Assembly (NCBI RefSeq): GCF_036323475.1
Contig: NZ_AP028934.1
Location: 1,674,001-1,738,000 of the forward strand
Source of the DNA: Solobacterium moorei
GTDB taxonomy: Bacteria; Bacillota_I; Bacilli_A; Erysipelotrichales; Erysipelotrichaceae
DNA length: 64,000 nt
Direction of reading: 5' to 3'
Shown: in pieces, positions 1 through 64,000 of the stretch
Numbering within the stretch: the stretch's first letter is position 1
Layout: the number at the start of each line of letters is the position of its first letter
The notes under the pieces: model-generated
Told to the model about the DNA's origin: nothing
The model's database searches: none
What the model saw: only the letters and a program-made list of their open reading frames with translations
Position numbers and translations under genes: made by a program

Positions 1-1373
1 ATTAATATTTCTTTTTGCCAAACACTCGACTTTATGGCTGATGTCCCGGTAAACTTTTCTATGGTCTTTCTTGCTCTTAGGTATCTGTCTATTTCCTTTT
101 TATGAGAATTGTAAAAACTGTCTTTGAATATGGTTTTGCTTTTGTATTCCTGATAGACTTCTTTGTTTTCTTTTATAGAATCTATGCAGCGTACACACTG
201 ATTTAGGTCTTTAATTCTTTGTGTTTTACTCTGAATATCACCACTTATCTTTTTACTTTGCTTTGCCAGTTCAATGACTTTTTCTTGTAGGTCTGCTATG
301 GTTTGAAGATGATTATCTTTTAGATAGTAGATTGCTTTTACAAATCTCTTTAGGTCTGCATTTCCCTTTTTTATCTGTCCATAGTAGGATAGATTTTTTG
401 TTTTTTCTCCCTGTATTTCGTTGTAGATAGAAATATATTCATAAAGGTTAAAGAGTTCTGCTTTGTTCTCCAGTTCATCTTTCTTGGTCTGTTTATACCC
501 ATCGTATTTTGCTTGCAGATTTCCAAGTAAAGAGTCTATCCAAGAAGTGATTTCTTTTATCTTGTTCTTGATAGCTTTTACTAAAGAGTTATGTTTTTTT
601 ATTTCTCTGTTGATGTTTCCTTTGTCGGTTTCGATTCCTTTTTTCTCTAAGGCACTGGCACTTGCTCCCATGTGAATGGTTGGGATTTCTTCTATCCCTT
701 GCCTTTTGTAGGAACGATGATCCACTCTCTTTTCTTGATGATTTTTTTCTAAATACTGATTACAAAGTCTTGCAAAATTCTCTCTCCATTTCTCTGCGTT
801 TCCTTTATTGTTCCAGTCTGTCAGCTCTACTTTTCTTGTTTTGTAGTTCCCGCTTTTTAGTTTTATCTTTTCTCCATTTTCATCAATTACATATTCTTTT
901 TTGCTTTTTGCCTGCCACTCTCCTTTTTCATTGATTGGTCTGAGGGTAGTCATAATATGTGCATGGATATTATTATTTTCTTCATCACTTTCATCATGGA
1001 TTGCAAGGTCTGCTATCATTCCTTTTGATACAAAATTTTCTTGTATGAAGTCGGTAATGAGTTTCTTATTTTCTTCAAAGGATAATTCTTTTGGTAAGGC
1101 GATAATGAAGTTTCTTGCAAGCTGTGCGTTACTTGCTTTCTCATTTAGTTCAACGCTATTCCATAAAGTAGTTCTATCTTTTAATGCTATGGGAACATTC
1201 TCCGGCAAGAAGATTTCTGAATGTAAAAGTCCTTTTTTATTATGATAGTCATGAACTTCTCCGTCCCATTCATTTTTGATTTTCTCACAAGAGATATATG
1301 CTGCACTTGCAACTGCTGATTTACTCTTACCTCTGCTTATCATGGAAATATTAAAGTGAAATGTTTCTGCCAT
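1..1373 (-). CDS. MobA/MobL family relaxase (3' end outside the window)
   Basis: This is the nicking and transfer-initiating relaxase of a mobilizable element, MOBQ-type. The frame is open from ATG at 1373 to the left edge, giving 457 visible codons without a stop. Residues 19-26 carry the SAVASAAY block typical of MobA/MobL, with Tyr26 the likely nicking tyrosine. Residues 137-145 carry the metal-binding block HAHIMTTLR. The visible C-terminal half is Lys/Glu-rich and probably coiled coil. The start is supported by GAAAGGAG 9 bp upstream. A candidate oriT lies about 140-200 bp upstream and a DUF3847 gene lies beyond it, the usual neighbourhood of such relaxases. Function is confident; the C-terminal domain cannot be seen. 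Confidence 0.9.
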   Translation of the reverse strand, partial: MAETFHFNISMISRGKSKSAVASAAYISCEKIKNEWDGEVHDYHNKKGLLHSEIFLPENVPIALKDRTTLWNSVELNEKASNAQLARNFIIALPKELSFEENKKLITDFIQENFVSKGMIADLAIHDESDEENNNIHAHIMTTLRPINEKGEWQAKSKKEYVIDENGEKIKLKSGNYKTRKVELTDWNNKGNAEKWRENFARLCNQYLEKNHQEKRVDHRSYKRQGIEEIPTIHMGASASALEKKGIETDKGNINREIKKHNSLVKAIKNKIKEITSWIDSLLGNLQAKYDGYKQTKKDELENKAELFNLYEYISIYNEIQGEKTKNLSYYGQIKKGNADLKRFVKAIYYLKDNHLQTIADLQEKVIELAKQSKKISGDIQSKTQRIKDLNQCVRCIDSIKENKEVYQEYKSKTIFKDSFYNSHKKEIDRYLRARKTIEKFTGTSAIKSSVWQKEIL

Positions 1374-1504
1374 CGGTATAAGCTCCTTTCATTTTTTGTT
1401 TATTTTTCATATAAAGAAAAAAACAGACAGGTTATTTTTTGTATCTTTTCCTATCTGCTTTATCCGTATATTTTTATTAAGTTTTGTGTGTTTAAAGACT
1501 TGCT

Positions 1505-1600
1505 AAAATCCCTTAGTTTACTAAGGGCGCAATTATACACCCTAAAGAGTGCTTTGCGTTCTGCGAAGCTTTTTGCCCTTGCAGGGAGCTTCTGAAAAAA
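1505..1600 (-). other. Candidate origin of transfer (oriT) of the mobilizable element
   Basis: The non-coding stretch between the relaxase and the DUF3847 gene contains, on the minus strand, GTGTATAATTGCGCCCTTAG. This resembles the TAAGTGCGCCCT nick region of IncQ/MOBQ origins. It directly abuts a perfect 18-bp inverted repeat at 1510-1527 (8-bp arms CCCTTAGT/ACTAAGGG). A second, imperfect hairpin built on GCTTTGCG/TGCGAAGC lies at 1551-1569. A hairpin next to a GCGCCC core, upstream of a MOBQ relaxase, is the standard oriT layout. This is inferred by pattern, and the exact nick position is not shown. Confidence 0.6.
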
Positions 1601-1611
1601 CTAAAGTTTTT

Positions 1612-1950
1612 TTATGCTGTTCCCTCAATATCTGTTTCATCTTCCATATCTTTTCCATTTATCATTTCTTCATAGGCTTGTCTGTATTCTTCTGTGTGAG
1701 TAGAGATGTTTAACAGCTTTTCTATATCCTCATTGGTAAACATAAGAGGATTTTTAATTACCTTTTCTACTATCAAGCCTCTTTGAATAAGCCTATGATT
1801 TCTTCTTGTTCTCTCTTTTTTATTTGCTAACTTGACTAACATTTTTTCTCTATTCTTTAGTTGTCGTAACTGAATTTCATAGCTTTCTTTTTCTTCCTCA
1901 AGCTCTGCAATTTCTATTTGTACTTCTTGTAATGTTTTTTCTTTTTTCAT
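1612..1950 (-). CDS. DUF3847-like mobilization-associated protein
   Basis: This 112-residue soluble protein has an N-terminal Glu/Lys-rich coiled coil (about residues 5-45), a basic stretch (KKERTRRNHR, about 44-53) and an acidic C-terminus. It resembles the DUF3847 family of small proteins that sit next to MobA/MobL relaxases on Clostridia mobile elements. A role as relaxosome accessory protein is plausible from the position next to the candidate oriT, but it is inference. AGAGAGGAAAATAG precedes the ATG and gives a plausible ribosome-binding site. Confidence 0.65.
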   Translation of the reverse strand: MKKEKTLQEVQIEIAELEEEKESYEIQLRQLKNREKMLVKLANKKERTRRNHRLIQRGLIVEKVIKNPLMFTNEDIEKLLNISTHTEEYRQAYEEMINGKDMEDETDIEGTA

Positions 1951-1985
1951 TTTCTATTTTCCTCTCTTTCTAATTTTGAGCAAAG

Positions 1986-2019
1986 AAAAAACAGTAAACC
2001 TTTTTGATCTACTGCTTTT
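1986..2019 (-). terminator. Rho-independent terminator of the cargo operon
   Basis: On the minus strand, AAAAGCAGTA (2019-2010) pairs with TACTGTTTT (1996-1988), followed by a T-rich tract. It lies downstream of the 91-residue membrane protein and upstream of the DUF3847 gene, so it separates cargo from the mobilization genes. Confidence 0.65.
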
Positions 2020-2065
2020 CTCGTTAGCCATTATTTAATTATTAGTTAAACAAACTGATAGTTAA

Positions 2066-2341
2066 CTACCAATTAAAATGAGTAATAGCACCTAACACCA
2101 TTATTAATATCCCGGTCATTCTAATCCAAATTTTTAAATTAGAATATCCTTTATAGTTTTCAGGTTCTACTGGATTTAAAACAAAAAACAATCCAAAAAG
2201 ACATGCTCCAATATTAGAAAACCATTTAACATCTGTAACACTGCTTATAATAAACCCTAAAAACATACAAATAATTCCAATTGTTATTTGCCTATTAAAA
2301 GTTAAATTTTTCAAAAATCTCATCCTCTCATAAATTTTCAT
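2066..2341 (-). CDS. Small membrane protein, unknown function
   Basis: This 91-residue protein has three hydrophobic segments (about residues 18-33, 42-58 and 70-87), with a proline- and glutamate-containing loop (PVEPENYKGY) between the second and third. I do not recognise a family. It is the last gene before the operon terminator and follows the ABC permease by about 50 bp, so it is probably co-transcribed with the SdpR/SdpI/ABC genes. It may be an accessory or immunity peptide of that system, but only position suggests this. The ribosome-binding site is weak (GAGAT). Confidence 0.55.
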   Translation of the reverse strand: MKIYERMRFLKNLTFNRQITIGIICMFLGFIISSVTDVKWFSNIGACLFGLFFVLNPVEPENYKGYSNLKIWIRMTGILIMVLGAITHFNW

Positions 2342-2394
2342 TCATTTATCTCTATATTTAATTTTATTTTTACTTCATAGGTATTTTCTTTACA

Positions 2395-3942
2395 TCAATT
2401 GCAAAACTTTACAGATAAGCTATCTCTATACAATTTCCAACAAATAATCAACATTAAGCTGCATAATATGAACATAATCGTTTGATATGACAACTCTAAA
2501 AAAATCATCATAGTAACAGGTGTTGCAATCATCAAGATTGCAATAAAATTTGTTAGTATGGCTGCTGTACTATGCTTAACTACACTTATCTCATCATTCC
2601 ATTTAAGTTTCATGTATCGCATGTTTAGATAAAGACCTACAACAGAAATAAATAATGAATAACATATCGGAACAATCAATACAAAACTCATTTGAAGCAA
2701 ATTCAATTTAGTTTTCAAAAGAATCATCATTACTGCAAGTACATATCCAACAAAGTGTATTAAAACATTAACCGCTATTTTACTATTTATGATTTTTCTT
2801 GTAGACACTGGTGATGATTGTAATATCCATAGGTTATTGCCTTCCAATGATATGGACGATGATGTAGTGCAAGACATTATTAAAAATGAAGCAATAAACA
2901 ATGAACCATATTGAGTAAGTATTGATTCCAATGAGCTTATTCCTAACAGATTTTCTATATTAGAAATTCCAAATATAATACATCCACATGATACAAAACA
3001 CAAAATCATAATGCCCAAAGAAGTATTTATCACATAACTACTTGAGCCTAAATACCTCCTCAATTCTTTTTCAAACAACGCTCTAAATGGTGTTTTTGTC
3101 TTAATAATTAAGTTACTCTCTCTTTTCCCTTGAAAACTTCTATTTAGAAATAGATGTATTTTATCATAATTTTTCATTGAGAAAGTGAAATACAAGCTAA
3201 ATATCGCAACTGAAATCAACAAGAAAATAACAAGTCTAATTTGTAAACTTTCTCCGATATATAATAGCTTTGCAAAGGGAAATATTTTTATAAGTTTATT
3301 CTCAATAATTTTTTCTAACGCTAAATATTTCGCCCCACGATTTATTGATATAACTATAAAATATCCCATGAAAAGCAAAAATGATAATGTGATGTTCACA
3401 ATATTTTTTCTTTTACATAAACTACCTAACATCTCAATTAAAATCGCCAAGCCAGAAGCCACACACATAGGAATAATAGGGATAATTATGCTTGCTACTA
3501 AAAAAATCAAAAATAGTTCAATTGAAATGTATTGTTTTAATAATAATAAAATTACATCTGGCAGCAATACGCTTTCACATATAATTAAGTCTATTAAATA
3601 TAATAGAAAAAACTTACTTGCAATGATTTCAGATTTTTTTACCGGAAAAGAACTAAGCATTTCAAAATCTTTGTTATAAAAGAAAATAGAATTACTTCTA
3701 AAAATCGTTGCTAAAACCACAAAGAAAAACGATATGGAAACTCCATACGATACAGCATACTTATATAACCCAATTTCTATAATTGATTTTATTGAAAAGA
3801 AATTGTACAAGCAAACCAACATAAATACAGAAAATAGACTCAATGAAGTATATATCAATGTTTCTTTTTTGTTTTTCTCTCCATTACCGATATTAAGGAG
3901 ATTGATCACTTGATTTTTTACAAGTATGACAGTATTTTTCAT
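2395..3942 (-). CDS. ABC-2 type transporter permease
   Basis: This 515-residue polytopic membrane protein has about twelve hydrophobic segments in two halves and a central cytoplasmic basic loop (about residues 265-290). It overlaps the end of the ATP-binding gene upstream by 4 bp, so the two are translationally coupled and form one exporter. The N-terminal layout (short Lys-rich cytoplasmic start, TM at about 31-50) resembles ABC-2 permeases that export or give resistance to peptides. The substrate is unknown. The SdpI-like genes in the same operon suggest a peptide toxin or cell-envelope stress context. Confidence 0.75.
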   Translation of the reverse strand: MKNTVILVKNQVINLLNIGNGEKNKKETLIYTSLSLFSVFMLVCLYNFFSIKSIIEIGLYKYAVSYGVSISFFFVVLATIFRSNSIFFYNKDFEMLSSFPVKKSEIIASKFFLLYLIDLIICESVLLPDVILLLLKQYISIELFLIFLVASIIIPIIPMCVASGLAILIEMLGSLCKRKNIVNITLSFLLFMGYFIVISINRGAKYLALEKIIENKLIKIFPFAKLLYIGESLQIRLVIFLLISVAIFSLYFTFSMKNYDKIHLFLNRSFQGKRESNLIIKTKTPFRALFEKELRRYLGSSSYVINTSLGIMILCFVSCGCIIFGISNIENLLGISSLESILTQYGSLFIASFLIMSCTTSSSISLEGNNLWILQSSPVSTRKIINSKIAVNVLIHFVGYVLAVMMILLKTKLNLLQMSFVLIVPICYSLFISVVGLYLNMRYMKLKWNDEISVVKHSTAAILTNFIAILMIATPVTMMIFLELSYQTIMFILCSLMLIICWKLYRDSLSVKFCN

Positions 3943-4649
3943 TTTTTAATCATCTCCATAAAATATTGCTCTAATCCATCAGAGTTTTTTAATATTTCTG
4001 TTGTTTTACCCTCAAAAATCAAATGTCCATTATCTATCATGGCAATTTTATTACAAAGCTTTTCTGCAACTTCTAAAACATGTGTTGAAAAGAAAATTGC
4101 TCCACCATTTCTCGCTAACTTTCTCATTTCTTCTTTTAGCAAATATGATGATTTGGGATCTAATCCCACGAAAGGCTCATCCATTACTAATAACTTAGGG
4201 GAATGAATCAATGCTGAGATAATCACAATTTTTTGTTTCATACCATGTGAATAGGATGAAATTGTATTGTTTAGAAAGGATTTCATTTCAAACAAGTTTG
4301 AGAAATAATCTAACTTTTCCTCTCTTACATTTTTTGCGACTTCGTATAAATCAGATACAAAATTGACATATTGAAAGCCTGTCAAATTTTCATATACATC
4401 AGGATTATCCGGTATATAAGCAATATCTTTTTTATAAGTTTCATTTTTTCTGCTTACTTTTTTACCATTAACAATGATTTCACCATCAAAATCATGTATT
4501 CCCACGATAGCCTTTATAGTTGATGTCTTACCTGAACCATTAGAACCAATAAACGCATATATATCACCTGCTTCTACCGTTAAATTTAAGTTAGCAATTG
4601 CAACATGACCATTACTATAGGTTTTCGAAAAATTATTTATTTTCAGCAT
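3939..4649 (-). CDS. ABC transporter ATP-binding protein
   Basis: This 236-residue ATPase powers the permease encoded just downstream. It shows Walker A GSNGSGKT (residues 35-42), a signature-like SYSHGMKQK (132-140, a variant of LSGGQ), Walker B LLVMDEP (153-159) and a later switch histidine in FSTHVLE. This form is typical of ABC-2 exporters of the bacitracin/lantibiotic resistance type. A strong AGGAGG-like site precedes the ATG at 4649. A hairpin lies directly upstream (4661-4699) and may tune its expression relative to the SdpI-like genes. Confidence 0.85.
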   Translation of the reverse strand: MLKINNFSKTYSNGHVAIANLNLTVEAGDIYAFIGSNGSGKTSTIKAIVGIHDFDGEIIVNGKKVSRKNETYKKDIAYIPDNPDVYENLTGFQYVNFVSDLYEVAKNVREEKLDYFSNLFEMKSFLNNTISSYSHGMKQKIVIISALIHSPKLLVMDEPFVGLDPKSSYLLKEEMRKLARNGGAIFFSTHVLEVAEKLCNKIAMIDNGHLIFEGKTTEILKNSDGLEQYFMEMIKK

Positions 4650-4660
4650 AATTCCTCCTA

Positions 4661-4699
4661 AAAATAGCCCCAGCAGAATAATCTGTCTGGAGCTATTTT
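4661..4699 (-). terminator. Intra-operon hairpin (attenuator-like)
   Basis: AAAATAGCTCCAG (4699-4687) pairs with CTGGGGCTATTTT (4673-4661) on the minus strand, with a single mismatch. The right arm ends in TTTTT just before the ribosome-binding site of the ABC ATPase. It could act as a partial terminator or an RNA-processing/stability hairpin within the operon. Confidence 0.5.
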
Positions 4700-4715
4700 A
4701 CTCTGCACTATGTTC

Positions 4716-5024
4716 TTATCTCAAAGCTAAAAATATTACCAAGAAACTAATTGCTATTACACTTAATGGTACAAGATAGTATTTCCATGTTGCTTTTTCA
4801 CTTCCTTGAAACTTTGCAAATGCAATAAAGTTAATAAGCAAATATGCAAATGGCGCTCCGTAAGTTAAGTAGGTTTTGGCGATAGTACCATTAACATTTC
4901 CAGATGAATCCCAATGTACTGGTACTATATCTGGTAAATTCTTACCAAATACCAAGAAAATGCCAACTGTAGCTAAGCATAAAATACTACTAATAATTAG
5001 GTGCTTAATCTTTGATGATTTCAT
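4716..5024 (-). CDS. DUF1648 domain membrane protein
   Basis: This 102-residue protein has three membrane segments (about 8-25, 50-66 and 80-100). After the first it carries the DUF1648 signature LPDIVPVHWDSSGNVNG. In SdpI-type immunity proteins DUF1648 normally forms the N-terminal part of a single polypeptide whose C-terminal part is the SdpI domain. Here the SdpI-like part is a separate gene just upstream, overlapping by 20 bp. The two products probably act together in the membrane. DUF1648 assignment is confident; the partnership is inferred from gene overlap. Confidence 0.75.
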   Translation of the reverse strand: MKSSKIKHLIISSILCLATVGIFLVFGKNLPDIVPVHWDSSGNVNGTIAKTYLTYGAPFAYLLINFIAFAKFQGSEKATWKYYLVPLSVIAISFLVIFLALR

Positions 5025-5604
5025 TTTTCTCCTCCTTTTCTTTTTTTAATAACACAATGGAATATATCAATGGAATGACATATAGCAGCATTGCATAACT
5101 AATCATCCAAAACCATTTATTTGAAAGACCAACGGATAGTATCAAAATGCCACATATAATCCATAAATATCCCGCCAACCTATGCACTTTAAACCATAGT
5201 ACCGGTCTATCTAATAACCAGAAAAATTTCAGTCCTACAAATCTACTTGGTTTTGTTTTTGGCAAATAATTCCCAACTGTAATAATGGTTAAAGCTACTA
5301 AAACATGTATTATTTTCTGAGTATAGTTTTCATTCGCTTGATTAAAAACATACTTTCCATATTGTGATATAGAAAATAACGCAGGAACACTCATTGCAAT
5401 AGGCAATACTAATTTATGTGGCAATCTATCTCTTTTCGCCAGCATCCCACCAATTATATCTAAGCCTATGCTAAATACCGAAATTATCATTGGTAGTATA
5501 TACAACTTATAGAAACTAATTTCTCTATTTCCGTTAGTTAATGAGTATATACTTGCTGAAAAACTAAGTAGTATTATTACCACATACCATTTTTTATTCT
5601 TCAT
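5005..5604 (-). CDS. SdpI-family membrane protein
   Basis: This 199-residue protein has six hydrophobic segments. The SdpI family signature lies at about residues 112-145: GNYLPKTKPSRFVGLKFFW, then LDRPVLWFKVHRLAGYLW. In Bacillus subtilis, SdpI protects against the SDP toxin and, when occupied, sequesters the SdpR repressor at the membrane. The adjacent upstream gene encodes an SdpR-like ArsR repressor overlapping by 11 bp, the same pairing as sdpRI. No sdpABC toxin-production genes are visible, so this looks like an orphan immunity or sensing module carried as cargo. Confidence 0.75.
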   Translation of the reverse strand: MKNKKWYVVIILLSFSASIYSLTNGNREISFYKLYILPMIISVFSIGLDIIGGMLAKRDRLPHKLVLPIAMSVPALFSISQYGKYVFNQANENYTQKIIHVLVALTIITVGNYLPKTKPSRFVGLKFFWLLDRPVLWFKVHRLAGYLWIICGILILSVGLSNKWFWMISYAMLLYVIPLIYSIVLLKKEKEEKNEIIKD

Positions 5605-5869
5605 TTTCCACTCCTTGAAACTGTGATAACCAAATTATCATTTCCTCAAATACGGATATATTTATGTCATAGTATATAAAATTCTTATACTTCCTCTCCG
5701 TTACTAATTCTGCTTTTTTTAGCAAGGATAAATGATAAGAAATGGTTGAATTAGATAAATCATATTTTTCAGCAATTTCTCCTGCTGTAAGTGATTTTTG
5801 CTTTAAGGAAAGTAAAATATCACGCCTTACAGGATCTGCCAATGCTTTAAATGTATTCGGAAATCCCAC
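5594..5869 (-). CDS. ArsR-family repressor, SdpR-like
   Basis: This 91-residue winged-helix protein begins with FKALADPVRRDILLSL, the hallmark of autorepressor SdpR/ArsR proteins. It has a recognition helix around NSTISYHLSLLKKAELV (about 40-56) and a wing ending YKNFIYYDIN. There is no cysteine metal site, which fits SdpR rather than metal-sensing ArsR. It is the first gene of a six-gene operon (SdpR, SdpI-like, DUF1648, ABC ATPase, permease, small membrane protein) and probably represses its own promoter just upstream. Confidence 0.85.
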   Translation of the reverse strand: MGFPNTFKALADPVRRDILLSLKQKSLTAGEIAEKYDLSNSTISYHLSLLKKAELVTERKYKNFIYYDINISVFEEMIIWLSQFQGVENEE

Positions 5870-5932
5870 TCAAATTACCTCGTCTAATCTATTTTAAACT
5901 TCAAAATTCTATTTCGATATATTTCTAAATAG

Positions 5933-5982
5933 ATTATACTATTTTACAGAATGTATGTCAACTCTATTTCGAAAATATTCGA
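5933..5982 (-). promoter_or_regulatory. Consensus promoter of the SdpR/SdpI/ABC operon with inverted repeats
   Basis: On the minus strand TTGACA (5961-5956) and TATAAT (5938-5933) are separated by 17 bp, a perfect housekeeping promoter. Inverted repeats flank it: TCGAA/TTCGA at 5969-5982 just upstream of the -35 box, and CTATTT/AAATAG around 5910-5933 over the start region. These are reasonable SdpR operator candidates. The -10 box is about 65 bp from the SdpR start codon. Confidence 0.75.
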
Positions 5983-5998
5983 ATTATTTTCAATTAAA

Positions 5999-7873
<1,875 letters not shown>

Positions 7874-7888
7874 TCAAATAAAAAAGAA

Positions 7889-8932
7889 TTAAGAAGTACA
7901 TATTTCACTAAAACAGTGATTAAGTGTTCTCCTTAATTCTATTACTCCAGCAGCAAGTTTGTATTTCTTATATTGCTTTACCGCAAAGTGCGTAGGCTCT
8001 TTCTTTTCCAATGCTTCAAATAGTCTATCAATGGGATTCATATATGTTTCATCATCTTCCCTGACTTCTGAAGCATCTATCATATCCAGTAGTGTCGCAA
8101 AGTTCTTTTCTTCTCTTGGAGCTTCATAAAAAATATAACCTATCAAAGCCGTATAGTAGAGCTTTTCGGCTTTGACCCAAAAATCCTCACCTGCTTTTTC
8201 CCCTTCACCCTTAGTGTTTGCAATGATTGTCTGCACCAATTTGAGGATGTCTTTTTCACTTCTGAGATAGGCAAAGGGATTGTACTTCATACTCTTTTTG
8301 AAGTTGATGGTATTTAAGATTTTTATCTCATAGCCATTATCCTCAAGCATCTTCCCACACTCAATGACTATTGTTCCTTTTGGATCTGTTACGCAATATG
8401 ACGAGTGCATTTGCATTAGGTTTGGCTTTACATAAAATCTCGTCTTTCCGGAGCCAGAACCACCAATAACAAGTACATTCTTATTTCTCGCATACTTTGG
8501 ATTAGCCGGTCTGCCATTCATGGTTAATCGCTCAGTTTGGGTAAGTAAGATATTATTTTGGAACTTTTCATCAACATAAGGCTCTATATCTTTTCTAGTT
8601 CCCCATCGTGCTGATCCATACTCTTTCCCCTGTCTGAACTTTTTTGCATTTTTGCCTTTGGTATAGACAATAAATTTAATTATAGCTGCCACTCCCACGC
8701 CCATTAAAATGTCAGAAGGATGAATACTTGGAATAAAGCTCATGGTATTAAGCTCTAATATTCCTTGGAAGGTTTTGTCTATCACATCGCCACCAGTATA
8801 GGCTCTTACATGATGAGAAAAGATATTGCCAACATAGAAAAATGCAAGGTAGGGAATGTTCTGCTTTAGAAACTTTGCCTTATCTTGCACCTTAAATAAG
8901 CCTTTGATGTCTTTTAGTATCTTATCTATCAT
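7889..8932 (-). pseudogene. VirD4/TraG coupling protein, 5' part, cut by the nested element
   Basis: The visible product is 347 residues, while intact ICE coupling proteins of this group are about 600. It has an N-terminal membrane region (about 26-90), the family motif YGSARWGT (105-112), Walker A GGSGSGKT (157-164) and DPKGTIV shortly after. The C-terminal half, including Walker B, is missing. Family similarity ends at KLAAG and the last 18 residues are read from the inserted element. The gene was therefore inactivated in this copy, and excision of the element would restore it. It overlaps the PcfB gene by 4 bp. Confidence 0.85.
7906..7954. other. Right attachment junction (att) of the mobilizable element in virD4
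   Basis: VirD4 similarity stops after the codons for KLAAG (Gly codon at 7948-7946). Immediately inside the element there are two short palindromes: ATTAAG/CTTAAT at 7919-7937 and CACT/AGTG at 7906-7918. Symmetric arms beside the crossover are usual for serine recombinase sites. The GA within GGA is a possible crossover dinucleotide, but this is inference. The other half-site is outside the window. Confidence 0.5.
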
Positions 8933-9414
8933 AGGCTCTGCTCCTTTTGTTTATTCTTAACTTTATCTTTAGAAAGAGAGTTCTTTGCCATCTCCTTGAA
9001 CTTCTCAATATTCTTGTGGATAGATTCTTTTCTTTCCGTTTTCTTTTCTGATTCTGCAAGAGCGTGTTTAAAGGCTTTATCCATGACTTTCATGTCTTTT
9101 GCCTGAAAGAATACGGAGTATTTACCGCTTTCCTTATCTTTCATTACTGAAAACTTTACCCCATATCTGTTCAGCTCTTTTTTCAGTTCCTTCAGCTCTG
9201 CTTCTTCTACCGGAATTTCTTCAAGCTGTCCCTTTTTAACCATATCTTTGAGCTTTACTTCATTTCCGTTAGCATTAACCAGCTTTTCCAGTCCTCCAAG
9301 TTTTTCAGCCTCTTTCATCAGTTTCTTTAATAAGTTCAGAATTAGCTTTCCTGTTACTTTAGCAGCTTTCACTTCCATGTTAAGCGTTTTTCTTGCGATT
9401 TCTTCATTGATCAA
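8929..9414 (-). CDS. PcfB/DUF3801 family protein of the ICE
   Basis: This 161-residue, highly charged soluble protein resembles PcfB (DUF3801). These are small proteins encoded directly before the VirD4 coupling protein in Tn1549-like and pCF10-like transfer modules and thought to assist coupling-protein and relaxosome function. The core around residues 55-125 (EEAELKELKKELNRYGVKFS, then SVFFQAKDMKVMDKAF) fits the family. The C-terminus is a Lys/Glu tail. It overlaps both neighbours by 4 bp, so translation is coupled. Confidence 0.75.
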   Translation of the reverse strand: MINEEIARKTLNMEVKAAKVTGKLILNLLKKLMKEAEKLGGLEKLVNANGNEVKLKDMVKKGQLEEIPVEEAELKELKKELNRYGVKFSVMKDKESGKYSVFFQAKDMKVMDKAFKHALAESEKKTERKESIHKNIEKFKEMAKNSLSKDKVKNKQKEQSL

Positions 9415-10262
9415 GTTCTCTCACCTCCAGTCAGTAATCTTTCTTTATTCCTCTTTAATTTTTCTTCCTGAATAACTTTCCTGTAATCTTCTCCAAGTAC
9501 CATCACAGGAATACACATCTCAATAATTCTTGAGTAAATTCTTTGGTATTCCACACTCTCCGTACAGTTTTCAATTTGGCTGTATGAAAGATTTGTAGTA
9601 AAGATTGTCGGCTTATGCTTTAAGTACCTGTTATTCACAATGTTATATACCTGCTCTTTGGCATAGCTTGTATCTCTTTCAATTCCTAAATCATCTAAGA
9701 TAAGAACGGAAGTATTTACAAGGGATTCGATATATGCGTTTTTATCAAGGTCAAATCCGCCTTTTTGCAGTTCGTTGATTATCTGTGCAAAGTTTCTAAT
9801 CTTAACGCTTATCTGATACTGTTCAATCAGTGCATTGGCAATAGAGCAGGCAAGATAGGTCTTTCCGCTACCCACCGAACCATAAAACAAAAGTCCGATG
9901 TTTTCTTTTTTCATCAGTTCATAATCTTTTACAAAATTCTTTGCGATAATAAGGCTCTGATTTTCTTTTCCATGATAGTTTTCAAAGGTATATGCCCATT
10001 GAATCATGGATGTGAAGCAGATACTTTTTAATCTCTCGATTTCAAGCTGCTTTTGTCTTTCTTTTTCTTTTGCTTCTCTATCTCTATCGCATTTACAAGC
10101 TGTCTTAAATATCATCTGCTTTCCGAAAAATTCTAATGCTTTTCCATCTTTTCTTTCATGGCACACTTTACAGTAGGCGTGTCCGTCTTTGATGTATTCT
10201 TTTTCAGGATTGAAGCTGTATTCCACATCTTCTATCATCACTTTCTCTAATTCTTTAATCAT
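9411..10262 (-). CDS. DnaC/IstB-like ATP-binding protein
   Basis: This 283-residue AAA+ ATPase probably loads helicase during replication of the excised ICE. It has an N-terminal metal-binding-like cysteine set (C31, C34, C56, C58), then Walker A GSVGSGKT (128-135) and Walker B VLILDDLG (about 192-199). The sensor region TTNLSYSQI and an arginine in YSRIIEMC follow. It overlaps RepA_N upstream by 4 bp, the standard pairing of initiator plus loader in Tn1549-like elements. It is distinct from the chromosomal dnaI at 48793-49704. Confidence 0.85.
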   Translation of the reverse strand: MIKELEKVMIEDVEYSFNPEKEYIKDGHAYCKVCHERKDGKALEFFGKQMIFKTACKCDRDREAKEKERQKQLEIERLKSICFTSMIQWAYTFENYHGKENQSLIIAKNFVKDYELMKKENIGLLFYGSVGSGKTYLACSIANALIEQYQISVKIRNFAQIINELQKGGFDLDKNAYIESLVNTSVLILDDLGIERDTSYAKEQVYNIVNNRYLKHKPTIFTTNLSYSQIENCTESVEYQRIYSRIIEMCIPVMVLGEDYRKVIQEEKLKRNKERLLTGGERT

Positions 10263-11029
10263 AAATGTACTCCCTTGTTATATTCCTCCCATGTAGGGAT
10301 ATTGGTTTTTTTCTTACTTCCCTGATCTTTATAAAACCAAGAAAGGATTGTTGCTTTATGGTCTTTATATGTCTTTCCGGTGCTTTGAAGATAGGTTGAT
10401 AGTCTTTCAATGTAGTTATCAAGCTCTCCTGCCATTTTTATTTGTAATTCGCCTATATCCTCATCCTTTAAAAAGACATTTTGAAATGTTCCAAGTCCGT
10501 TTTCCCCAAAACTATATTCTCTCTTACTATACTTACTCTTATTATTCTCTATATAGTTAGAGTCAACATTTTGAACTTCCTGAAGTTCATTTTTTTTACT
10601 TCTGAGGTTAAAATCTTTTACTTCTGAAGTTAAGTTTTTTGACTTCTGAAAGTCATTTTCTTTTACCGCTATTATGCTCATAAAATCTTTAACATAAATG
10701 ACATTCGGCTTACCAAGTCCAAGCCTTACTCTTTCAATCAGTCCTATTCCTTTTTTGCTGTCTAACTCGTCTAATGTTTTTATGGCAGTAGGCTTTGAGA
10801 TATTTCTTCTTCTCATAATTTCTTCAACTGTGAAATAGATAAATACTCTGCCTTCCTTGTCCACCCAGTTATTCTTAAATGACATTCCTGTGCGTTTCAA
10901 AAGCATGGAGTATAGGATGATTGCTTCCGCAGACAGCCCCTTAAATTCTTCTCCGTCTACTAATATTTCAGGCACTTTCAGAAAGTTAAATCGCTCTGCT
11001 TCTCTGTTATAGAAATAGTCAAAGTCCAT
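10259..11029 (-). CDS. Replication initiator protein A (RepA_N) of the ICE
   Basis: This 256-residue protein starts with the RepA_N winged-helix domain (about 1-120). It shows FLKVPEILV near the N-terminus, then LSAEAIILYSMLLKR and VFIYFTVEEIMRRRNISKPTAIK, typical of the family. The middle (about 125-190) is low-complexity and charged; the C-terminal part (about 195-256) resembles the DnaD-like tail of such initiators. It would support autonomous replication of the circular ICE. It is preceded by GGGAGGAGG-like sequence. Confidence 0.82.
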   Translation of the reverse strand: MDFDYFYNREAERFNFLKVPEILVDGEEFKGLSAEAIILYSMLLKRTGMSFKNNWVDKEGRVFIYFTVEEIMRRRNISKPTAIKTLDELDSKKGIGLIERVRLGLGKPNVIYVKDFMSIIAVKENDFQKSKNLTSEVKDFNLRSKKNELQEVQNVDSNYIENNKSKYSKREYSFGENGLGTFQNVFLKDEDIGELQIKMAGELDNYIERLSTYLQSTGKTYKDHKATILSWFYKDQGSKKKTNIPTWEEYNKGVHL

Positions 11030-11065
11030 CGCTTCACCTCCTCCCTTAAATTTTGCAAAGAAAAA

Positions 11066-11090
11066 GACGATAGTTTTTTCTTCTATCGCC
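11066..11090 (-). terminator. Rho-independent terminator after the CD1845-like gene
   Basis: GGCGATAG pairs with CTATCGTC on the minus strand and is followed by TTTTTCTTT. It lies between the CD1845-like gene and repA, so repA probably has its own promoter or depends on partial readthrough. Confidence 0.7.
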
Positions 11091-11116
11091 TTTGGTAACC
11101 ATTTTTATGAAATTTT

Positions 11117-11398
11117 TTAGATTGATTTTATTGCTTCATTGATACCTTGCAAAAAAGCTATAACAGTTGCACCAACCATCGGTATTCCGTATGGACTTAA
11201 CAGTAATCCTAATATCAATGCTTCTATGCCAATTGAAAAATCTTTTTGAAACAATGATACAACCCCGACAACTACACACATAATCATTAGCAAATACAGT
11301 ATTGTTGTTCCTATGGCAAGTAAAAATGATAGAAATGCTGTGAGGATACTTAATGCCAAGCTAATTGGAAACAAGATTATTTTTATTATCCATCTCAT
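11117..11398 (-). CDS. CD1845-like small membrane protein of the ICE
   Basis: This 93-residue protein has three membrane segments (about 4-24, 28-50 and 60-85). It resembles the CD1845-type proteins found at the end of CTn5-like elements next to the rumA insertion site. Its function is unknown. It is the first ICE gene after rlmD, starting 18 bp from the rlmD stop codon, so it is useful as a marker of the ICE boundary. GGAGGGTATTT provides the ribosome-binding site. Confidence 0.65.
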   Translation of the reverse strand: MRWIIKIILFPISLALSILTAFLSFLLAIGTTILYLLMIMCVVVGVVSLFQKDFSIGIEALILGLLLSPYGIPMVGATVIAFLQGINEAIKSI

Positions 11399-11416
11399 AA
11401 ATACCCTCCATTTCTT

Positions 11417-12823
11417 TTAAATCATTTTAAAATGCCTTAAAGCATCCATGATGGCTTCCTCTTTTTCCGGTGTGCATTGTGGAATAACCTGTTTCTCTTT
11501 TTTCGATTTGTTATAATGCTCCCTCAGTTTAATTCCGCATTTCTTTTTTATCTGAGCAATATATAGTGTAGGTACTTTTAATCCAAATTTATTCCAAACA
11601 TATTCTTTGATTTGAGCATATGTTGCCTTGCTCTCTGCACTTGTCAAATCCAGCTCATCCAGCTTAATTTCAACATCTATATGCTTATCGACATCGAGTT
11701 TGGACAAAAGTGCTACCGTCTCGACGTGTGGTGTAAAACAGAATAGATCAACTGGTACAATCTTTTTAATCTTATATCCAGCTTTCTTCAACGGTTCAAT
11801 ATCTGTTATCTGTGTATATGGATTACAAGAGATATACACAACTCTATCTGGAGAAAGCTGTGCTAGTTTATGCATGAATGGTAGTGTCATTCCAGATCTT
11901 GGTGGATCTAGAATTACTACATCTGGTTTTATATTCATGCGTTGAATAAACTCTGCCGCATCTGCTGAATAGAATTCTGTATTTAATAATTTGTTGTGCT
12001 TTGCATTGTTTTTAGCATCTCGTATAGCTTGTGGATTGATTTCAACTCCAATAACATGCTTTGCAGATTGAGCCGCTAGTAAAGAGATTGTTCCAATACC
12101 ACAACATGCATCCAATACAACATCAGTATCTTTAATCTTCGCAAGTGATAGTGCTCTACGATAGAGCACTTCCGTTTGTTCTGGATTAACTTGATAGAAT
12201 GACTTTGATGAAACGCGGAACTCTAAGCCACCAATACGGTCAGTGATATAACCTGGACCATATAATACTCTTTCATCTTTTCCAAGTATCATCGATGTAT
12301 GAGCACGATTAAAATTCAGAATAATCGTTTTAATCTGTGGAAATTTCTTTACCAGTGCGTTTACGAAATTCTTTGAACTTGGTAGTCCCTTTGAACCAAT
12401 TACGATATCAAGTAAAACATCATTTGTTGCTTTCGAGATACGAATATACGCATGACGTAACATACCCCTACCACTATCTTCATCGTAAATTTCAATACGC
12501 ATGGATTCTGCTAACTTACAGATTGTCGTAAGAATCTCATTTGCGAGCGTATGTTGAATCAAACACATCTCACTTGGCACTTTACGATGACTATTTTCTT
12601 CATACATGCCTGCATAGATCCTGTTAGTCTTTTTATCTCTTGCAAAGCTTGCATAGATTTTATGACGATAGTGATACGGATCTTTCATGCCAAGCACCGG
12701 TTCAACTGCTTTGGTACGGAAAATCTTACGCATCTCTTCACGTTTCATTTTTAATTGTTCTTCATATGGGACATCGATGTATGCACATCCACCACACTTT
12801 TTACTCACTGGGCAATACTTCAT
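11417..12823 (-). CDS. rlmD: 23S rRNA (uracil-C5)-methyltransferase, RlmD/RumA type
   Basis: This 468-residue SAM-dependent enzyme methylates a uridine C5 in 23S rRNA. It starts directly with the iron-sulfur motif (C4, C10, C13, and C87), with no N-terminal TRAM domain. The SAM motif VLDACCGIGTISL lies at about 236-248, and the catalytic cysteine is in VYISCNPYT. The catalytic core ends near HVETVALL; about 85 further residues form a basic tail ending HFKMI. The ICE abuts the 3' end. The start at 12823 is the only in-frame choice after a TAA stop 21 bp upstream. It has no clear Shine-Dalgarno sequence. Confidence 0.88.
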   Translation of the reverse strand: MKYCPVSKKCGGCAYIDVPYEEQLKMKREEMRKIFRTKAVEPVLGMKDPYHYRHKIYASFARDKKTNRIYAGMYEENSHRKVPSEMCLIQHTLANEILTTICKLAESMRIEIYDEDSGRGMLRHAYIRISKATNDVLLDIVIGSKGLPSSKNFVNALVKKFPQIKTIILNFNRAHTSMILGKDERVLYGPGYITDRIGGLEFRVSSKSFYQVNPEQTEVLYRRALSLAKIKDTDVVLDACCGIGTISLLAAQSAKHVIGVEINPQAIRDAKNNAKHNKLLNTEFYSADAAEFIQRMNIKPDVVILDPPRSGMTLPFMHKLAQLSPDRVVYISCNPYTQITDIEPLKKAGYKIKKIVPVDLFCFTPHVETVALLSKLDVDKHIDVEIKLDELDLTSAESKATYAQIKEYVWNKFGLKVPTLYIAQIKKKCGIKLREHYNKSKKEKQVIPQCTPEKEEAIMDALRHFKMI

Positions 12824-12922
12824 ATGATTGGTATATACAAATTAAGCTCATCCAGCTAAGCAAAATCTGTATACATCTCCTTTCTTGCCCAGATTAGTAT
12901 CGGTCTGGGAAACCGTGTAGAA

Positions 12923-12975
12923 TTGAGATCGTGAATGCGTACTAGAATCTTATATGTTTGTAGCTTTGACTACGT
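12923..12975 (+). repeat. IS110 left-end inverted repeats
   Basis: This end contains TTGAGATCGTGAAT (12923-12936) and TTTGTAGCTTTGACTACGT (12957-12975). Both are inverted relative to copies at the right end, with 20 bp between the ATCGTGAAT core and the inner repeat. Confidence 0.7.
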
Positions 12976-13134
12976 GAGGTATTATCTGACCGCTTCGTTG
13001 TATAGAAATTGTTATTAGTTAGATGAGCCCTTCTTTTATTGAAGTGAGTTCCCATTTCGCACCATATTCTTTGATACTTCTGAAACGGTGGTACTGGTAT
13101 TCATCACAGCTTAATTTTGAAAGGAGTCATTTAC
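12976..13134 (+). ncRNA. Candidate IS110 bridge RNA region
   Basis: About 160 bp without an open frame separates the left-end repeats from the transposase start. IS110-group elements are known to transcribe a structured bridge RNA from this upstream non-coding region, with loops that pair to target and donor DNA. The length and position fit. The transposase ribosome-binding site (AAAGGAG, 13120-13126) is at the 3' edge. I could not resolve the two loops by eye, so boundaries are provisional. Confidence 0.45.
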
Positions 13135-14310
13135 ATGATCAACATTGGTATCGATATCGGTAAGTTCAAGCACTGTGCTCCAGTACTCGATGATTCTACC
13201 GGTGAAGTTCTCATCAAACCCTTCTTCCTCACAAACGATCGGAAGGGATTTGATCTACTCTATTCTAAAACGAAACAATTTATTCGCAGGAAACATTCCG
13301 TCGGTATGGAAGATACCGGTCATTATATGATCAATCTCACAAATTACCTACTCGACAAGAAATTCACTGTCAAATACATCAATCCAAGGGCTACCTGCCT
13401 ACGTCGCAAAGAACTTGGTATATCTGCCAAGAATGACAGAAAAGATGCGCTTTTAATAGCAGAAATGTTAAGTGAGAAGAAATTCTGGCGTTCCATTTCT
13501 CCACGTTCTATTGAAAATGGTAAATTTCGTGATATCACTCGTCTTTATTACCAACTCCAAGAGCAGCAGAATCAAGATATGAATCGACTACAGAGAGCGC
13601 TAGATATCGTATTTCCAGAAGTGAATTCACTTTCATGGACACGCTACTCAAAAGCGTATATGAAATTCTTGTCAGCTTACCCTAGTGCTTCATCAATCGC
13701 CTTTGAAGATATCCGTAATCTTCGCAAGGCACTCAAAACAGAGGGAAGAGGCAGACAATGCAAAGTGACTGCAGAAGAAATCAGATACCTTGCCAAGCAT
13801 TCTGTTGGCGAAGATAGCAGCTCCATTGATTTGGAAGTAACATCTATCATCGCTATCATCAATGCCAGAGAAGAACAGATTCGTATTTTGGAAAAGAAAA
13901 TAGAAGAATTCAGTCACAAGCTAAACTCTCCTATCATTTCCATCCCTGGCATTTCTCATATCTCAGGAATGACAATTCTTGCGGAAATCGGAGATATCAA
14001 TCACTTTCATAACACGGAAAATTTGATATCCTTTGCAGGAATGGATCCGCTTGTCTACCAGTCCGGCAAATATGACGCTACACATATGCCTATATCCAAG
14101 CACGGCTCAAGATATATGCGCAAGGCTCTGTATCAAGCCGTATTCACTGTCTGTAAATATTCTCCGACCTTCCATGCCTATTATACTAAAAAACGTAATC
14201 AAGGGAAGTCTCACAGATGTGCCCAAGGTCATTGTGCACGAAAGCTTCTCCGTGTGATATACAAACTTCTTAGTTCGAACTCTCCCTATGATCAAAATCA
14301 TATTCACTGA
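13135..14310 (+). CDS. IS110-family transposase
   Basis: This 391-residue recombinase has an N-terminal DEDD domain starting INIGIDIGKFKH (first acidic residue Asp7). It has the central ARKDALLIAEML-like block KNDRKDALLIAEML (about 100-113). The C-terminal Transposase_20 domain contains SIPGISHISGMTILAEIGDI and LISFAGMDPLVYQSG, where the catalytic serine is expected. The ATG at 13135 is preceded by AAAGGAG with 8-bp spacing and is preferred over an upstream in-frame TTG at 13117. The length is normal for intact IS110 enzymes, so the element may be active. Confidence 0.93.
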   Translation: MINIGIDIGKFKHCAPVLDDSTGEVLIKPFFLTNDRKGFDLLYSKTKQFIRRKHSVGMEDTGHYMINLTNYLLDKKFTVKYINPRATCLRRKELGISAKNDRKDALLIAEMLSEKKFWRSISPRSIENGKFRDITRLYYQLQEQQNQDMNRLQRALDIVFPEVNSLSWTRYSKAYMKFLSAYPSASSIAFEDIRNLRKALKTEGRGRQCKVTAEEIRYLAKHSVGEDSSSIDLEVTSIIAIINAREEQIRILEKKIEEFSHKLNSPIISIPGISHISGMTILAEIGDINHFHNTENLISFAGMDPLVYQSGKYDATHMPISKHGSRYMRKALYQAVFTVCKYSPTFHAYYTKKRNQGKSHRCAQGHCARKLLRVIYKLLSSNSPYDQNHIH

Positions 14311-14338
14311 TTGATTCATCAACCTACAATAATGATCT

Positions 14339-14394
14339 ACATAGTCAAAGCTACAAATGTAGTTGTTTTAACTGTACTCTATTCACGATTTCAA
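14339..14394 (-). repeat. IS110 right-end inverted repeats
   Basis: Read on the minus strand this end gives TTGAAATCGTGAAT (14394-14381) and TTTGTAGCTTTGACTATGT (14357-14339). These are near-identical to the left-end blocks and separated by 23 bp rather than 20. Confidence 0.7.
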
Positions 14395-14403
14395 AGATCA
14401 TTT

Positions 14404-14435
14404 TTGAGACTCTTCTGGATTTTTGTGAGTCTCAA
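14404..14435 (+). terminator. Terminator-like hairpin between the IS110 element and the HAD-like gene
   Basis: The perfect 9-bp arms TTGAGACTC (14404-14412) and GAGTCTCAA (14427-14435) are followed by TATTTTT on the plus strand. The minus-strand side, past the HAD-like gene, has only a short A/T stretch, so it works best for plus-strand transcripts leaving the IS. Confidence 0.6.
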
Positions 14436-14448
14436 TATTTTTCAAATT

Positions 14449-15096
14449 TTACTTGATTTTCTTATAGTTAAATACCTCTTTTAATGTATATACAACGTTA
14501 TCTGTTACCTTGCGTAAAACTTCATATGATTGATGACCATTTGCAATCAGTACACAATCATGAATACCAAGTGCTTCCGCAACTTCTTTATCATGAACAG
14601 TATCACCGATGTATTTACATTCAGATGGTTCCGCATGACTCTTTTCCATCCAAATCTTTGCCATCTCGACTTTTGAAGCCGCAAGCATATTATCAATCCC
14701 TAGAATTTCATCAAAGTATTGATCAATTCCTAGTAATTTACACTGCTCTACAAGTTTATCATGACGAGATGCGGACAGAATAACATTGCAATATCCAAGC
14801 TGGATTGCCTTTTCTACCATAGTAATAAAATCATCCATCAAAGAACACTCATCGAAACGACGGTCGTATTCTTGATTAAATTCAAGAGATACTTCCTCAT
14901 AGCTTTCTGTATCAAAGGTATAACCAATATGGTAATAGTAGTTAATTACCGGAAACGAGAATGTGTTGAGATAGTCTTGTTTTGTGACAGGATACTTCTC
15001 CATTTCCCTCTTTTTTAACATTTCATTTTCAATCGATAAGCACAATTGTAAATCATCTAAAATTGTGCCATTAAAGTACCAAATTAAAGTTTTCAT
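14449..15096 (-). CDS. HAD-superfamily protein lacking the catalytic nucleophile
   Basis: This 215-residue protein has the fold features of phosphoglycolate-phosphatase-like HAD enzymes: a cap region (about 15-85), motif II in VILSASRHD (about 104-112) and motif IV GDTVHDKEVA (about 165-174). Motif I should read DxDGT but reads Tyr7-Phe8-Asn9-Gly10-Thr11. The nucleophilic Asp is replaced by Tyr (codon TAC, one base from GAC) and the second Asp by Asn. The protein is otherwise full length, so it may be a recently inactivated or non-catalytic member. There is no Shine-Dalgarno sequence; a TATAAT box sits 6 bp before ATG. Confidence 0.8.
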   Translation of the reverse strand: MKTLIWYFNGTILDDLQLCLSIENEMLKKREMEKYPVTKQDYLNTFSFPVINYYYHIGYTFDTESYEEVSLEFNQEYDRRFDECSLMDDFITMVEKAIQLGYCNVILSASRHDKLVEQCKLLGIDQYFDEILGIDNMLAASKVEMAKIWMEKSHAEPSECKYIGDTVHDKEVAEALGIHDCVLIANGHQSYEVLRKVTDNVVYTLKEVFNYKKIK

Positions 15097-15129
15097 GGAT
15101 TGATTATATCATCTCTTTTCGATGTCTAA
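15097..15129 (-). promoter_or_regulatory. Putative leaderless promoter of the HAD-like gene
   Basis: TATAAT (15108-15103) ends 6 bp before the ATG at 15096. Transcription would start at or within a base or two of the start codon. The -35 region is weak (TTAGAC at 15 bp spacing). There is no ribosome-binding site. Confidence 0.5.
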
Positions 15130-15155
15130 GAAAAAAGATGTCGCCATCAACAGGA

Positions 15156-15968
15156 TTATGTATCCGCGTTAATATCGACATCGATTTCTTGAATCTTATT
15201 TTCCTTAAATTTCCAACTGCATACTTTTGTAGGCTTATTTATCATATATGATGTAGTTGAAACATGGTTATCAATTAAATCATATATTTTATACCCAGCC
15301 ATATCATAGAATGTAACACTGTCATTTTCAGTATTATTTTTTCCCTGAAAGGATGTACTTGGACCTACGCTATAGTATGTATCATTGATTGTATAGTCTT
15401 CACTCCAATGTACATGACCTTGCATGACTAATACTGTATTCGTATTTTGAATATGCTGAATAAACTTTCCAGCTTGTGGTAAACATGGTATCCCTGGATA
15501 TTTTCTGACTGGATGATGCATCAAAATGATTTTCTTTTCAGGTGTATTTAGTTTTTTATCAAGCCAAGAGAAATCCTCCTCTGTGAATTTCCCATTTGCA
15601 TTTCCATACTCAGAATTATTTAATGCAAGAATCGTATAGTCCTGTATTTGATGCATAGTATGACTTTTAGTTCCAAATACTTGCTGATAATTATCATTAT
15701 CATGATTTCCAGGAATCGCTATGCTTAGGATTTCCGGAAAGTATTGCTTAACAATACTTTCCACTGTACGATAATCATCAGCACTTCCATTATCACAGAT
15801 ATCACCCGTCAAACAAACACAATCATATTCTCCGTGTTGTAGCGCATCTTGCAAGCACATCTCCAAGTGCTTTAATGGACTCTCTAGTTTAGCAAGTAGT
15901 CTTTCATATGCATCATCGGCTGTGTAATGTGTACGATAATGTATATCACTTAATTGCAAGATTCTCAT
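15156..15968 (-). CDS. Calcineurin-like metallophosphoesterase
   Basis: This 270-residue cytoplasmic phosphoesterase has all metal-ligand motifs in order: SDIH (7-10), TGDICDN (about 54-60), PGNHDND (about 84-90), LMHHP (about 147-151) and MQGHVH (about 183-188). It resembles class III cyclic-nucleotide phosphodiesterase-like enzymes. Its start codon overlaps the stop of the upstream phnE gene (TAATG), so it is the last gene of the phosphonate-transport operon. It probably releases phosphate from an imported phosphoester or a phosphonate-derived ester; the actual substrate is inference. It is followed by 60 bp before the HAD-like gene. Confidence 0.82.
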   Translation of the reverse strand: MRILQLSDIHYRTHYTADDAYERLLAKLESPLKHLEMCLQDALQHGEYDCVCLTGDICDNGSADDYRTVESIVKQYFPEILSIAIPGNHDNDNYQQVFGTKSHTMHQIQDYTILALNNSEYGNANGKFTEEDFSWLDKKLNTPEKKIILMHHPVRKYPGIPCLPQAGKFIQHIQNTNTVLVMQGHVHWSEDYTINDTYYSVGPSTSFQGKNNTENDSVTFYDMAGYKIYDLIDNHVSTTSYMINKPTKVCSWKFKENKIQEIDVDINADT

Positions 15969-16750
15969 TACTTCAGCTTCTTTCTAAGCCATCCATTTGC
16001 GATATCTAATACAAATACAGTCACAACAACTACCAGTAAGATAATGCTTACTTTATCCCAGTTTCTTGCTTGGATTGCAAAGATTAATGGTGCACCAATT
16101 CCACCTGCACCAACAAGACCAAGTGTTGCGGCAGACCTTACACCAATTTCAAAGTGATTTAAAATCAGGGATGTATATGTTGGCATTACTTGTGGAAGAC
16201 GCGCATAGAAGAAAGTTTGTACTGGGTTGGCACCTACTGAATGCATCGCTTCAATCGCATCCTCATTCATTTTTTCCATCTCCTCGGTAAAAAGTTTCCC
16301 TAGCATACCGATTTGATGAACACCAATCGCTAATACTCCCGCAAATGGACCAGGACCTACCATCTTTACAAAGATGATTGCATATATTAATTCTGGGAAA
16401 CTACGCAATACATCCAAGATGATTTTAGTGATCTTTGGTACTAGCGTATTTCTTGACCATAGGTTATGGCTAGCTAGTAACATCAATGGAAATGCCAAGA
16501 TAGTACCGATTGCTGTTCCTACGAAAGCTATCGCAATTGTAAGAATCATGAGTGAGAATACATCTTCTCCACTGCCATCGAAGAAATATGACCAATCAGG
16601 TTTTAACAATCCTCTGACTGTATCTATTACCATGGAGGGTGAAAAATTATTCAGTGCTGAATAATCTAAGCCATAACCTGATAGGATAATCAATAATATA
16701 AGGCATAGTAGTATCCATATCGTTGAATACTTTCGAAGAGTTCCTATCAT
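15968..16750 (-). CDS. phnE: Phosphonate-type ABC transporter permease, PhnE
   Basis: This 260-residue membrane protein has six membrane segments and the EAA-like permease loop (SVGANPVQTFFYARLPQVMP, about 176-195). The AATLGLVGAGGIGAPLIF motif typical of PhnE/PtxC follows. The ATG at 16750 has AAGGAGG 8 bp upstream and overlaps the TGA of the previous phnE by 4 bp. It pairs with the other PhnE to form a heteromeric channel driven by PhnC. Confidence 0.88.
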   Translation of the reverse strand: MIGTLRKYSTIWILLCLILLIILSGYGLDYSALNNFSPSMVIDTVRGLLKPDWSYFFDGSGEDVFSLMILTIAIAFVGTAIGTILAFPLMLLASHNLWSRNTLVPKITKIILDVLRSFPELIYAIIFVKMVGPGPFAGVLAIGVHQIGMLGKLFTEEMEKMNEDAIEAMHSVGANPVQTFFYARLPQVMPTYTSLILNHFEIGVRSAATLGLVGAGGIGAPLIFAIQARNWDKVSIILLVVVVTVFVLDIANGWLRKKLK

Positions 16751-17526
16751 ACACACTTCCTCCTTGCGTATTCACTGATTGTATCTACTAGAATAACCAA
16801 TATCAAAATCATTAGGATAATGATTGATACACGATCATACTTAAATAGCGCTAGCGAAGTATTTAAGATAATACCAATTCCACCTGCTCCAACATAGCCT
16901 AGTACAGTTGAAGAACGTATATTAATTTCTAATGCATAGAAAGTATAGCTGATTACAGCTGGTAATATTTGTGGCCAAACCGCCCATACTGCAATCTTAA
17001 ACTTATTAGCTCCCACAGACTCAGCGGATTCAACAGGTAGTGTATCAATCGTTTCAATAGATTCATACAGTAGCTGCGATACTAAGCCAAAGGTAAAGAT
17101 GGTCAAGGTAATCACACCTGTAACTTCCCCAATACCAACAATCGATACTAAGATAGCTGCTAGAAGTGTATTAGGAATTGTACGAATGATATTCATCACA
17201 AAGCGAATACAACCTGTTAGTACGGCATTCTTCGTAATCAGTGTTGTCGCAAGAAAAGAGAACGGAATGGCTAAAAGTACACCTAGTAAAGTACTTAATA
17301 TTGACATTTGAATCATCTTAATAATCGGTGTTATAAGTGATGGAAGATACGACCAATCTGGATGAAGTAGTTTCTGTAGAAACAATTGCATCTGTTTTGT
17401 ATTTGAAAGTACTTCCGAAAGATTCGCATTTGTAATACGTATGCAGGCATATAAGCATATTACCAATACTGCAAATGTCCCTAAATGTTTATACCATTGA
17501 TAATGAACTGTATCCTTAATCTTCAT
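16747..17526 (-). CDS. phnE: Phosphonate-type ABC transporter permease, PhnE
   Basis: This 259-residue membrane protein with six segments is paralogous to the permease encoded downstream. It carries SVGANKFKIAVWAVWPQILP in the coupling loop and STVLGYVGAGGIGIIL in the final third. ATG at 17526 with GAGG 9 bp upstream is preferred to an in-frame TTG at 17544; the gene then overlaps phnC by 11 bp. Two phnE genes in tandem are common in Bacillota phn/ptx operons. Confidence 0.88.
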   Translation of the reverse strand: MKIKDTVHYQWYKHLGTFAVLVICLYACIRITNANLSEVLSNTKQMQLFLQKLLHPDWSYLPSLITPIIKMIQMSILSTLLGVLLAIPFSFLATTLITKNAVLTGCIRFVMNIIRTIPNTLLAAILVSIVGIGEVTGVITLTIFTFGLVSQLLYESIETIDTLPVESAESVGANKFKIAVWAVWPQILPAVISYTFYALEINIRSSTVLGYVGAGGIGIILNTSLALFKYDRVSIIILMILILVILVDTISEYARRKCV

Positions 17527-18286
17527 CTTGAACTTCCTCTTCAAGATTTGAGATGCCTTTGTAAATATAATTTAATTTTTCATCCGTAAGTTCTTCAGAA
17601 GTACCCTCAAATACCAACTTACCATCTTGTAAAGCAATAATCTTTGTCGCAAATGCCTTAGCTAGTTCTACTGAGTGAATATTTACAATAACTGTGATAC
17701 CTAGTTGTTCGTTAATATCCTTTAGATCAGATAGAATCTTCTTCGATGTTACAGGATCCAAGGAAGCTACAGGTTCATCCGCTAGGATGATAGTTGCTTC
17801 TTGAAAGAGTGTTCTAGCAATAGATACTCTTTGTTGCTGCCCACCTGATAATTCATCGCAACGACTATGGAGTTTATTCTCTAATCCAACTTTAGCTAAA
17901 ACTTCATTACATAACTGATAATCTTTATTAGAGAATAATCCTAACGTACTTTTTAGCGTACTATAGGTTCCAAGTTTTCCAGATAGTACATTCTTCTGTA
18001 CTGTATTACGCTTAACCAAGTTAAATGATTGAGATATCAAACCAATTTGTGTTCGTATCGTTTTCAATTCTTTCTTATTGGCTTTGGTGATTGATTTACC
18101 ATCTATCAAAATTTCACCATTCGTAATCTCATTAAGACGATTAATAGAGCGCAATAATGTTGATTTGCCCGCACCAGAAAGACCGATAATCGCAACAAAT
18201 TCAGCATCTTGAATCGTTAGATTTACATGATCTAGTGCATGTACTCCATTTTTGTATATCTTTGAAACATTTCTTAATTCAATCAT
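17516..18286 (-). CDS. phnC: Phosphonate-type ABC transporter ATP-binding protein, PhnC
   Basis: This 256-residue ATPase energises the two PhnE permeases. Walker A is GLSGAGKST (35-43), the signature LSGGQQQRVSIARTL lies at about 143-157, and Walker B is IILADEPVASLDP at about 163-175. The sequence is closer to PhnC than to other uptake ATPases. It begins 3 bp after the phnD stop with only a weak ribosome-binding site, so translation is probably coupled to phnD. Confidence 0.9.
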   Translation of the reverse strand: MIELRNVSKIYKNGVHALDHVNLTIQDAEFVAIIGLSGAGKSTLLRSINRLNEITNGEILIDGKSITKANKKELKTIRTQIGLISQSFNLVKRNTVQKNVLSGKLGTYSTLKSTLGLFSNKDYQLCNEVLAKVGLENKLHSRCDELSGGQQQRVSIARTLFQEATIILADEPVASLDPVTSKKILSDLKDINEQLGITVIVNIHSVELAKAFATKIIALQDGKLVFEGTSEELTDEKLNYIYKGISNLEEEVQDED

Positions 18287-18289
18287 TTC

Positions 18290-19216
18290 TTATTGTGCTG
18301 CCTTTTCGATATAGTTAGACATTGTGTCATATGCCTTTTCATCTGCTTCTATATAGCCAGTATGATTCCATAATGACATTGCATCTTTTGCGGCTTCATC
18401 TTGATTCATATTTAAGAATACTTCTTTAATCAGCTGTTGTAGTTTTTCATCCATCGTTGGTAATACCGCAATCGCATCATTTGGAATATCACCCTTTGTC
18501 AAATATAGAACTTTCAAATCTTTAAATAGATCATTTGTTCCTTCAAACTTCTTTTGGAAAACGTAACGTGCGCCTTCAAATACAAATGCAGCATCTACTT
18601 GTCCATTTAAAACTGCTGTAATTTCAGATGGAATATCATTAACTGTTACAATTGTGCAATCAGTCGTTGGATTAATACCAGCATCCTTCATTTCTGCTAC
18701 AGGATAGATATAACCAGAAGCAGAATTAGGACTTAGTGTAGCAATCTTCTTACCCTTTAAGTCAGCGAGAGATTGAATATTTGAATCTGCTCTAACAATC
18801 ACTTCTCCTTTAAATGAGTTTGTTGATGAACCTTCAATTGGCATTTCTGTTTCTTGATCATAATCTACCAATTTAGAAGATAAGAGAGCTTTCGCTGCAC
18901 CTTGGTTCTTTGCCTGTACATAGGCAGCTGGTGGCATAATACCTAAATCAACCTTACCGGATGCCATTGCTTCAACAATTGTTGAATAGTCAGTTGCAAG
19001 TGTTACCTCAACTTTACGTCCAAGTTTTTCTTCTAAATACGCAGCAAATGGTTTTGTCTTCGCTTCCATTGAGCCGTCGTTATTTGTTGGAACAAACTGT
19101 ACAACAAGTGGTTTATCTTCACTTGTAGAAGAAGTTTCTTTTGTCCCTGTTGCGCCACATCCGCCAAGTAATGCCATGCAAAGAGAAAGTACTGCAGATA
19201 CAAATATTTTTTTCAT
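18290..19216 (-). CDS. phnD: Phosphate/phosphite/phosphonate-binding lipoprotein, PhnD
   Basis: This 308-residue solute-binding protein is anchored as a lipoprotein: the lipobox is LLGG with Cys20, followed by a Thr/Ser-rich linker. The Phosphonate-bd fold is indicated by VQFVPTNNDGSMEAKTKPFA, VDLGIMPPAAYVQAK and ATLSPNSASGYIYP. Whether the ligand is phosphonate, phosphite or another phospho-compound cannot be decided. It is the first gene of the operon phnD-phnC-phnE-phnE-metallophosphoesterase, with AAGGAGATAG before the ATG. A Crp/Fnr regulator is encoded divergently 102 bp away. Confidence 0.88.
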   Translation of the reverse strand: MKKIFVSAVLSLCMALLGGCGATGTKETSSTSEDKPLVVQFVPTNNDGSMEAKTKPFAAYLEEKLGRKVEVTLATDYSTIVEAMASGKVDLGIMPPAAYVQAKNQGAAKALLSSKLVDYDQETEMPIEGSSTNSFKGEVIVRADSNIQSLADLKGKKIATLSPNSASGYIYPVAEMKDAGINPTTDCTIVTVNDIPSEITAVLNGQVDAAFVFEGARYVFQKKFEGTNDLFKDLKVLYLTKGDIPNDAIAVLPTMDEKLQQLIKEVFLNMNQDEAAKDAMSLWNHTGYIEADEKAYDTMSNYIEKAAQ

Positions 19217-19282
19217 ATTCTTTCTATCTCCTTATTCGGAGCTCCTTATACAAACATTCTAAACGAATATTAAAAATTGTCT

Positions 19283-19318
19283 TTGCAGAAAGTGACATAT
19301 GTCATATAAAATGAGTTC
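19283..19318 (+). promoter_or_regulatory. Leaderless promoter of the Crp/Fnr gene with palindromic operator
   Basis: TTGCAG (19283-19288), an 18-bp spacer and TAAAAT (19307-19312) are followed after 6 bp by the ATG at 19319. The spacer contains the perfect 12-bp palindrome TGACATATGTCA (19293-19304), a good fit to a Crp/Fnr/PrfA-type dyad. Binding there would block this promoter (autorepression). It could also influence phnD on the other strand. Confidence 0.65.
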
Positions 19319-19999
19319 ATGGAATGGATAGATAACAGATACTTACTAACAGAATATTTTAAGAAGACTAAATTCTCTCAATATTTCGGATTCCCTGTCA
19401 AAGACATTGTAAAACTGTGTCGTTTTCACAGAGGAGAACAAATAATCAAATCTGATATGATATCCGACTTTATCTATTTTCTATTAGATGGTGAAGTAAA
19501 GTTTTTAGTAACTAGTGATAGTGGAAAAATTGTATATCTAGGTGGCTGTAAGGAATTTACTGTTCTAGGTGAGGTTTCCTCCCTTTGGAAAATGAAACCA
19601 ATGACTAGTGTTGTTGCCTCAACAGAATGCATATGTTTTTGCATTTCACTAGACACATACCGCAATCGTCTTTTGGATGATAATACATTTTTACGTTATA
19701 TCAGTAAGACAATGGCTTATCGCCTAACCAAAAGAGATGATGATGTAATCGTCGATAGAACAGAGACAGCATATACAAAAATGTGTGCTCTTATCATACA
19801 AAACTCACAAAGCACAATGTTTACTTTAGATTTACAGGAATGTGCACGTACACTATCCATCAGTTATCGCCAAGTCATTCGTGTAATGAATCGATTACTC
19901 CAAGAAAAACTCATTAAAAAAGTAAAAAAGAAATACTATATTTTGGACTACAGTGCTTTATACGCAAATACGAATGAAAACTATTTCTTCTATGAATAG
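19319..19999 (+). CDS. Crp/Fnr-family transcriptional regulator
   Basis: This 226-residue regulator has an N-terminal cyclic-nucleotide-binding-like beta barrel (about 30-140; RGEQIIKSDMISDFIYFLLDGEVKF, then LGEVSSLWKMKPMTSVVAST). A long helix follows, then a C-terminal HTH (about 172-205; CARTLSISYRQVIRVMNRLLQE). It lacks the cysteine cluster of Fnr, so oxygen sensing by an iron-sulfur cluster is unlikely; the effector is unknown. It resembles YeiL-type regulators. Its divergent position suggests it controls the phn operon. A leaderless start with an operator-like palindrome in the promoter suggests autoregulation. Confidence 0.8.
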   Translation: MEWIDNRYLLTEYFKKTKFSQYFGFPVKDIVKLCRFHRGEQIIKSDMISDFIYFLLDGEVKFLVTSDSGKIVYLGGCKEFTVLGEVSSLWKMKPMTSVVASTECICFCISLDTYRNRLLDDNTFLRYISKTMAYRLTKRDDDVIVDRTETAYTKMCALIIQNSQSTMFTLDLQECARTLSISYRQVIRVMNRLLQEKLIKKVKKKYYILDYSALYANTNENYFFYE

Positions 20000-20021
20000 T
20001 TATATAACTAACTCGATAAAA

Positions 20022-20046
20022 AAGTCAGACCAAATTGATCTGACTT
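20022..20046 (-). terminator. Terminator of the C69 peptidase gene
   Basis: On the minus strand AAGTCAGA and TCTGACTT form an 8-bp stem followed by TTTTTTAT. It also lies 22 bp after the stop of the convergent Crp/Fnr gene and may serve both. Confidence 0.8.
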
Positions 20047-20053
20047 GATACGA

Positions 20054-21991
20054 TTAGCGTAATTTCTTTCTGATAACTTGTGCCGCAAGCGCTACTACGA
20101 TAACTGCTCCAACCAGTAACACAACAGACTGTGGTGTCGTCTTAGGCTTTGTTGTTTCTGTTTCAGTTGTAGCTTCTTTGCTTTCAGATACTGTATATGC
20201 AATGTGTGTTGCCTTTGTTGTAAAGACATACTTATCATCCTTTACTTCAGCAGTAATTTCATTTGTGCCATCTGTAAATGTAGGCTTTCCATTGAATGCT
20301 GTTGTAGGAATAGAATATGTTAAGTCTTGTTTTACTTCTTCAACTGGATTTCCATAGTGATCTACAATATTAAGTTCACCAGACATCATATCTTCAGCAG
20401 GTGCCACACTTAACTTCATTCCAATATCTGCACTAGCTTTCGGAACGAGTACCTCTGTTCCTGTAAAGACAGCCTTAGCACGTTTTCCGAAGAACTTGAT
20501 TGTATAGTCATTTTCTTTGATATACTTTTGGAACTTCTCAAGGATTTCCGCATGGATTTCCTTCATCGTCTCATATGCCTTTGTCGCAGCTTCGTGGTTT
20601 TTAGTTGTTGCTTCATCTGCTGTTAATATTGTCGTAACAGCGTTTTTAATTTCTTCACTTTCCAGTGCTTCAAGCTTCTTAGAAACGATTGGTTGGAATT
20701 CATCACGGTTATATTCCACCATGAATAATGTGTCCATTGCTAACCAATATACTGAATCTTCATTAAATTCATTATTTTCATTCTGTGCCTGTTCAATACC
20801 AGAATTCTGAGTTGGATAGTATGCCACAAATGGTGAAGTTAATGGGGAACCTAATGATAACCACATTGTTCCTGGATATTCTTTCGTTGCGGTTGAAGGA
20901 AGATGATAGATATGTGCTTCCATTGTGTTGCGGTTGCCAATTGGATATAGGTTTCCACGACCTAAGTCATCTGCTACCTGGTTAATGGTTTCCAAACGGT
21001 TACGTGTAAATGCCATTGCATCAGCTAATGTAATCTTCTTTGAAGTCGTCTGTAAGAATGGATATACATCACCTTCGAATTTAGCATCTGGATTAAACTG
21101 CTTAATACCAGAACATACGCGTGATACGTTGCTTTCGGATAGTTCAGGTAATGCATAGGATGCGTACAAATCAATGGTACGTGTTAACTCATCACCCTTG
21201 AACGTCTTGGCTTCTGTTGGGACTTTGAAGATATCCTTGGAATAGATATAATTTCCATCTTCAGAAATGTTATAGTTTTCCTTTTCTTCCCCTACGGTTA
21301 ATCTGCATTCATTCAACCAAAATGAGTTAGGGAATACGGAATACTTATCACGTGGATATCGCATTGCCACAAACTGGTGACCGGTATAGATTTCCATGTA
21401 CCAAAGTTCATTATGGTCTGCTACGACTAGACCATTACCTTCTCCAGCACCCTTTGTTGCGACTTCTTGTGCGATAAATTCGACTGCTTGTCTTGCATTA
21501 TCACAACTTCCTAATACTGCTGTTGTGATAATAGCCTCTGTAATACCAATTGGCTTTGTTGTATCTGTGCCATCCAAATATGGATCTACACCCAATACAT
21601 CCTCATTTGCACTTGCGGAAACCGTCATATCCGCAATTAAGCCTTTTTCATTAAAGCCTGTTTCGTCAAAATTACCATATTCTGGTGTTGTATCGCTGAC
21701 GGATGTATAACGATAAGAATCATGTGTAAATGTAAAGGAGTAGCCATTGTCTGGGTCTACAGAAACGTCTTTGATAGTTTCACCAGCCTTATGTTCTCCT
21801 GCTTGATGGACTTTATATACCTTATTATGATTGACTTCTAAGTCTTCTGTACGTCCAAAAATCGTACTACCATCTTCTGTTAAATCGCCACCGATAATCA
21901 CACCGGTACATGCATACGCTGAAATGATACTGGATGAGGCTACTAAAGCAGCTATTGATGCGCTGAATAGCCTTGAAATACATTTTTTCAT
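20054..21991 (-). CDS. Secreted, membrane-anchored C69-family dipeptidase
   Basis: This 645-residue peptidase belongs to family C69 (Ntn hydrolase). The start at 21991 has GGAGGG 8 bp upstream; an in-frame ATG 30 bp earlier lacks one. Residues 1-27 form a signal peptide ending SAYA, and cleavage would expose Cys28 in CTGVIIGG, the N-terminal nucleophile of this family. The catalytic domain (about 28-420) includes SIFGRTEDL and NEKGLIADMT. A beta-rich region follows (about 540-600), then a Thr/Glu linker and a C-terminal membrane helix with RKKLR. No LPxTG motif is present, so anchoring is by the helix. It probably digests dipeptides outside the cell. Confidence 0.88.
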   Translation of the reverse strand: MKKCISRLFSASIAALVASSSIISAYACTGVIIGGDLTEDGSTIFGRTEDLEVNHNKVYKVHQAGEHKAGETIKDVSVDPDNGYSFTFTHDSYRYTSVSDTTPEYGNFDETGFNEKGLIADMTVSASANEDVLGVDPYLDGTDTTKPIGITEAIITTAVLGSCDNARQAVEFIAQEVATKGAGEGNGLVVADHNELWYMEIYTGHQFVAMRYPRDKYSVFPNSFWLNECRLTVGEEKENYNISEDGNYIYSKDIFKVPTEAKTFKGDELTRTIDLYASYALPELSESNVSRVCSGIKQFNPDAKFEGDVYPFLQTTSKKITLADAMAFTRNRLETINQVADDLGRGNLYPIGNRNTMEAHIYHLPSTATKEYPGTMWLSLGSPLTSPFVAYYPTQNSGIEQAQNENNEFNEDSVYWLAMDTLFMVEYNRDEFQPIVSKKLEALESEEIKNAVTTILTADEATTKNHEAATKAYETMKEIHAEILEKFQKYIKENDYTIKFFGKRAKAVFTGTEVLVPKASADIGMKLSVAPAEDMMSGELNIVDHYGNPVEEVKQDLTYSIPTTAFNGKPTFTDGTNEITAEVKDDKYVFTTKATHIAYTVSESKEATTETETTKPKTTPQSVVLLVGAVIVVALAAQVIRKKLR

Positions 21992-22021
21992 TTTATTATC
22001 CCTCCAATGATATATGAACAA

Positions 22022-22145
22022 AGTGTAAGAAGATTGAATTCCTCCCTTCTTGTAATCTTCTTCTTGGTACCTTCATTATAGAGAATACCTCTACAAAATT
22101 GTGGAAATATACATTCTTCTTTCTTGTATATTCTCGTATGAAAAA
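22022..22145 (-). promoter_or_regulatory. Promoter and structured leader of the C69 peptidase gene
   Basis: TATAAT lies at 22080-22075 (minus strand) with a poor -35 region. Between it and the gene, GAAGATT (about 22060-22053) and AATCTTC (about 22036-22030) can pair around an internal GGGAGG that is not followed by a long frame. The hairpin may be only a stability element; nothing else is seen here. Confidence 0.45.
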
Positions 22146-22168
22146 GGCTACTCCCATTGGAAGTAACC
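22146..22168 (-). terminator. Terminator of the NAD salvage operon
   Basis: GGTTACTTCC and GGGAGTAGCC pair with two G-U wobbles and are followed by TTTTTC on the minus strand. The stem begins at the nadE stop codon itself. Confidence 0.75.
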
Positions 22169-24129
22169 TAGGCTTTCTTAACTTGTTCTAACCAAAGCTC
22201 TGCACTAGCATCAGATGGCATACGCCAATCTCCTCTTGGAGAAAGTGTAACAGATCCAACCTTTGGACCATCTGGTAAGCAACTGCGTTTAAACTGCTGG
22301 TTAAAGAAACGCTTGAAGAAACGTAACATTGCCTCACGTACTTTTTCTTTCTCTAACTCAGGATATGCAGTTAATGCTAGAACCATGATCTTTTCTGGTG
22401 AATAGCCATAGCGTAATACATAGTATAAGAAGAAATCATTGAGATCATATTTACCAATCTTATCTTCAGTCCTCTGTGCAATCTTACCATTTTCATCATG
22501 TGGTGTTAGTTCTGGTGAAATTGGTGTATTACAAATCTTTAAGAGTACTTCTTTGAGATCTTCTTGATTGCAGATATATGCATAAGTTCTACAAATATAC
22601 TGTACAAGTGTCTTTGGTACAGAGGCATTTACCGCATACATAGACATGTGATCACCATTATATGTGCACCATCCTAGTGCTAGCTCAGAAAGATCTCCTG
22701 TTCCAACAACGAGTCCATTTGCCATATTTGCGACATCCATCAAGATGTAAGTACGCATACGTGCTTGTGCATTTTCGTAGGTTGTATCGCCATCTCCTTG
22801 ATAACTACCAGGATGACCAATCTGTTTGAGATGGGCTTGTACACCCTCTTCAATCGCAACTTCATGCATCTCTATATCTAATGCACGCATTAAATCTAAG
22901 GCATTGTTATATGTGTATGAAGTTGTATTACCATGGCTTGGTAATGTATAGCCGATGATATGGATATCAGGAACTAACTTTCTTGCTTGATGACATACAA
23001 GTAATGCAAGTGTGCTATCCAAACCACCCGAGATACCGATGACCAGATTTTTAATTCCTGTGGAACGAACACGTGTTGCTAGACCATTTGCTTGGATCTC
23101 TAAGATCTTCATACAACGACGACCACGCTCTTCATCATCAACTGGCACAAATGGATTACGGTTAACGACATAGCCTTCTTTGCATAATGCATCTACTAGT
23201 TCATCTACTGTAATTTCATCTTGATTAGAGATTGGTTTGATAGAAACATCTACGTATACATAGTCATCGTGATTTTCTTCTAAATCAAACGTAGTCTGAT
23301 GACGACGATTCTTTTCAATGGACTCTAAATCAATCACAACAGTTTCAACCTTTGTATCTTCTGGGAAGATGGAATCTGTTAGTAGACGTCCATTGCATGC
23401 AATCATACTATGACCAGAGAAAACTAGGTCAGTGCTACTTTCATCCGTTGCACTAGATACATATAGATAGGCACAATAACAGCTAGCACTCTGCTGTAAT
23501 ACCATCGTGCGACGATAGTCCTGCTTACCAATCATTTCATCAGACGCAGATAAGTTTGCAATGATATTGGCTCCCGCAAGACACGCATGTGTACTTGGTT
23601 TATCAGGTACCCATAAATCTTCACAGATATCTAGACCAACGATGGCCCCACTACGACTATCACATGCTAGTATATTTCTGCCGAATGGTATAAATTCATC
23701 ACCTAATTGAATCGTTTGGCTAACGATATTCTTACCACTTGTAAACCATCTACTTTCATAGAACTCGCTGTATGTTGGAAGATTGATCTTAGGTACTATA
23801 GCTACAATCACACCTTCAGAGATATATACTGCACAGTTATATAAATGGTTTTCAAAACGTAACGGTGCACCAACCACAACTGTTAGTCCCTCTAGTTTAT
23901 TAGACGCATTAGCAATCTTAAACAGTCCTTCTTCCACTGCATCTAACAGTGTAAACTGTCCAAAAAGATCGCCACAAGTATATCCAGTTAAACATAATTC
24001 TGGATAAACTAGGAAACCTGCATCCGCATTTTCATTCATTGTTTGGATGATTTGTGCAGTGTTATATGTGACATTCGCCACTTTCATCCTTGGTACAACA
24101 GTACCAACTTTTATCATTCTATTTTTCAT
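22168..24129 (-). CDS. nadE: Glutamine-dependent NAD+ synthetase
   Basis: This 653-residue enzyme makes NAD+ from nicotinate adenine dinucleotide with glutamine as nitrogen source. The N-terminal nitrilase-type glutaminase domain (about 5-290) contains YPELCLTGYTCGD with its glutamate, KINLPTYSEFYE with its lysine, and GLDICEDLW with the nucleophilic cysteine. The C-terminal synthetase domain has the P-loop GISGGLDST (about 365-373) and GTGDLSELALGW. ATG at 24129 with GAGG 6 bp upstream is preferred to GTG at 24141; it overlaps nadD by 11 bp. It is the last gene of the operon nrtR-pncA-pncB-nadD-nadE. Confidence 0.93.
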   Translation of the reverse strand: MKNRMIKVGTVVPRMKVANVTYNTAQIIQTMNENADAGFLVYPELCLTGYTCGDLFGQFTLLDAVEEGLFKIANASNKLEGLTVVVGAPLRFENHLYNCAVYISEGVIVAIVPKINLPTYSEFYESRWFTSGKNIVSQTIQLGDEFIPFGRNILACDSRSGAIVGLDICEDLWVPDKPSTHACLAGANIIANLSASDEMIGKQDYRRTMVLQQSASCYCAYLYVSSATDESSTDLVFSGHSMIACNGRLLTDSIFPEDTKVETVVIDLESIEKNRRHQTTFDLEENHDDYVYVDVSIKPISNQDEITVDELVDALCKEGYVVNRNPFVPVDDEERGRRCMKILEIQANGLATRVRSTGIKNLVIGISGGLDSTLALLVCHQARKLVPDIHIIGYTLPSHGNTTSYTYNNALDLMRALDIEMHEVAIEEGVQAHLKQIGHPGSYQGDGDTTYENAQARMRTYILMDVANMANGLVVGTGDLSELALGWCTYNGDHMSMYAVNASVPKTLVQYICRTYAYICNQEDLKEVLLKICNTPISPELTPHDENGKIAQRTEDKIGKYDLNDFFLYYVLRYGYSPEKIMVLALTAYPELEKEKVREAMLRFFKRFFNQQFKRSCLPDGPKVGSVTLSPRGDWRMPSDASAELWLEQVKKA

Positions 24130-24751
24130 GATTATCCTCACTGAAAAGGTAACTACTTAGACCATGTAATTCTTTTGGTAATGTTTCCTGTAGCATTTGT
24201 ATCGCATCTTTTGCGATGAGAAATTGCTTACGTACTTCAGTAGAGGAAATATGGTGATATTCCTTTGGTGTATGTACGACCTCAATATACTGAGAAAGAC
24301 TTGATAGATATGGATCATTTGCAATCATCTTTTCGCAATCATCGTCATATCTTGCCATACACACAATGCCATATTCCTTCGCAATCTCTTCTACATGTTT
24401 CCAACCAGTTTTTAATTCTGGCAACTTATCAGAGCCAAACAATAACTTGCAAGCATATCCCTTCTCTTTTAGATAACAGAGCGTTTGATATGTACGTGGT
24501 TGACTTTCTTCCTTTAACTCATAGTCACTAACCATAAGCTTTAGATGTGCTTTACAGATACTTTCTAGCATCGCTAGTCGCTCTGTATCATGAAAGGCAA
24601 AGTTCTTTGCTTGATCATGTTCGATATAGCTCATTTTACTAGGCATGAAGATAACCTTTGTAGCACCTGTTTTTTCACAAGCATATTCTGCTAGTTCGAT
24701 ATGAGCTTTCGTCGGTGGATTAAAGGCTCCCACAAATAACAGATAACTCAA
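24119..24751 (-). CDS. nadD: Nicotinate-nucleotide adenylyltransferase
   Basis: This 210-residue nucleotidyltransferase converts nicotinate mononucleotide to the dinucleotide. The nucleotide-binding motif near the start reads GAFNPPTKAH (8-17), a variant of GxFxPxHxGH, with Thr-Lys replacing the usual first His-X. The C-terminal ISSTEVR (about 168-174) is intact. Translation starts at TTG (24751), overlapping the pncB stop as TTGA, with GGAGG 6 bp upstream. Operon context supports NadD over the related CoaD, which is present separately at 40738-41259. Confidence 0.85.
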   Translation of the reverse strand: MSYLLFVGAFNPPTKAHIELAEYACEKTGATKVIFMPSKMSYIEHDQAKNFAFHDTERLAMLESICKAHLKLMVSDYELKEESQPRTYQTLCYLKEKGYACKLLFGSDKLPELKTGWKHVEEIAKEYGIVCMARYDDDCEKMIANDPYLSSLSQYIEVVHTPKEYHHISSTEVRKQFLIAKDAIQMLQETLPKELHGLSSYLFSEDNHEK

Positions 24752-26265
24752 ATGATGCCTCCATGGAGTTTCTCATATAACTCCTCTCTGAGCTTGGCTA
24801 CTGCCGGTGTTAAGTCTACATAGTGTTTGTGCGGCATCTCTGTACGTAGTTCAGATTCCCAAATACGATACTGTAATTGTTCCTTAACATATTCCTTTTT
24901 CGCACGAATGTCTGGTAAATCTAGAACAATCTCTCCATTTAACATATGTGGAATTAAAATCTTTTCTACGTGATTTGGAATAATTGTCTTACGTCTTTCA
25001 AAGGCATCTGAATCAAGGTTAACAACCTCAACAGGCTTACCGTTTTCAATCACTTCTGTATCAAGAGAGATAATATCACACTGTCCTTTTCCTTCTTCAT
25101 CGAATACGCGCCAAGCCATTAGCTTGCCAGGAATAACTGCCTTACTAGAAGAGTCAGAACACTTCATCTTTGGTGTATAGCTACCATCTTTTTCTTTAAC
25201 GGCGACCAACTTATATACACCACCAAAGACAGGGTCTGTCGCAGCTGTAATGAGTTTTTCTCCTACTCCATAATAGTCAAACTTTGCATGTTCATAGAGT
25301 TCCATGTTTGCCATCTTCTTTTCATCTAAAGAATTAGATGCGACAAGTTTGATATATGGCTTGCCAGCTTCATCTAAAGCACGGCGTAAACGCTTATAAC
25401 CACGTGCTAAGTCACCAGAATCAATACGTGCACTCTTAACACGCTTATTTGGATCATTTGGATATTTCGCAATCAACTCATCATCTAATTGAATTAAATG
25501 AGGAAGTCCTGAATCAAAGATACTATAAGTATCTAGTAACAATGAGACATTTTCAGGATAAGTTTCCGCATAGGCACGGAAGGCATCCATCTCGGTTGGG
25601 AAGAATTCGATATAACTATGTGCAACTGTACCAACAGCCTTCACATCAGGTCCATACTTCATCTCCGCAAGGCAGTTAGCAGTACCGATACAACCACCTA
25701 AGATAGCCGCATACGCACCATCATTACCTGCAGACATACCCTGTGCACGACGTGTACCAAATTCCATGACATTTCTTGGCGTCTTATTACTTAGTCCAGT
25801 AATACGAGTTGCCTTTGTGGCGATTAAGGAATGGAAGTTCATTGTCTGTAATAGATAGGTTTCAATTAAGACTGCACCTACCATATCACATTCAATACGT
25901 ACCATTGGTACCTGAGGATAACATACAGTACCCTCACGCAGCATGTATACATCACCCTTCCACTTATAGTTACGTAGATATTCACAAAACTCCGGACTCA
26001 TACCCTTGGTTAACAACCACTGAATATCAAAATCTGTAAAGTGATAATTCTTTAAGAAACGTAATAACTTCTGTTGACCACAGCTAATTGCATATCCACC
26101 ATCATCCGGATTATCTCTAAAGAACATGTTAAATACCATAATGGTATCTTTATATCCATGCATGAATAGTGAGTTTGCCATGGAGAATTCATAGAAGTCT
26201 GTGACCATTGCAGGATTGTCATAATCTTCATCTGGGATATATGGTTCTACTTGAATGTTGCTCAT
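24748..26265 (-). CDS. pncB: Nicotinate phosphoribosyltransferase
   Basis: This 505-residue enzyme forms nicotinate mononucleotide from nicotinate and PRPP. Near the N-terminus it has MVTDFYEFSMANSLF, followed by EFGTRRAQG (about 167-175) and SARIDSGDLARGY (about 268-280), the PRPP and substrate-binding blocks of long-form NAPRTases. GAGG lies 7 bp before the ATG. It follows pncA with 9 bp between, so it receives the nicotinate made by that enzyme. Confidence 0.93.
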   Translation of the reverse strand: MSNIQVEPYIPDEDYDNPAMVTDFYEFSMANSLFMHGYKDTIMVFNMFFRDNPDDGGYAISCGQQKLLRFLKNYHFTDFDIQWLLTKGMSPEFCEYLRNYKWKGDVYMLREGTVCYPQVPMVRIECDMVGAVLIETYLLQTMNFHSLIATKATRITGLSNKTPRNVMEFGTRRAQGMSAGNDGAYAAILGGCIGTANCLAEMKYGPDVKAVGTVAHSYIEFFPTEMDAFRAYAETYPENVSLLLDTYSIFDSGLPHLIQLDDELIAKYPNDPNKRVKSARIDSGDLARGYKRLRRALDEAGKPYIKLVASNSLDEKKMANMELYEHAKFDYYGVGEKLITAATDPVFGGVYKLVAVKEKDGSYTPKMKCSDSSSKAVIPGKLMAWRVFDEEGKGQCDIISLDTEVIENGKPVEVVNLDSDAFERRKTIIPNHVEKILIPHMLNGEIVLDLPDIRAKKEYVKEQLQYRIWESELRTEMPHKHYVDLTPAVAKLREELYEKLHGGII

Positions 26266-26274
26266 ATCATTTCC

Positions 26275-26793
26275 TCATTTTTCTATTTCAATCTGACAGG
26301 AAGTCATTACATCGAGTGCTTCCTTTTGTTTGTCTATCGTTGTTGCAGCGCATGCTTGCGATACTACAGTTATCTTTGTGTTTGGTAAATGTGTTCGTAA
26401 TAGTAATGCATTTGTCACAACACAGATATCTGTACAGATACCGATTAGTACAATTTCTTCCGGTGCTAGCTTCTGTAGTTCAACTGCTAGTTTTAGCGAT
26501 CCAAAGGTATCCTTCTCAAATATTTTAGCATTACGTTTGTGAAGTGCTTCTTCGATACTCTTTGGAAATCTCCAACCCTCTGTATCTTTAATACAGTGTA
26601 CAACCGGTAAGTATTTACCTTCCAAGGTATTGAGATAATTTGTATCATGTGTATCTTGTGTTGCAAAGACAATATCATATTTTGGTGAGTTGATTTCTTC
26701 AACCATCCTTGATAGTGCTATCTCTGCCTCTTTTGTACCAAGTGAACCTGATACAAAATCATTTTGAATATCAATTGCGATAAGTGCTTTCAT
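26275..26793 (-). CDS. pncA: Nicotinamidase
   Basis: This 172-residue isochorismatase-fold enzyme hydrolyses nicotinamide to nicotinate. The catalytic triad is visible as Asp8 (AIDIQNDF), Lys94 (IFEKDTFGS) and Cys124 (GICTDICVV). Metal ligands are expected from Asp47 and His49 (TQDTH) and His66. GGAG lies 8 bp before the ATG, which overlaps the nrtR stop by 1 bp (TAATG). Confidence 0.92.
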   Translation of the reverse strand: MKALIAIDIQNDFVSGSLGTKEAEIALSRMVEEINSPKYDIVFATQDTHDTNYLNTLEGKYLPVVHCIKDTEGWRFPKSIEEALHKRNAKIFEKDTFGSLKLAVELQKLAPEEIVLIGICTDICVVTNALLLRTHLPNTKITVVSQACAATTIDKQKEALDVMTSCQIEIEK

Positions 26794-27656
26794 TATAACG
26801 TCTCCTTTACAAATGGTAGTAATGGATTAAAGCTATAGGTAGCAACCTTTCTGCCATTTACAATCGTTGTATTCCCTGTAGCTACTAACATCTTTTTAAT
26901 ATCACGCCGAAAATTACCTGTATCAACTGGGTGATTGACGATAGCCTCATAAACCTCTTGAATCTCACGTAGTGTACATTCTTTCGGCAACAAGTTAAAC
27001 ATAATTCCTGTAGAAGCTGCACGATTACGCACAACATCAATTGCCATATTAATCGCCTTGATGTGATCAGCTGCTAGTTTTGCATTCGAGCTTTCTAGTA
27101 ATAGCTTCGATTTTGTCTGTACGTAGTTATCATGCGCTGTATCATAGATTTCATACCGTAGATGAATGTCTTTTTCTTCTTCATCTAACATTAATACACT
27201 CTTACGTTCGTAACCATCCGTTGTCGTTGTTATCTTTTGGATGGTGAACCAACCCGTATCCATCGCATCATCACCAGCAGATGTCATCCTAATGTTTTCA
27301 GCTGGTGTCATAGACAAATAAACAGTTGTAATCACACGTGTGCGTGGATCACGATCCGCATTTCCAAATGTATATAGTTGTCTAAAGTAAGTAGAATCAA
27401 AAAGATTGGTTTCCTCTTCTAATTCTCGTTTCATTGCGGCGTCTAGATCTTCATCAAAATTCACAAAACCACCAGGCATTGCCCAATCATGAATAAATGG
27501 GTGATCCTTCCGCTTGACTAGTAATACCTTTAACTTCCCCTTTAATACTGTTAGTAAAATCATATCAACAGTATTACTTGGCCTTCGATACTGTGTCTCA
27601 TCATACCGAGCAAGGAATTCCTTCAGTGTTTCACCACGTTCATTTCTTTCTTCCAT
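26793..27656 (-). CDS. nrtR: NrtR-type Nudix transcriptional regulator of NAD metabolism
   Basis: This 287-residue protein has an N-terminal Nudix domain (about 28-165) joined to a C-terminal winged helix (about 195-280), the layout of NrtR. The Nudix box GGFVNFDEDLDAAMKRELEEE (about 62-82) keeps the glutamates needed for hydrolysis, so ADP-ribose cleavage may be retained. NrtR proteins bind ADP-ribose and repress NAD genes. Here it leads the full salvage operon, and a 19-bp palindrome lies between the promoter and its start codon, which makes autorepression very likely. AAGGAG precedes the ATG. Confidence 0.88.
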   Translation of the reverse strand: MEERNERGETLKEFLARYDETQYRRPSNTVDMILLTVLKGKLKVLLVKRKDHPFIHDWAMPGGFVNFDEDLDAAMKRELEEETNLFDSTYFRQLYTFGNADRDPRTRVITTVYLSMTPAENIRMTSAGDDAMDTGWFTIQKITTTTDGYERKSVLMLDEEEKDIHLRYEIYDTAHDNYVQTKSKLLLESSNAKLAADHIKAINMAIDVVRNRAASTGIMFNLLPKECTLREIQEVYEAIVNHPVDTGNFRRDIKKMLVATGNTTIVNGRKVATYSFNPLLPFVKETL

Positions 27657-27666
27657 GGCTTCTCCT

Positions 27667-27716
27667 TATAGTCATTTTGACTATATATATTATAACCTAC
27701 TTTTTCTGTTTGTCAA
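27667..27716 (-). promoter_or_regulatory. Promoter and palindromic operator of the NAD salvage operon
   Basis: On the minus strand TTGACA (27716-27711) and TATAAT (27694-27689) are separated by 16 bp. Just downstream is the perfect palindrome TATAGTCA-TTT-TGACTATA (27667-27685), covering the transcription start region and ending next to the ribosome-binding site of nrtR. It is the obvious NrtR operator candidate. Confidence 0.82.
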
Positions 27717-27720
27717 AAAA

Positions 27721-27744
27721 AGTGATTGCTTGATTACAATCACT
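27721..27744 (-). terminator. Terminator of the DUF5673-like gene, overlapping the nrtR promoter
   Basis: AGTGATTG and CAATCACT form an 8-bp stem followed on the minus strand by TTTTTTT. The stem starts at the stop codon of the gene upstream, and the T tract runs into the TTGACA -35 box of the nrtR promoter. Confidence 0.85.
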
Positions 27745-28231
27745 TCTTCATCCGCTTATATTTATTACCAACTTTTTCTTTCATAAAGGCCAATACATCT
27801 GCTTTTTGTTCGAACTCGTACTCAACAAGTTCTACATTTGTGCTTTCTTTCTTGGAAGATGAAGTTAGATATAGATTAAAGAACTTCTTATCATCCTTAT
27901 AATCATAACCACTGAGTTCCTTCCATGCATGGAATTTACCATTGGTTACGTAACCCTCTTCTCCAATACCATCTTTAGCTAACCAATACGCAACAATCGC
28001 AACAATGATTACGATAACACGTAAGATATCAAAAACAGTAATTGTATTACCAATCAAAGAAACTAAAGTTAAACCTACAATTACGATGAGAGTGATTTTA
28101 GTCGCATCCCATTGTCTTCCAGCATACTTAATCTTTCCCTTTGTATTGGCTAAACGATAAAACATCAAACCTGCAAATGCGCCGAATGCTAATGTAACTA
28201 ATAAGTTTCCGTAGAATAATGGCTGATTCAT
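27740..28231 (-). CDS. Membrane protein of unknown function, DUF5673-like
   Basis: This protein of about 163 residues has an N-terminal membrane helix (about 8-24), two further helices close together (about 44-63 and 66-84) and a soluble beta-rich C-terminal half (about 90-163; GKFHAWKELSGYDYKDDKKFFNLYL is characteristic). It resembles the DUF5673 family, but this is a weak match by eye. The ATG at 28231 has GAGG 8 bp upstream; a nearer ATG at 28237 is too close. A TATAAT box lies about 35 bp upstream. It is monocistronic. Confidence 0.6.
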   Translation of the reverse strand: MNQPLFYGNLLVTLAFGAFAGLMFYRLANTKGKIKYAGRQWDATKITLIVIVGLTLVSLIGNTITVFDILRVIVIIVAIVAYWLAKDGIGEEGYVTNGKFHAWKELSGYDYKDDKKFFNLYLTSSSKKESTNVELVEYEFEQKADVLAFMKEKVGNKYKRMKK

Positions 28232-28334
28232 TTTCATTTCCTCACATACTTATAACAAGTTTCATTATACCATAGCAAATATGAATAAGCACATCTTCGA
28301 ATTCTTTTTGATTTTTGCATTTATAGAGGATTGC

Positions 28335-28369
28335 TTGCCATTCTTCTTTGAACAAACTAAAATACATCT
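28335..28369 (+). promoter_or_regulatory. Leaderless promoter of the Cof-type HAD gene
   Basis: TTGCCA (28335-28340), 17 bp, and TAAAAT (28358-28363) are followed after 6 bp by ATG at 28370. There is no Shine-Dalgarno sequence. Confidence 0.6.
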
Positions 28370-29200
28370 ATGGTAAAAAAAGATATTAAACTCTTTGCGA
28401 CAGATTTAGATGGAACTTTATTTGCTCGGCCTGCACACTTAACGCAATACGCTGCAGAAACATTACGTATGTTACGGGCGAAAGGAACACATGTCGCAAT
28501 CTGTACTGGTCGTCATTACGAACGTATCCTCAATGGATTTCAAAAGGATATCTATGACTATATTGTTTCCAATAACGGTCAAGATATCTACTTTGTAAAA
28601 GAGAAGGAACATATCACCCTTCCCATTTTAACAAAAGAAGAAATCCATAACTTACTACCGCTTGCGGAAAAATATCCTGTCATCTTAATGGCATCGACAG
28701 ATAAAGATTTTCTAACAACTGGTTCAAAGAAAAACTATATTGCACTAACGCTGTTTCGCCTATGCTCACAAGTACGAGATTTCATACAATATCACCGTTT
28801 CCATCATGCCGAGATTGATTTCAATCTTGAAAATCTCGAAAACAAATATATTATCAAAATATGTTTTTCAGGTACTACAGGCACACTCAAGAAACTAGCC
28901 AAAGAGATTCCTCTTGATAAGTACTCTGCATTCTTTGTTAATCCAAACTGGTTAGAAGTTCAACCACATGGGATTGATAAAGGTAATGGTCTTCGTATGA
29001 TTATGGAGCGCGAGAACATCTTACCTGAGCAGGTATGTGCAATTGGAGATGGCGAAAATGATTTAGCCATGTTAGAGATTGCTGGTGTAAAGGTTGCGAT
29101 GGGCAATGCGATGAATTGTCTAAAAGAAATTGCGACTGACCATGCGGACCACTATCTCCAAGAAGGTTGTGCAAACTGGATTCGCAAGAATCTACTATAG
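28370..29200 (+). CDS. Cof-type HAD-superfamily phosphatase
   Basis: This 276-residue cytoplasmic phosphatase, probably of sugar phosphates, is of HAD subfamily IIB. Motif I is TDLDGTLF (about 11-18, intact nucleophile), motif II is in ICTGRHYER, the cap region spans about 85-190, motif III is a lysine in HGIDKGNGL, and motif IV is GDGENDLAML (about 225-234). The length is normal. It is transcribed on its own from a leaderless-type promoter and is followed by a small helical protein 41 bp downstream. Confidence 0.88.
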   Translation: MVKKDIKLFATDLDGTLFARPAHLTQYAAETLRMLRAKGTHVAICTGRHYERILNGFQKDIYDYIVSNNGQDIYFVKEKEHITLPILTKEEIHNLLPLAEKYPVILMASTDKDFLTTGSKKNYIALTLFRLCSQVRDFIQYHRFHHAEIDFNLENLENKYIIKICFSGTTGTLKKLAKEIPLDKYSAFFVNPNWLEVQPHGIDKGNGLRMIMERENILPEQVCAIGDGENDLAMLEIAGVKVAMGNAMNCLKEIATDHADHYLQEGCANWIRKNLL

Positions 29201-29241
29201 GAACTATTTCTCTTTCTTATAAACAGGAGTAAACCAAAATT

Positions 29242-29658
29242 ATGAATACATTAGAAAACGATATTACAGAAGCCATCTTCGCAGCCGAAGATGCACTACA
29301 GCATCTATATCAAGCTAAGAAATATCTCAAAAAGGCAAGTAACTGGGGTATATTTGACATCTTTGCAGGAGGTTTTATCACCTCTATGATCAAGCATAAT
29401 CATATCGACAATGCGCAAGATGAAATCCAATACGCAAAGGTTGCCTTAGAGAATTTATCTCGCGAATTACAGGACGTAGATAATTACATTAAGGTTGATA
29501 TTGAAATCGATACCTTCGTTAAGCTTACTGACTACTTCCTTGATAACTTTATTTCAGACCTTTTTGTCCAATCTAAAATCACTTCAGCTAGTAAGCAGGT
29601 TGATGAAGCAATCTATGAGACAGAAAATGTATTAAATGTACTTAAGAATGCACAGTAG
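29242..29658 (+). CDS. Small helical protein of unknown function
   Basis: This 138-residue soluble protein is predicted almost entirely alpha-helical. Two long amphipathic helices flank a Gly-rich turn with aromatic residues (NWGIFDIFAGGFITSMIKHNHID, about 34-56). The C-terminal part repeats an acidic helical pattern. There is no signal peptide and no known catalytic motif. The central NWGIFDIFAGG motif looks conserved rather than random, but I cannot name the family. AGGAG lies 12 bp upstream. It is probably co-transcribed with the HAD phosphatase. An IS3 element begins 50 bp after its stop. Confidence 0.6.
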   Translation: MNTLENDITEAIFAAEDALQHLYQAKKYLKKASNWGIFDIFAGGFITSMIKHNHIDNAQDEIQYAKVALENLSRELQDVDNYIKVDIEIDTFVKLTDYFLDNFISDLFVQSKITSASKQVDEAIYETENVLNVLKNAQ

Positions 29659-29711
29659 TACATTTTAGACTATTCATAAAATGGGGTATAATGAAGTGAA
29701 CCCAATTTTGT

Positions 29712-29759
29712 ACCGACCCCCAAAAGTTAGGCCAAGAATCTAACGAATGGAGGTCGGTA
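29712..29759 (+). promoter_or_regulatory. Hairpin masking the orfA ribosome-binding site
   Basis: ACCGACC (29712-29718) can pair with GGTCGGT (29753-29759), and inside it GTTAG pairs with CTAAC. The outer right arm overlaps the GGAGG site used for orfA. Transcripts reading in from outside would therefore hide the site, limiting transposase synthesis by readthrough. Confidence 0.6.
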
Positions 29760-29764
29760 TTTTT

Positions 29765-30343
29765 ATGACAAAACACAGTTTTGAATTCAAGAAAAAAATA
29801 GTTTTAGAATATTTGAATGGTAAAGGAGGAATTCTATATCTTTCTAAAAAATATGGATTAGGCTCTAAATCCCAGCTACACAAATGGGTGAAAAACTATA
29901 AAGCATTTGGAAATGATGGTTTATTGCGCTCACGAGAAAATGAAGTTTATTCTTTCGAAATGAAACTTTCTATTGTAGAGTTGTATTTAACAAGTGAAAT
30001 CACATATCAAGAGTTAGCTATACAGAATGGCATTAAGAACCCAGCTACGATTGGCAACTGGGTTAATCGCTTTCGTATAGCAGGTCCTGATGCGTTAAAA
30101 TCACGCCGAAAGGGTCGAGGGAAAGCTATGGATAAGACAGATAGAAAGACTCAAAACAAACTCATGGAAGAAGCTTCTGTTAATACAAGTGTAGAACATA
30201 TAAAGAAATTAGAAGATGAACTTCTTCGGTTAAGAATAGAGAATGCATTTTTAAAAGAACTGAGGAGGCTGCGTTTAGAGGACGAGGAAAAAATGAGAGA
30301 ATGGCACTCGTCATCAACAGTCTCCGACAAAAGTTCAAACTAA
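29765..30343 (+). CDS. IS3-family transposase OrfA (HTH protein)
   Basis: This 192-residue protein has two consecutive helix-turn-helix segments (about 8-50; YLSKKYGLGSKSQLHKWVKNY, then about 60-105; YQELAIQNGIKNPATIGNWVNRF). It ends in a leucine-zipper-like coil (VEHIKKLEDELLRLRIENAFLKEL, about 143-166). The ATG at 29765 is preferred because GGAGG lies 11 bp upstream; an ATG at 29747 precedes the site. OrfB lies in the -1 frame and overlaps the 3' end. Confidence 0.9.
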   Translation: MTKHSFEFKKKIVLEYLNGKGGILYLSKKYGLGSKSQLHKWVKNYKAFGNDGLLRSRENEVYSFEMKLSIVELYLTSEITYQELAIQNGIKNPATIGNWVNRFRIAGPDALKSRRKGRGKAMDKTDRKTQNKLMEEASVNTSVEHIKKLEDELLRLRIENAFLKELRRLRLEDEEKMREWHSSSTVSDKSSN

Positions 30344-31185
30344 AAGACCTTCTCTCTTATACCGGAATGCCAAAAGCGACATATATGTATTGGCAAAAGA
30401 GATTTGATAGAGAAAATCCTGATAAAAAGCTTGAAGAAAACATACAAGAAATTCGTATAAATAATAAGGATTATGGCTACCGTAGAATCGTTGGAGAACT
30501 TCGCAACAATGGATATACCATTAATAAAAAGAAAGTACAGAGAATCATACAAAAGCTTCACTTACAGGTAACGTCTTATACTCGCAAAAGCAGAAAATAC
30601 AGTTCTTATAGAGGAACAGTTGGAAGAGTTGCGCCTAATAGAATTCACAGACGCTTCAAGACACATATACCGCATCAGAAAATAACAACTGATACAACTG
30701 AATTCAAGTATTATGAAGTCGATAAAAAGGGTCATATGACAATACATAAGCTTTATCTAGATCCATTTATGGATATGTGTAGTGGTGAGATACTTAGTTA
30801 CGAAATTGGTAAGAGACCTTCTGCAGAAAACGTGATGAATGCCTTGGAGAAAGCTATTACAATCACTACAGACTGCCCATATAGAAGAACATTTCATTCT
30901 GATCAAGGATGGGCATATCAGATGAACGCTTATACACGTAGATTAAAAGAAGAAAGAATCTTCCAGAGTATGTCTCGAAAAGGAAACTGCCTTGATAACT
31001 CAGTTATGGAAAATTTCTTTGGACTGATTAAACAAGAAATATACTATGGAGTCATGTACTATAGTTTCGATGAACTGAAGTTAAAAATAGAAAGATTTAT
31101 AAATTATTACAATGAGCAACGAATAAAAGAAAAGTTAGGATGGATGAGTCCTGTTCAATACAGACAACATCTTCTAGCTTCATAA
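30301..31185 (+). CDS. IS3-family transposase OrfB (DDE integrase)
   Basis: The independent frame gives 294 residues. It has an N-terminal HTH_21 region (about 40-95; NNKDYGYRRIVGELRNNGY) and an rve/DDE domain with the catalytic acids in TTDTTEFK, FHSDQGW and VMENFFG (spacing D-x35-E type). In the IS3 family OrfB is usually made as an OrfAB fusion by -1 frameshifting. An A6 run at 30288-30293 in the overlap is a plausible slip site. Both frames are intact, so the element may be active. Confidence 0.9.
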   Translation: MALVINSLRQKFKLKDLLSYTGMPKATYMYWQKRFDRENPDKKLEENIQEIRINNKDYGYRRIVGELRNNGYTINKKKVQRIIQKLHLQVTSYTRKSRKYSSYRGTVGRVAPNRIHRRFKTHIPHQKITTDTTEFKYYEVDKKGHMTIHKLYLDPFMDMCSGEILSYEIGKRPSAENVMNALEKAITITTDCPYRRTFHSDQGWAYQMNAYTRRLKEERIFQSMSRKGNCLDNSVMENFFGLIKQEIYYGVMYYSFDELKLKIERFINYYNEQRIKEKLGWMSPVQYRQHLLAS

Positions 31186-31190
31186 AAAAA

Positions 31191-31210
31191 GAGATGACCA
31201 AAGTCATCTC
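31191..31210 (-). terminator. Terminator at the IS3 right end, facing inward
   Basis: Perfect arms GAGATGAC and GTCATCTC with a 4-base loop are followed on the minus strand by TTTTTTT. It lies inside the IS and would stop transcripts entering the element antisense from the clpB operon. Confidence 0.75.
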
Positions 31211-31256
31211 GTAAAAAGTCTAACTTTTAGGGGTCACCTCACAAGAGTTCCCTTTC

Positions 31257-31283
31257 ATTTCATCCAAAAGGTTTGGATGAAAT
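31257..31283. terminator. Strong hairpin between the IS3 element and clpB
   Basis: ATTTCATCCAAA (31257-31268) and TTTGGATGAAAT (31272-31283) form a perfect 12-bp stem. It lies downstream of clpB on the minus strand. The plus-strand side leads into CTTCAATTTTTT, so it may originally have ended the plus-strand gene now separated from it by the IS. Confidence 0.55.
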
Positions 31284-31340
31284 CTTCAATTTTTTAAAAT
31301 CCTTATATTTTTCAGCAAACTAAACTATTAAACTATCTAG

Positions 31341-33893
31341 TTATTTCACAGTAACAATATACTGCTCATCGTTTGCGTCGACGTAAATTGTCTTACCACT
31401 AATATCTGGGTTTTCTAGAATCACCTTCGCAACTGCCGTCTCAATTTCACGTTGAATATGACGTTTCATTGGTCTAGCACCGTAAAGCGGATCGACACCA
31501 CAAGCGATGATACGCTTCATTGCACTATCACTGACAGTAAGATTAATATCACGGTCTTTCAAACGATTGCGTAGCTGTGCTAAGAACTTCTCAGCAATCT
31601 GCGCTAATACATCATTACCCAATGCATTAAAGACGATGATTTCATCAACACGGTTGATAAACTCTGGTTTAAAGAACTTATGTACTTCACTCATGTAGTG
31701 CTCTTCACGATGTTCTGGGTCATCATCGAAGGCGTATTGACTACCTAGGTTACTTGTCATGATGATAATCGTATTCTTGAAGTCTACCGTTACACCCTTA
31801 GAGTCTGTAATACGTCCATCATCCAAGATCTGTAATAGGATATTGAATACATCTGGATGTGCTTTTTCGATTTCGTCTAATAGCACAATTGAGTATGGTG
31901 AACGACGTACTGCTTCCGTTAACTGTCCACCCTCTTCATATCCAACATATCCTGGAGGCGCACCAACGAGTCTAGATACGGAGAACTTCTCCATGTATTC
32001 AGACATATCAATACGTACAATCTTGGATTCATCGTCGAATAACTGTTGTGCTAATGCCTTGGCAACTTCTGTCTTACCAACACCTGTTGGGCCTAGGAAC
32101 ATAAAGGAACCTAACGGACGATTTTCATCTTGAATATTTGCTTTAGAACGCATGATCGCATCTGATACAAGGCGTAAGGCTTCTGGCTGTCCCATGACAC
32201 GTTTTGCGAGTGCTTCTGGAAGATGTAGAATCTTTTGTCTTTCTGTACTCATCAAACGCGATACTTCAATATGTGTCCATTGTGATACGATTTTCGCAAT
32301 CATATCTTCATCAACAATCTGATGTACCATCGCATCTGACTTTTCGACATCTGCTTCGCTAATCTTCTTTTCAAGATTTGGAATCGTTTCGTATTTGAGC
32401 TTCGCAGCTGTTTCATAGTTGGCTGCGTTTTCTGCTTGTGTTAAAGCAAGCTTAGCCTTTTCAAGTTCTTCTTTATAGTTCTTGATCGCATCTGCTTCAT
32501 TCTTTTCAGCTTGCCACTTAGAGAGTTTTGCGGACTGTTCTTCCTTAAGATCTGCTAGTTCCTTACGGATTTCTTCTAGACGATCTTTTGCCTTAGGATC
32601 TGTTTCTTCCTTGAGGGATGTTTCCTCAATCTGCAAAGTCATAATACGTCTAGAGAGTTCATCTAACTCTGCAGGCATGGAATCCATTTCAACACGAATC
32701 GTTGCACAAGCTTCATCAATTAAATCGATTGCTTTATCTGGTAAGAAACGATCTGTGATGTAACGATTGGATAGTGTTGCAGCTGCGATGATGGCTTCAT
32801 CTTTGATACGAACACCATGGTGTGATTCAAAACGATCTTTGAGTCCACGTAAGATACTGATTGTATCTTCAACAGATGGTTCCTGTACCATAATCTTTTG
32901 GAAACGACGCTCTAAAGCTCTATCCTTTTCGATGTATTTACGATACTCATCGAATGTAGTCGCACCAATACACTTGAGTTCACCTCTAGCTAGCATTGGC
33001 TTTAATAGGTTTGCGGCATCCATGGAGCCTTCTGTCTTACCTGCACCAACAAGATTATGAATCTCATCGATGAATAAGATAATGCCACCATCTGCCTGTT
33101 GTACCTGTTTGAGTACACCCTTTAAGCGCTCTTCAAATTCACCACGATATTTCGCACCAGCAATTAGTGCACCCATATCAAGTTCAATTAACTTCTTATC
33201 TTTGAGTCCAAGTGGTACATCGCCTTGCATGATACGCCAAGCAAGACCTTCTACGATTGCGGTCTTACCAACACCAGGTTCTCCAATGAGGACCGGATTA
33301 TTTTTTGTCTTACGAGAGAGGATTTCAATGACTCTACGAATCTCTTCATCTCTTCCGATAACCGGATCAATTTTTCCATCTTTTACTTCTTTGACTAAAT
33401 CATGTCCATATTTGCTTAATGCATCGAGTTGGCTTTCATTGGTCTTTTCATCCATCGTCATTCCACCTCTTCTTTCTTCTTCTGCTTTTTCAATATCACG
33501 TGTTGTAATATGAAACTGTTGTTTGATTTGCTCAATAATTGTAGCTTTTGTATCAAACAAGCCAAGTAAGAATGTAACAGTACTCATGTAGCTATCGTTT
33601 TGTTTCTGCATACGTTTTAATGCATGGTTATATGCTTGCATAACATCACTAGATAGCTGTGGTTGTGTAGATCCACTCACTGCTGGAATTCTTGTTAGTG
33701 CTTGTTCGATGAAGCTTCTTAATTCTTCTTGACTGATATGTAGCCTTTGCCAGATACCCTCTAGACTATCGTCATTTACCATTGCATAGAGGATATGTTC
33801 AGGCTTAATATCAGGACTTTGTTTTTCTTGTGCAAGCTGTACTGCCTGCATGATGATATTTTGCAGGATTTCTGTCATCTGCTCAATGTTCAT
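31341..33893 (-). CDS. clpB: ATP-dependent disaggregase ClpB
   Basis: This 850-residue Hsp100 chaperone works with DnaK/DnaJ/GrpE to dissolve protein aggregates. It has Clp-N repeats (1-145), a first AAA+ domain with GEPGVGKT and LFIDEIHN, the ClpB-specific coiled-coil middle domain (about 400-525) and a second AAA+ domain with GPTGVGKT and [12 protein letters not shown]. The C-terminal domain ends with YIVTVK. Length and domains are normal for ClpB. It begins 34 bp after dnaJ with AGGAGGTG before the ATG and no promoter in the gap, so it appears to be part of the hrcA operon. Confidence 0.96.
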
Positions 33894-33927
33894 CGTAACA
33901 CCTCCTTAGATAGGTGATGCCTGTTAA

Positions 33928-35076
33928 TTAAATGAATTTCTTCTTGAACTTTTCCCAGGCTGTTTCACCTTTGCTGGAATTTTGCAACTCTTGTAACTGC
34001 TCGTATAGTTCACGTTCTTTACGTGAAAGTGATCTTTCTACAGTAACACGTACCGTAACGATTTGGTCACCGTCTCTTCCACCATGAAGATCTGCAGTAC
34101 CTTTACCCTTTAGACGCATTCTTGTGCCATCTTGGGTTCCAGCTGGAATCTTCATAGTAACATCACCATGGATTGTAGGAACATCTACACTAACACCCAA
34201 AGTCGCATCAACTGCACTGATTGGAATATCAAGGTAGATATCTTTGCCATCACGCTCAAAACTTTCATGTGGTAATACATTGATTTCTAGGTATAAGTCA
34301 CCATTTGGACCACCATTGTAGCCACGTTCACCCTTGCCGGATACACGTAACTGCTGTCCTGTTTGGATACCTGCAGGAATCTTTACATCTACGCTAATAC
34401 GCTTCTTTTCATAACCTGTACCACCACATTTTGGACATGCTTTACGAATCTTCTTACCTGTACCACGACAGTCTGGACATATACCTTGAGATTGAAATAC
34501 ACCAAATGCCGTGCGTTGCTGTGTAATAACGCTACCAGCACCATGGCAGGTTGGACAGGTTTCTATATCACTTGGAGAAGCTGCACCTGTACCATGACAT
34601 TTGTCACATTGTTCTTCAACTGTTAAAGAGATAGTCTCAGTCTTGCCAAAACATGCGTCCATAAATGAGATATTCATGCGCATGTAGCGGTCTTCACCCT
34701 TGCGTGGTCCATTACTGGAACGACGTGAACCAGTGCTGAATCCACCCATACCTCCACCGAAGAATGAGGAGAAGATATCGTTGAGATCATCAAATCCACC
34801 AGCGTTAAAACCACCGCCAAAACCACCGAAGCCTCCACCTGCTTGAGAACCGTTCATTCCTGCAAAGCCAAACTGATCATAAGTCTGACGCTTTTGTGGA
34901 TCACTTAATACTTCGTAAGCTTCATTGATTTCTTTAAACTTGGCTTCTGCACCTGCCTCTTTATTTACATCTGGGTGGTATTTTTTGGCTAACGAACGAT
35001 AGGCTTTTTTAATTTCCGCATCGCTTGCTCCTTTGGATATTCCTAACACCTCATAATAATCTCTTTTTTCAGCCAT
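33928..35076 (-). CDS. dnaJ: Chaperone protein DnaJ
   Basis: This 382-residue type I J-protein stimulates DnaK. It has an N-terminal J domain with HPDVN (35-39), a Gly/Phe-rich region (about 75-115), four CxxCxGxG zinc motifs ([32 protein letters not shown]; about 155-225) and a C-terminal substrate-binding domain. It lies downstream of dnaK, separated by a terminator-like hairpin (35104-35128). Confidence 0.96.
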
Positions 35077-35103
35077 ATCTTTTAGCCCTTTCTTCTCTTA
35101 AAA

Positions 35104-35128
35104 GAATGCGGAAACAAGCCCCGCATTC
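35104..35128 (-). terminator. Hairpin between dnaK and dnaJ
   Basis: GAATGCGG and CCGCATTC form an 8-bp stem followed by TTTTAAG on the minus strand. The T tract is short, so partial termination or protection of the dnaK transcript end is more likely than complete termination. Confidence 0.6.
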
Positions 35129-35138
35129 CTTTCAAACT

Positions 35139-37508
<2,370 letters not shown>

Positions 37509-37516
<8 letters not shown>

Positions 37517-38543
37517 TGCCACTTTCACCTCCTGAGTTATACATCTTTTCAATCAAACGTGCCGCATAATCGATTAGATTTACGACTTTTTCATAATTCA
37601 TTCTGCTTGGCCCAACAACCATCAATTCTCCACTTTCCGTATCATTGACATGGAACTTGGAACGTACAACTGCTAGATCGTTATACCAAGTAAGCTGTGC
37701 ACCCTTTGTAGTAGTAACCGCAACCGCATTTTCGCTGGAATCTAATCCACGCCATACCTTCGTATCATCAAACATCAACATCAATTGCTTTAACTTGTTG
37801 ATATCTTCAAATTCAGGTTGATATAATACACGATCTTTTCCAGAGAAGTAAACACTCTCACTAGCAAACTTCACAAACGCTCTAACAAACGCTGTAAAGA
37901 GTAGATCGTGGCGATGTACAACGCTACATAAATCAGGTTTGATATCTTCCATACGACTAGGTACTTCCGCAAGTGGAACGCCCTTTAATCGTTTGTTTAA
38001 GATATCCGTACAAGCTTCCAAATCTTTGAAAGGCACATCATCTTCAAAGTGAAAATTCTTCGTTTCCGTATGACCCGTATTTGTGATAAATACGCATATC
38101 GCATTACGCATATCAATTGGGAACAATTTTATATGTTCTAGACATTGCGTATTAGCATCTGGTCCAATTGCACCAGCTGTCATATTTGTCATTTCACTTA
38201 GGATTTCACAACTTTGATGAACCGCCTCCTCAATGTTCATACTCGACACATCAAATGCGCTACGAATTGCAAGTTCCATACGTTTATCAATGCCAGCCGC
38301 ATTGTTCAATAAGTTCTCACAATAGAACTTATATCCCAACGTACTAGGAACACGTCCACTGGAAGTATGTGTCTTTTCCAAATAACCCATTTCCTCTAAG
38401 ACCTGCATGTCATTACGGATGGTCGCACTGGAATATGGTAAGTCATACTGTTCTTGCAATGTACGAGAACCAACCGGTTCCGCCGTACGAATATACTCAT
38501 CAACAATCGCCTTGAAGATTTCTATTCGTCTTGGTGTTAACAT
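37509..38543 (-). CDS. hrcA: Heat-inducible transcription repressor HrcA
   Basis: This 344-residue repressor binds CIRCE operators and silences chaperone genes until heat stress. It has an N-terminal winged helix (about 1-75; ILKAIVDEYI-like IFKAIVDEYIRTAEPVGSRTL and YSSATIRNDM) and a GAF-like central domain. The C-terminus ends in RLIEKMYNSGGESGNE. ATG at 38543 has AGGAGG 8 bp upstream; a GTG at 38552 overlaps that site and is unlikely. It is the first gene of hrcA-grpE-dnaK-dnaJ-clpB. Confidence 0.95.
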
Positions 38544-38558
38544 CTCCAGCACCTCCTT

Positions 38559-38629
38559 TTAGCACTCTTTTTCAATGTCTGCTAATATAGTATACCAACC
38601 ACTTAGCACTGTCAACAGTTTAGTGCTAA
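38559..38629 (-). promoter_or_regulatory. Two CIRCE-like operators around the hrcA promoter
   Basis: CIRCE consists of TTAGCACTC and GAGTGCTAA with a 9-bp gap. The distal copy (38603-38629) has one mismatch in each arm. The proximal copy (38559-38585) has one perfect arm and one arm with two mismatches. Between and within them lies a promoter: TTGACA (38615-38610), 17 bp, TACTAT (38592-38587). The -35 box is inside the distal CIRCE and the proximal CIRCE covers the leader, so HrcA could block both binding and elongation. Confidence 0.88.
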
Positions 38630-39408
38630 ATTTTGCAAAAAGTCTCACACATAAGCAATCGCAAAGTGTTGAAAATGAGTGGTATACTTGTGTAAACATT
38701 AAAAAGACAATTCTTAGAAAATCTCTCCTTGCAATTGTCTTTTCTTAAAATTATTCTTCCATGTGTTTTCAACGTAGGCAAACAACAATAATAATTTGTA
38801 TTTAAAATCAGTTCATCAAAAAAAAACTGGTATTTTTTAATATCTACCACTATATCTACATTTTGCCAAATTTGTATATTTTTTATAAAATTTGTTTTTG
38901 CGTTAGTGTATCCATCTCGATCATGCTCAAATTCTTTCCAGAGAGAAAGTTTTAATACTTCATATTCTTTAGCTATTTCCTCATGTTCGTTAAGATAATC
39001 TCTAAAAAACAGTTCATCATTATCTCCCATAATTCTAATATGAAGATGAAATACTTTTTCCGCAAAACCTTGTTCTGTATATCCCTTATTGAGCGTTATT
39101 CGGTTTTCCGTCATATTCATACATAACCAGCCATTATTTACAAGAGTATCCTTAACTGCATCTAAATCTAACTTGTTATTTACTTCAATCAATATATCTA
39201 CAATATTTTTTGCCCATATTCCTAAAATTGCGGTGCTACCAATATGGGATATCCTCATTATACTTTCACTTGGTACTACCGATAGAATGATGTCTCTTTC
39301 TTCTTCATACCATTGTTTCCAAGCGGTATTATGTTCAACCAAAAATATCGGGAACAACTGCCAAAGTTCATGCAAGCTCATTTTCTCCAATTTTTTACTC
39401 ATAATCAT
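38626..39408 (-). CDS. GrpB-family (UPF0157) protein with an aberrant C-terminus
   Basis: This 260-residue protein contains the GrpB nucleotidyltransferase-like domain (about 20-178): ELWQLFPI near the start, then SHIGSTAILGIWAKNIVDILIEV and YTNAKTNFIKNIQ. Family members normally end soon after that helix, at about 175-180 residues. Here about 80 more AT-rich, Cys/Leu/Phe-rich residues follow and the stop codon falls inside the distal CIRCE of hrcA. A lost stop or frameshift near 38880 is likely, so the true product may be degraded or longer than normal. AGGAG lies 8 bp before the ATG. Confidence 0.7.
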   Translation of the reverse strand: MIMSKKLEKMSLHELWQLFPIFLVEHNTAWKQWYEEERDIILSVVPSESIMRISHIGSTAILGIWAKNIVDILIEVNNKLDLDAVKDTLVNNGWLCMNMTENRITLNKGYTEQGFAEKVFHLHIRIMGDNDELFFRDYLNEHEEIAKEYEVLKLSLWKEFEHDRDGYTNAKTNFIKNIQIWQNVDIVVDIKKYQFFFDELILNTNYYCCLPTLKTHGRIILRKDNCKERFSKNCLFNVYTSIPLIFNTLRLLMCETFCKI

Positions 39409-39688
39409 CCTTAGAACTCCTAATTTATCAAGTTAAACATTGATTCTTACAGCTATATTTGATATTCTGAGTGCTTTGAAAGACCCTTTTCGTATTACTT
39501 TCAATCAAACACTATCTGTTAAATAATAACAGAAATTCAATGAATAAACTGAACGGTATCATGCACAAATCTAAAAGAAATTCCGAACTGATATTTCTCT
39601 TACGAAAAACACATACAAAGCACAATAATATAGGTACTATTCCATATGGAATAGAAGCTTTAGTATATCACTAGACTTTCCTAGTTTT
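39409..39688. repeat. Intergenic region with a perfect 18-bp palindrome
   Basis: There is no gene in these 280 bp. The striking feature is CTATTCCATATGGAATAG at 39637-39654, a perfect palindrome without a loop, which is more like a protein-binding site than an RNA hairpin. The rest is AT-rich. A promoter for the GrpB-like gene must lie near 39430-39480 but is not obvious. Confidence 0.5.
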
Positions 39689-39760
39689 TTATGCTGGGAT
39701 GAACATTTCAAGAAAAACTTTATCCCACTCTTGATTTCCTTCCCACATAATTTTTGCCAT
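39689..39760 (-). CDS. Possible 23-residue small protein or gene remnant
   Basis: This open frame begins with ATG at 39760, has GAGGTG 6 bp upstream and encodes MAKIMWEGNQEWDKVFLEMF plus IPA before TAA. It starts 12 bp after the stop of the Gfo/Idh-type gene, so it would be translated from the same message. The aromatic, charged composition looks protein-like rather than random. It could be a true small protein or the surviving start of a deleted gene. Confidence 0.35.
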   Translation of the reverse strand: MAKIMWEGNQEWDKVFLEMFIPA

Positions 39761-39772
39761 TTTTAACACCTC

Positions 39773-40741
39773 TTATATTTCGATTGGATTAGGGGTCATC
39801 GCATCCTTGATACGATCTAGTAACATAGCAGTTTCTAAACTACTTTGGATAGGCATAATTGGAGAACTTTGTTTTCCATTTTCCAGCAAGCTTACAAAGT
39901 GGGATATCTCTCCATAGAAGTCATCTACTTCATATGGACAGTCTATGATTTCTACTTTATCTTCAGTCTTTAGTTCTGCACTTGTAGGTCTATGCAAATC
40001 TTGAATTCGGATTTCACCCCTTGTACCCTTAATCAATACTTCTTTCTTTTCTGGTTGATTGATTGCGGTTTCTAGAGTTGCTAGCGTATCCCCTACATGC
40101 ATCTGTACCTTTGTATGTAAGTCATATTCATCCTGCAAGTCTACGTTGATGTGATCGATGCGTAACTTACCTTTGGTATATTCTGTAATCCATGTTGCAC
40201 AATAACAACCACAATCTAACAGTGCTCCTCCATAGACTGGATCACTCAGATAACTATTTTGAATCACTTCATCTGATTGTTTTGAGTTGAGTACTGTATG
40301 AATTTCTTGGATATCTCCAAGTATACCTTCTTGAATTATCTTCTGTATCTTTTGATAGAGAGGTGTAAAGCGAGGTTTCATAGCTTCCATCCATAATACT
40401 GGATGTTGTTTTAACACTTCCATAATTCCCTCAATTTCAAATGCATTTATACCAGCTGGTTTTTCAACCAGTACTGCCTTACCTGCTTTGATAGCTTGAA
40501 TAGACCACAGATAATGATAGCCATGTGGCAAGGTAATATATACTGCATCTACGTTTGGATCTTGTAAGACTTCCTCATAGGATCCATACGCTTTTAACGC
40601 ATGATATGTATCCGCAAACTGTTGTGCTTTCGAAAGCGTACGACAGCTAACAGCATAGAGCTGACTATTTTTTTCATGTGCTAGACTCTTTACAAAACGC
40701 TGGGCAATTTTCCCAGCGCCAATAATTCCCCAACGTATCAT
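39773..40741 (-). CDS. Gfo/Idh/MocA-family oxidoreductase
   Basis: This 322-residue NAD(P)-dependent dehydrogenase acts on a sugar or related polyol of unknown identity. It has an N-terminal Rossmann fold with GIIGAGKIAQRF (5-16), then DAVYITLPHGYHY and the conserved VEKPAGIN with its lysine (about 91-98). A C-terminal GFO_IDH_MocA_C domain follows. The start overlaps the coaD stop (ATGATA within the end of coaD), so it is co-transcribed with ftsW-rsmD-coaD although the functions are unrelated. Confidence 0.88.
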   Translation of the reverse strand: MIRWGIIGAGKIAQRFVKSLAHEKNSQLYAVSCRTLSKAQQFADTYHALKAYGSYEEVLQDPNVDAVYITLPHGYHYLWSIQAIKAGKAVLVEKPAGINAFEIEGIMEVLKQHPVLWMEAMKPRFTPLYQKIQKIIQEGILGDIQEIHTVLNSKQSDEVIQNSYLSDPVYGGALLDCGCYCATWITEYTKGKLRIDHINVDLQDEYDLHTKVQMHVGDTLATLETAINQPEKKEVLIKGTRGEIRIQDLHRPTSAELKTEDKVEIIDCPYEVDDFYGEISHFVSLLENGKQSSPIMPIQSSLETAMLLDRIKDAMTPNPIEI

Positions 40742-41259
40742 ATCTGCCCCTGTACACTCTTTAAGTTTTCAGCTACTACGGCCATCTTTTCTTTCAGAGG
40801 TCCTTCTACCTGTGAAGGTACTAGATTTAACAAATCTCCTCCATTGAGGGCAATCTCTTTACATACAGAGGAAGATAGGAATGAATATTGCGGTTTCGCA
40901 ATTAAGAATGCTGTTTCAATCTCATGTGCCAACATCATATTCGCAGTTGCTTGTCCGAGTTCATATTCATAATCACTGACGGCACGAATACCACGAATAA
41001 TGACAGCAGCACCAATCTTACGGGCAAACTCTACTGTTAGACCAGAGCCAATCATCACAGTTACATTCTGTGGGTTACCAATAGATTTTAAGCTATCGAT
41101 AACCATCTGTTTTCTTTCTTCACTATTGAATAAACAAGTCTTACGTGGATTGAACATAATCAATACCACAACCTCATCAAATAAACGTGATGCACGCTCA
41201 ATAATATCCAAATGACCGTTAGTAATTGGATCAAATGTTCCTGGATAGCAAGCTTTCAT
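40738..41259 (-). CDS. coaD: Phosphopantetheine adenylyltransferase
   Basis: This 173-residue enzyme catalyses the penultimate step of CoA synthesis. It has YPGTFDPITNGHLDII (5-20; the TxGH nucleotide motif), IIRGIRAVSDYEYE (about 87-100) and the C-terminal FLSSSVCKEIA, a variant of the ISSSxVRE block. It overlaps rsmD by 4 bp. The last CoA step, coaE, is encoded at 50882-51493. Confidence 0.95.
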   Translation of the reverse strand: MKACYPGTFDPITNGHLDIIERASRLFDEVVVLIMFNPRKTCLFNSEERKQMVIDSLKSIGNPQNVTVMIGSGLTVEFARKIGAAVIIRGIRAVSDYEYELGQATANMMLAHEIETAFLIAKPQYSFLSSSVCKEIALNGGDLLNLVPSQVEGPLKEKMAVVAENLKSVQGQI

Positions 41260-41816
41260 CCTTCCACCTCATTTCGATAATAGGTAATACGTGTAATACC
41301 GTAGATTGCTTCTTTATATGGTTTTAAAGAACCAAACTCTTTTTTAAATTCATCTTCTTTTGCGGATTCAATCACAACTACAGCATGATCCGTAAGCATT
41401 TTATTCTCTTGCAAGTATTCTAGAATTTCATTATTGCGTTGTCCTGCGTATGGTGGATCTAGATATACCAAATCAAAACATAGTCCTTCTGCCTTTAAAA
41501 GTGATAATGCTTTTTTATCTGGCATATGTAAGACTTTTGTCTTCCCTATACAACGTAATGACTCTATATTTTTACGGATGACATGAATTGCATCTTTAGA
41601 GATATCCGCAAATACCGCATAATTATATCCACGAGATAGTGCTTCTAAGCCATTAGCACCGCTACCTGCATATAAATCTAATACTGTGCCACCATCAAAC
41701 ATCCCTCCTAGGGATGAAAAAACAGCTTCTCTAACCTTATCTAATGTAGGTCTTGTCTGATTGCCAGAACGTGTTTCTATCTTGCGTGAACGATATTCAC
41801 CAGCGATAATTCTCAT
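41256..41816 (-). CDS. rsmD: 16S rRNA (guanine966-N2)-methyltransferase RsmD
   Basis: This 186-residue SAM-dependent enzyme methylates G966 of 16S rRNA. The N-terminal MRIIAGEYRSRKI and RPTLDKVREAVFSSL are family hallmarks. The SAM site is VLDLYAGSGANGLEALSRG (about 45-63) and the catalytic motif is LDPPY (about 121-125). It overlaps both neighbours by 4 bp; rsmD-coaD is a very common gene pair. Confidence 0.95.
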   Translation of the reverse strand: MRIIAGEYRSRKIETRSGNQTRPTLDKVREAVFSSLGGMFDGGTVLDLYAGSGANGLEALSRGYNYAVFADISKDAIHVIRKNIESLRCIGKTKVLHMPDKKALSLLKAEGLCFDLVYLDPPYAGQRNNEILEYLQENKMLTDHAVVVIESAKEDEFKKEFGSLKPYKEAIYGITRITYYRNEVEG

Positions 41817-43066
41817 CGAATCTCACCTCGTTTATAGGAGGCAATCACCGCTTGTGAGATACCAACGCAAGCCATAATAGACATCGTAGAAGAGCCACCA
41901 GCAGATACCATCAAAAGTGGTACACCTGTTAGAGGAATTAATCCTGTAACACCACCAATATTAAAGAATATATGTACCAAGAAATACATCGCTGTACCAA
42001 CAAGGATGATACGTCCCTTCTCGCTGCGCATTTTCATCGCATAGCGTAATAAAACAAAGATAATAACTCCATATACTGTAAGTAAGCCAATAAAGCCTAT
42101 AAAGCCAAGCTCTTCAACTACAATCGCAAGGATATAGTCCGTACTAGCAGCAGGGAAGTTTGTATACTTACGTACAGAGTTACCGAGTCCCTTACCAAAC
42201 CATCCTCCAGTCGCAAAGGAAATCAAACCACTAATTAACTGATAACCAGTACCATATTGATCCATAAATGGATTAATCGCAGATACGAAGCGTTTGATCT
42301 GATATGTCTTTAGGAATGTCATCTTCATGATGAGATGTTCTCCCGATGGAGATAAGATATAGAATCCTAAGAGAACTACACCATAGAATAAGATTGTTAA
42401 TACTCTTTGATACCTTCTTAATTGAGGATGATTTGGAACCAAGAAACAAACGCAGATAATCACAAAGATAACTGCCATCGATCCAAAGTCAGACTGTAAA
42501 ATCCATACAATAAACAAAATCACACCATCAATAAAAAGTGGTCGTTTGATCAAATCAAATCTCTTACTGTAGTTATGTACATTATCACCTAAATACAAGG
42601 CAACCACCAAAATCGCGATAATCTTTGCAAACTCCGAAGGCTGTAGAGTTACTTCTGTTACACCAAGTGGAATACGAATCCAAGCTCTAGCACCATTGGT
42701 TTCCGCAAACAATAAGCACAATAACAAGCTTGCGATTGTCCCGAGTATCACTAGGAAAGTCGTTGATGACTTCAATTTCTTGAGTTGGAAACGATTTGCT
42801 AAAAATGTCATGGCAGTATAACCCGCTACTGCATAGACAACCTGTTTAACAATTGTAATCACTAGAAAACGATTATTACCACCAGCAACACCCATGGATG
42901 CACTACCAACCATAATAATGCCAAACAACATCAAAATAATCATCGCCGCATGTAAGAAGTGGTCGGATGATTTTGGCATACGTAGATTCAGGAACTTCCT
43001 CTTTTTCACTGGTGCATTTACCTGAATTGGCTCTGCTTTTTTCGTTTTCTTTTTCTTTGTTTGCAT
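41813..43066 (-). CDS. ftsW: Peptidoglycan glycosyltransferase FtsW (SEDS family)
   Basis: This 417-residue SEDS protein polymerises septal peptidoglycan. A basic Lys/Thr-rich cytoplasmic N-terminus (1-35) precedes about ten membrane helices. Key motifs are GARAWIRIPLGVTEVTLQPSEFAKI (about 125-149) and ILAIVVEELGFIG with its acidic pair in the second half. FtsW is preferred to RodA because of the charged N-terminus, but the two are hard to separate by sequence reading. No Shine-Dalgarno sequence precedes the ATG. TAGAAT/AATAAT-like boxes lie 6-15 bp upstream, so the transcript may be almost leaderless. Confidence 0.9.
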   Translation of the reverse strand: MQTKKKKTKKAEPIQVNAPVKKRKFLNLRMPKSSDHFLHAAMIILMLFGIIMVGSASMGVAGGNNRFLVITIVKQVVYAVAGYTAMTFLANRFQLKKLKSSTTFLVILGTIASLLLCLLFAETNGARAWIRIPLGVTEVTLQPSEFAKIIAILVVALYLGDNVHNYSKRFDLIKRPLFIDGVILFIVWILQSDFGSMAVIFVIICVCFLVPNHPQLRRYQRVLTILFYGVVLLGFYILSPSGEHLIMKMTFLKTYQIKRFVSAINPFMDQYGTGYQLISGLISFATGGWFGKGLGNSVRKYTNFPAASTDYILAIVVEELGFIGFIGLLTVYGVIIFVLLRYAMKMRSEKGRIILVGTAMYFLVHIFFNIGGVTGLIPLTGVPLLMVSAGGSSTMSIMACVGISQAVIASYKRGEIR

Positions 43067-43140
43067 ACAAGTATTATTCTAACATACTGTACGAAATCCA
43101 CACATCGAACATCACAAATATCATCAATTTTCATAAATTA

Positions 43141-43672
43141 TTTCTAACAGTAAACAAAAATGGCCTAGACAAGAAGAGAGGATTATCTAAGAGCCAACTC
43201 TGTATCGTTGTGGCAATCGATTGTCACAAAAATACATACGCTGTTATTTGTGGTCATGGAAAGCCATCTGCTTCACGTATCTTTGAAGCACTAAAGAATC
43301 ATATCGCTTCCGGATCAACACTAGTACATGATGGCGAAAGAGCACATGACAAGCTGATAAAAGAATTAGATTTGAAAGAAGAATTCTATAAAGCCAATAC
43401 ACACGACAAAGAATATCTAGAGAACATGGCATTGATAAACAATATGTGTTCATGGCTAAAAAGGTATATCTATCGCTTCATTGGGATGAGAATGACTAAT
43501 CTACAATCCTATTTAAATTGGTTTGTATATCTGTTTAGAGTAAAAGGTGCAGTAGAACTGTGGCCAAAGATGGATAGAATTTTACGACATTTGATATTAT
43601 TCAACGGAACATATAAGAGAAATACTTGATTTCATCGCATTTCCATAGGCCATTTTTGTTTACTGTTAGAAA
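43141..43672 (+). mobile_element. IS1595-family deletion derivative with perfect terminal repeats
   Basis: The unit is bounded by perfect 27-bp inverted repeats (43141-43167 and 43646-43672). Near-identical 8-bp flanks AAATTATT/AAATTTTT would be the target duplication if the ends are taken two bases inward. It contains only the C-terminal part of a transposase frame. At about 530 bp it is half the size of a complete element and could only move with a transposase supplied in trans. Confidence 0.82.
43147..43629 (+). pseudogene. IS1595 (ISXO2-like) transposase, C-terminal fragment
   Basis: From about 43165 the plus-strand frame reads LDKKRGLSKSQLCIVVAIDC, then LVHDGERAHDKLI, KANTHDKEYLENMALINNMC and LQSYLNWFVYLFRVK. 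These are the later part of the DDE domain of IS1595-type transposases. The N-terminal zinc ribbon and the first catalytic region are absent: the fragment begins inside the inverted repeat. The frame runs open upstream into antisense ftsW, but that part has no meaning. Confidence 0.85.
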
Positions 43673-43756
43673 ATTTTTTATGCTAAACGCTTACATCGAT
43701 GCGTGTTAGTTGAATTCCGCTTTTAGAATGTTAAAATGTATGCTGAGGTAAGAATT

Positions 43757-44323
43757 ATGTTAATAAATAATGACACAATCATTAAAGATACCAATCCTTT
43801 AATTCGAGAAAAATCTGAGCTTGTTTCATTGCCCCTATCAAAGGAAGATGAAACTTTATTACGTGATATGTTGCAATACGTAAAAGATTCCACTGATGAA
43901 GAAAAAGCCACAAAGCTTAACCTCAGACCAGCTGTTGGTATCAGTGCAATCCAAGTTGGCATAAAGAAGAGAATGTGTGCCGTTGCATTTGATGAAACTG
44001 ATAAAGATGGCAATATGGTGAAATATGAATTTATGCTAGTAAACCCTAAAATTGTTTCTCGTTCCGTACAACCTGCGTATTTAGAAAGTGGCGAGGGTTG
44101 CCTCTCTGTTGAGAATGAACATCGAGGCTATGTTGTACGTAATGCACGTGTAACAATTAGAGCGTTTGACCTAGTTCAAAACCAAGATGTAGAAATCCGT
44201 GCACGTGGTTATATCGCTATCGTATTACAACACGAATTAGATCATATGGATGGCATTTTATTCTATGATCACATCAATAAAAAAGAACCAAACAAACCAA
44301 TTGAAGGTGCCCTTGTTTTATAG
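43757..44323 (+). CDS. def: Peptide deformylase
   Basis: This 188-residue metalloenzyme removes the formyl group from new proteins. It shows all three motifs: GISAIQVG (motif 1, about 64-71), EGCLSV (motif 2, with the metal cysteine) and QHELDHMDG (motif 3, HExxH). The insertions and length suggest the type II deformylase of Gram-positive bacteria. ATG at 43757 has GAGGT 8 bp upstream and is preferred to an ATG at 43736. A weak promoter (TTGAAT, 16 bp, TAAAAT) ends near 43736. Confidence 0.95.
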   Translation: MLINNDTIIKDTNPLIREKSELVSLPLSKEDETLLRDMLQYVKDSTDEEKATKLNLRPAVGISAIQVGIKKRMCAVAFDETDKDGNMVKYEFMLVNPKIVSRSVQPAYLESGEGCLSVENEHRGYVVRNARVTIRAFDLVQNQDVEIRARGYIAIVLQHELDHMDGILFYDHINKKEPNKPIEGALVL

Positions 44324-44419
44324 GGAGACTTCTTCCTTTTTCATTGAAGAATGATATAATATAGGCGAATAAAACTACTACCTTCACCAATAATTAAATA
44401 AATGAAAGGAATTTTTATA

Positions 44420-46255
44420 ATGACTGAAAATAATAGCAGTAAAAGAACGACTCGCCCACTTCGTCGTACTCGTATTACTGAACCTGATTTAAGCGACTTA
44501 GCGATTAATCATAAGACAGATACGATGGTCTATGCACTTGGTGGCTTAGGTGAAGTCGGAAAGAATATGTACTGCGTTGAACATGATGATGAAATCATCA
44601 TTGTCGACTGTGGTGTACTCTTTCCGGAAGATGCCTTACTCGGTGTCGATTATGTTATCCCAGATTATTCCTATCTGGTAAAAAACCAAAACAAAATAGC
44701 CGCAATGGTTATCACTCATGGTCACGAAGACCATATTGGTGGTATTCCATTCTTTTTAAAGACAATTCGATTAAAACAGATTTACGCTCCTCGTTTTGCG
44801 AAAGCGTTAATCGAAAAGAAATTAGAAGAGCATCGTCTAACACGTGTATGTAAGATTACGGAAATCAATTCAGAATCCAGTATTAAAACAAAGCATTTCT
44901 CAATTGGTTTCTTCAATGTAGTTCACTCAATTCCAGATGCACTTGGTGTACTAATTAATACACCAAACGGGCGTATCGTTGAAACTGGTGACTTTAAGTT
45001 TGATATGACCCCAGTTGGCACAAACGCTGACTTCCAGAAGATGGCTTACATCGGACAAGTTGGTGTTTCTCTTCTCATGAGTGATTCTACAAACTCCTCT
45101 GTTCCAGGTTCTTCTATATCTGAAAAGACTGTAGCACGTGCCATCATGGAACAGATGCGTAAGACGCCAGGACGTATGATTGTTTCTACTTTTGCATCTA
45201 ACGTATTACGTTTAAATCAGATTCTAGAAGCAGCTGTCGCATGTAATCGTAAGGTTGCGGTGTTTGGACGCTCAATGGAGAATGTATGCGAAATCGGTAA
45301 GAAGATGGGGGTTATCCAGATTCCTGATAGTAGCTTCATCTCTGGTAATGAGCTAAATACCCTACCATCAAATCGTATCTGTATCGTATGTACAGGTTCT
45401 CAGGGTGAACCAATGGCTGCCTTAAGCAGAATCGCCAACGGTACACACCGTTTCATCAAGATTATTCCTGGTGATACAGTACTATTCTCATCCAATCCAA
45501 TTCCAGGTAACGGCACCTCCGTTGGTAGTGTTATTAACCAATTAACACGTGTTGGAGCTAATGTTATTACAAACTCACCACTAACTTCCTTCCACACAAC
45601 AGGACACGCTCCTCAAGAAGAACAAAAGTTAATGTTGAATCTCATTAAGCCTGAATGGTTTATGCCATACCATGGTGAATACAAGATGTTAAAACAACAT
45701 TCCGCAACAGCGCAAGAAACAGGTATTCCTGAAGATCATTGCTTGATTTGTTCTAATGGGGATGTCGTTGTATTACGAGATGGTAAGTGCTTTATCGCAA
45801 ATGAGCGCGTACAGACAGATGATATCTACGTTGATGGTAATGATATTTCCGGTCTAAGTACATCCGTTATTAAAGACCGTAAGATCTTAGCAGAAAATGG
45901 ACTTGTGGCAGTTATCGTCACAATCGATTCTCGCTACAATAAGATTCTCTGCCGTCCATCTATCGTGTCTCGTGGCTTTGTATACATCAAAGATTCTCAA
46001 ACACTTCTGAAAGAAGCAGAGTTACTTGTATATGATTCCCTTAAGAAGAAGATGCAACAGCGTACAACCTTTGGTGAATTAAAGAACTGTATCCGATCTT
46101 GCCTAGAGCCTTTTCTCTTCCAGAAGACAAATCGTAATCCGATTGTTATTCCGGTTATCTTGAATCAGAAAGCAGCAATTGCAGAGATTCAAGCCAAGAT
46201 AAAAGCTAACGCAGCACGCGGCCCAAGAACAACCAAGAAAACACAAGAGTCCTAA
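44420..46255 (+). CDS. rnj: Ribonuclease J
   Basis: This 611-residue metallo-beta-lactamase-fold RNase has combined 5' exonuclease and endonuclease activity in mRNA decay and rRNA maturation. A basic N-terminal tail (SKRTTRPLRRTR) precedes the catalytic motif THGHEDHIGG (about 100-109). The beta-CASP domain follows (about 225-370; STFASNVLR and CTGSQGEP), then HTTGHAPQEE and a C-terminal domain. ATG at 44420 has GAAAGGA 9 bp upstream; an ATG at 44402 is too early. A TATAAT box is at 44355-44360. Confidence 0.93.
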   Translation: MTENNSSKRTTRPLRRTRITEPDLSDLAINHKTDTMVYALGGLGEVGKNMYCVEHDDEIIIVDCGVLFPEDALLGVDYVIPDYSYLVKNQNKIAAMVITHGHEDHIGGIPFFLKTIRLKQIYAPRFAKALIEKKLEEHRLTRVCKITEINSESSIKTKHFSIGFFNVVHSIPDALGVLINTPNGRIVETGDFKFDMTPVGTNADFQKMAYIGQVGVSLLMSDSTNSSVPGSSISEKTVARAIMEQMRKTPGRMIVSTFASNVLRLNQILEAAVACNRKVAVFGRSMENVCEIGKKMGVIQIPDSSFISGNELNTLPSNRICIVCTGSQGEPMAALSRIANGTHRFIKIIPGDTVLFSSNPIPGNGTSVGSVINQLTRVGANVITNSPLTSFHTTGHAPQEEQKLMLNLIKPEWFMPYHGEYKMLKQHSATAQETGIPEDHCLICSNGDVVVLRDGKCFIANERVQTDDIYVDGNDISGLSTSVIKDRKILAENGLVAVIVTIDSRYNKILCRPSIVSRGFVYIKDSQTLLKEAELLVYDSLKKKMQQRTTFGELKNCIRSCLEPFLFQKTNRNPIVIPVILNQKAAIAEIQAKIKANAARGPRTTKKTQES

Positions 46256-46264
46256 TCGGACTCT
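46246..46264 (+). terminator. Terminator of rnj
   Basis: AGAGTCC and GGACTCT form a stem with the rnj stop codon in the loop, followed by TTTTCGTT. Confidence 0.8.
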
Positions 46265-46291
46265 TTTCGTTATGCATGCATACAAAAAAAG

Positions 46292-46313
46292 AAAAGACGT
46301 TTAACCGTCTTTT
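46292..46313 (-). terminator. Terminator of pyk
   Basis: AAAAGACG and CGTCTTTT form an 8-bp stem followed on the minus strand by CTTTTTTTG, 9 bp after the pyk stop. Confidence 0.88.
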
Positions 46314-46321
46314 CTAGATGA

Positions 46322-47764
46322 TTACTTAACTTCTACGATCTTCATCATGTTCGCAGATCCTTCACCTGTTGGATAACCTGCTGAGATGATGATTAATTGA
46401 CCCTTCTTCACACCAAAGTTCTTAGCAACTGTTGATGCGAGTTCGTCATCGTTTGTTAACTGGTTTTGTACTTCAGAGTAAACTGGTAATACTCCCCAGT
46501 AGCTCAATAGCTTACGTTGAATGTCCTTTGTGAATGTAACTGCTAATACAGGTACGCTTGGACGGAACTTAGAAATACGACGAGCTGTTGTACCACCCTG
46601 TGTGAATACAACAATAGCACCAATATTGTCTAATGTTAGTGTAGCATCACTAATAGCAATAGAAACTGCATCCTGTACTGTCTTACGTGTAGATTGCTTT
46701 AACCAATCTAACTTCGTACGGTAGTTGATAATCTTCTCTGCTTCTTCAGCGATTTCCGACATTGTTTCACAAGCTTCTACTGGATAGTCACCAGCAGCAG
46801 ATTCAGCAGATAACATAACACCATCAGAGCCATCTAATACAGCGTTGCATACGTCAGATGCTTCGGCACGTGTACAACGTGGGTTGTGTGTCATAGAATC
46901 CAACATATGTGTAGCAGTAATTACTGGCTTACCAATAATGTTTGCTTGACGAATAATATGCTTCTGATAGATAGGAACTAACATTGTAGGGATTTCTACG
47001 CCTAAGTCACCACGAGCAACCATAACACCATCAGCTGCTTCAAGAATTGCATCGATGTTATCATAACCCTCTTGGTTTTCAATCTTAGGAATAATGTTAA
47101 TATGTGGTTTACCTTCTTCAACACAAATTGCACGAATTGCATTTACATCTTCTGGTCTTCTTGTAAAGGAAGCGAAGATAAAGTCAACGTCATTACGGCA
47201 ACCGAAACGAATATCAGCCTCATCCTTAGCAGATAAGAATGGCATACTTAGCTTAACACCTGGTACGTTACAACCCTTACGTGAACTGATAGGACCCGCA
47301 ACTTCAACACGGCACTTTAATTCGTGACCATTGTTTTCGAGTACAGTAAGCTTCATCTTACCATCGTTGATTAAAATATAATTTCCTTGCTTTAAGTCAT
47401 CGAATAGCTCTGGGCATTGAATATGGAAACGTTCATGTGTTCCTTCAATCTCTGCCTTTGTTAAGTAAACGATTTCACCGATTTCGTAGTTTTCTACATC
47501 GTTCTTGAAAGTACCTAAACGGATTTCAGGACCCTTTGTATCTAACGCAATCGCTAAATTTACACCTGTCTTTGCACTTACGGAACGAACTAAGTTGATT
47601 CTTTCTAAGTGTTCTTCATGTGATCCATGGCTGAAGTTTAAACGAGCGATGTTCATACCTGCACCCACAAGTTCTGTAAGTGTCTTCTCATTTTCTGAAG
47701 CTGGGCCAATCGTACATACTACCTTTGTTTTCTTAAATAAATGTTTGTTTTCCAAAGCAATCAT
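46322..47764 (-). CDS. pyk: Pyruvate kinase
   Basis: This enzyme of about 480 residues forms pyruvate and ATP in the last step of glycolysis. It has KVVCTIGPAS near the start, ARLNFSHG, the active-site region IPKIENQEGYDNIDAIL and GVMVARGDLGVEIP, then a C-terminal allosteric domain. It lacks the extra PEP-utiliser domain of Bacillus pyruvate kinases. An ATG at 47764 lies directly against the GAAGGAG site; an in-frame TTG at 47755 has proper 9-bp spacing and may be the real start. It follows pfkA by 7 bp, a glycolytic pair. Confidence 0.95.
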   Translation of the reverse strand: MIALENKHLFKKTKVVCTIGPASENEKTLTELVGAGMNIARLNFSHGSHEEHLERINLVRSVSAKTGVNLAIALDTKGPEIRLGTFKNDVENYEIGEIVYLTKAEIEGTHERFHIQCPELFDDLKQGNYILINDGKMKLTVLENNGHELKCRVEVAGPISSRKGCNVPGVKLSMPFLSAKDEADIRFGCRNDVDFIFASFTRRPEDVNAIRAICVEEGKPHINIIPKIENQEGYDNIDAILEAADGVMVARGDLGVEIPTMLVPIYQKHIIRQANIIGKPVITATHMLDSMTHNPRCTRAEASDVCNAVLDGSDGVMLSAESAAGDYPVEACETMSEIAEEAEKIINYRTKLDWLKQSTRKTVQDAVSIAISDATLTLDNIGAIVVFTQGGTTARRISKFRPSVPVLAVTFTKDIQRKLLSYWGVLPVYSEVQNQLTNDDELASTVAKNFGVKKGQLIIISAGYPTGEGSANMMKIVEVK

Positions 47765-47771
47765 CTCCTTC

Positions 47772-48734
47772 TTATACTAAACGATCAAATAATCGATATA
47801 GTTTCTTTCTACTCTTGCGTGGTTTCTCTAGTGCTTCTTGAATTGGCATTGAACAAATTTCGTTGTCGATAATACCAACACAATGTCCACCAATACCTTC
47901 CATCAATAAATCAATAGCCTTTTCACCCATTCTGCTTGAAAGCATACGGTCAACTGGCGTTGGGGAACCACCACGCTGGATGTGTCCCAAAATCGTTGCA
48001 CGACCACTGAAGTTTGTATGTAATGAAACCTTCTTTGCTAAACCATCCACGTCACAAATCTTTTCAGAGATAATAACGATTGCGTGATTCTTCTTCACTG
48101 CATCTCCAAGATAGCGTAGCTTTTCTAGAATTTCTGTTTCATCATAACCTGTTTCTGGTGTGATGACGATTTCTGCACCACACGCAATCGCTGTATATAG
48201 CGCAAGGTCTCCACAGTGATTTCCCATTACTTCGACGATGGAACAACGGTGATGTGAACTAGATGTATCACGTAGTTTATCTACGTTTTCTACACAAGTC
48301 TGTAACGCTGTATCAAAACCGATTGTGAAATCAGTGCCAGAGATATCGTTATCAATTGTACCAGGTAATCCAATACAATTAATTCCCTTATTTGTAAGTG
48401 CGAGTGCTCCACGATAGGAACCATCACCACCAATGACCACCAGTGCATCAATGCCTGCTTTACGCAAGTTTGAAACACACTGATCTTGAACCTCTTCTTC
48501 TTTAAATTCAGGTAAACGAGCCGATCCAAGTGTCGTCCCACCGCGGTTTAAAATATCCGATACATCTGTACGTTCTAATACTTGAAACTTCTCTTCTAGA
48601 AGACCTCGATATCCATCGCGAATACCGACAACTTCAATTCCATTACTGAGTGCAATTCTGGTTACGGCACGAATTGCGGAATTCATTCCCGGCGCATCAC
48701 CACCTGATGTCAAAACGCCAATTTTTCTAACCAT
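47772..48734 (-). CDS. pfkA: ATP-dependent 6-phosphofructokinase
   Basis: This 320-residue enzyme phosphorylates fructose 6-phosphate. It has the N-terminal GVLTSGGDAPGMN (6-18), VIGGDGSYRGA (about 100-110) and the catalytic PGTIDNDISGTDFTIGFDTA (about 124-143). The sequence is of the ATP-dependent bacterial type (GGDGS). ATG at 48734 with GGAGGG upstream is preferred to an in-frame TTG at 48749. A TATAAA box lies about 20 bp before the ribosome-binding site. Confidence 0.96.
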   Translation of the reverse strand: MVRKIGVLTSGGDAPGMNSAIRAVTRIALSNGIEVVGIRDGYRGLLEEKFQVLERTDVSDILNRGGTTLGSARLPEFKEEEVQDQCVSNLRKAGIDALVVIGGDGSYRGALALTNKGINCIGLPGTIDNDISGTDFTIGFDTALQTCVENVDKLRDTSSSHHRCSIVEVMGNHCGDLALYTAIACGAEIVITPETGYDETEILEKLRYLGDAVKKNHAIVIISEKICDVDGLAKKVSLHTNFSGRATILGHIQRGGSPTPVDRMLSSRMGEKAIDLLMEGIGGHCVGIIDNEICSMPIQEALEKPRKSRKKLYRLFDRLV

Positions 48735-48792
48735 GTAAAGGCCCTCCAAATCTCAATTATTTTATACCATTAAAGTGTATTATTAAAGCATT

Positions 48793-49704
48793 TTACAATG
48801 TTTTTCGCCTATCTTTTCCTGTAAGCGTTTTTATCTTTGCCATACTCGTAATTCTCTCCACGATACGGGCTGCTTTCAGTTCATCATCCTTGCCTTTTCC
48901 AACATAACGGAAGTGTTCTTTGAGTGATTCAATATCACAATTGGATGTAAACCAAGTTGGCAATCCTTCTGTATATCGCTTCTCTAATAGCGGCAACAAT
49001 AATTGATCGCGATTCCATTCATTCACACTCTCTGCCCCAATATCATCTAAGACAAGAAACTTTGCACGCATCAATCGACCAAGTTCGATTTTGTATTCTG
49101 AAGTCTTCATCGTTGCGATGGCTCTTGTACAATATGTTGGATAATGCACAAAAGCTACCGTTTCGTTTTTGCGAGCATGATCATTTGTGGCACAAGCGGA
49201 AAGATATGTTTTCCCACTTCCCATTGTACCATGTAGATAAAGTCCTTGATTATGAATACTAGCACTTCTACAAGCTTCCCAAACAAGTAAGTATTCTTCC
49301 ATCTCTTTGATTAAGTTGATTTTATCAAAAGATACTGTGTACATATTAGATGGCATATCATTTACACTAAACTTCTCTAGATGTGCTGTCTTTTCCATAT
49401 ATGCCCGTTGGAATTTACATGGTGTTTGTACATTTTGAAGAATACCATTATCCTCTAAGTCATCATAGTAACCCTTCACTCTCTGCTTGCATTGATTTAA
49501 GCCTGTACAGTGCAGGCATGGTTCAAAGCCTTTTCTCCATGCATGAATCTTCCATGGAGATGTGTTCAAATATCTTTCATTGAGTTTGTTTCTTTGAAAC
49601 AGCTCGACAACTACAGGGTCTTTACGTAATTCATCTTGGAGCGATTGAGTTTCTTGTTTCTGCTGATCCGTCATCGGAATCTCTTTGATATTTAAGGCTT
49701 CCAT
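48793..49704 (-). CDS. dnaI: Primosomal helicase loader DnaI
   Basis: This 303-residue AAA+ protein loads the replicative helicase. The N-terminal domain (1-130) includes a cysteine cluster (CLHCTGLNQC, about 63-72) typical of DnaI zinc-binding. The ATPase domain has GTMGSGKTYLS (Walker A, about 158-168), FLVLDDIGAES (Walker B) and WFTSNCDIESL (sensor). It lies 3 bp after dnaB, the standard dnaB-dnaI pair in Bacillota. Confidence 0.92.
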   Translation of the reverse strand: MEALNIKEIPMTDQQKQETQSLQDELRKDPVVVELFQRNKLNERYLNTSPWKIHAWRKGFEPCLHCTGLNQCKQRVKGYYDDLEDNGILQNVQTPCKFQRAYMEKTAHLEKFSVNDMPSNMYTVSFDKINLIKEMEEYLLVWEACRSASIHNQGLYLHGTMGSGKTYLSACATNDHARKNETVAFVHYPTYCTRAIATMKTSEYKIELGRLMRAKFLVLDDIGAESVNEWNRDQLLLPLLEKRYTEGLPTWFTSNCDIESLKEHFRYVGKGKDDELKAARIVERITSMAKIKTLTGKDRRKTL

Positions 49705-49707
49705 GAA

Positions 49708-50901
49708 TTACTCCTCTCCCTTCTGTAGTTTTTGTAATCGTTCTAATAGTTCTGCTGATGCGACTGTACCTTCTGGTAGAGTGCCATCTTCTTGTTGGCG
49801 TATATAGTCTGGCATGCCAATCTTAACACCGCTATTAACCTGCGGGGTTTGGCGAACAATTTTCTTACGCTGTTGTAGCGCTTGTTGTTTGGTAGTCACA
49901 CCATCTCTAGCCCACTCTGCCGCAACCATATCCACAAAGTTACGATTCAAACGATTTTGAGAAATCTTTAGGATATGTTCAATCATCATGTTGATAACTT
50001 CATTGCTGAAATGCATGTCGATTGCTAGATGTTCTAAGATACTCTTTTCTAATTGGGTAACCTTTGCACCACCTTGCTTTGCCTGTAAGAAAGATACAGG
50101 TGGTAAGGAGTATGGATCGCTTCCCGGTTTTACATCCGATTCTGCGCGTGATGCGTAAATCTTTAGCTTTGCACCATCGAATGTCATCGTTTGTAAATTA
50201 ATACAACGATTGACTAAGATACGCATCTTGTCAACAGATAGACCATAGATTGTCGCAAGCTTCCCGATGAGGCTTAAGTTATCCTGTGTACGAAGTTCAG
50301 CAGGGAATACCAGTGTACTTGTCGTCGCAATAAACTTCTCATAATCAAAGTTAATCGTTTGATCTTCCATTGCGAATTGATAACGTGGCTGTAGTGCATC
50401 AAACTCAATATGTCGGTCTAAGAGATCTTGTGGTAAGAACTTAACTGCCTTTGTGATTTCTTTATAGCCACGCAAGGATACATTATTTGCGTTTAAGTGC
50501 GTCATTGTAGTAGTTGTCTCATCTTTTCCTACAACACGTTCATAGCGATTCATAAATACATTAGATTTCAAGAAATCCTTTGTATGTATCGGACTATTTA
50601 ACACATAGACATATTGATTACATAGTTCTGTAGTTTTTACATATGTTCTCATCAGCATGTACTCTTCTAATTTTGTACATGCTTTATCTAGTGCATTGAT
50701 ATCTAAGTCAGTTAGCACAAGTAAACGTTGGTGTTTTTCAAAACCCTTTTGGGTTTTGCCTTCCGCAATGAGTGTTAAGTATAGAACTGTCGCATCTTTA
50801 CCAATTAATGGTTGGTATAACATCATCAAAGAAAGTAAAGTTTCCTCAGAGATACCATTGCTAAAATCAACGCGATATGTACTAGTTGGCATTCTTTCCA
50901 T
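49708..50901 (-). CDS. dnaB: Replication initiation and membrane attachment protein DnaB
   Basis: This 397-residue primosome protein of the DnaB_2/DnaD family works with DnaI and DnaD to open replication forks. It has an N-terminal winged-helix region (about 1-110) and a C-terminal DnaD-like domain (about 285-355; EVINMMIEHILKISQNRLNRNFVDMVAAEWARDGV). AAAGGA lies 7-8 bp before ATG. The start overlaps the end of coaE by 20 bp. It is not the replicative helicase, which carries the same name in E. coli. Confidence 0.9.
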   Translation of the reverse strand: MERMPTSTYRVDFSNGISEETLLSLMMLYQPLIGKDATVLYLTLIAEGKTQKGFEKHQRLLVLTDLDINALDKACTKLEEYMLMRTYVKTTELCNQYVYVLNSPIHTKDFLKSNVFMNRYERVVGKDETTTTMTHLNANNVSLRGYKEITKAVKFLPQDLLDRHIEFDALQPRYQFAMEDQTINFDYEKFIATTSTLVFPAELRTQDNLSLIGKLATIYGLSVDKMRILVNRCINLQTMTFDGAKLKIYASRAESDVKPGSDPYSLPPVSFLQAKQGGAKVTQLEKSILEHLAIDMHFSNEVINMMIEHILKISQNRLNRNFVDMVAAEWARDGVTTKQQALQQRKKIVRQTPQVNSGVKIGMPDYIRQQEDGTLPEGTVASAELLERLQKLQKGEE

Positions 50902-51493
50902 TTCTGATGTCCTTTCTAAGTTCTCCTAACCATCGGTTGATTTGTGAATCTAGTTCTTTTAAATCACCTTCGTTATAAATCACTTTATCCGCTCTAGCAA
51001 TCTGTTCTTCTGCAGGTATCTGCATTGATAGTCTTGCCTTCGCTTCTTGACGTGTGTAGTTTCTTTCTTCCATCATTCTTTGGATGGCAATTTCTTCACT
51101 ACAAGTCACAACTACAGTACGGTCAAAGTATTGATCCCAACCTGTTTCAAACAACAGTGGAATCTCTGCACAGATAATTGGTTGTTGGTAGTTTGTTGCG
51201 AAGAATTTCTGCATTCCTTCTAATACGAAGGGATGCACAATTGCGTTTAGTTGTTTGCGTTTGTTATTATCTTGAAAGATAATTCCTGCAAGCTTCTTTG
51301 GCTCGATATCTCCACTAATGCCAATAACATCTTCGCCAAATACTTCTCTAATTTTTTCATAACAAACAGAACCTTGATACAAGGAACGCTTTGCGTATTG
51401 ATCGGCATTAAATACTGGTATTCCTCTTCTTCTAAATAGAATCGCAACAGTTGTTTTCCCTGCCGCAATCGTTCCTGTAATTGCAATCTTCAT
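50882..51493 (-). CDS. coaE: Dephospho-CoA kinase
   Basis: This 203-residue P-loop kinase completes CoA synthesis. It has ITGTIAAGKTTVA (Walker A, about 4-16), FNADQYAK with the conserved aspartate, VHPFVLEGM (about 84-92) and IPLLFETGWD (about 108-117). ATG at 51493 with AGGAG upstream fits the family start and lies 7 bp after the mutM stop; upstream in-frame codons overlap mutM and are unlikely. Confidence 0.94.
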   Translation of the reverse strand: MKIAITGTIAAGKTTVAILFRRRGIPVFNADQYAKRSLYQGSVCYEKIREVFGEDVIGISGDIEPKKLAGIIFQDNNKRKQLNAIVHPFVLEGMQKFFATNYQQPIICAEIPLLFETGWDQYFDRTVVVTCSEEIAIQRMMEERNYTRQEAKARLSMQIPAEEQIARADKVIYNEGDLKELDSQINRWLGELRKDIRNGKNAN

Positions 51494-51500
51494 AAAACTC

Positions 51501-52307
51501 CTATTTCTGACAATGTGGGCAATAATAACTTGACCGTCCACCGATATATTTTACGTGAATTTGTCCTTTACAACGAGGACATATTTTCTGCATATGTACG
51601 GTACACTCCGTTTGAAACCTACCGGTGACACCTAAACTAGAAGTATAGGTTCTGATCGTCGTACCACCAGCCGCAATCGCAGCCTTCAAGATTCGTCTTG
51701 TATGCATTACAAGATTTTCTTCATCCTTACAGGTGATACGTGCACAAGACCTACCCGGTCTTAGATTGCAGGCCGCAAGAATTTCATCTGCGTAGATATT
51801 TCCAATTCCTGCAACAAAGCTTTGGTCTAATAGCAGGCTTTTGAGTGGTGTACGTTTTCCCTTGCGATATGCATGAATGTAGGACGCATTGAACGCTTCA
51901 TCAAAAGGTTCAGGTCCTAGGCCATGGTAATGGCTAAAATCCGTATCCAACGGAAGGATTTCCATACGTCCAAATTTACGTGTATCCATGTAGCGTAACT
52001 CTTTCCCATTATCTAGATGGAATATCACATGCATATGACGATTTGTTGGTTCTGTTGGATCTTGAATATAATATCTTCCTTCCATGCGTAAATGACTCAT
52101 GAGGATACAATCATCTAAACCAAATAGTAAGTACTTACCACGACGCATGAATGTATTAAATGTTTGATTCTTTAATTGTTGCTTAAACTGTTCTATATCA
52201 TTTTCAATCATCTTTGAATAACGTACATCCACATCCAAGATTTTTCTTCCTTGAATCTGATGTTCTAGTGTGTGTAGGACAGTTTCTACTTCTGGTAATT
52301 CAGGCAT
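51501..52307 (-). CDS. mutM: Formamidopyrimidine-DNA glycosylase
   Basis: This 268-residue DNA repair enzyme removes 8-oxoguanine and related lesions. The N-terminus MPELPEVETV carries the catalytic Pro1 (after Met removal) and Glu2. DQSFVAGIGNIYADEIL (about 163-179) is the helix-two-turn-helix DNA-binding motif. The C-terminal zinc finger is CPRCKGQIHVKYIGGRSSYY followed by CPHC (about 242-265). It follows polA by 1 bp, a common repair pairing. Confidence 0.96.
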   Translation of the reverse strand: MPELPEVETVLHTLEHQIQGRKILDVDVRYSKMIENDIEQFKQQLKNQTFNTFMRRGKYLLFGLDDCILMSHLRMEGRYYIQDPTEPTNRHMHVIFHLDNGKELRYMDTRKFGRMEILPLDTDFSHYHGLGPEPFDEAFNASYIHAYRKGKRTPLKSLLLDQSFVAGIGNIYADEILAACNLRPGRSCARITCKDEENLVMHTRRILKAAIAAGGTTIRTYTSSLGVTGRFQTECTVHMQKICPRCKGQIHVKYIGGRSSYYCPHCQK

Positions 52308-52308
52308 A

Positions 52309-54924
52309 TTACTTTGCCTCGTACCAATCGCTACCGATAGAACATTCTGCTGTTAAAGGTACTTGTAGGCGCATCGCATTGACCATGCCATCATTGATAA
52401 GCTTCGTCATGACATCTACTTCTTCCTTTGGTACATTAAAGATTAATTCATCGTGTACCTGTAGAATCATCTTACTCTTTACCTTCGCATCCTTCATCAT
52501 CTGGTCGATATGAATCATCGCTAGTTTGATAAGGTCTGCGGCAGAGCCCTGAATTGGTGCGTTCATCGCTGCACGTTTGCCGAATTCACGCGTTGCGTGA
52601 TTCTTATCGTGAATCTCAGGAATCTCTCTACGTCTACCACAAAGTGTCTCTACATAGCCCTTCTCTTCGCAATCTTTCACAATTTGATCCATGTAGATGC
52701 GAATCTTTGGATATGCCGCATAGTAGCGTTCAATAAAGTCATGCGCCTCATAACGACTTACACCAAGCTGCTCACTTAATCCAAAGTCACTGATGCCATA
52801 CACAATACCGAAGTTAACCGTCTTAGCACTACGTCTATCTTGTGCTGTAATCTCATCCTGTGGTTTATGGAAGACATCCATCGCTGTCTTAGTATGAATG
52901 TCAATTCCTTCCTTAAACGCCTCAATCAGACTCGTTTCATTTGCCATATGTGCTAACATACGTAACTCAATCTGATGATAGTCACTCGAAATTAATACAC
53001 AACCATTCTCTGGCAAGAATGCCTTACGAATCACTTTACCCTGTTCATCACGAACACTGATATTCTGTAAGTTTGGTTCGCTAGAAGATAGTCTTCCTGT
53101 TTGGGTTGCGGATTGGTTATAGATTGTATGAATCTTTCCATCCTGTTGAATATACTTCTTCAAGCCTTCAGCGTAAGTACTATAAATCTTAGATAGCTTA
53201 CGATATTCGAGAATATAATCGATGATTGGTGATTTCCCTTGTAGCTTTTCTAATTCACCAGCTGCAGTACTTCTCTTTTTACCTGTAGGAAGCCCTAAAT
53301 CATCGAATAACACTTCTGCTAATTGTTTTGGAGAATTGATATTGAATTCTTTAGCTGCAAGCACATAAATTTCTTTCTGTGCTTCGCTAATCTTCGCCAT
53401 CGTTTCTGTCGCAATGCGATCAAGAATATCGATATCACAACGAATGCCTTCTCTTTCCATATGATAGAGAACTGTCGTTAGTGGCATCTCCATTTCATAG
53501 TAGAGTTTGCCCATCTTGTATTCTTGTAGCTTTGGTGTGATCTCTGCATACAAGCGAAAGATATTTCTCGCAAATGCGCATGCATACATGCATTGTTTTT
53601 CTTCATCAATAATTAAATTTGGCTTTGTAGGTTTTCCATATACATCTTCATAACTCACTGTATTTTCAAAGCCATAACGCTCAATAATCTTTGCGGTTGT
53701 TGTCAAAGATGAGTCTACAAGTGATGCCGCAAGCATCATATCATCATGGAAATTGAGTGTTAATCCTTCGTTTTCTGCTAGATGTAAATTGCGTTTTACA
53801 TCAAATCCATACTTATGTGGCATGTCACTAGAAAAATATGCAAGCAAATTACTATCTTTCTTCGCATCTGCTAAGGAAATGTATACTGCTTGCTTGCCAT
53901 TATATAGCGCAAAGCCATTGATTGTCGCATGCATGAATGCACCATGATCATCATCCACAAATACAGCACAAGCATCCTTCAACATCTCTACAGGCGCCTT
54001 TGTAACTCGTTTATCTTCACTTGGAGTCACCACTATTTCTTCTGTTGTATTCTCTTCAATAGTGATCTTATCAGAGAAGCGTCTTGCGAGTGTGTTCATC
54101 TCTAGCATCTGTAAAAACTTTACAAGTTGTGGGTAGTTTGGTGTAAAGGATAACTCCTTCTCACTCATCTCTACATCTATATCACGCCGAATTGTCGCAA
54201 GCTTTTTAGAAAGTAATGCGGAATCATGCCCCTCCATTACCTTCTTCTGTAAAGCACCCTTGAGCTTATCTTCATTTGCGATGACATTTTCAACTGTACC
54301 GTATTCTTCTAAGAGCTTGAGTGCTGTCTTTTCGCCAATACCAGGAATACCCGGGATATTATCTGACTTATCACCCATTAAGCCCTTCATATCAATAATC
54401 TGAAGTGGTTCAATTCCCATCTGTTCCTTTAGACTTTCAGGTGTCACGACATCCATATCTGTAATCCCTTTTTTCATCAGTAATACAGAAGTCGTCTCAT
54501 CTATTAGCTGTAACATATCGTGATCACTTGTTAATACATAGGTTTGATAGTCCTTTGCTTTTTTGGAGATTGTTCCAATTAAGTCATCAGCTTCAATATT
54601 CTGCATCTCCACCCAAGCAATCGCAAAGGCATCTAAGAAATCTCGAACGAGTTTAAACTGCGGCACCAAATCATCTGGTGCTGGCTTACGACCACCCTTG
54701 TAATCTGCGTATAGTTCATGACGGAAAGTATGTTTTCCTGCATCAAAGGCAACTAATACTGCATCTGGTTGAATGATATCAATGGCTTTTTGAATCATAG
54801 ACGCAAAACCAAATACAGCGTTTGTAGGTGTTCCATCTGAAGTAGTCATCGGTCTACCGTATGCTGTAGCGTAATACGCTCTAAATAACATCGAGTTACC
54901 ATCTGTCAGTAATAATTTCTTCAT
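52309..54924 (-). CDS. polA: DNA polymerase I
   Basis: This 871-residue repair polymerase has an N-terminal 5'-3' exonuclease domain (1-290; LLTDGNSMLFRAYYA, GLMGDKSDNIPGIPGIG). A degenerate 3'-5' exonuclease-like domain follows (about 310-470), in which the metal-binding DxE motif is not visible, as usual in Gram-positive PolA. The polymerase domain is complete (RRSAKTVNFGIVYGIS, LQVHDELIFNVP). ATG at 54924 with GGGAG 8 bp upstream is preferred to ATG at 54939. A TATAAT box lies about 60 bp upstream. Confidence 0.95.
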   Translation of the reverse strand: MKKLLLTDGNSMLFRAYYATAYGRPMTTSDGTPTNAVFGFASMIQKAIDIIQPDAVLVAFDAGKHTFRHELYADYKGGRKPAPDDLVPQFKLVRDFLDAFAIAWVEMQNIEADDLIGTISKKAKDYQTYVLTSDHDMLQLIDETTSVLLMKKGITDMDVVTPESLKEQMGIEPLQIIDMKGLMGDKSDNIPGIPGIGEKTALKLLEEYGTVENVIANEDKLKGALQKKVMEGHDSALLSKKLATIRRDIDVEMSEKELSFTPNYPQLVKFLQMLEMNTLARRFSDKITIEENTTEEIVVTPSEDKRVTKAPVEMLKDACAVFVDDDHGAFMHATINGFALYNGKQAVYISLADAKKDSNLLAYFSSDMPHKYGFDVKRNLHLAENEGLTLNFHDDMMLAASLVDSSLTTTAKIIERYGFENTVSYEDVYGKPTKPNLIIDEEKQCMYACAFARNIFRLYAEITPKLQEYKMGKLYYEMEMPLTTVLYHMEREGIRCDIDILDRIATETMAKISEAQKEIYVLAAKEFNINSPKQLAEVLFDDLGLPTGKKRSTAAGELEKLQGKSPIIDYILEYRKLSKIYSTYAEGLKKYIQQDGKIHTIYNQSATQTGRLSSSEPNLQNISVRDEQGKVIRKAFLPENGCVLISSDYHQIELRMLAHMANETSLIEAFKEGIDIHTKTAMDVFHKPQDEITAQDRRSAKTVNFGIVYGISDFGLSEQLGVSRYEAHDFIERYYAAYPKIRIYMDQIVKDCEEKGYVETLCGRRREIPEIHDKNHATREFGKRAAMNAPIQGSAADLIKLAMIHIDQMMKDAKVKSKMILQVHDELIFNVPKEEVDVMTKLINDGMVNAMRLQVPLTAECSIGSDWYEAK

Positions 54925-55075
54925 TTCATATTCTCCCATCTGTCTAAAAACACAGGTTTATTTCTTCTTATCAATCATCGTAAAAGACTTTCTTTTATTA
55001 TAGTCTATTTTGGCTTTCATACCGCAATGTGACTCTCGTTTACCCTTAAAATTATCCTTATTATTTTACCATGTA

Positions 55076-55795
55076 TTAGGTTGTGATTCCATGTGCACAT
55101 TGGTAAGCCTCCATACAAGTTTCAAAGAGTTCTTCTCTAGCAAAACTTAGAAAACTTGTTTGAGAAACAATGAGATGATCTAGCACTCTTACACCCATGA
55201 GTTTACCACATTCCATCAACTTTCCAGTTACGACCAAATCCTGAGTACTTGGTGTTAATACACCGCTAGGATGATTGTGTGCCAGCAGAATATCCGTACT
55301 ACCAATGAGTAGTGCTTCTTTAAAGATTTCACGGGGATATACTGCACTTGCGTTGATGGTTCCTACAAACAAGGTCTTTGCGGAGATAATACGATGCGCA
55401 GTATTCAGATAAACAACCAGAAATTTTTCTTGACTACCTGTTCCAATTTCATTTCTTAGCCACTCGATAATACGCTCTGGATTATCGATAATTTCCTCTT
55501 CATAAGCAGCCTCTAATGAAGCCCTTCTACTAATTTCAAAGATTGCTTGTAATTGTAGTGCTTTTACCTTGCTGATTCCTTTGATTTTACACAGTTCTTC
55601 ATTTGACATATGTACGAGTCCTTTGATTCCCTTAGACATCTGTAATAAATTATCAGCCATTGTTAAAACAGACTCTCCTTGTGAACCTGTACGTAATATT
55701 AATGCGAGTAACTCTCTTGAGCTAAGAGACCTCACTCCATATCTCAGACCCTTATCCCGTGGTCGTTCTGTACTTGGCATTTCACGAACAATCAT
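55076..55795 (-). CDS. radC: RadC-family (JAB/MPN) protein
   Basis: This 239-residue protein has an N-terminal helix-hairpin region (KGLVHMSNEELCKIKGISKVKALQL, about 53-77) and a C-terminal JAB metalloprotease-like domain. That domain has the zinc motif LLAHNHPSG and the conserved S/T and D further on (about 165-195). A link to DNA repair is traditional but poorly proven. AGGAGGGG precedes the ATG. It is divergent from rlmI, with about 100 bp of shared promoter region. Confidence 0.9.
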   Translation of the reverse strand: MIVREMPSTERPRDKGLRYGVRSLSSRELLALILRTGSQGESVLTMADNLLQMSKGIKGLVHMSNEELCKIKGISKVKALQLQAIFEISRRASLEAAYEEEIIDNPERIIEWLRNEIGTGSQEKFLVVYLNTAHRIISAKTLFVGTINASAVYPREIFKEALLIGSTDILLAHNHPSGVLTPSTQDLVVTGKLMECGKLMGVRVLDHLIVSQTSFLSFAREELFETCMEAYQCAHGITT

Positions 55796-55898
55796 TCCCC
55801 AAACCCCTCCTACTCTTTATTACAAATCATTCCAAAAATCCCATGGCAAGATTAGTAAATTGGCGCAATATCGTTTATCATTATCCCGAGGTGTTCCT

Positions 55899-57104
55899 AT
55901 GAAAAATAACTATCCTACTATCACAATTTCAAACGAAGGGGAAACTTGGCTTCAAAAAGGGCAAATGTGGATGTATCGTAATAACTTAGTCCAGGCTGAT
56001 GAAAATATTCCAGATGGCGGTATTGTCAATATCATTTCTACTGATGGAACATACTACGGTACAGGCTTCTACTCCCCAATCAGCCATATTACTTGTCGTA
56101 TCTTAACCAAAGATGGATCAGAGTCCATTGATCAAGCATTCTTCGAAAAACGCATTCGTTTTGCCTATGACTATCGTAAGACAGTAGAACCAAATAACTT
56201 GTCAAATTGTCGCTATGTATTTGGTGAAGCTGATTTTTTACCAGGTCTTGTTGTGGATTGCTATAACGATATCCTAGTGACACAGATTTCCAACACTGGT
56301 ATGGAACAACACAAACAAATGATTTATGACATTTTGTTAGAAACATTTAAAGAAAATAGTCATGTCATTCAAGCAATCTATGAACGTAACGATATTAAAG
56401 TAAGAGAAAAAGTAGGATTAACATCCTACAAAGGTTTCTTCTACAATCCAAATCATGTATCTCCACAGACGATCATCAATGAAAATGGCATTCAACTTCA
56501 GGTAGATATTGAAAATGGTCAAAAGACAGGTTACTTCTTAGACCAGAAATCAAATCGTGTATTATTGCGCCATATCGCTCGTGATAAACGTGTACTAGAT
56601 TGTTTTAGTCATACAGGTGGCTTTGCGTTAAACGCAGCCTACGGTAACGCAAAAGCAGTCACTGCAGTCGATGTATCAAACGTTGCCTTACAACAAGGCT
56701 ATCAAAATGCCAAACTCAATCACCTTGAAGATAAAATTCAGTTTGTACAAGCCGATGTATTTGATTATCTTGAACAACTGAAGGGTAATGAGTTTGATAT
56801 TATCGTTTTAGACCCGCCTGCATTTACTAAATCTCGCAAGACAGTGAACAATGCCTACTATGGATATAAAAATATCAATATGAAAGCCATGAATGTACTG
56901 CGTAATGGAGGCTATTTGATTACTTGTTCGTGTTCACGATTCATGGAAACAAAACTCTTTGAGCAGATGTTACTAGAAAGTGCCAAGGAATGTGGAGTTA
57001 CACTACGTCAGATTTCCGTTACCCAACAGAATCCTGATCACCCTATCCTTTGGACCATGGATGAAACAAGTTATCTAAAGTATTTCATATTCCAAATCCT
57101 ATAA
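55899..57104 (+). CDS. rlmI: 23S rRNA (cytosine)-methyltransferase, RlmI-like
   Basis: This 401-residue class I SAM methyltransferase has an N-terminal PUA-like RNA-binding domain (about 1-75; GETWLQKGQMWMYRNN). A linker domain with LPGLVVDCYNDILV follows, then the catalytic Rossmann fold with RVLDCFSHTGGFALNAA (about 229-245), IVLDPPAFTKS (about 305-315) and LITCSCSRFM. These match the RlmI/YwbD group that makes m5C in 23S rRNA. ATG at 55899 has GAGGTG upstream; the open frame extends earlier, antisense to radC, but that part is meaningless. Confidence 0.88.
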   Translation: MKNNYPTITISNEGETWLQKGQMWMYRNNLVQADENIPDGGIVNIISTDGTYYGTGFYSPISHITCRILTKDGSESIDQAFFEKRIRFAYDYRKTVEPNNLSNCRYVFGEADFLPGLVVDCYNDILVTQISNTGMEQHKQMIYDILLETFKENSHVIQAIYERNDIKVREKVGLTSYKGFFYNPNHVSPQTIINENGIQLQVDIENGQKTGYFLDQKSNRVLLRHIARDKRVLDCFSHTGGFALNAAYGNAKAVTAVDVSNVALQQGYQNAKLNHLEDKIQFVQADVFDYLEQLKGNEFDIIVLDPPAFTKSRKTVNNAYYGYKNINMKAMNVLRNGGYLITCSCSRFMETKLFEQMLLESAKECGVTLRQISVTQQNPDHPILWTMDETSYLKYFIFQIL

Positions 57105-57120
57105 AGTCCGAAAGGACTTT
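57103..57120 (+). terminator. Terminator of rlmI
   Basis: AAAGTCC-GAAA-GGACTTT forms a tetraloop hairpin followed by TTTC, starting within the rlmI stop codon. Confidence 0.85.
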
Positions 57121-57139
57121 TTCTATTCCTCATAAGAAA

Positions 57140-57159
57140 AGACTCACATCAGTGAGTCT
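57140..57159 (-). terminator. Terminator of the first NlpC/P60 gene
   Basis: AGACTCAC and GTGAGTCT form an 8-bp stem followed on the minus strand by TTTCTTA, 11 bp after the stop codon. Confidence 0.8.
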
Positions 57160-57170
57160 TAATCATCATC

Positions 57171-58322
57171 TTATTGTCCTGGCACTACATAATAGGAAGG
57201 TAAGTAACCAGAGATATCCTGAACTGTTACACCAGTACCATATGTAGCTGCGTGAACCATTGTACCATTACCAAGTGCGATACCTACATGGTATGGAGCT
57301 GAATCAGAACCATAGAAGTATAGTGCACCAGCTGGAGCGTTCCATACATCATACTGGTGAGTTCCAAGTGCTTGTTGTGCATATGTTGTACGAGCACTTA
57401 AACCATAACAATATTGAACTAAACCAGAGCAGTCAAATCCTGCTGGAGTTGTACCACCCCATTGATATGGAGTACCAACAAGAGATAACGCAGCAGCGAT
57501 ACCACCAGCATATAAACTTGAATCATACTTAGATGGGTCAAATGTAGATGTAGCAGCTCTAGCAGTGTTTGTAGCTTGTTGAGCTCTAGCAGCCTCTTCA
57601 GCAGCCGCTCTTTCAGCTTCTTCTCTTTGACGTTGTTCTTCTGCCGCAATTCTTGCGTCAACAACTTCCTGAGGAGTACGAACAGATACTGTCATAGTTG
57701 CTGTAGACTTATTACCAGCAGTATCAACGACTGTATATGTAACTGGATAATCACCATCCGTGTTCATATCTACAGTACCCTCCACGGTTAATACAGGAAG
57801 AATACCTGAATCATCATTGATATAAGAAATATAACTAGATGCGTTGAATGTATCACCATTGTTTACCACAACAGATGAATTCTTCAACCTGATGACAGGG
57901 GCTGTACTATTGACAACATTTACAACAGCTTTCTGAATAAAGGAATAACCTAAAGTCTTTTGTGCTTCGATATCACCAGTACTTGCAAGTGTAACCTTGA
58001 CAGTAACTGTTTGGATACCTGTTACAGAACGATTGAATCCTTCAATATCCGCAACACTCTTCTCAATTGAGATATTTGTAAGATCGTATGTTCCATCAAA
58101 AGCAGCTCTCTCTTGAATTACCAAACTCTTAATTGTATCCAGAGGATTTAAATCCTGCTGACTTACCTCAATGACTGGTAATGTGTTTTCCTTTTCAACT
58201 GTAGTAGCTTTGTTGTCATCAGCGTATACTGTTTTTATTGAATATGTACCGGCAATGAGTAATGCGGATAATAATCCAGCACCAACTCTACCGAGTTTTT
58301 TGCTCAATTTATTTTTTACCAT
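57171..58322 (-). CDS. Secreted NlpC/P60 peptidoglycan hydrolase
   Basis: This 383-residue exported cell-wall endopeptidase begins with a signal peptide (1-34, cleavage near VYA). Two Ig-like/DUF5011-type repeats follow (about 48-140 and 142-216; ISYINDDSGILPVLTV, GDYPVTYTVVDTAGN), then an Ala/Glu/Arg coiled coil (about 218-255). The NlpC/P60 domain (about 270-383) has its catalytic Cys in AGFDCSGLV, His in APYHVGIAL and a third His in MVHAAT. It is paralogous to the next gene but lacks SH3b and the Pro/Thr linker. There is no Shine-Dalgarno sequence; a leaderless promoter precedes ATG. Confidence 0.9.
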   Translation of the reverse strand: MVKNKLSKKLGRVGAGLLSALLIAGTYSIKTVYADDNKATTVEKENTLPVIEVSQQDLNPLDTIKSLVIQERAAFDGTYDLTNISIEKSVADIEGFNRSVTGIQTVTVKVTLASTGDIEAQKTLGYSFIQKAVVNVVNSTAPVIRLKNSSVVVNNGDTFNASSYISYINDDSGILPVLTVEGTVDMNTDGDYPVTYTVVDTAGNKSTATMTVSVRTPQEVVDARIAAEEQRQREEAERAAAEEAARAQQATNTARAATSTFDPSKYDSSLYAGGIAAALSLVGTPYQWGGTTPAGFDCSGLVQYCYGLSARTTYAQQALGTHQYDVWNAPAGALYFYGSDSAPYHVGIALGNGTMVHAATYGTGVTVQDISGYLPSYYVVPGQ

Positions 58323-58358
58323 GACTCTATTCTACTTTTTTTCCTGCTGATTATGCAA
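58323..58358 (-). promoter_or_regulatory. Leaderless promoter of the first NlpC/P60 gene
   Basis: TTGCAT (58358-58353), 18 bp, and TAGAAT (58334-58329) are followed after 6 bp by ATG at 58322. The same arrangement precedes the paralogue at 60061. Confidence 0.65.
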
Positions 58359-58448
58359 CTTTTTGGACCGCATTTCACACAATTTCACAAGTTTTTCAAA
58401 AAACTATAGCATTTTTAAGTGTTTTTTCACAAATTTCGCAAAAATAAA

Positions 58449-58464
58449 ACTCCTTTTCAGGAGT
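58449..58464 (-). terminator. Terminator of the second NlpC/P60 gene
   Basis: ACTCCT-GAAA-AGGAGT hairpin followed by TTTATTTTT on the minus strand, directly after the stop codon. Confidence 0.82.
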
Positions 58465-58465
58465 C

Positions 58466-60061
58466 TTATTGTCCGATAATTACATAGTAGGAAGGCATGA
58501 AGTATGTGATACCAATTACCTGAATACCATCATTTTCATTCATCGCCTGTACTGTCTGACCTCCACCAAGAGAGATAGCTACATGGTAAGGTGCAGATTC
58601 AGAACCCCAGAAGTATAGTGCACCTGCTGGAGCATTCCATACGTCATAGCGGTGTGTTCCTAATGTTTGCTGTGTATATGTAGTTCTCTGTGGAATACCG
58701 TAGCAGTACTTAACAAGACCTGAGCAGTCGAATCCAGATGGAGATGCGCCACCCCATACATATGGTGTGTTACCTACGAATGATAACGCAAGGTTGATTG
58801 CGTCAGTGTATGCACCGTACTGTCCATATTGTGGAGTTGGGGCTACGTACTGTTCGCTTTGAATATATTGTGCATATACCCAACCAACTTGTCCGTTGAT
58901 TACGATTTCTTGCCATCCGTTGGAAACTGTATCTGTACAGTAAACAGGATCATTTACATTTAATGTAGTAATAATAGAACTAGATGTACTTGGAGCTGTA
59001 CGAACATTGAGACGTACATTTGGGTACATTGTCTTTGTTGGTGTAGGAACTGGTGTTGGTGTAGCTGCTGGAGTCTCTGCTACAGCTGGTGCTGCAGGTG
59101 TAGGCTCTGGTGTAGCGACAGGTGTTTCAGGAGCTGGTGTAGCTGCCGGAGTTTCTGTAGCTGCTGGAGTTGTAGGAACATCAATTGTCTCGTTGTTGCC
59201 TACTGCAGCGTTTGCGTTATTACCAATTTCCTTAATGGAATCAATTTCCTTCTGAAGCTCAGTTAACTGTGTTTCCAAACTATTTGTAGTAGCAGTTGTA
59301 GCTGCGTCAGCTGTTGTACTTGTTGTTGGATCCGTTAATGCCTTCACCGCCTCAAGCTGTGCTGAAATTTCGGCTGCCTTTGTTTCTGCTTCAGCTTGTT
59401 TCGCTGCCGCAACTTCGACAGGAGTCTTAACAGTTACTGTTAAGACTGCAGATGCAGTATGACCAGCTGTATCAGAAACTGTATAAGTTACTGGATACTC
59501 GCCATCTTTATCCATATCTACTTCGCCACTTACTGATAATACAGGTAGGATACCAGAATCATCATTAATATAGGAAATATAACTAGAAGCGTTGAATGTA
59601 TCACCATTATTTACTGTAACGGCATCACTCTTAAGTTGTACTACAGGTGCACTGTCTTGTGTCAGTTTAACAACAACCTTCTGTACAAAGGAATATCCAA
59701 GCCTCTTTTCAACCTCCTTATCCCCTGTACTTGCTAGGTTGACTTTCACTGTAACAGTTTGAATACCTGTTGCGTTTCGATCAAAGCCAGTAATATCAGC
59801 TACACTCTTTTCAAGTGAGATATAGTTTAAATCATATCCACCGAGTAAAGCACGTTGCTTGATAACTTCGTTCTTGATCGCTGTATAAGGATCTTCCTCT
59901 TGTGCATCTACAGTAATAACTGGTAGCGCATTACTTGTGAACGGATTGGCAGTTTCTTCTGCCTTTACATGTGTTATTGATACAGAACCTGCAACTAATA
60001 CTGCAGATAATGCACCAGTCACAATCATTCCCATTTGTTTTTTGATAGTATTTTTCATCAT
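58466..60061 (-). CDS. Secreted NlpC/P60 peptidoglycan hydrolase with SH3b and Pro/Thr linker
   Basis: This 531-residue exported endopeptidase has a signal peptide (1-34, ending VKA) and two Ig-like repeats (about 45-215) closely matching its paralogue downstream. An Ala/Glu coiled coil (about 218-290) is followed by a Pro/Thr/Ala-rich linker (about 295-345), an SH3b domain (about 347-405; VRLNVRTAPSTSS, GWQEIVINGQVGWV) and NlpC/P60 (about 420-531; SGFDCSGLV, APYHVAISL). SH3b probably binds the wall and the linker spans it. In place of the third His, the last motif reads TVQAMN. There is no Shine-Dalgarno sequence; a leaderless promoter precedes ATG. Confidence 0.9.
   Translation of the reverse strand: MMKNTIKKQMGMIVTGALSAVLVAGSVSITHVKAEETANPFTSNALPVITVDAQEEDPYTAIKNEVIKQRALLGGYDLNYISLEKSVADITGFDRNATGIQTVTVKVNLASTGDKEVEKRLGYSFVQKVVVKLTQDSAPVVQLKSDAVTVNNGDTFNASSYISYINDDSGILPVLSVSGEVDMDKDGEYPVTYTVSDTAGHTASAVLTVTVKTPVEVAAAKQAEAETKAAEISAQLEAVKALTDPTTSTTADAATTATTNSLETQLTELQKEIDSIKEIGNNANAAVGNNETIDVPTTPAATETPAATPAPETPVATPEPTPAAPAVAETPAATPTPVPTPTKTMYPNVRLNVRTAPSTSSSIITTLNVNDPVYCTDTVSNGWQEIVINGQVGWVYAQYIQSEQYVAPTPQYGQYGAYTDAINLALSFVGNTPYVWGGASPSGFDCSGLVKYCYGIPQRTTYTQQTLGTHRYDVWNAPAGALYFWGSESAPYHVAISLGGGQTVQAMNENDGIQVIGITYFMPSYYVIIGQ
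59035..59175 (-). repeat. Low-complexity coding repeat (Pro/Thr/Ala linker)
   Basis: Short degenerate repeats of the type GCTGGTGTAG/GCTGGAGT (plus strand) encode the TPAATP/ETPAATPA-like linker of the SH3b-NlpC/P60 protein. Such tracts can change length by slippage while keeping frame. Confidence 0.6.
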
Positions 60062-60097
60062 GGCTGTATTCTAACCACTTTCCTATTTCATTTGCAA
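60062..60097 (-). promoter_or_regulatory. Leaderless promoter of the second NlpC/P60 gene
   Basis: TTGCAA (60097-60092), 18 bp, and TAGAAT (60073-60068) are followed after 6 bp by ATG at 60061. The 225 bp further upstream (60098-60324) are strongly AT-rich with no gene; nothing else is recognised there. Confidence 0.65.
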
Positions 60098-60324
60098 TCA
60101 TATTCAAGTGTTTTTCGTGTTTTAAATTTACGAAAAGTGTTAAATATCCTTATTTTATGCGATTTTTTCGTATTTTGAATTTTTAAAAATATTTTTAATT
60201 TTGTTACAAAAATTGTGGAAAAATGTGAAATTTGTTACTTTTCCCAATTTTTTTGTTTTTTTCGTCAAAAAATAAGTTGCACTTCCAATCAATCTCACTA
60301 TTTCACTAGAAAACATATGAAAAA

Positions 60325-60342
60325 GAAAGCCAATTAGGCTTC
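60325..60342 (-). terminator. Terminator of the dxr-rseP-galE-EIIA operon
   Basis: GAAGCC and GGCTTTC pair around TAATT and are followed by TTTTTC on the minus strand, 28 bp after the last stop codon. Confidence 0.75.
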
Positions 60343-60369
60343 CTATACAAACAAGATTTTCATGTTTAT

Positions 60370-60795
60370 TTATGCGATATCTTCATCCGGATGTTTTTCA
60401 TCGAAGTCTACGATTTGACTATGCCCTGCCTCTACTGCTAAAGCGGCTAAGTCATTGACGTTATGGATATAACTTCTAGCCATACTTGCTTGCAGAACCA
60501 TTCCGATATTCAAACCAGCAACCACATCGATATTACATTCTGCCGCATACTCTTTGGCAAGTGTGCACGCTTCACGATAGGTTGTACTATCCTGTACATC
60601 TGCCATGATGAGGATATTGCCACTTTGTTTCATGGATTCAATTGCAGTACGTAATCTATTAATGAATTGATCAACAGTTTCTTCTAATAGAAAAGATACG
60701 GTAGTATAGTCTTCTAACTTTCCAGAAAGAATTTCAACTGCACTACTTACGCCTTCTGGAAATTTACCATTGCCAGTAATGATCAGTCCAATCAT
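60370..60795 (-). CDS. PTS EIIA (mannose-type) homologue lacking the active-site histidine
   Basis: This 141-residue protein has the EIIA-Man fold: MIGLIITGNGKFPEGVSSAVEIL at the start, then ILIMADVQDSTTYREA and VVAGLNIGMVLQA, which match family blocks. In normal members the first loop reads GHG, whose His accepts phosphate from HPr; here it reads Gly8-Asn9-Gly10 (codon AAT). It is therefore probably not a phosphocarrier and may be regulatory or degenerate. The start at 60795 fits the family; it follows the galE stop by 4 bp with a weak ribosome-binding site. No EIIB/C/D genes are near. Confidence 0.82.
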   Translation of the reverse strand: MIGLIITGNGKFPEGVSSAVEILSGKLEDYTTVSFLLEETVDQFINRLRTAIESMKQSGNILIMADVQDSTTYREACTLAKEYAAECNIDVVAGLNIGMVLQASMARSYIHNVNDLAALAVEAGHSQIVDFDEKHPDEDIA

Positions 60796-60799
60796 AGTA

Positions 60800-61813
60800 C
60801 TACTCGATTCCATTTGGATTCATTTGGGTGAAATTCCATGAATCCTTGCACATTTGGTCAATGTTGTACTGTGCCTTCCAACCTAATAATTCTAATGCCT
60901 TTGTTGGATCAGCATAGCATTCCGCAACATCTCCTGCTCTACGTGGCAAGATTTCATATGGTAAGTCTCTACCACATGCCTTGCTATATGCTTTAACAAC
61001 CTGTAATACACTATATCCATTACCTGTACCAAGGTTTACCTTTTCAACACCCTTATGCTCTAAAGCATATTTAACAGCTGCGATATGACCATCTGCTAAA
61101 TCACATACATGGATATAGTCACGAACACCTGTTCCGTCAACTGTATCATAGTCATTTCCAAATACACGTACCTTCTCACTAGTACCAATCGCAACACGAG
61201 CAATATAAGGTACTAAGTTATTAGGAATACCATTTGGAACCTCTCCCAATAATCCACTTGGGTGTGCACCGATTGGGTTGAAGTAACGCAATAACATGAT
61301 AGACCACTCTGGATCTGACTTACTTAAATCCTGTAAGATCGTCTCATTCATTAGCTTTGTAGAACCATAAGGATTTGTCGTGGATACTGGGAAGTCTTCT
61401 CGAATTGGACAAGACTCTGGAGAACCATAAACAGTTGCACTAGATGAGAATACAAGTGTCTTACATCCAACTTCCTTCATCGCCATATATAGGTTTAAAG
61501 AGCCAGTAATATTATTTTCATAATATGTGAGTGGAATTTCTACAGATTCACCAACTGCCTTATAGCCAGCAAAGTGAATTACTGCATCAATATGATTCTC
61601 AGCAAAAACCCGATCTAATCCCTTGCGGTCTAAGACATCTGTCTTGTAGAACTTTGGCTTTTTACCTGTTAATTTTTCAATACGGTCTAATACAACTTCT
61701 TTGGAGTTATAAAGATTGTCTAATACAACTACGTCATACCCTGCATTCATTAAAGATACGCAAGTATTTGAGCCAATAAAGCCAGTACCTCCTGTCACAA
61801 GAATTGTTTTCAT
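60800..61813 (-). CDS. galE: UDP-glucose 4-epimerase
   Basis: This 337-residue extended short-chain dehydrogenase interconverts UDP-glucose and UDP-galactose. It has the NAD-binding TGGTGFIGSN (7-16), LVFSSSATVYG, and the catalytic YGSTKLMNE (Tyr and Lys, about 149-157). GRDLPYEILPRRAGDVAECYA near the C-terminus is typical of GalE. GAGGAG lies upstream of the ATG. It follows rseP by 15 bp. Because no other Leloir genes are here, it may serve surface polysaccharide synthesis. Confidence 0.95.
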   Translation of the reverse strand: MKTILVTGGTGFIGSNTCVSLMNAGYDVVVLDNLYNSKEVVLDRIEKLTGKKPKFYKTDVLDRKGLDRVFAENHIDAVIHFAGYKAVGESVEIPLTYYENNITGSLNLYMAMKEVGCKTLVFSSSATVYGSPESCPIREDFPVSTTNPYGSTKLMNETILQDLSKSDPEWSIMLLRYFNPIGAHPSGLLGEVPNGIPNNLVPYIARVAIGTSEKVRVFGNDYDTVDGTGVRDYIHVCDLADGHIAAVKYALEHKGVEKVNLGTGNGYSVLQVVKAYSKACGRDLPYEILPRRAGDVAECYADPTKALELLGWKAQYNIDQMCKDSWNFTQMNPNGIE

Positions 61814-61828
61814 TTTATTTAATCTCCT

Positions 61829-62890
61829 CTACTTTATAAATAACTTGGAAATATCGTTCCATGTCGCAAATATCATAACACTGATTAACAGTAGCCAACA
61901 AATAATCATAATGGCAGTCTTTAATTTTTCATTAAAATGACGTCTTGTTATCCATTCTAGTACTGTAATCACAACCTGTCCACCATCTAATACTGGAAGT
62001 GGTAATAGGTTAAAAATACCTACATTCAAGCTAATTTGTGCTACTAACATCATATAGGCACCAAAGCCAAGACTTGCATAAGTGGCAGTGGCTTGATAGA
62101 TTCCAACAGGACCAGATAATTGGTTCAAGCCCTTACCTCGTACAAGGTTTAGTAGTGCCTGAATTGTCATTGATGTAATAACCTGCATCTCAACCAAACC
62201 ATAATACCAACAGTTCAAGAGATTAATCTTTACCTGTTCTCCTGCTTTCGCACTGATACCAAACATATAGCTGTCTGTTTCTTTGTTGTAGGTTGGTGTA
62301 ACCTCAATGGTTAATGTTTGACCATCTCGTAGGATAGTAAAGGTTTCTGTACCCTTATTATCACCGTTGAACGCTTGAAATTCTAAGAATGTCTTCGGCT
62401 CAATGGATGATCCATCTTCTTTAACAACTTTAATGATACGATCTCCAGCTTGCAAGCCTGCTCGTTCAGCCGGGCTATTTTCTAAGACGGTAGCGATAAC
62501 TGGCTCACTTGATTTTGTAAATGTTCCAGTATTTAACAAGAACATGGAAAAGATTACCCATGCAAGTAGAAAGTTCATTGCGACACCTGCAAGCATGATA
62601 CAGATCTTCTTCCACGGTTTTTGATCTGTAATTCTTCTTCCCTCAGGAACCTTTACATTAGGATATGCTTCATCACCCTCGGTTTCTCCTGCCATTGCAA
62701 CATAACCACCGATAGGTAATGCACGGATAGAGAACTGTGTCTCTTTTCCCTTCCGTGTAAATATAGCTGGTCCCATACCGATTGAGAATTCAAAACAATA
62801 GACACCAAATGCCTTGGCAACTAAGAAATGTCCGAATTCGTGAATCGTTACAATAATGGAAAGTAATACGATAAATAAAACTGCTGTCAT
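61829..62890 (-). CDS. rseP: Site-2 intramembrane metalloprotease RseP
   Basis: This 353-residue membrane protease has the zinc motif HEFGHFL in the first helix (about 16-22) and a PDZ domain (about 115-200; SPAERAGLQAGDRIIKV). The NLLPLPVLDGG metal-binding motif lies near the C-terminus (about 292-302), and there are four membrane helices. It cleaves anti-sigma factors or signal-peptide remnants in related bacteria. ATG at 62890 has GGAG 7 bp upstream and overlaps the dxr stop by 4 bp (ATGA). The pair dxr-rseP is widely conserved. Confidence 0.94.
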   Translation of the reverse strand: MTAVLFIVLLSIIVTIHEFGHFLVAKAFGVYCFEFSIGMGPAIFTRKGKETQFSIRALPIGGYVAMAGETEGDEAYPNVKVPEGRRITDQKPWKKICIMLAGVAMNFLLAWVIFSMFLLNTGTFTKSSEPVIATVLENSPAERAGLQAGDRIIKVVKEDGSSIEPKTFLEFQAFNGDNKGTETFTILRDGQTLTIEVTPTYNKETDSYMFGISAKAGEQVKINLLNCWYYGLVEMQVITSMTIQALLNLVRGKGLNQLSGPVGIYQATATYASLGFGAYMMLVAQISLNVGIFNLLPLPVLDGGQVVITVLEWITRRHFNEKLKTAIMIICWLLLISVMIFATWNDISKLFIK

Positions 62891-64000
62891 TGGTTCACTC
62901 CTTGTATTTGTTGATGTGCGAAGTCTCTTCCCCAACAATCCGCATCAATTAAATCTTGTACTGTATTTACTGTTTGATAAGCTACAGTATGCACTGCGTT
63001 TATAACGATGTCTTCAATTTCTAAAAACGAAATCTGTTTCTTTCTAAATGCAGCATTTGCAACTTCATTTGCGGCATTCATGACAGCCGGAAGATTGCCT
63101 CCCTTTTTACCAGCTTCATACGCTAGTGCAAGTAATGGAAATCTTTCGAGGTCAGGCTTTGCGAAATGCAAGGTTGCAACTTCAGTTAAGTCTAATGGCT
63201 TCTCTAAATCAAGAGGATAACGATGAGGCCACGTTAAAGCATACTGAATTGGCAAACGCATATCAGGTGCACCAAGTTGAGCCATTACACTATGGTCAAT
63301 ATATTCTACCATGGAATGAATCACTGACTCTGGATGCATCACCACATCAATATGGTCATAATCAATATCAAATAAATAATGCGCTTCAATGACTTCAAAA
63401 CCCTTGTTCATCATATCAGCACTATCGATTGTAATCTTAGCGCCCATCGCCCAGTTAGGATGTGCAAGTGCCTGTTCTACAGTAACGTCCTTTAACTCTT
63501 CTCTTGTACGATTGCGGAAAGAACCACCTGAAGCCGTAATTAAAAGTCGCTTAATTTCTTTATGTTCATTCCCTTGTAATGCTTGGAAAATGGCAGAGTG
63601 TTCACTATCGATTGGATATAGTGATACACCATACTCCTTGATTGCCTTTTCGATTAACTCTCCACCAACAACCAGTGTTTCCTTATTGGCAAGAGCAATA
63701 TTATGACCTGTTTGAATCGCAGTCAGCGTCGGCAAAAAACCAACAAAGCCAACGAGTGCATTCACTAAGAGATCATATTCGCTCATTTTGGAAAGTGTAA
63801 GCAACCCTTCATCTCCAAAGTAGAAATGAATATCCGGATATTGATGAGCTAGCTCCTTCATATCCTTTTCTTCACATACACATACATGTGATACAGAAAT
63901 CTTCACTAGAATTTCTTTTAAGATATCGATACGATGTCCAACACTTATTCCAACGAGTGCAAACGCATCAGGATGTTGTAAGACAACATCAATTGTTTGT
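62887..64000 (-). CDS. dxr: 1-deoxy-D-xylulose 5-phosphate reductoisomerase (5' end outside the window)
   Basis: This enzyme commits carbon to isoprenoid synthesis by the MEP pathway. The frame is open to the right edge, giving 370 visible codons; the nucleotide-binding N-terminus is cut off. Visible blocks are LANKETLVVGGELI (NADPH/substrate), PIDSEHSAIFQ with metal-binding Asp and Glu, LLITASGGSFRN and NWAMGAKITIDSADMMNKGFEVIEA. A GTG at 63906 lies inside the gene and is not the start. It overlaps rseP by 4 bp. Confidence 0.95.
   Translation of the reverse strand, partial: QTIDVVLQHPDAFALVGISVGHRIDILKEILVKISVSHVCVCEEKDMKELAHQYPDIHFYFGDEGLLTLSKMSEYDLLVNALVGFVGFLPTLTAIQTGHNIALANKETLVVGGELIEKAIKEYGVSLYPIDSEHSAIFQALQGNEHKEIKRLLITASGGSFRNRTREELKDVTVEQALAHPNWAMGAKITIDSADMMNKGFEVIEAHYLFDIDYDHIDVVMHPESVIHSMVEYIDHSVMAQLGAPDMRLPIQYALTWPHRYPLDLEKPLDLTEVATLHFAKPDLERFPLLALAYEAGKKGGNLPAVMNAANEVANAAFRKKQISFLEIEDIVINAVHTVAYQTVNTVQDLIDADCWGRDFAHQQIQGVNQ

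What the first reader, a model, noticed from the sequence alone, without database searches (positions are those of the whole stretch)
12923..13134. Candidate IS110 bridge RNA in the upstream non-coding region
The IS110 transposase is preceded by about 160-210 bp of non-coding DNA inside the element, the position from which IS110-group elements transcribe a bridge RNA that specifies target and donor DNA. Transposase and ends look intact. The element lies between rlmD and a HAD-like gene, giving a concrete target against which RNA loops can be matched.
Basis: partly seen in the sequence, partly recalled or inferred. Interest (0 to 1): 0.6.

Follow-up and report, generated by a model that had tools for sequence, protein, structure and literature searches.

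The report
RNA-guided transposon aiming at ribosome-binding sites
This jumping gene carries a guide RNA whose target-reading part matches the short sequence ribosomes use to find the start of a gene, so it and its relatives land just upstream of gene starts; this one may also bring along a replacement ribosome landing site.

Summary
A second copy and relatives fix the ends, and related genomes hold the empty site. The 305-bp left end folds with compensatory changes and carries all four guides. Right target guide GAGGTAT matches the right flank perfectly and covaries with the flanks of relatives; the donor guides covary with the donor core and ends. A promoter forms at the circle junction.

What is new: the target is the Shine-Dalgarno (SD) sequence. 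This element sits between the SD and ATG of rlmD. In 15 of 16 left junctions of its subfamily an ATG lies 4-9 nt from the left end. Six multi-copy relatives in the order, and two in another family of the class, also insert at SDs.

Most novel reading, not proven: this subfamily cuts the SD off the gene but carries GAAAGGAG plus a terminal hairpin that folds well only on the gene-facing strand, like the split ribosome-binding sites of phage T4 genes 25 and 38. It may restore translation of the gene it hits. The papers held report neither feature.

The parts
12830..14473 (+). whole IS110-group element, 1644 bp
   Evidence: two copies and relatives aligned; empty site in related genomes
12831..12875 (-). 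terminal hairpin of the left end, read towards rlmD
   Evidence: -17.7 kcal/mol on the minus strand, -7.5 on the plus strand; 96.0% against 78.9% pairs kept in 18 left ends
12877..12884 (-). GAAAGGAG facing rlmD: proposed portable Shine-Dalgarno; on the plus strand CTCCTTTC can pair with the transposase's own Shine-Dalgarno
   Evidence: GGAG kept beside the hairpin in nearly all of 18 left ends; alternative pairing
12832..12837 (+). -10 (TATATA) of the circle-junction promoter
   Evidence: 17 bp from TTGATT (14453-14458) when the ends are joined
12887..12909 (+). bridge RNA 5' stem-loop
   Evidence: 4 pairs with changes on both sides
12931..12943 (+). outer stem, 5' arm (pairs with 13096-13107)
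   Evidence: 99.2% of cells paired
12951..12959 (+). left target guide TATATGTTT
   Evidence: 7 of 9 match the left flank CATATGATT; not significant for the subfamily
12960..12973 (+). target-loop stem-loop GTAGCTTTGACTAC
   Evidence: invariant
12976..12982 (+). right target guide GAGGTAT
   Evidence: perfect complement of AT-ACCTC at the right junction; covaries in relatives
12989..13003 (+). inner stem, 5' arm (pairs with 13074-13089)
   Evidence: 3 pairs with changes on both sides
13017..13024 (+). left donor guide AGTTAGAT
   Evidence: matches right end AGTTAAAT; covaries with the right end in relatives
13030..13044 (+). donor-loop stem-loop
   Evidence: 3 of 4 pairs counted have changes on both sides
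13061..13065 (+). right donor guide ACCAT
   Evidence: complement of AT+GGT at the circle junction; ACCAG in CT-core relatives
13074..13089 (+). inner stem, 3' arm
13096..13107 (+). outer stem, 3' arm
13119..13126 (+). Shine-Dalgarno of the transposase
   Evidence: sequence; can pair with 12877-12884
13135..14310 (+). IS110 recombinase, 391 aa, catalytic D7, E59, D101, D104, S310
14351..14369 (+). hairpin CTACAAATGTAG followed by TTGTTTT, probable weak terminator of the transposase mRNA
   Evidence: equivalent hairpin plus T-run in distant relatives by eye; not called by the terminator scan
14453..14458 (+). -35 (TTGATT) of the circle-junction promoter
   Evidence: conserved TTGA[CT]T in right ends
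14463..14473 (+). right end TATAGTTAAAT with donor core AT (14472-14473)
12828..12829 (+). target core TT left of the element
   Evidence: left junctions of relatives end in AT or TT, with one exception
14474..14478 (+). right target ACCTC, the reverse complement of the rlmD Shine-Dalgarno GAGGT
11417..12823 (-). rlmD, the gene hit; its ATG is 6 nt from the element
   Evidence: TIGR00479

Best explanation
A complete IS110-group element whose left end encodes a bridge RNA, transcribed (inferred) from a promoter that forms when the ends join in the excised circle. One loop pairs with the element's joined ends, the other with the target. The right target guide is itself a Shine-Dalgarno sequence, so the recombinase inserts the element, always in the same orientation, at the Shine-Dalgarno of genes: here between the Shine-Dalgarno and the ATG of rlmD. 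Shown by comparison: ends, structure, guide-flank covariation, empty site, start-codon context. Inferred from IS621 and ISEc21: transcription, the RNA-protein complex, and catalysis.
For: Conserved structure with compensatory changes. Right target guide covaries with right flanks (p=5.6e-4 in the subfamily, p<=1e-5 in relatives). Left target guide covaries in CT-core relatives (p<=1e-5). Donor guides covary with the right end, core and left end. Circle-junction promoter with 17-bp spacing. Empty sites. ATG 4-9 nt from the left end in 15 of 16 junctions against 6% by chance; the same target class in distant relatives. Catalytic residues kept.
Against: The left target guide of this subfamily is not significant. 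The RNA is not more stable than shuffles (z -0.28). The outer stem varies little within the subfamily. Permutation treats related elements as independent, although one-per-guide sampling gives the same result. No RNA or transposition data.
Confidence: 0.93

Rival explanations
1. Addition to the best explanation, not a competitor: the left end also repairs the damage. On the gene-facing strand GAAAGGAG lies beside a hairpin whose base is the element's end. Looping out the hairpin puts this Shine-Dalgarno about 9 nt from the ATG (GGAG-A-hairpin-CC-AATCAT-ATG): a portable split ribosome-binding site that keeps the hit gene translated.
For: Only this subfamily loses the native Shine-Dalgarno on the gene side, and only this subfamily shows strand bias of the hairpin: 14 of 14 distinct sequences fold better towards the gene, 43 against 8 G-U pairs; CT-core relatives 12 of 26, 15 against 23. 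96.0% against 78.9% pairs kept on the two strands. z -5.7 against -2.3. GGAG kept beside the hairpin. Precedent: T4 genes 25 and 38 (PMC3014915).
Against: Two G's of the motif may pair with CC beyond the hairpin, so it is free only about half the time. The motif can also serve the plus strand. The subfamily sequences share ancestry. It is not shown that rlmD is transcribed through the element.
Confidence: 0.5
2. CTCCTTTC at the left end works only on the plus strand: in transcripts that start at the circle junction or outside, it pairs with the transposase's own Shine-Dalgarno and represses translation.
For: RNAalifold pairs alignment columns 4-11 with 248-255; both motifs are conserved, in CT-core relatives too.
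Against: Does not explain why the hairpin folds well only on the minus strand in this subfamily. In the divergent G329 element the transposase Shine-Dalgarno has changed while the left-end motif has not.
Confidence: 0.35
3. Insertion near gene starts reflects survival or a protein preference, not RNA guidance.
For: Bias against disrupted coding sequence is common among transposons (general knowledge).
Against: Guides covary with flanks; fixed orientation and 4-9 nt spacing; in the reconstructed site the HAD stop overlaps the rlmD ATG, so the site is not a permissive gap.
Confidence: 0.03
4. The left end is a conserved leader without guide function.
For: None beyond the lack of expression data.
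Against: Paired covariation with targets and with donor ends and the compensatory structure.
Confidence: 0.02

Closest known systems
IS621 and its bridge RNA (Durrant 2024, PMC11208160; Hiraizumi 2024, PMC11208158)
   Same: Recombinase with the same catalytic residues; guide RNA from the left end; left guide, stem-loop, GU linker, right guide order; donor loop; circle-junction promoter
   Different: Target is the Shine-Dalgarno; donor core AT with target core AT or TT instead of CT; predicted nested rather than serial loops; longer right target guide
ISEc21 / seekRNA (Siddiquee 2024, PMC11187229)
   Same: IS110 group, upstream non-coding RNA; natural redirection of a relative (ISMch6) by changed guide bases
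   Different: ISEc21 targets one motif in other transposase genes; here the address is a general translation signal
Split ribosome-binding sites of phage T4 genes 25 and 38 (PMC3014915)
   Same: A hairpin between Shine-Dalgarno and AUG brings them to working distance
   Different: There part of the gene's own mRNA and tested; here carried by a mobile element and only proposed
IS110-family elements in REP sequences (PMC1525189)
   Same: Insertion at a class of repeated non-coding sites
   Different: REPs are repeats; Shine-Dalgarno sequences are functional translation signals of most genes

Membership tests
IS110 family | DEDD recombinase with Transposase_20 domain | tested here: met
   Pfam and NCBIfam above cut-off; residues aligned with IS621
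IS110 family | Insertion without target duplication beyond the core | tested here: met
   Flanks join to the empty site seen in relatives
IS110 bridge RNA | Non-coding RNA encoded upstream of the recombinase with conserved structure | tested here: met
   (structure only; the RNA itself was not observed)
IS110 bridge RNA | Target loop with guides complementary to both sides of the target | tested here: met
   Right guide significant in this subfamily; left guide significant only in CT-core relatives
IS110 bridge RNA | Donor loop complementary to the joined element ends | tested here: met
IS110 bridge RNA | Promoter formed at the circle junction | tested here: met
   TTGATT-17-TATATA on joining the ends; sequence only, the circle was not observed
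IS110 bridge RNA | Target and donor loops as two hairpins in series, as in IS621 | tested here: not met
   Predicted nested stems; a difference from IS621, not a family criterion
IS110 bridge RNA | RNA bound to the recombinase and needed for recombination | not testable with these tools
   needs experiment
IS1111 group | Guide RNA downstream of the recombinase, with subterminal inverted repeats | tested here: not met
   Guides lie upstream, in IS110 order. A 16-bp inverted repeat between the ends exists but lies about 120 bp inside
Split ribosome-binding site (T4 gene 25 type) | Hairpin between Shine-Dalgarno and AUG that is kept in evolution | tested here: met
Split ribosome-binding site (T4 gene 25 type) | Hairpin enhances translation | not testable with these tools
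   needs a reporter test

The most novel reading that the evidence does not exclude
An RNA-guided transposon lineage that uses the Shine-Dalgarno as a near-universal address, with one subfamily that cuts the gene off from its Shine-Dalgarno and supplies its own portable split ribosome-binding site, so that the hit gene stays translated.
Probability: 0.5. Interest if true: 0.85.

Novelty: new variant of a known kind. Interest (0 to 1): 0.74.

Why it matters
Bridge RNA targets described in the papers read here are particular sequences, such as repeats or one gene motif. Aiming at the Shine-Dalgarno gives a mobile element a site upstream of most genes while largely sparing coding sequence, and the strategy recurs in different guide registers and in both halves of the target loop. 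The natural guide changes are ready-made evidence of reprogramming, and the clade offers bridge RNAs with a different predicted stem arrangement and an AT core, useful to those who engineer these recombinases. If the split ribosome-binding site holds, it would be an insertion sequence that evolved to repair the gene it enters, which reporter assays can test directly.

Tried and rejected
Rfam search of the region: one chance match. Viral contigs: no relative of the transposase. Plasmid collection: no match. Two structure-pair runs with a misregistered structure are to be ignored; replace them. Thermodynamic stability of the whole RNA: uninformative. RNAalifold on the CT-core group alone gave a weak structure. 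Left guide significance in this subfamily: not reached. The promoter and terminator scan found no more than chance and, working on the integrated form, cannot see the circle junction. A covariance model was not built; direct pair counts and guide-flank permutations answered the question.

Full report
THE ELEMENT. The transposase at 13135-14310 is an IS110 recombinase; its D7, E59, D101, D104 and S310 fall on the catalytic residues of IS621 in the alignment with the solved chain (residue roles from PMC11208158). The genome (2.6 Mb, one contig) holds two copies 99.4% identical from 12829 to 14477. Aligning these with relatives in the genus shows that the constant part begins at GGTATATAC (12830) and ends at TATAGTTAAAT (14473); what follows differs between elements. 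The non-coding leader is thus 305 bp.

EMPTY SITE. Joining the two flanks gives a HAD-like gene whose stop overlaps the rlmD ATG. Related genomes hold this junction without an element: one over all 600 bases of the query, others across the junction. The element separates the Shine-Dalgarno of rlmD (AAAGAGGT on the minus strand) from its ATG, and replaces the last residues of the HAD-like protein.

THE BRIDGE RNA. The left end is 85-97% identical in relatives whose transposase is 77-94% identical. Eleven left ends support one structure: 97.8% of cells form standard pairs, 10 pairs carry changes on both sides, no shuffle does as well on those measures, and slid versions reach at most 42%. The structure was derived from the same alignment, so the slide control favours it somewhat. 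The 5' stem-loop, inner stem and donor stem-loop have compensatory changes; the outer stem hardly varies here, but in the own-genome family B its arms differ and still pair (read by eye). The predicted arrangement is nested: the outer stem encloses everything and the inner stem encloses the donor loop. IS621 has its two loops in series (PMC11208158). The RNA is not more stable than shuffled sequence, so support comes from conservation and covariation, not energy.

GUIDES. Following the IS621 layout (left guide, stem-loop, GU linker, right guide), the window RNA reads TATATGTTT, GTAGCTTTGACTAC, GT, GAGGTAT. The right guide is the perfect complement of AT-ACCTC at the right junction. Across the subfamily, guides GAGGTAT, AAGGTAT, GGAGGAT and AGGAGAT go with flanks ACCTC or ACCTT, ACCTT, CCTCC (once CCTCA) and CTCCT: 4.78 of 5 matches to the own flank against 2.71 when flanks are permuted (p=5.6e-4, n=9). 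In more distant elements, with a CT core, the right guide gives 3.61 against 2.02 (n=38, p<=1e-5), or 3.91 against 2.18 with one copy per guide (n=22, p<=1e-5), and the left guide 6.77 of 9 against 5.28 (p<=1e-5). The left guide of the window's own subfamily is not significant (4.89 against 4.70, p=0.33). On the donor side the left guide AGTTAGAT follows the right end AGTTAAAT, with AGTTGTAT/AGTTGTCT and AGTTAGAT/AGTTAGCT in relatives; the right guide is ACCAT in AT-core elements, ACCAG in CT-core elements, and ATTAG where the left end begins TAAT. Joining the ends creates TTGATT-17 bp-TATATA, and the same spacing occurs in relatives, as described for the IS621 circle.

THE TARGET IS THE SHINE-DALGARNO. 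In this subfamily 15 of 16 left junctions have an ATG 4-9 nt away that opens a reading frame, against 6% at random positions. Among 44 sites of CT-core relatives 29 have an ATG within 5-20 nt, against 13%, and nearly all begin AGG on the gene side. Six multi-copy elements of the order (7, 4, 3, 2, 3 and 4 copies; the last, family B, is in this genome) insert at Shine-Dalgarno sequences, with single exceptions such as one family B copy (L084). So do elements about 35% identical in another family of the class. In family B the Shine-Dalgarno is read by the left guide instead. I found no report of this in the papers held; ISfinder and the supplements of the bridge RNA papers could not be searched.

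A PORTABLE RIBOSOME-BINDING SITE? CT-core elements leave AGG(AGG) beside the ATG. The window's subfamily leaves none. Its left end, read towards the gene, has GAAAGGAG, then a hairpin ending at the element's edge, then 4-9 nt to the ATG. The hairpin folds at -17.7 kcal/mol on that strand and -7.5 on the other (z -5.7 and -2.3). All 14 distinct subfamily sequences share the bias (43 against 8 G-U pairs), while 26 CT-core hairpins do not (15 against 23). Pair counts give 96.0% against 78.9%. G-U pairs on one strand become A-C mismatches on the other, so the bias points to selection on RNA that reads out into the target gene. With the hairpin looped out, GGAG lies about 9 nt from the rlmD ATG. 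T4 genes 25 and 38 use such split sites (PMC3014915). Against: two G's of the motif may pair with CC beyond the hairpin, the motif can also pair with the transposase's own Shine-Dalgarno, and nothing has been measured. I put this at about 0.5.

VERDICT. The kind of system is known; the target class, and possibly the self-supplied ribosome-binding site, are new to the literature I could search.

Noticed in passing
14342-14400 and 12957-12972: The right end holds a block conserved in all relatives that resembles the reverse complement of the bridge RNA 5' half (16-bp exact inverted repeat 12957-12972 / 14342-14357; TTCACGATTTCAAAGA against TTGAGATCGTGAA). It does not change in step with the left end, and its role is unknown.
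   Followed up: partly
L002 / L078 (second copy in the genome): The second copy has a TAA stop in its transposase but intact ends and RNA; it could move only with help from the window copy.
   Followed up: no
L093, left flank: An element lies directly after 140 bp identical to its own left end, ending exactly at the left target guide: possibly insertion or recombination at the guide-coding DNA itself.
   Followed up: partly
L084, left flank: One family B copy sits after CATATAGTTGTCT, identical to 13 nt of its own right end: a donor-like rather than a Shine-Dalgarno target.
   Followed up: partly
14449-14473: The HAD-like gene now ends inside the element: its tail reads KEVFNYKKIK, where the joined flanks read KEVII and stop.
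   Followed up: yes
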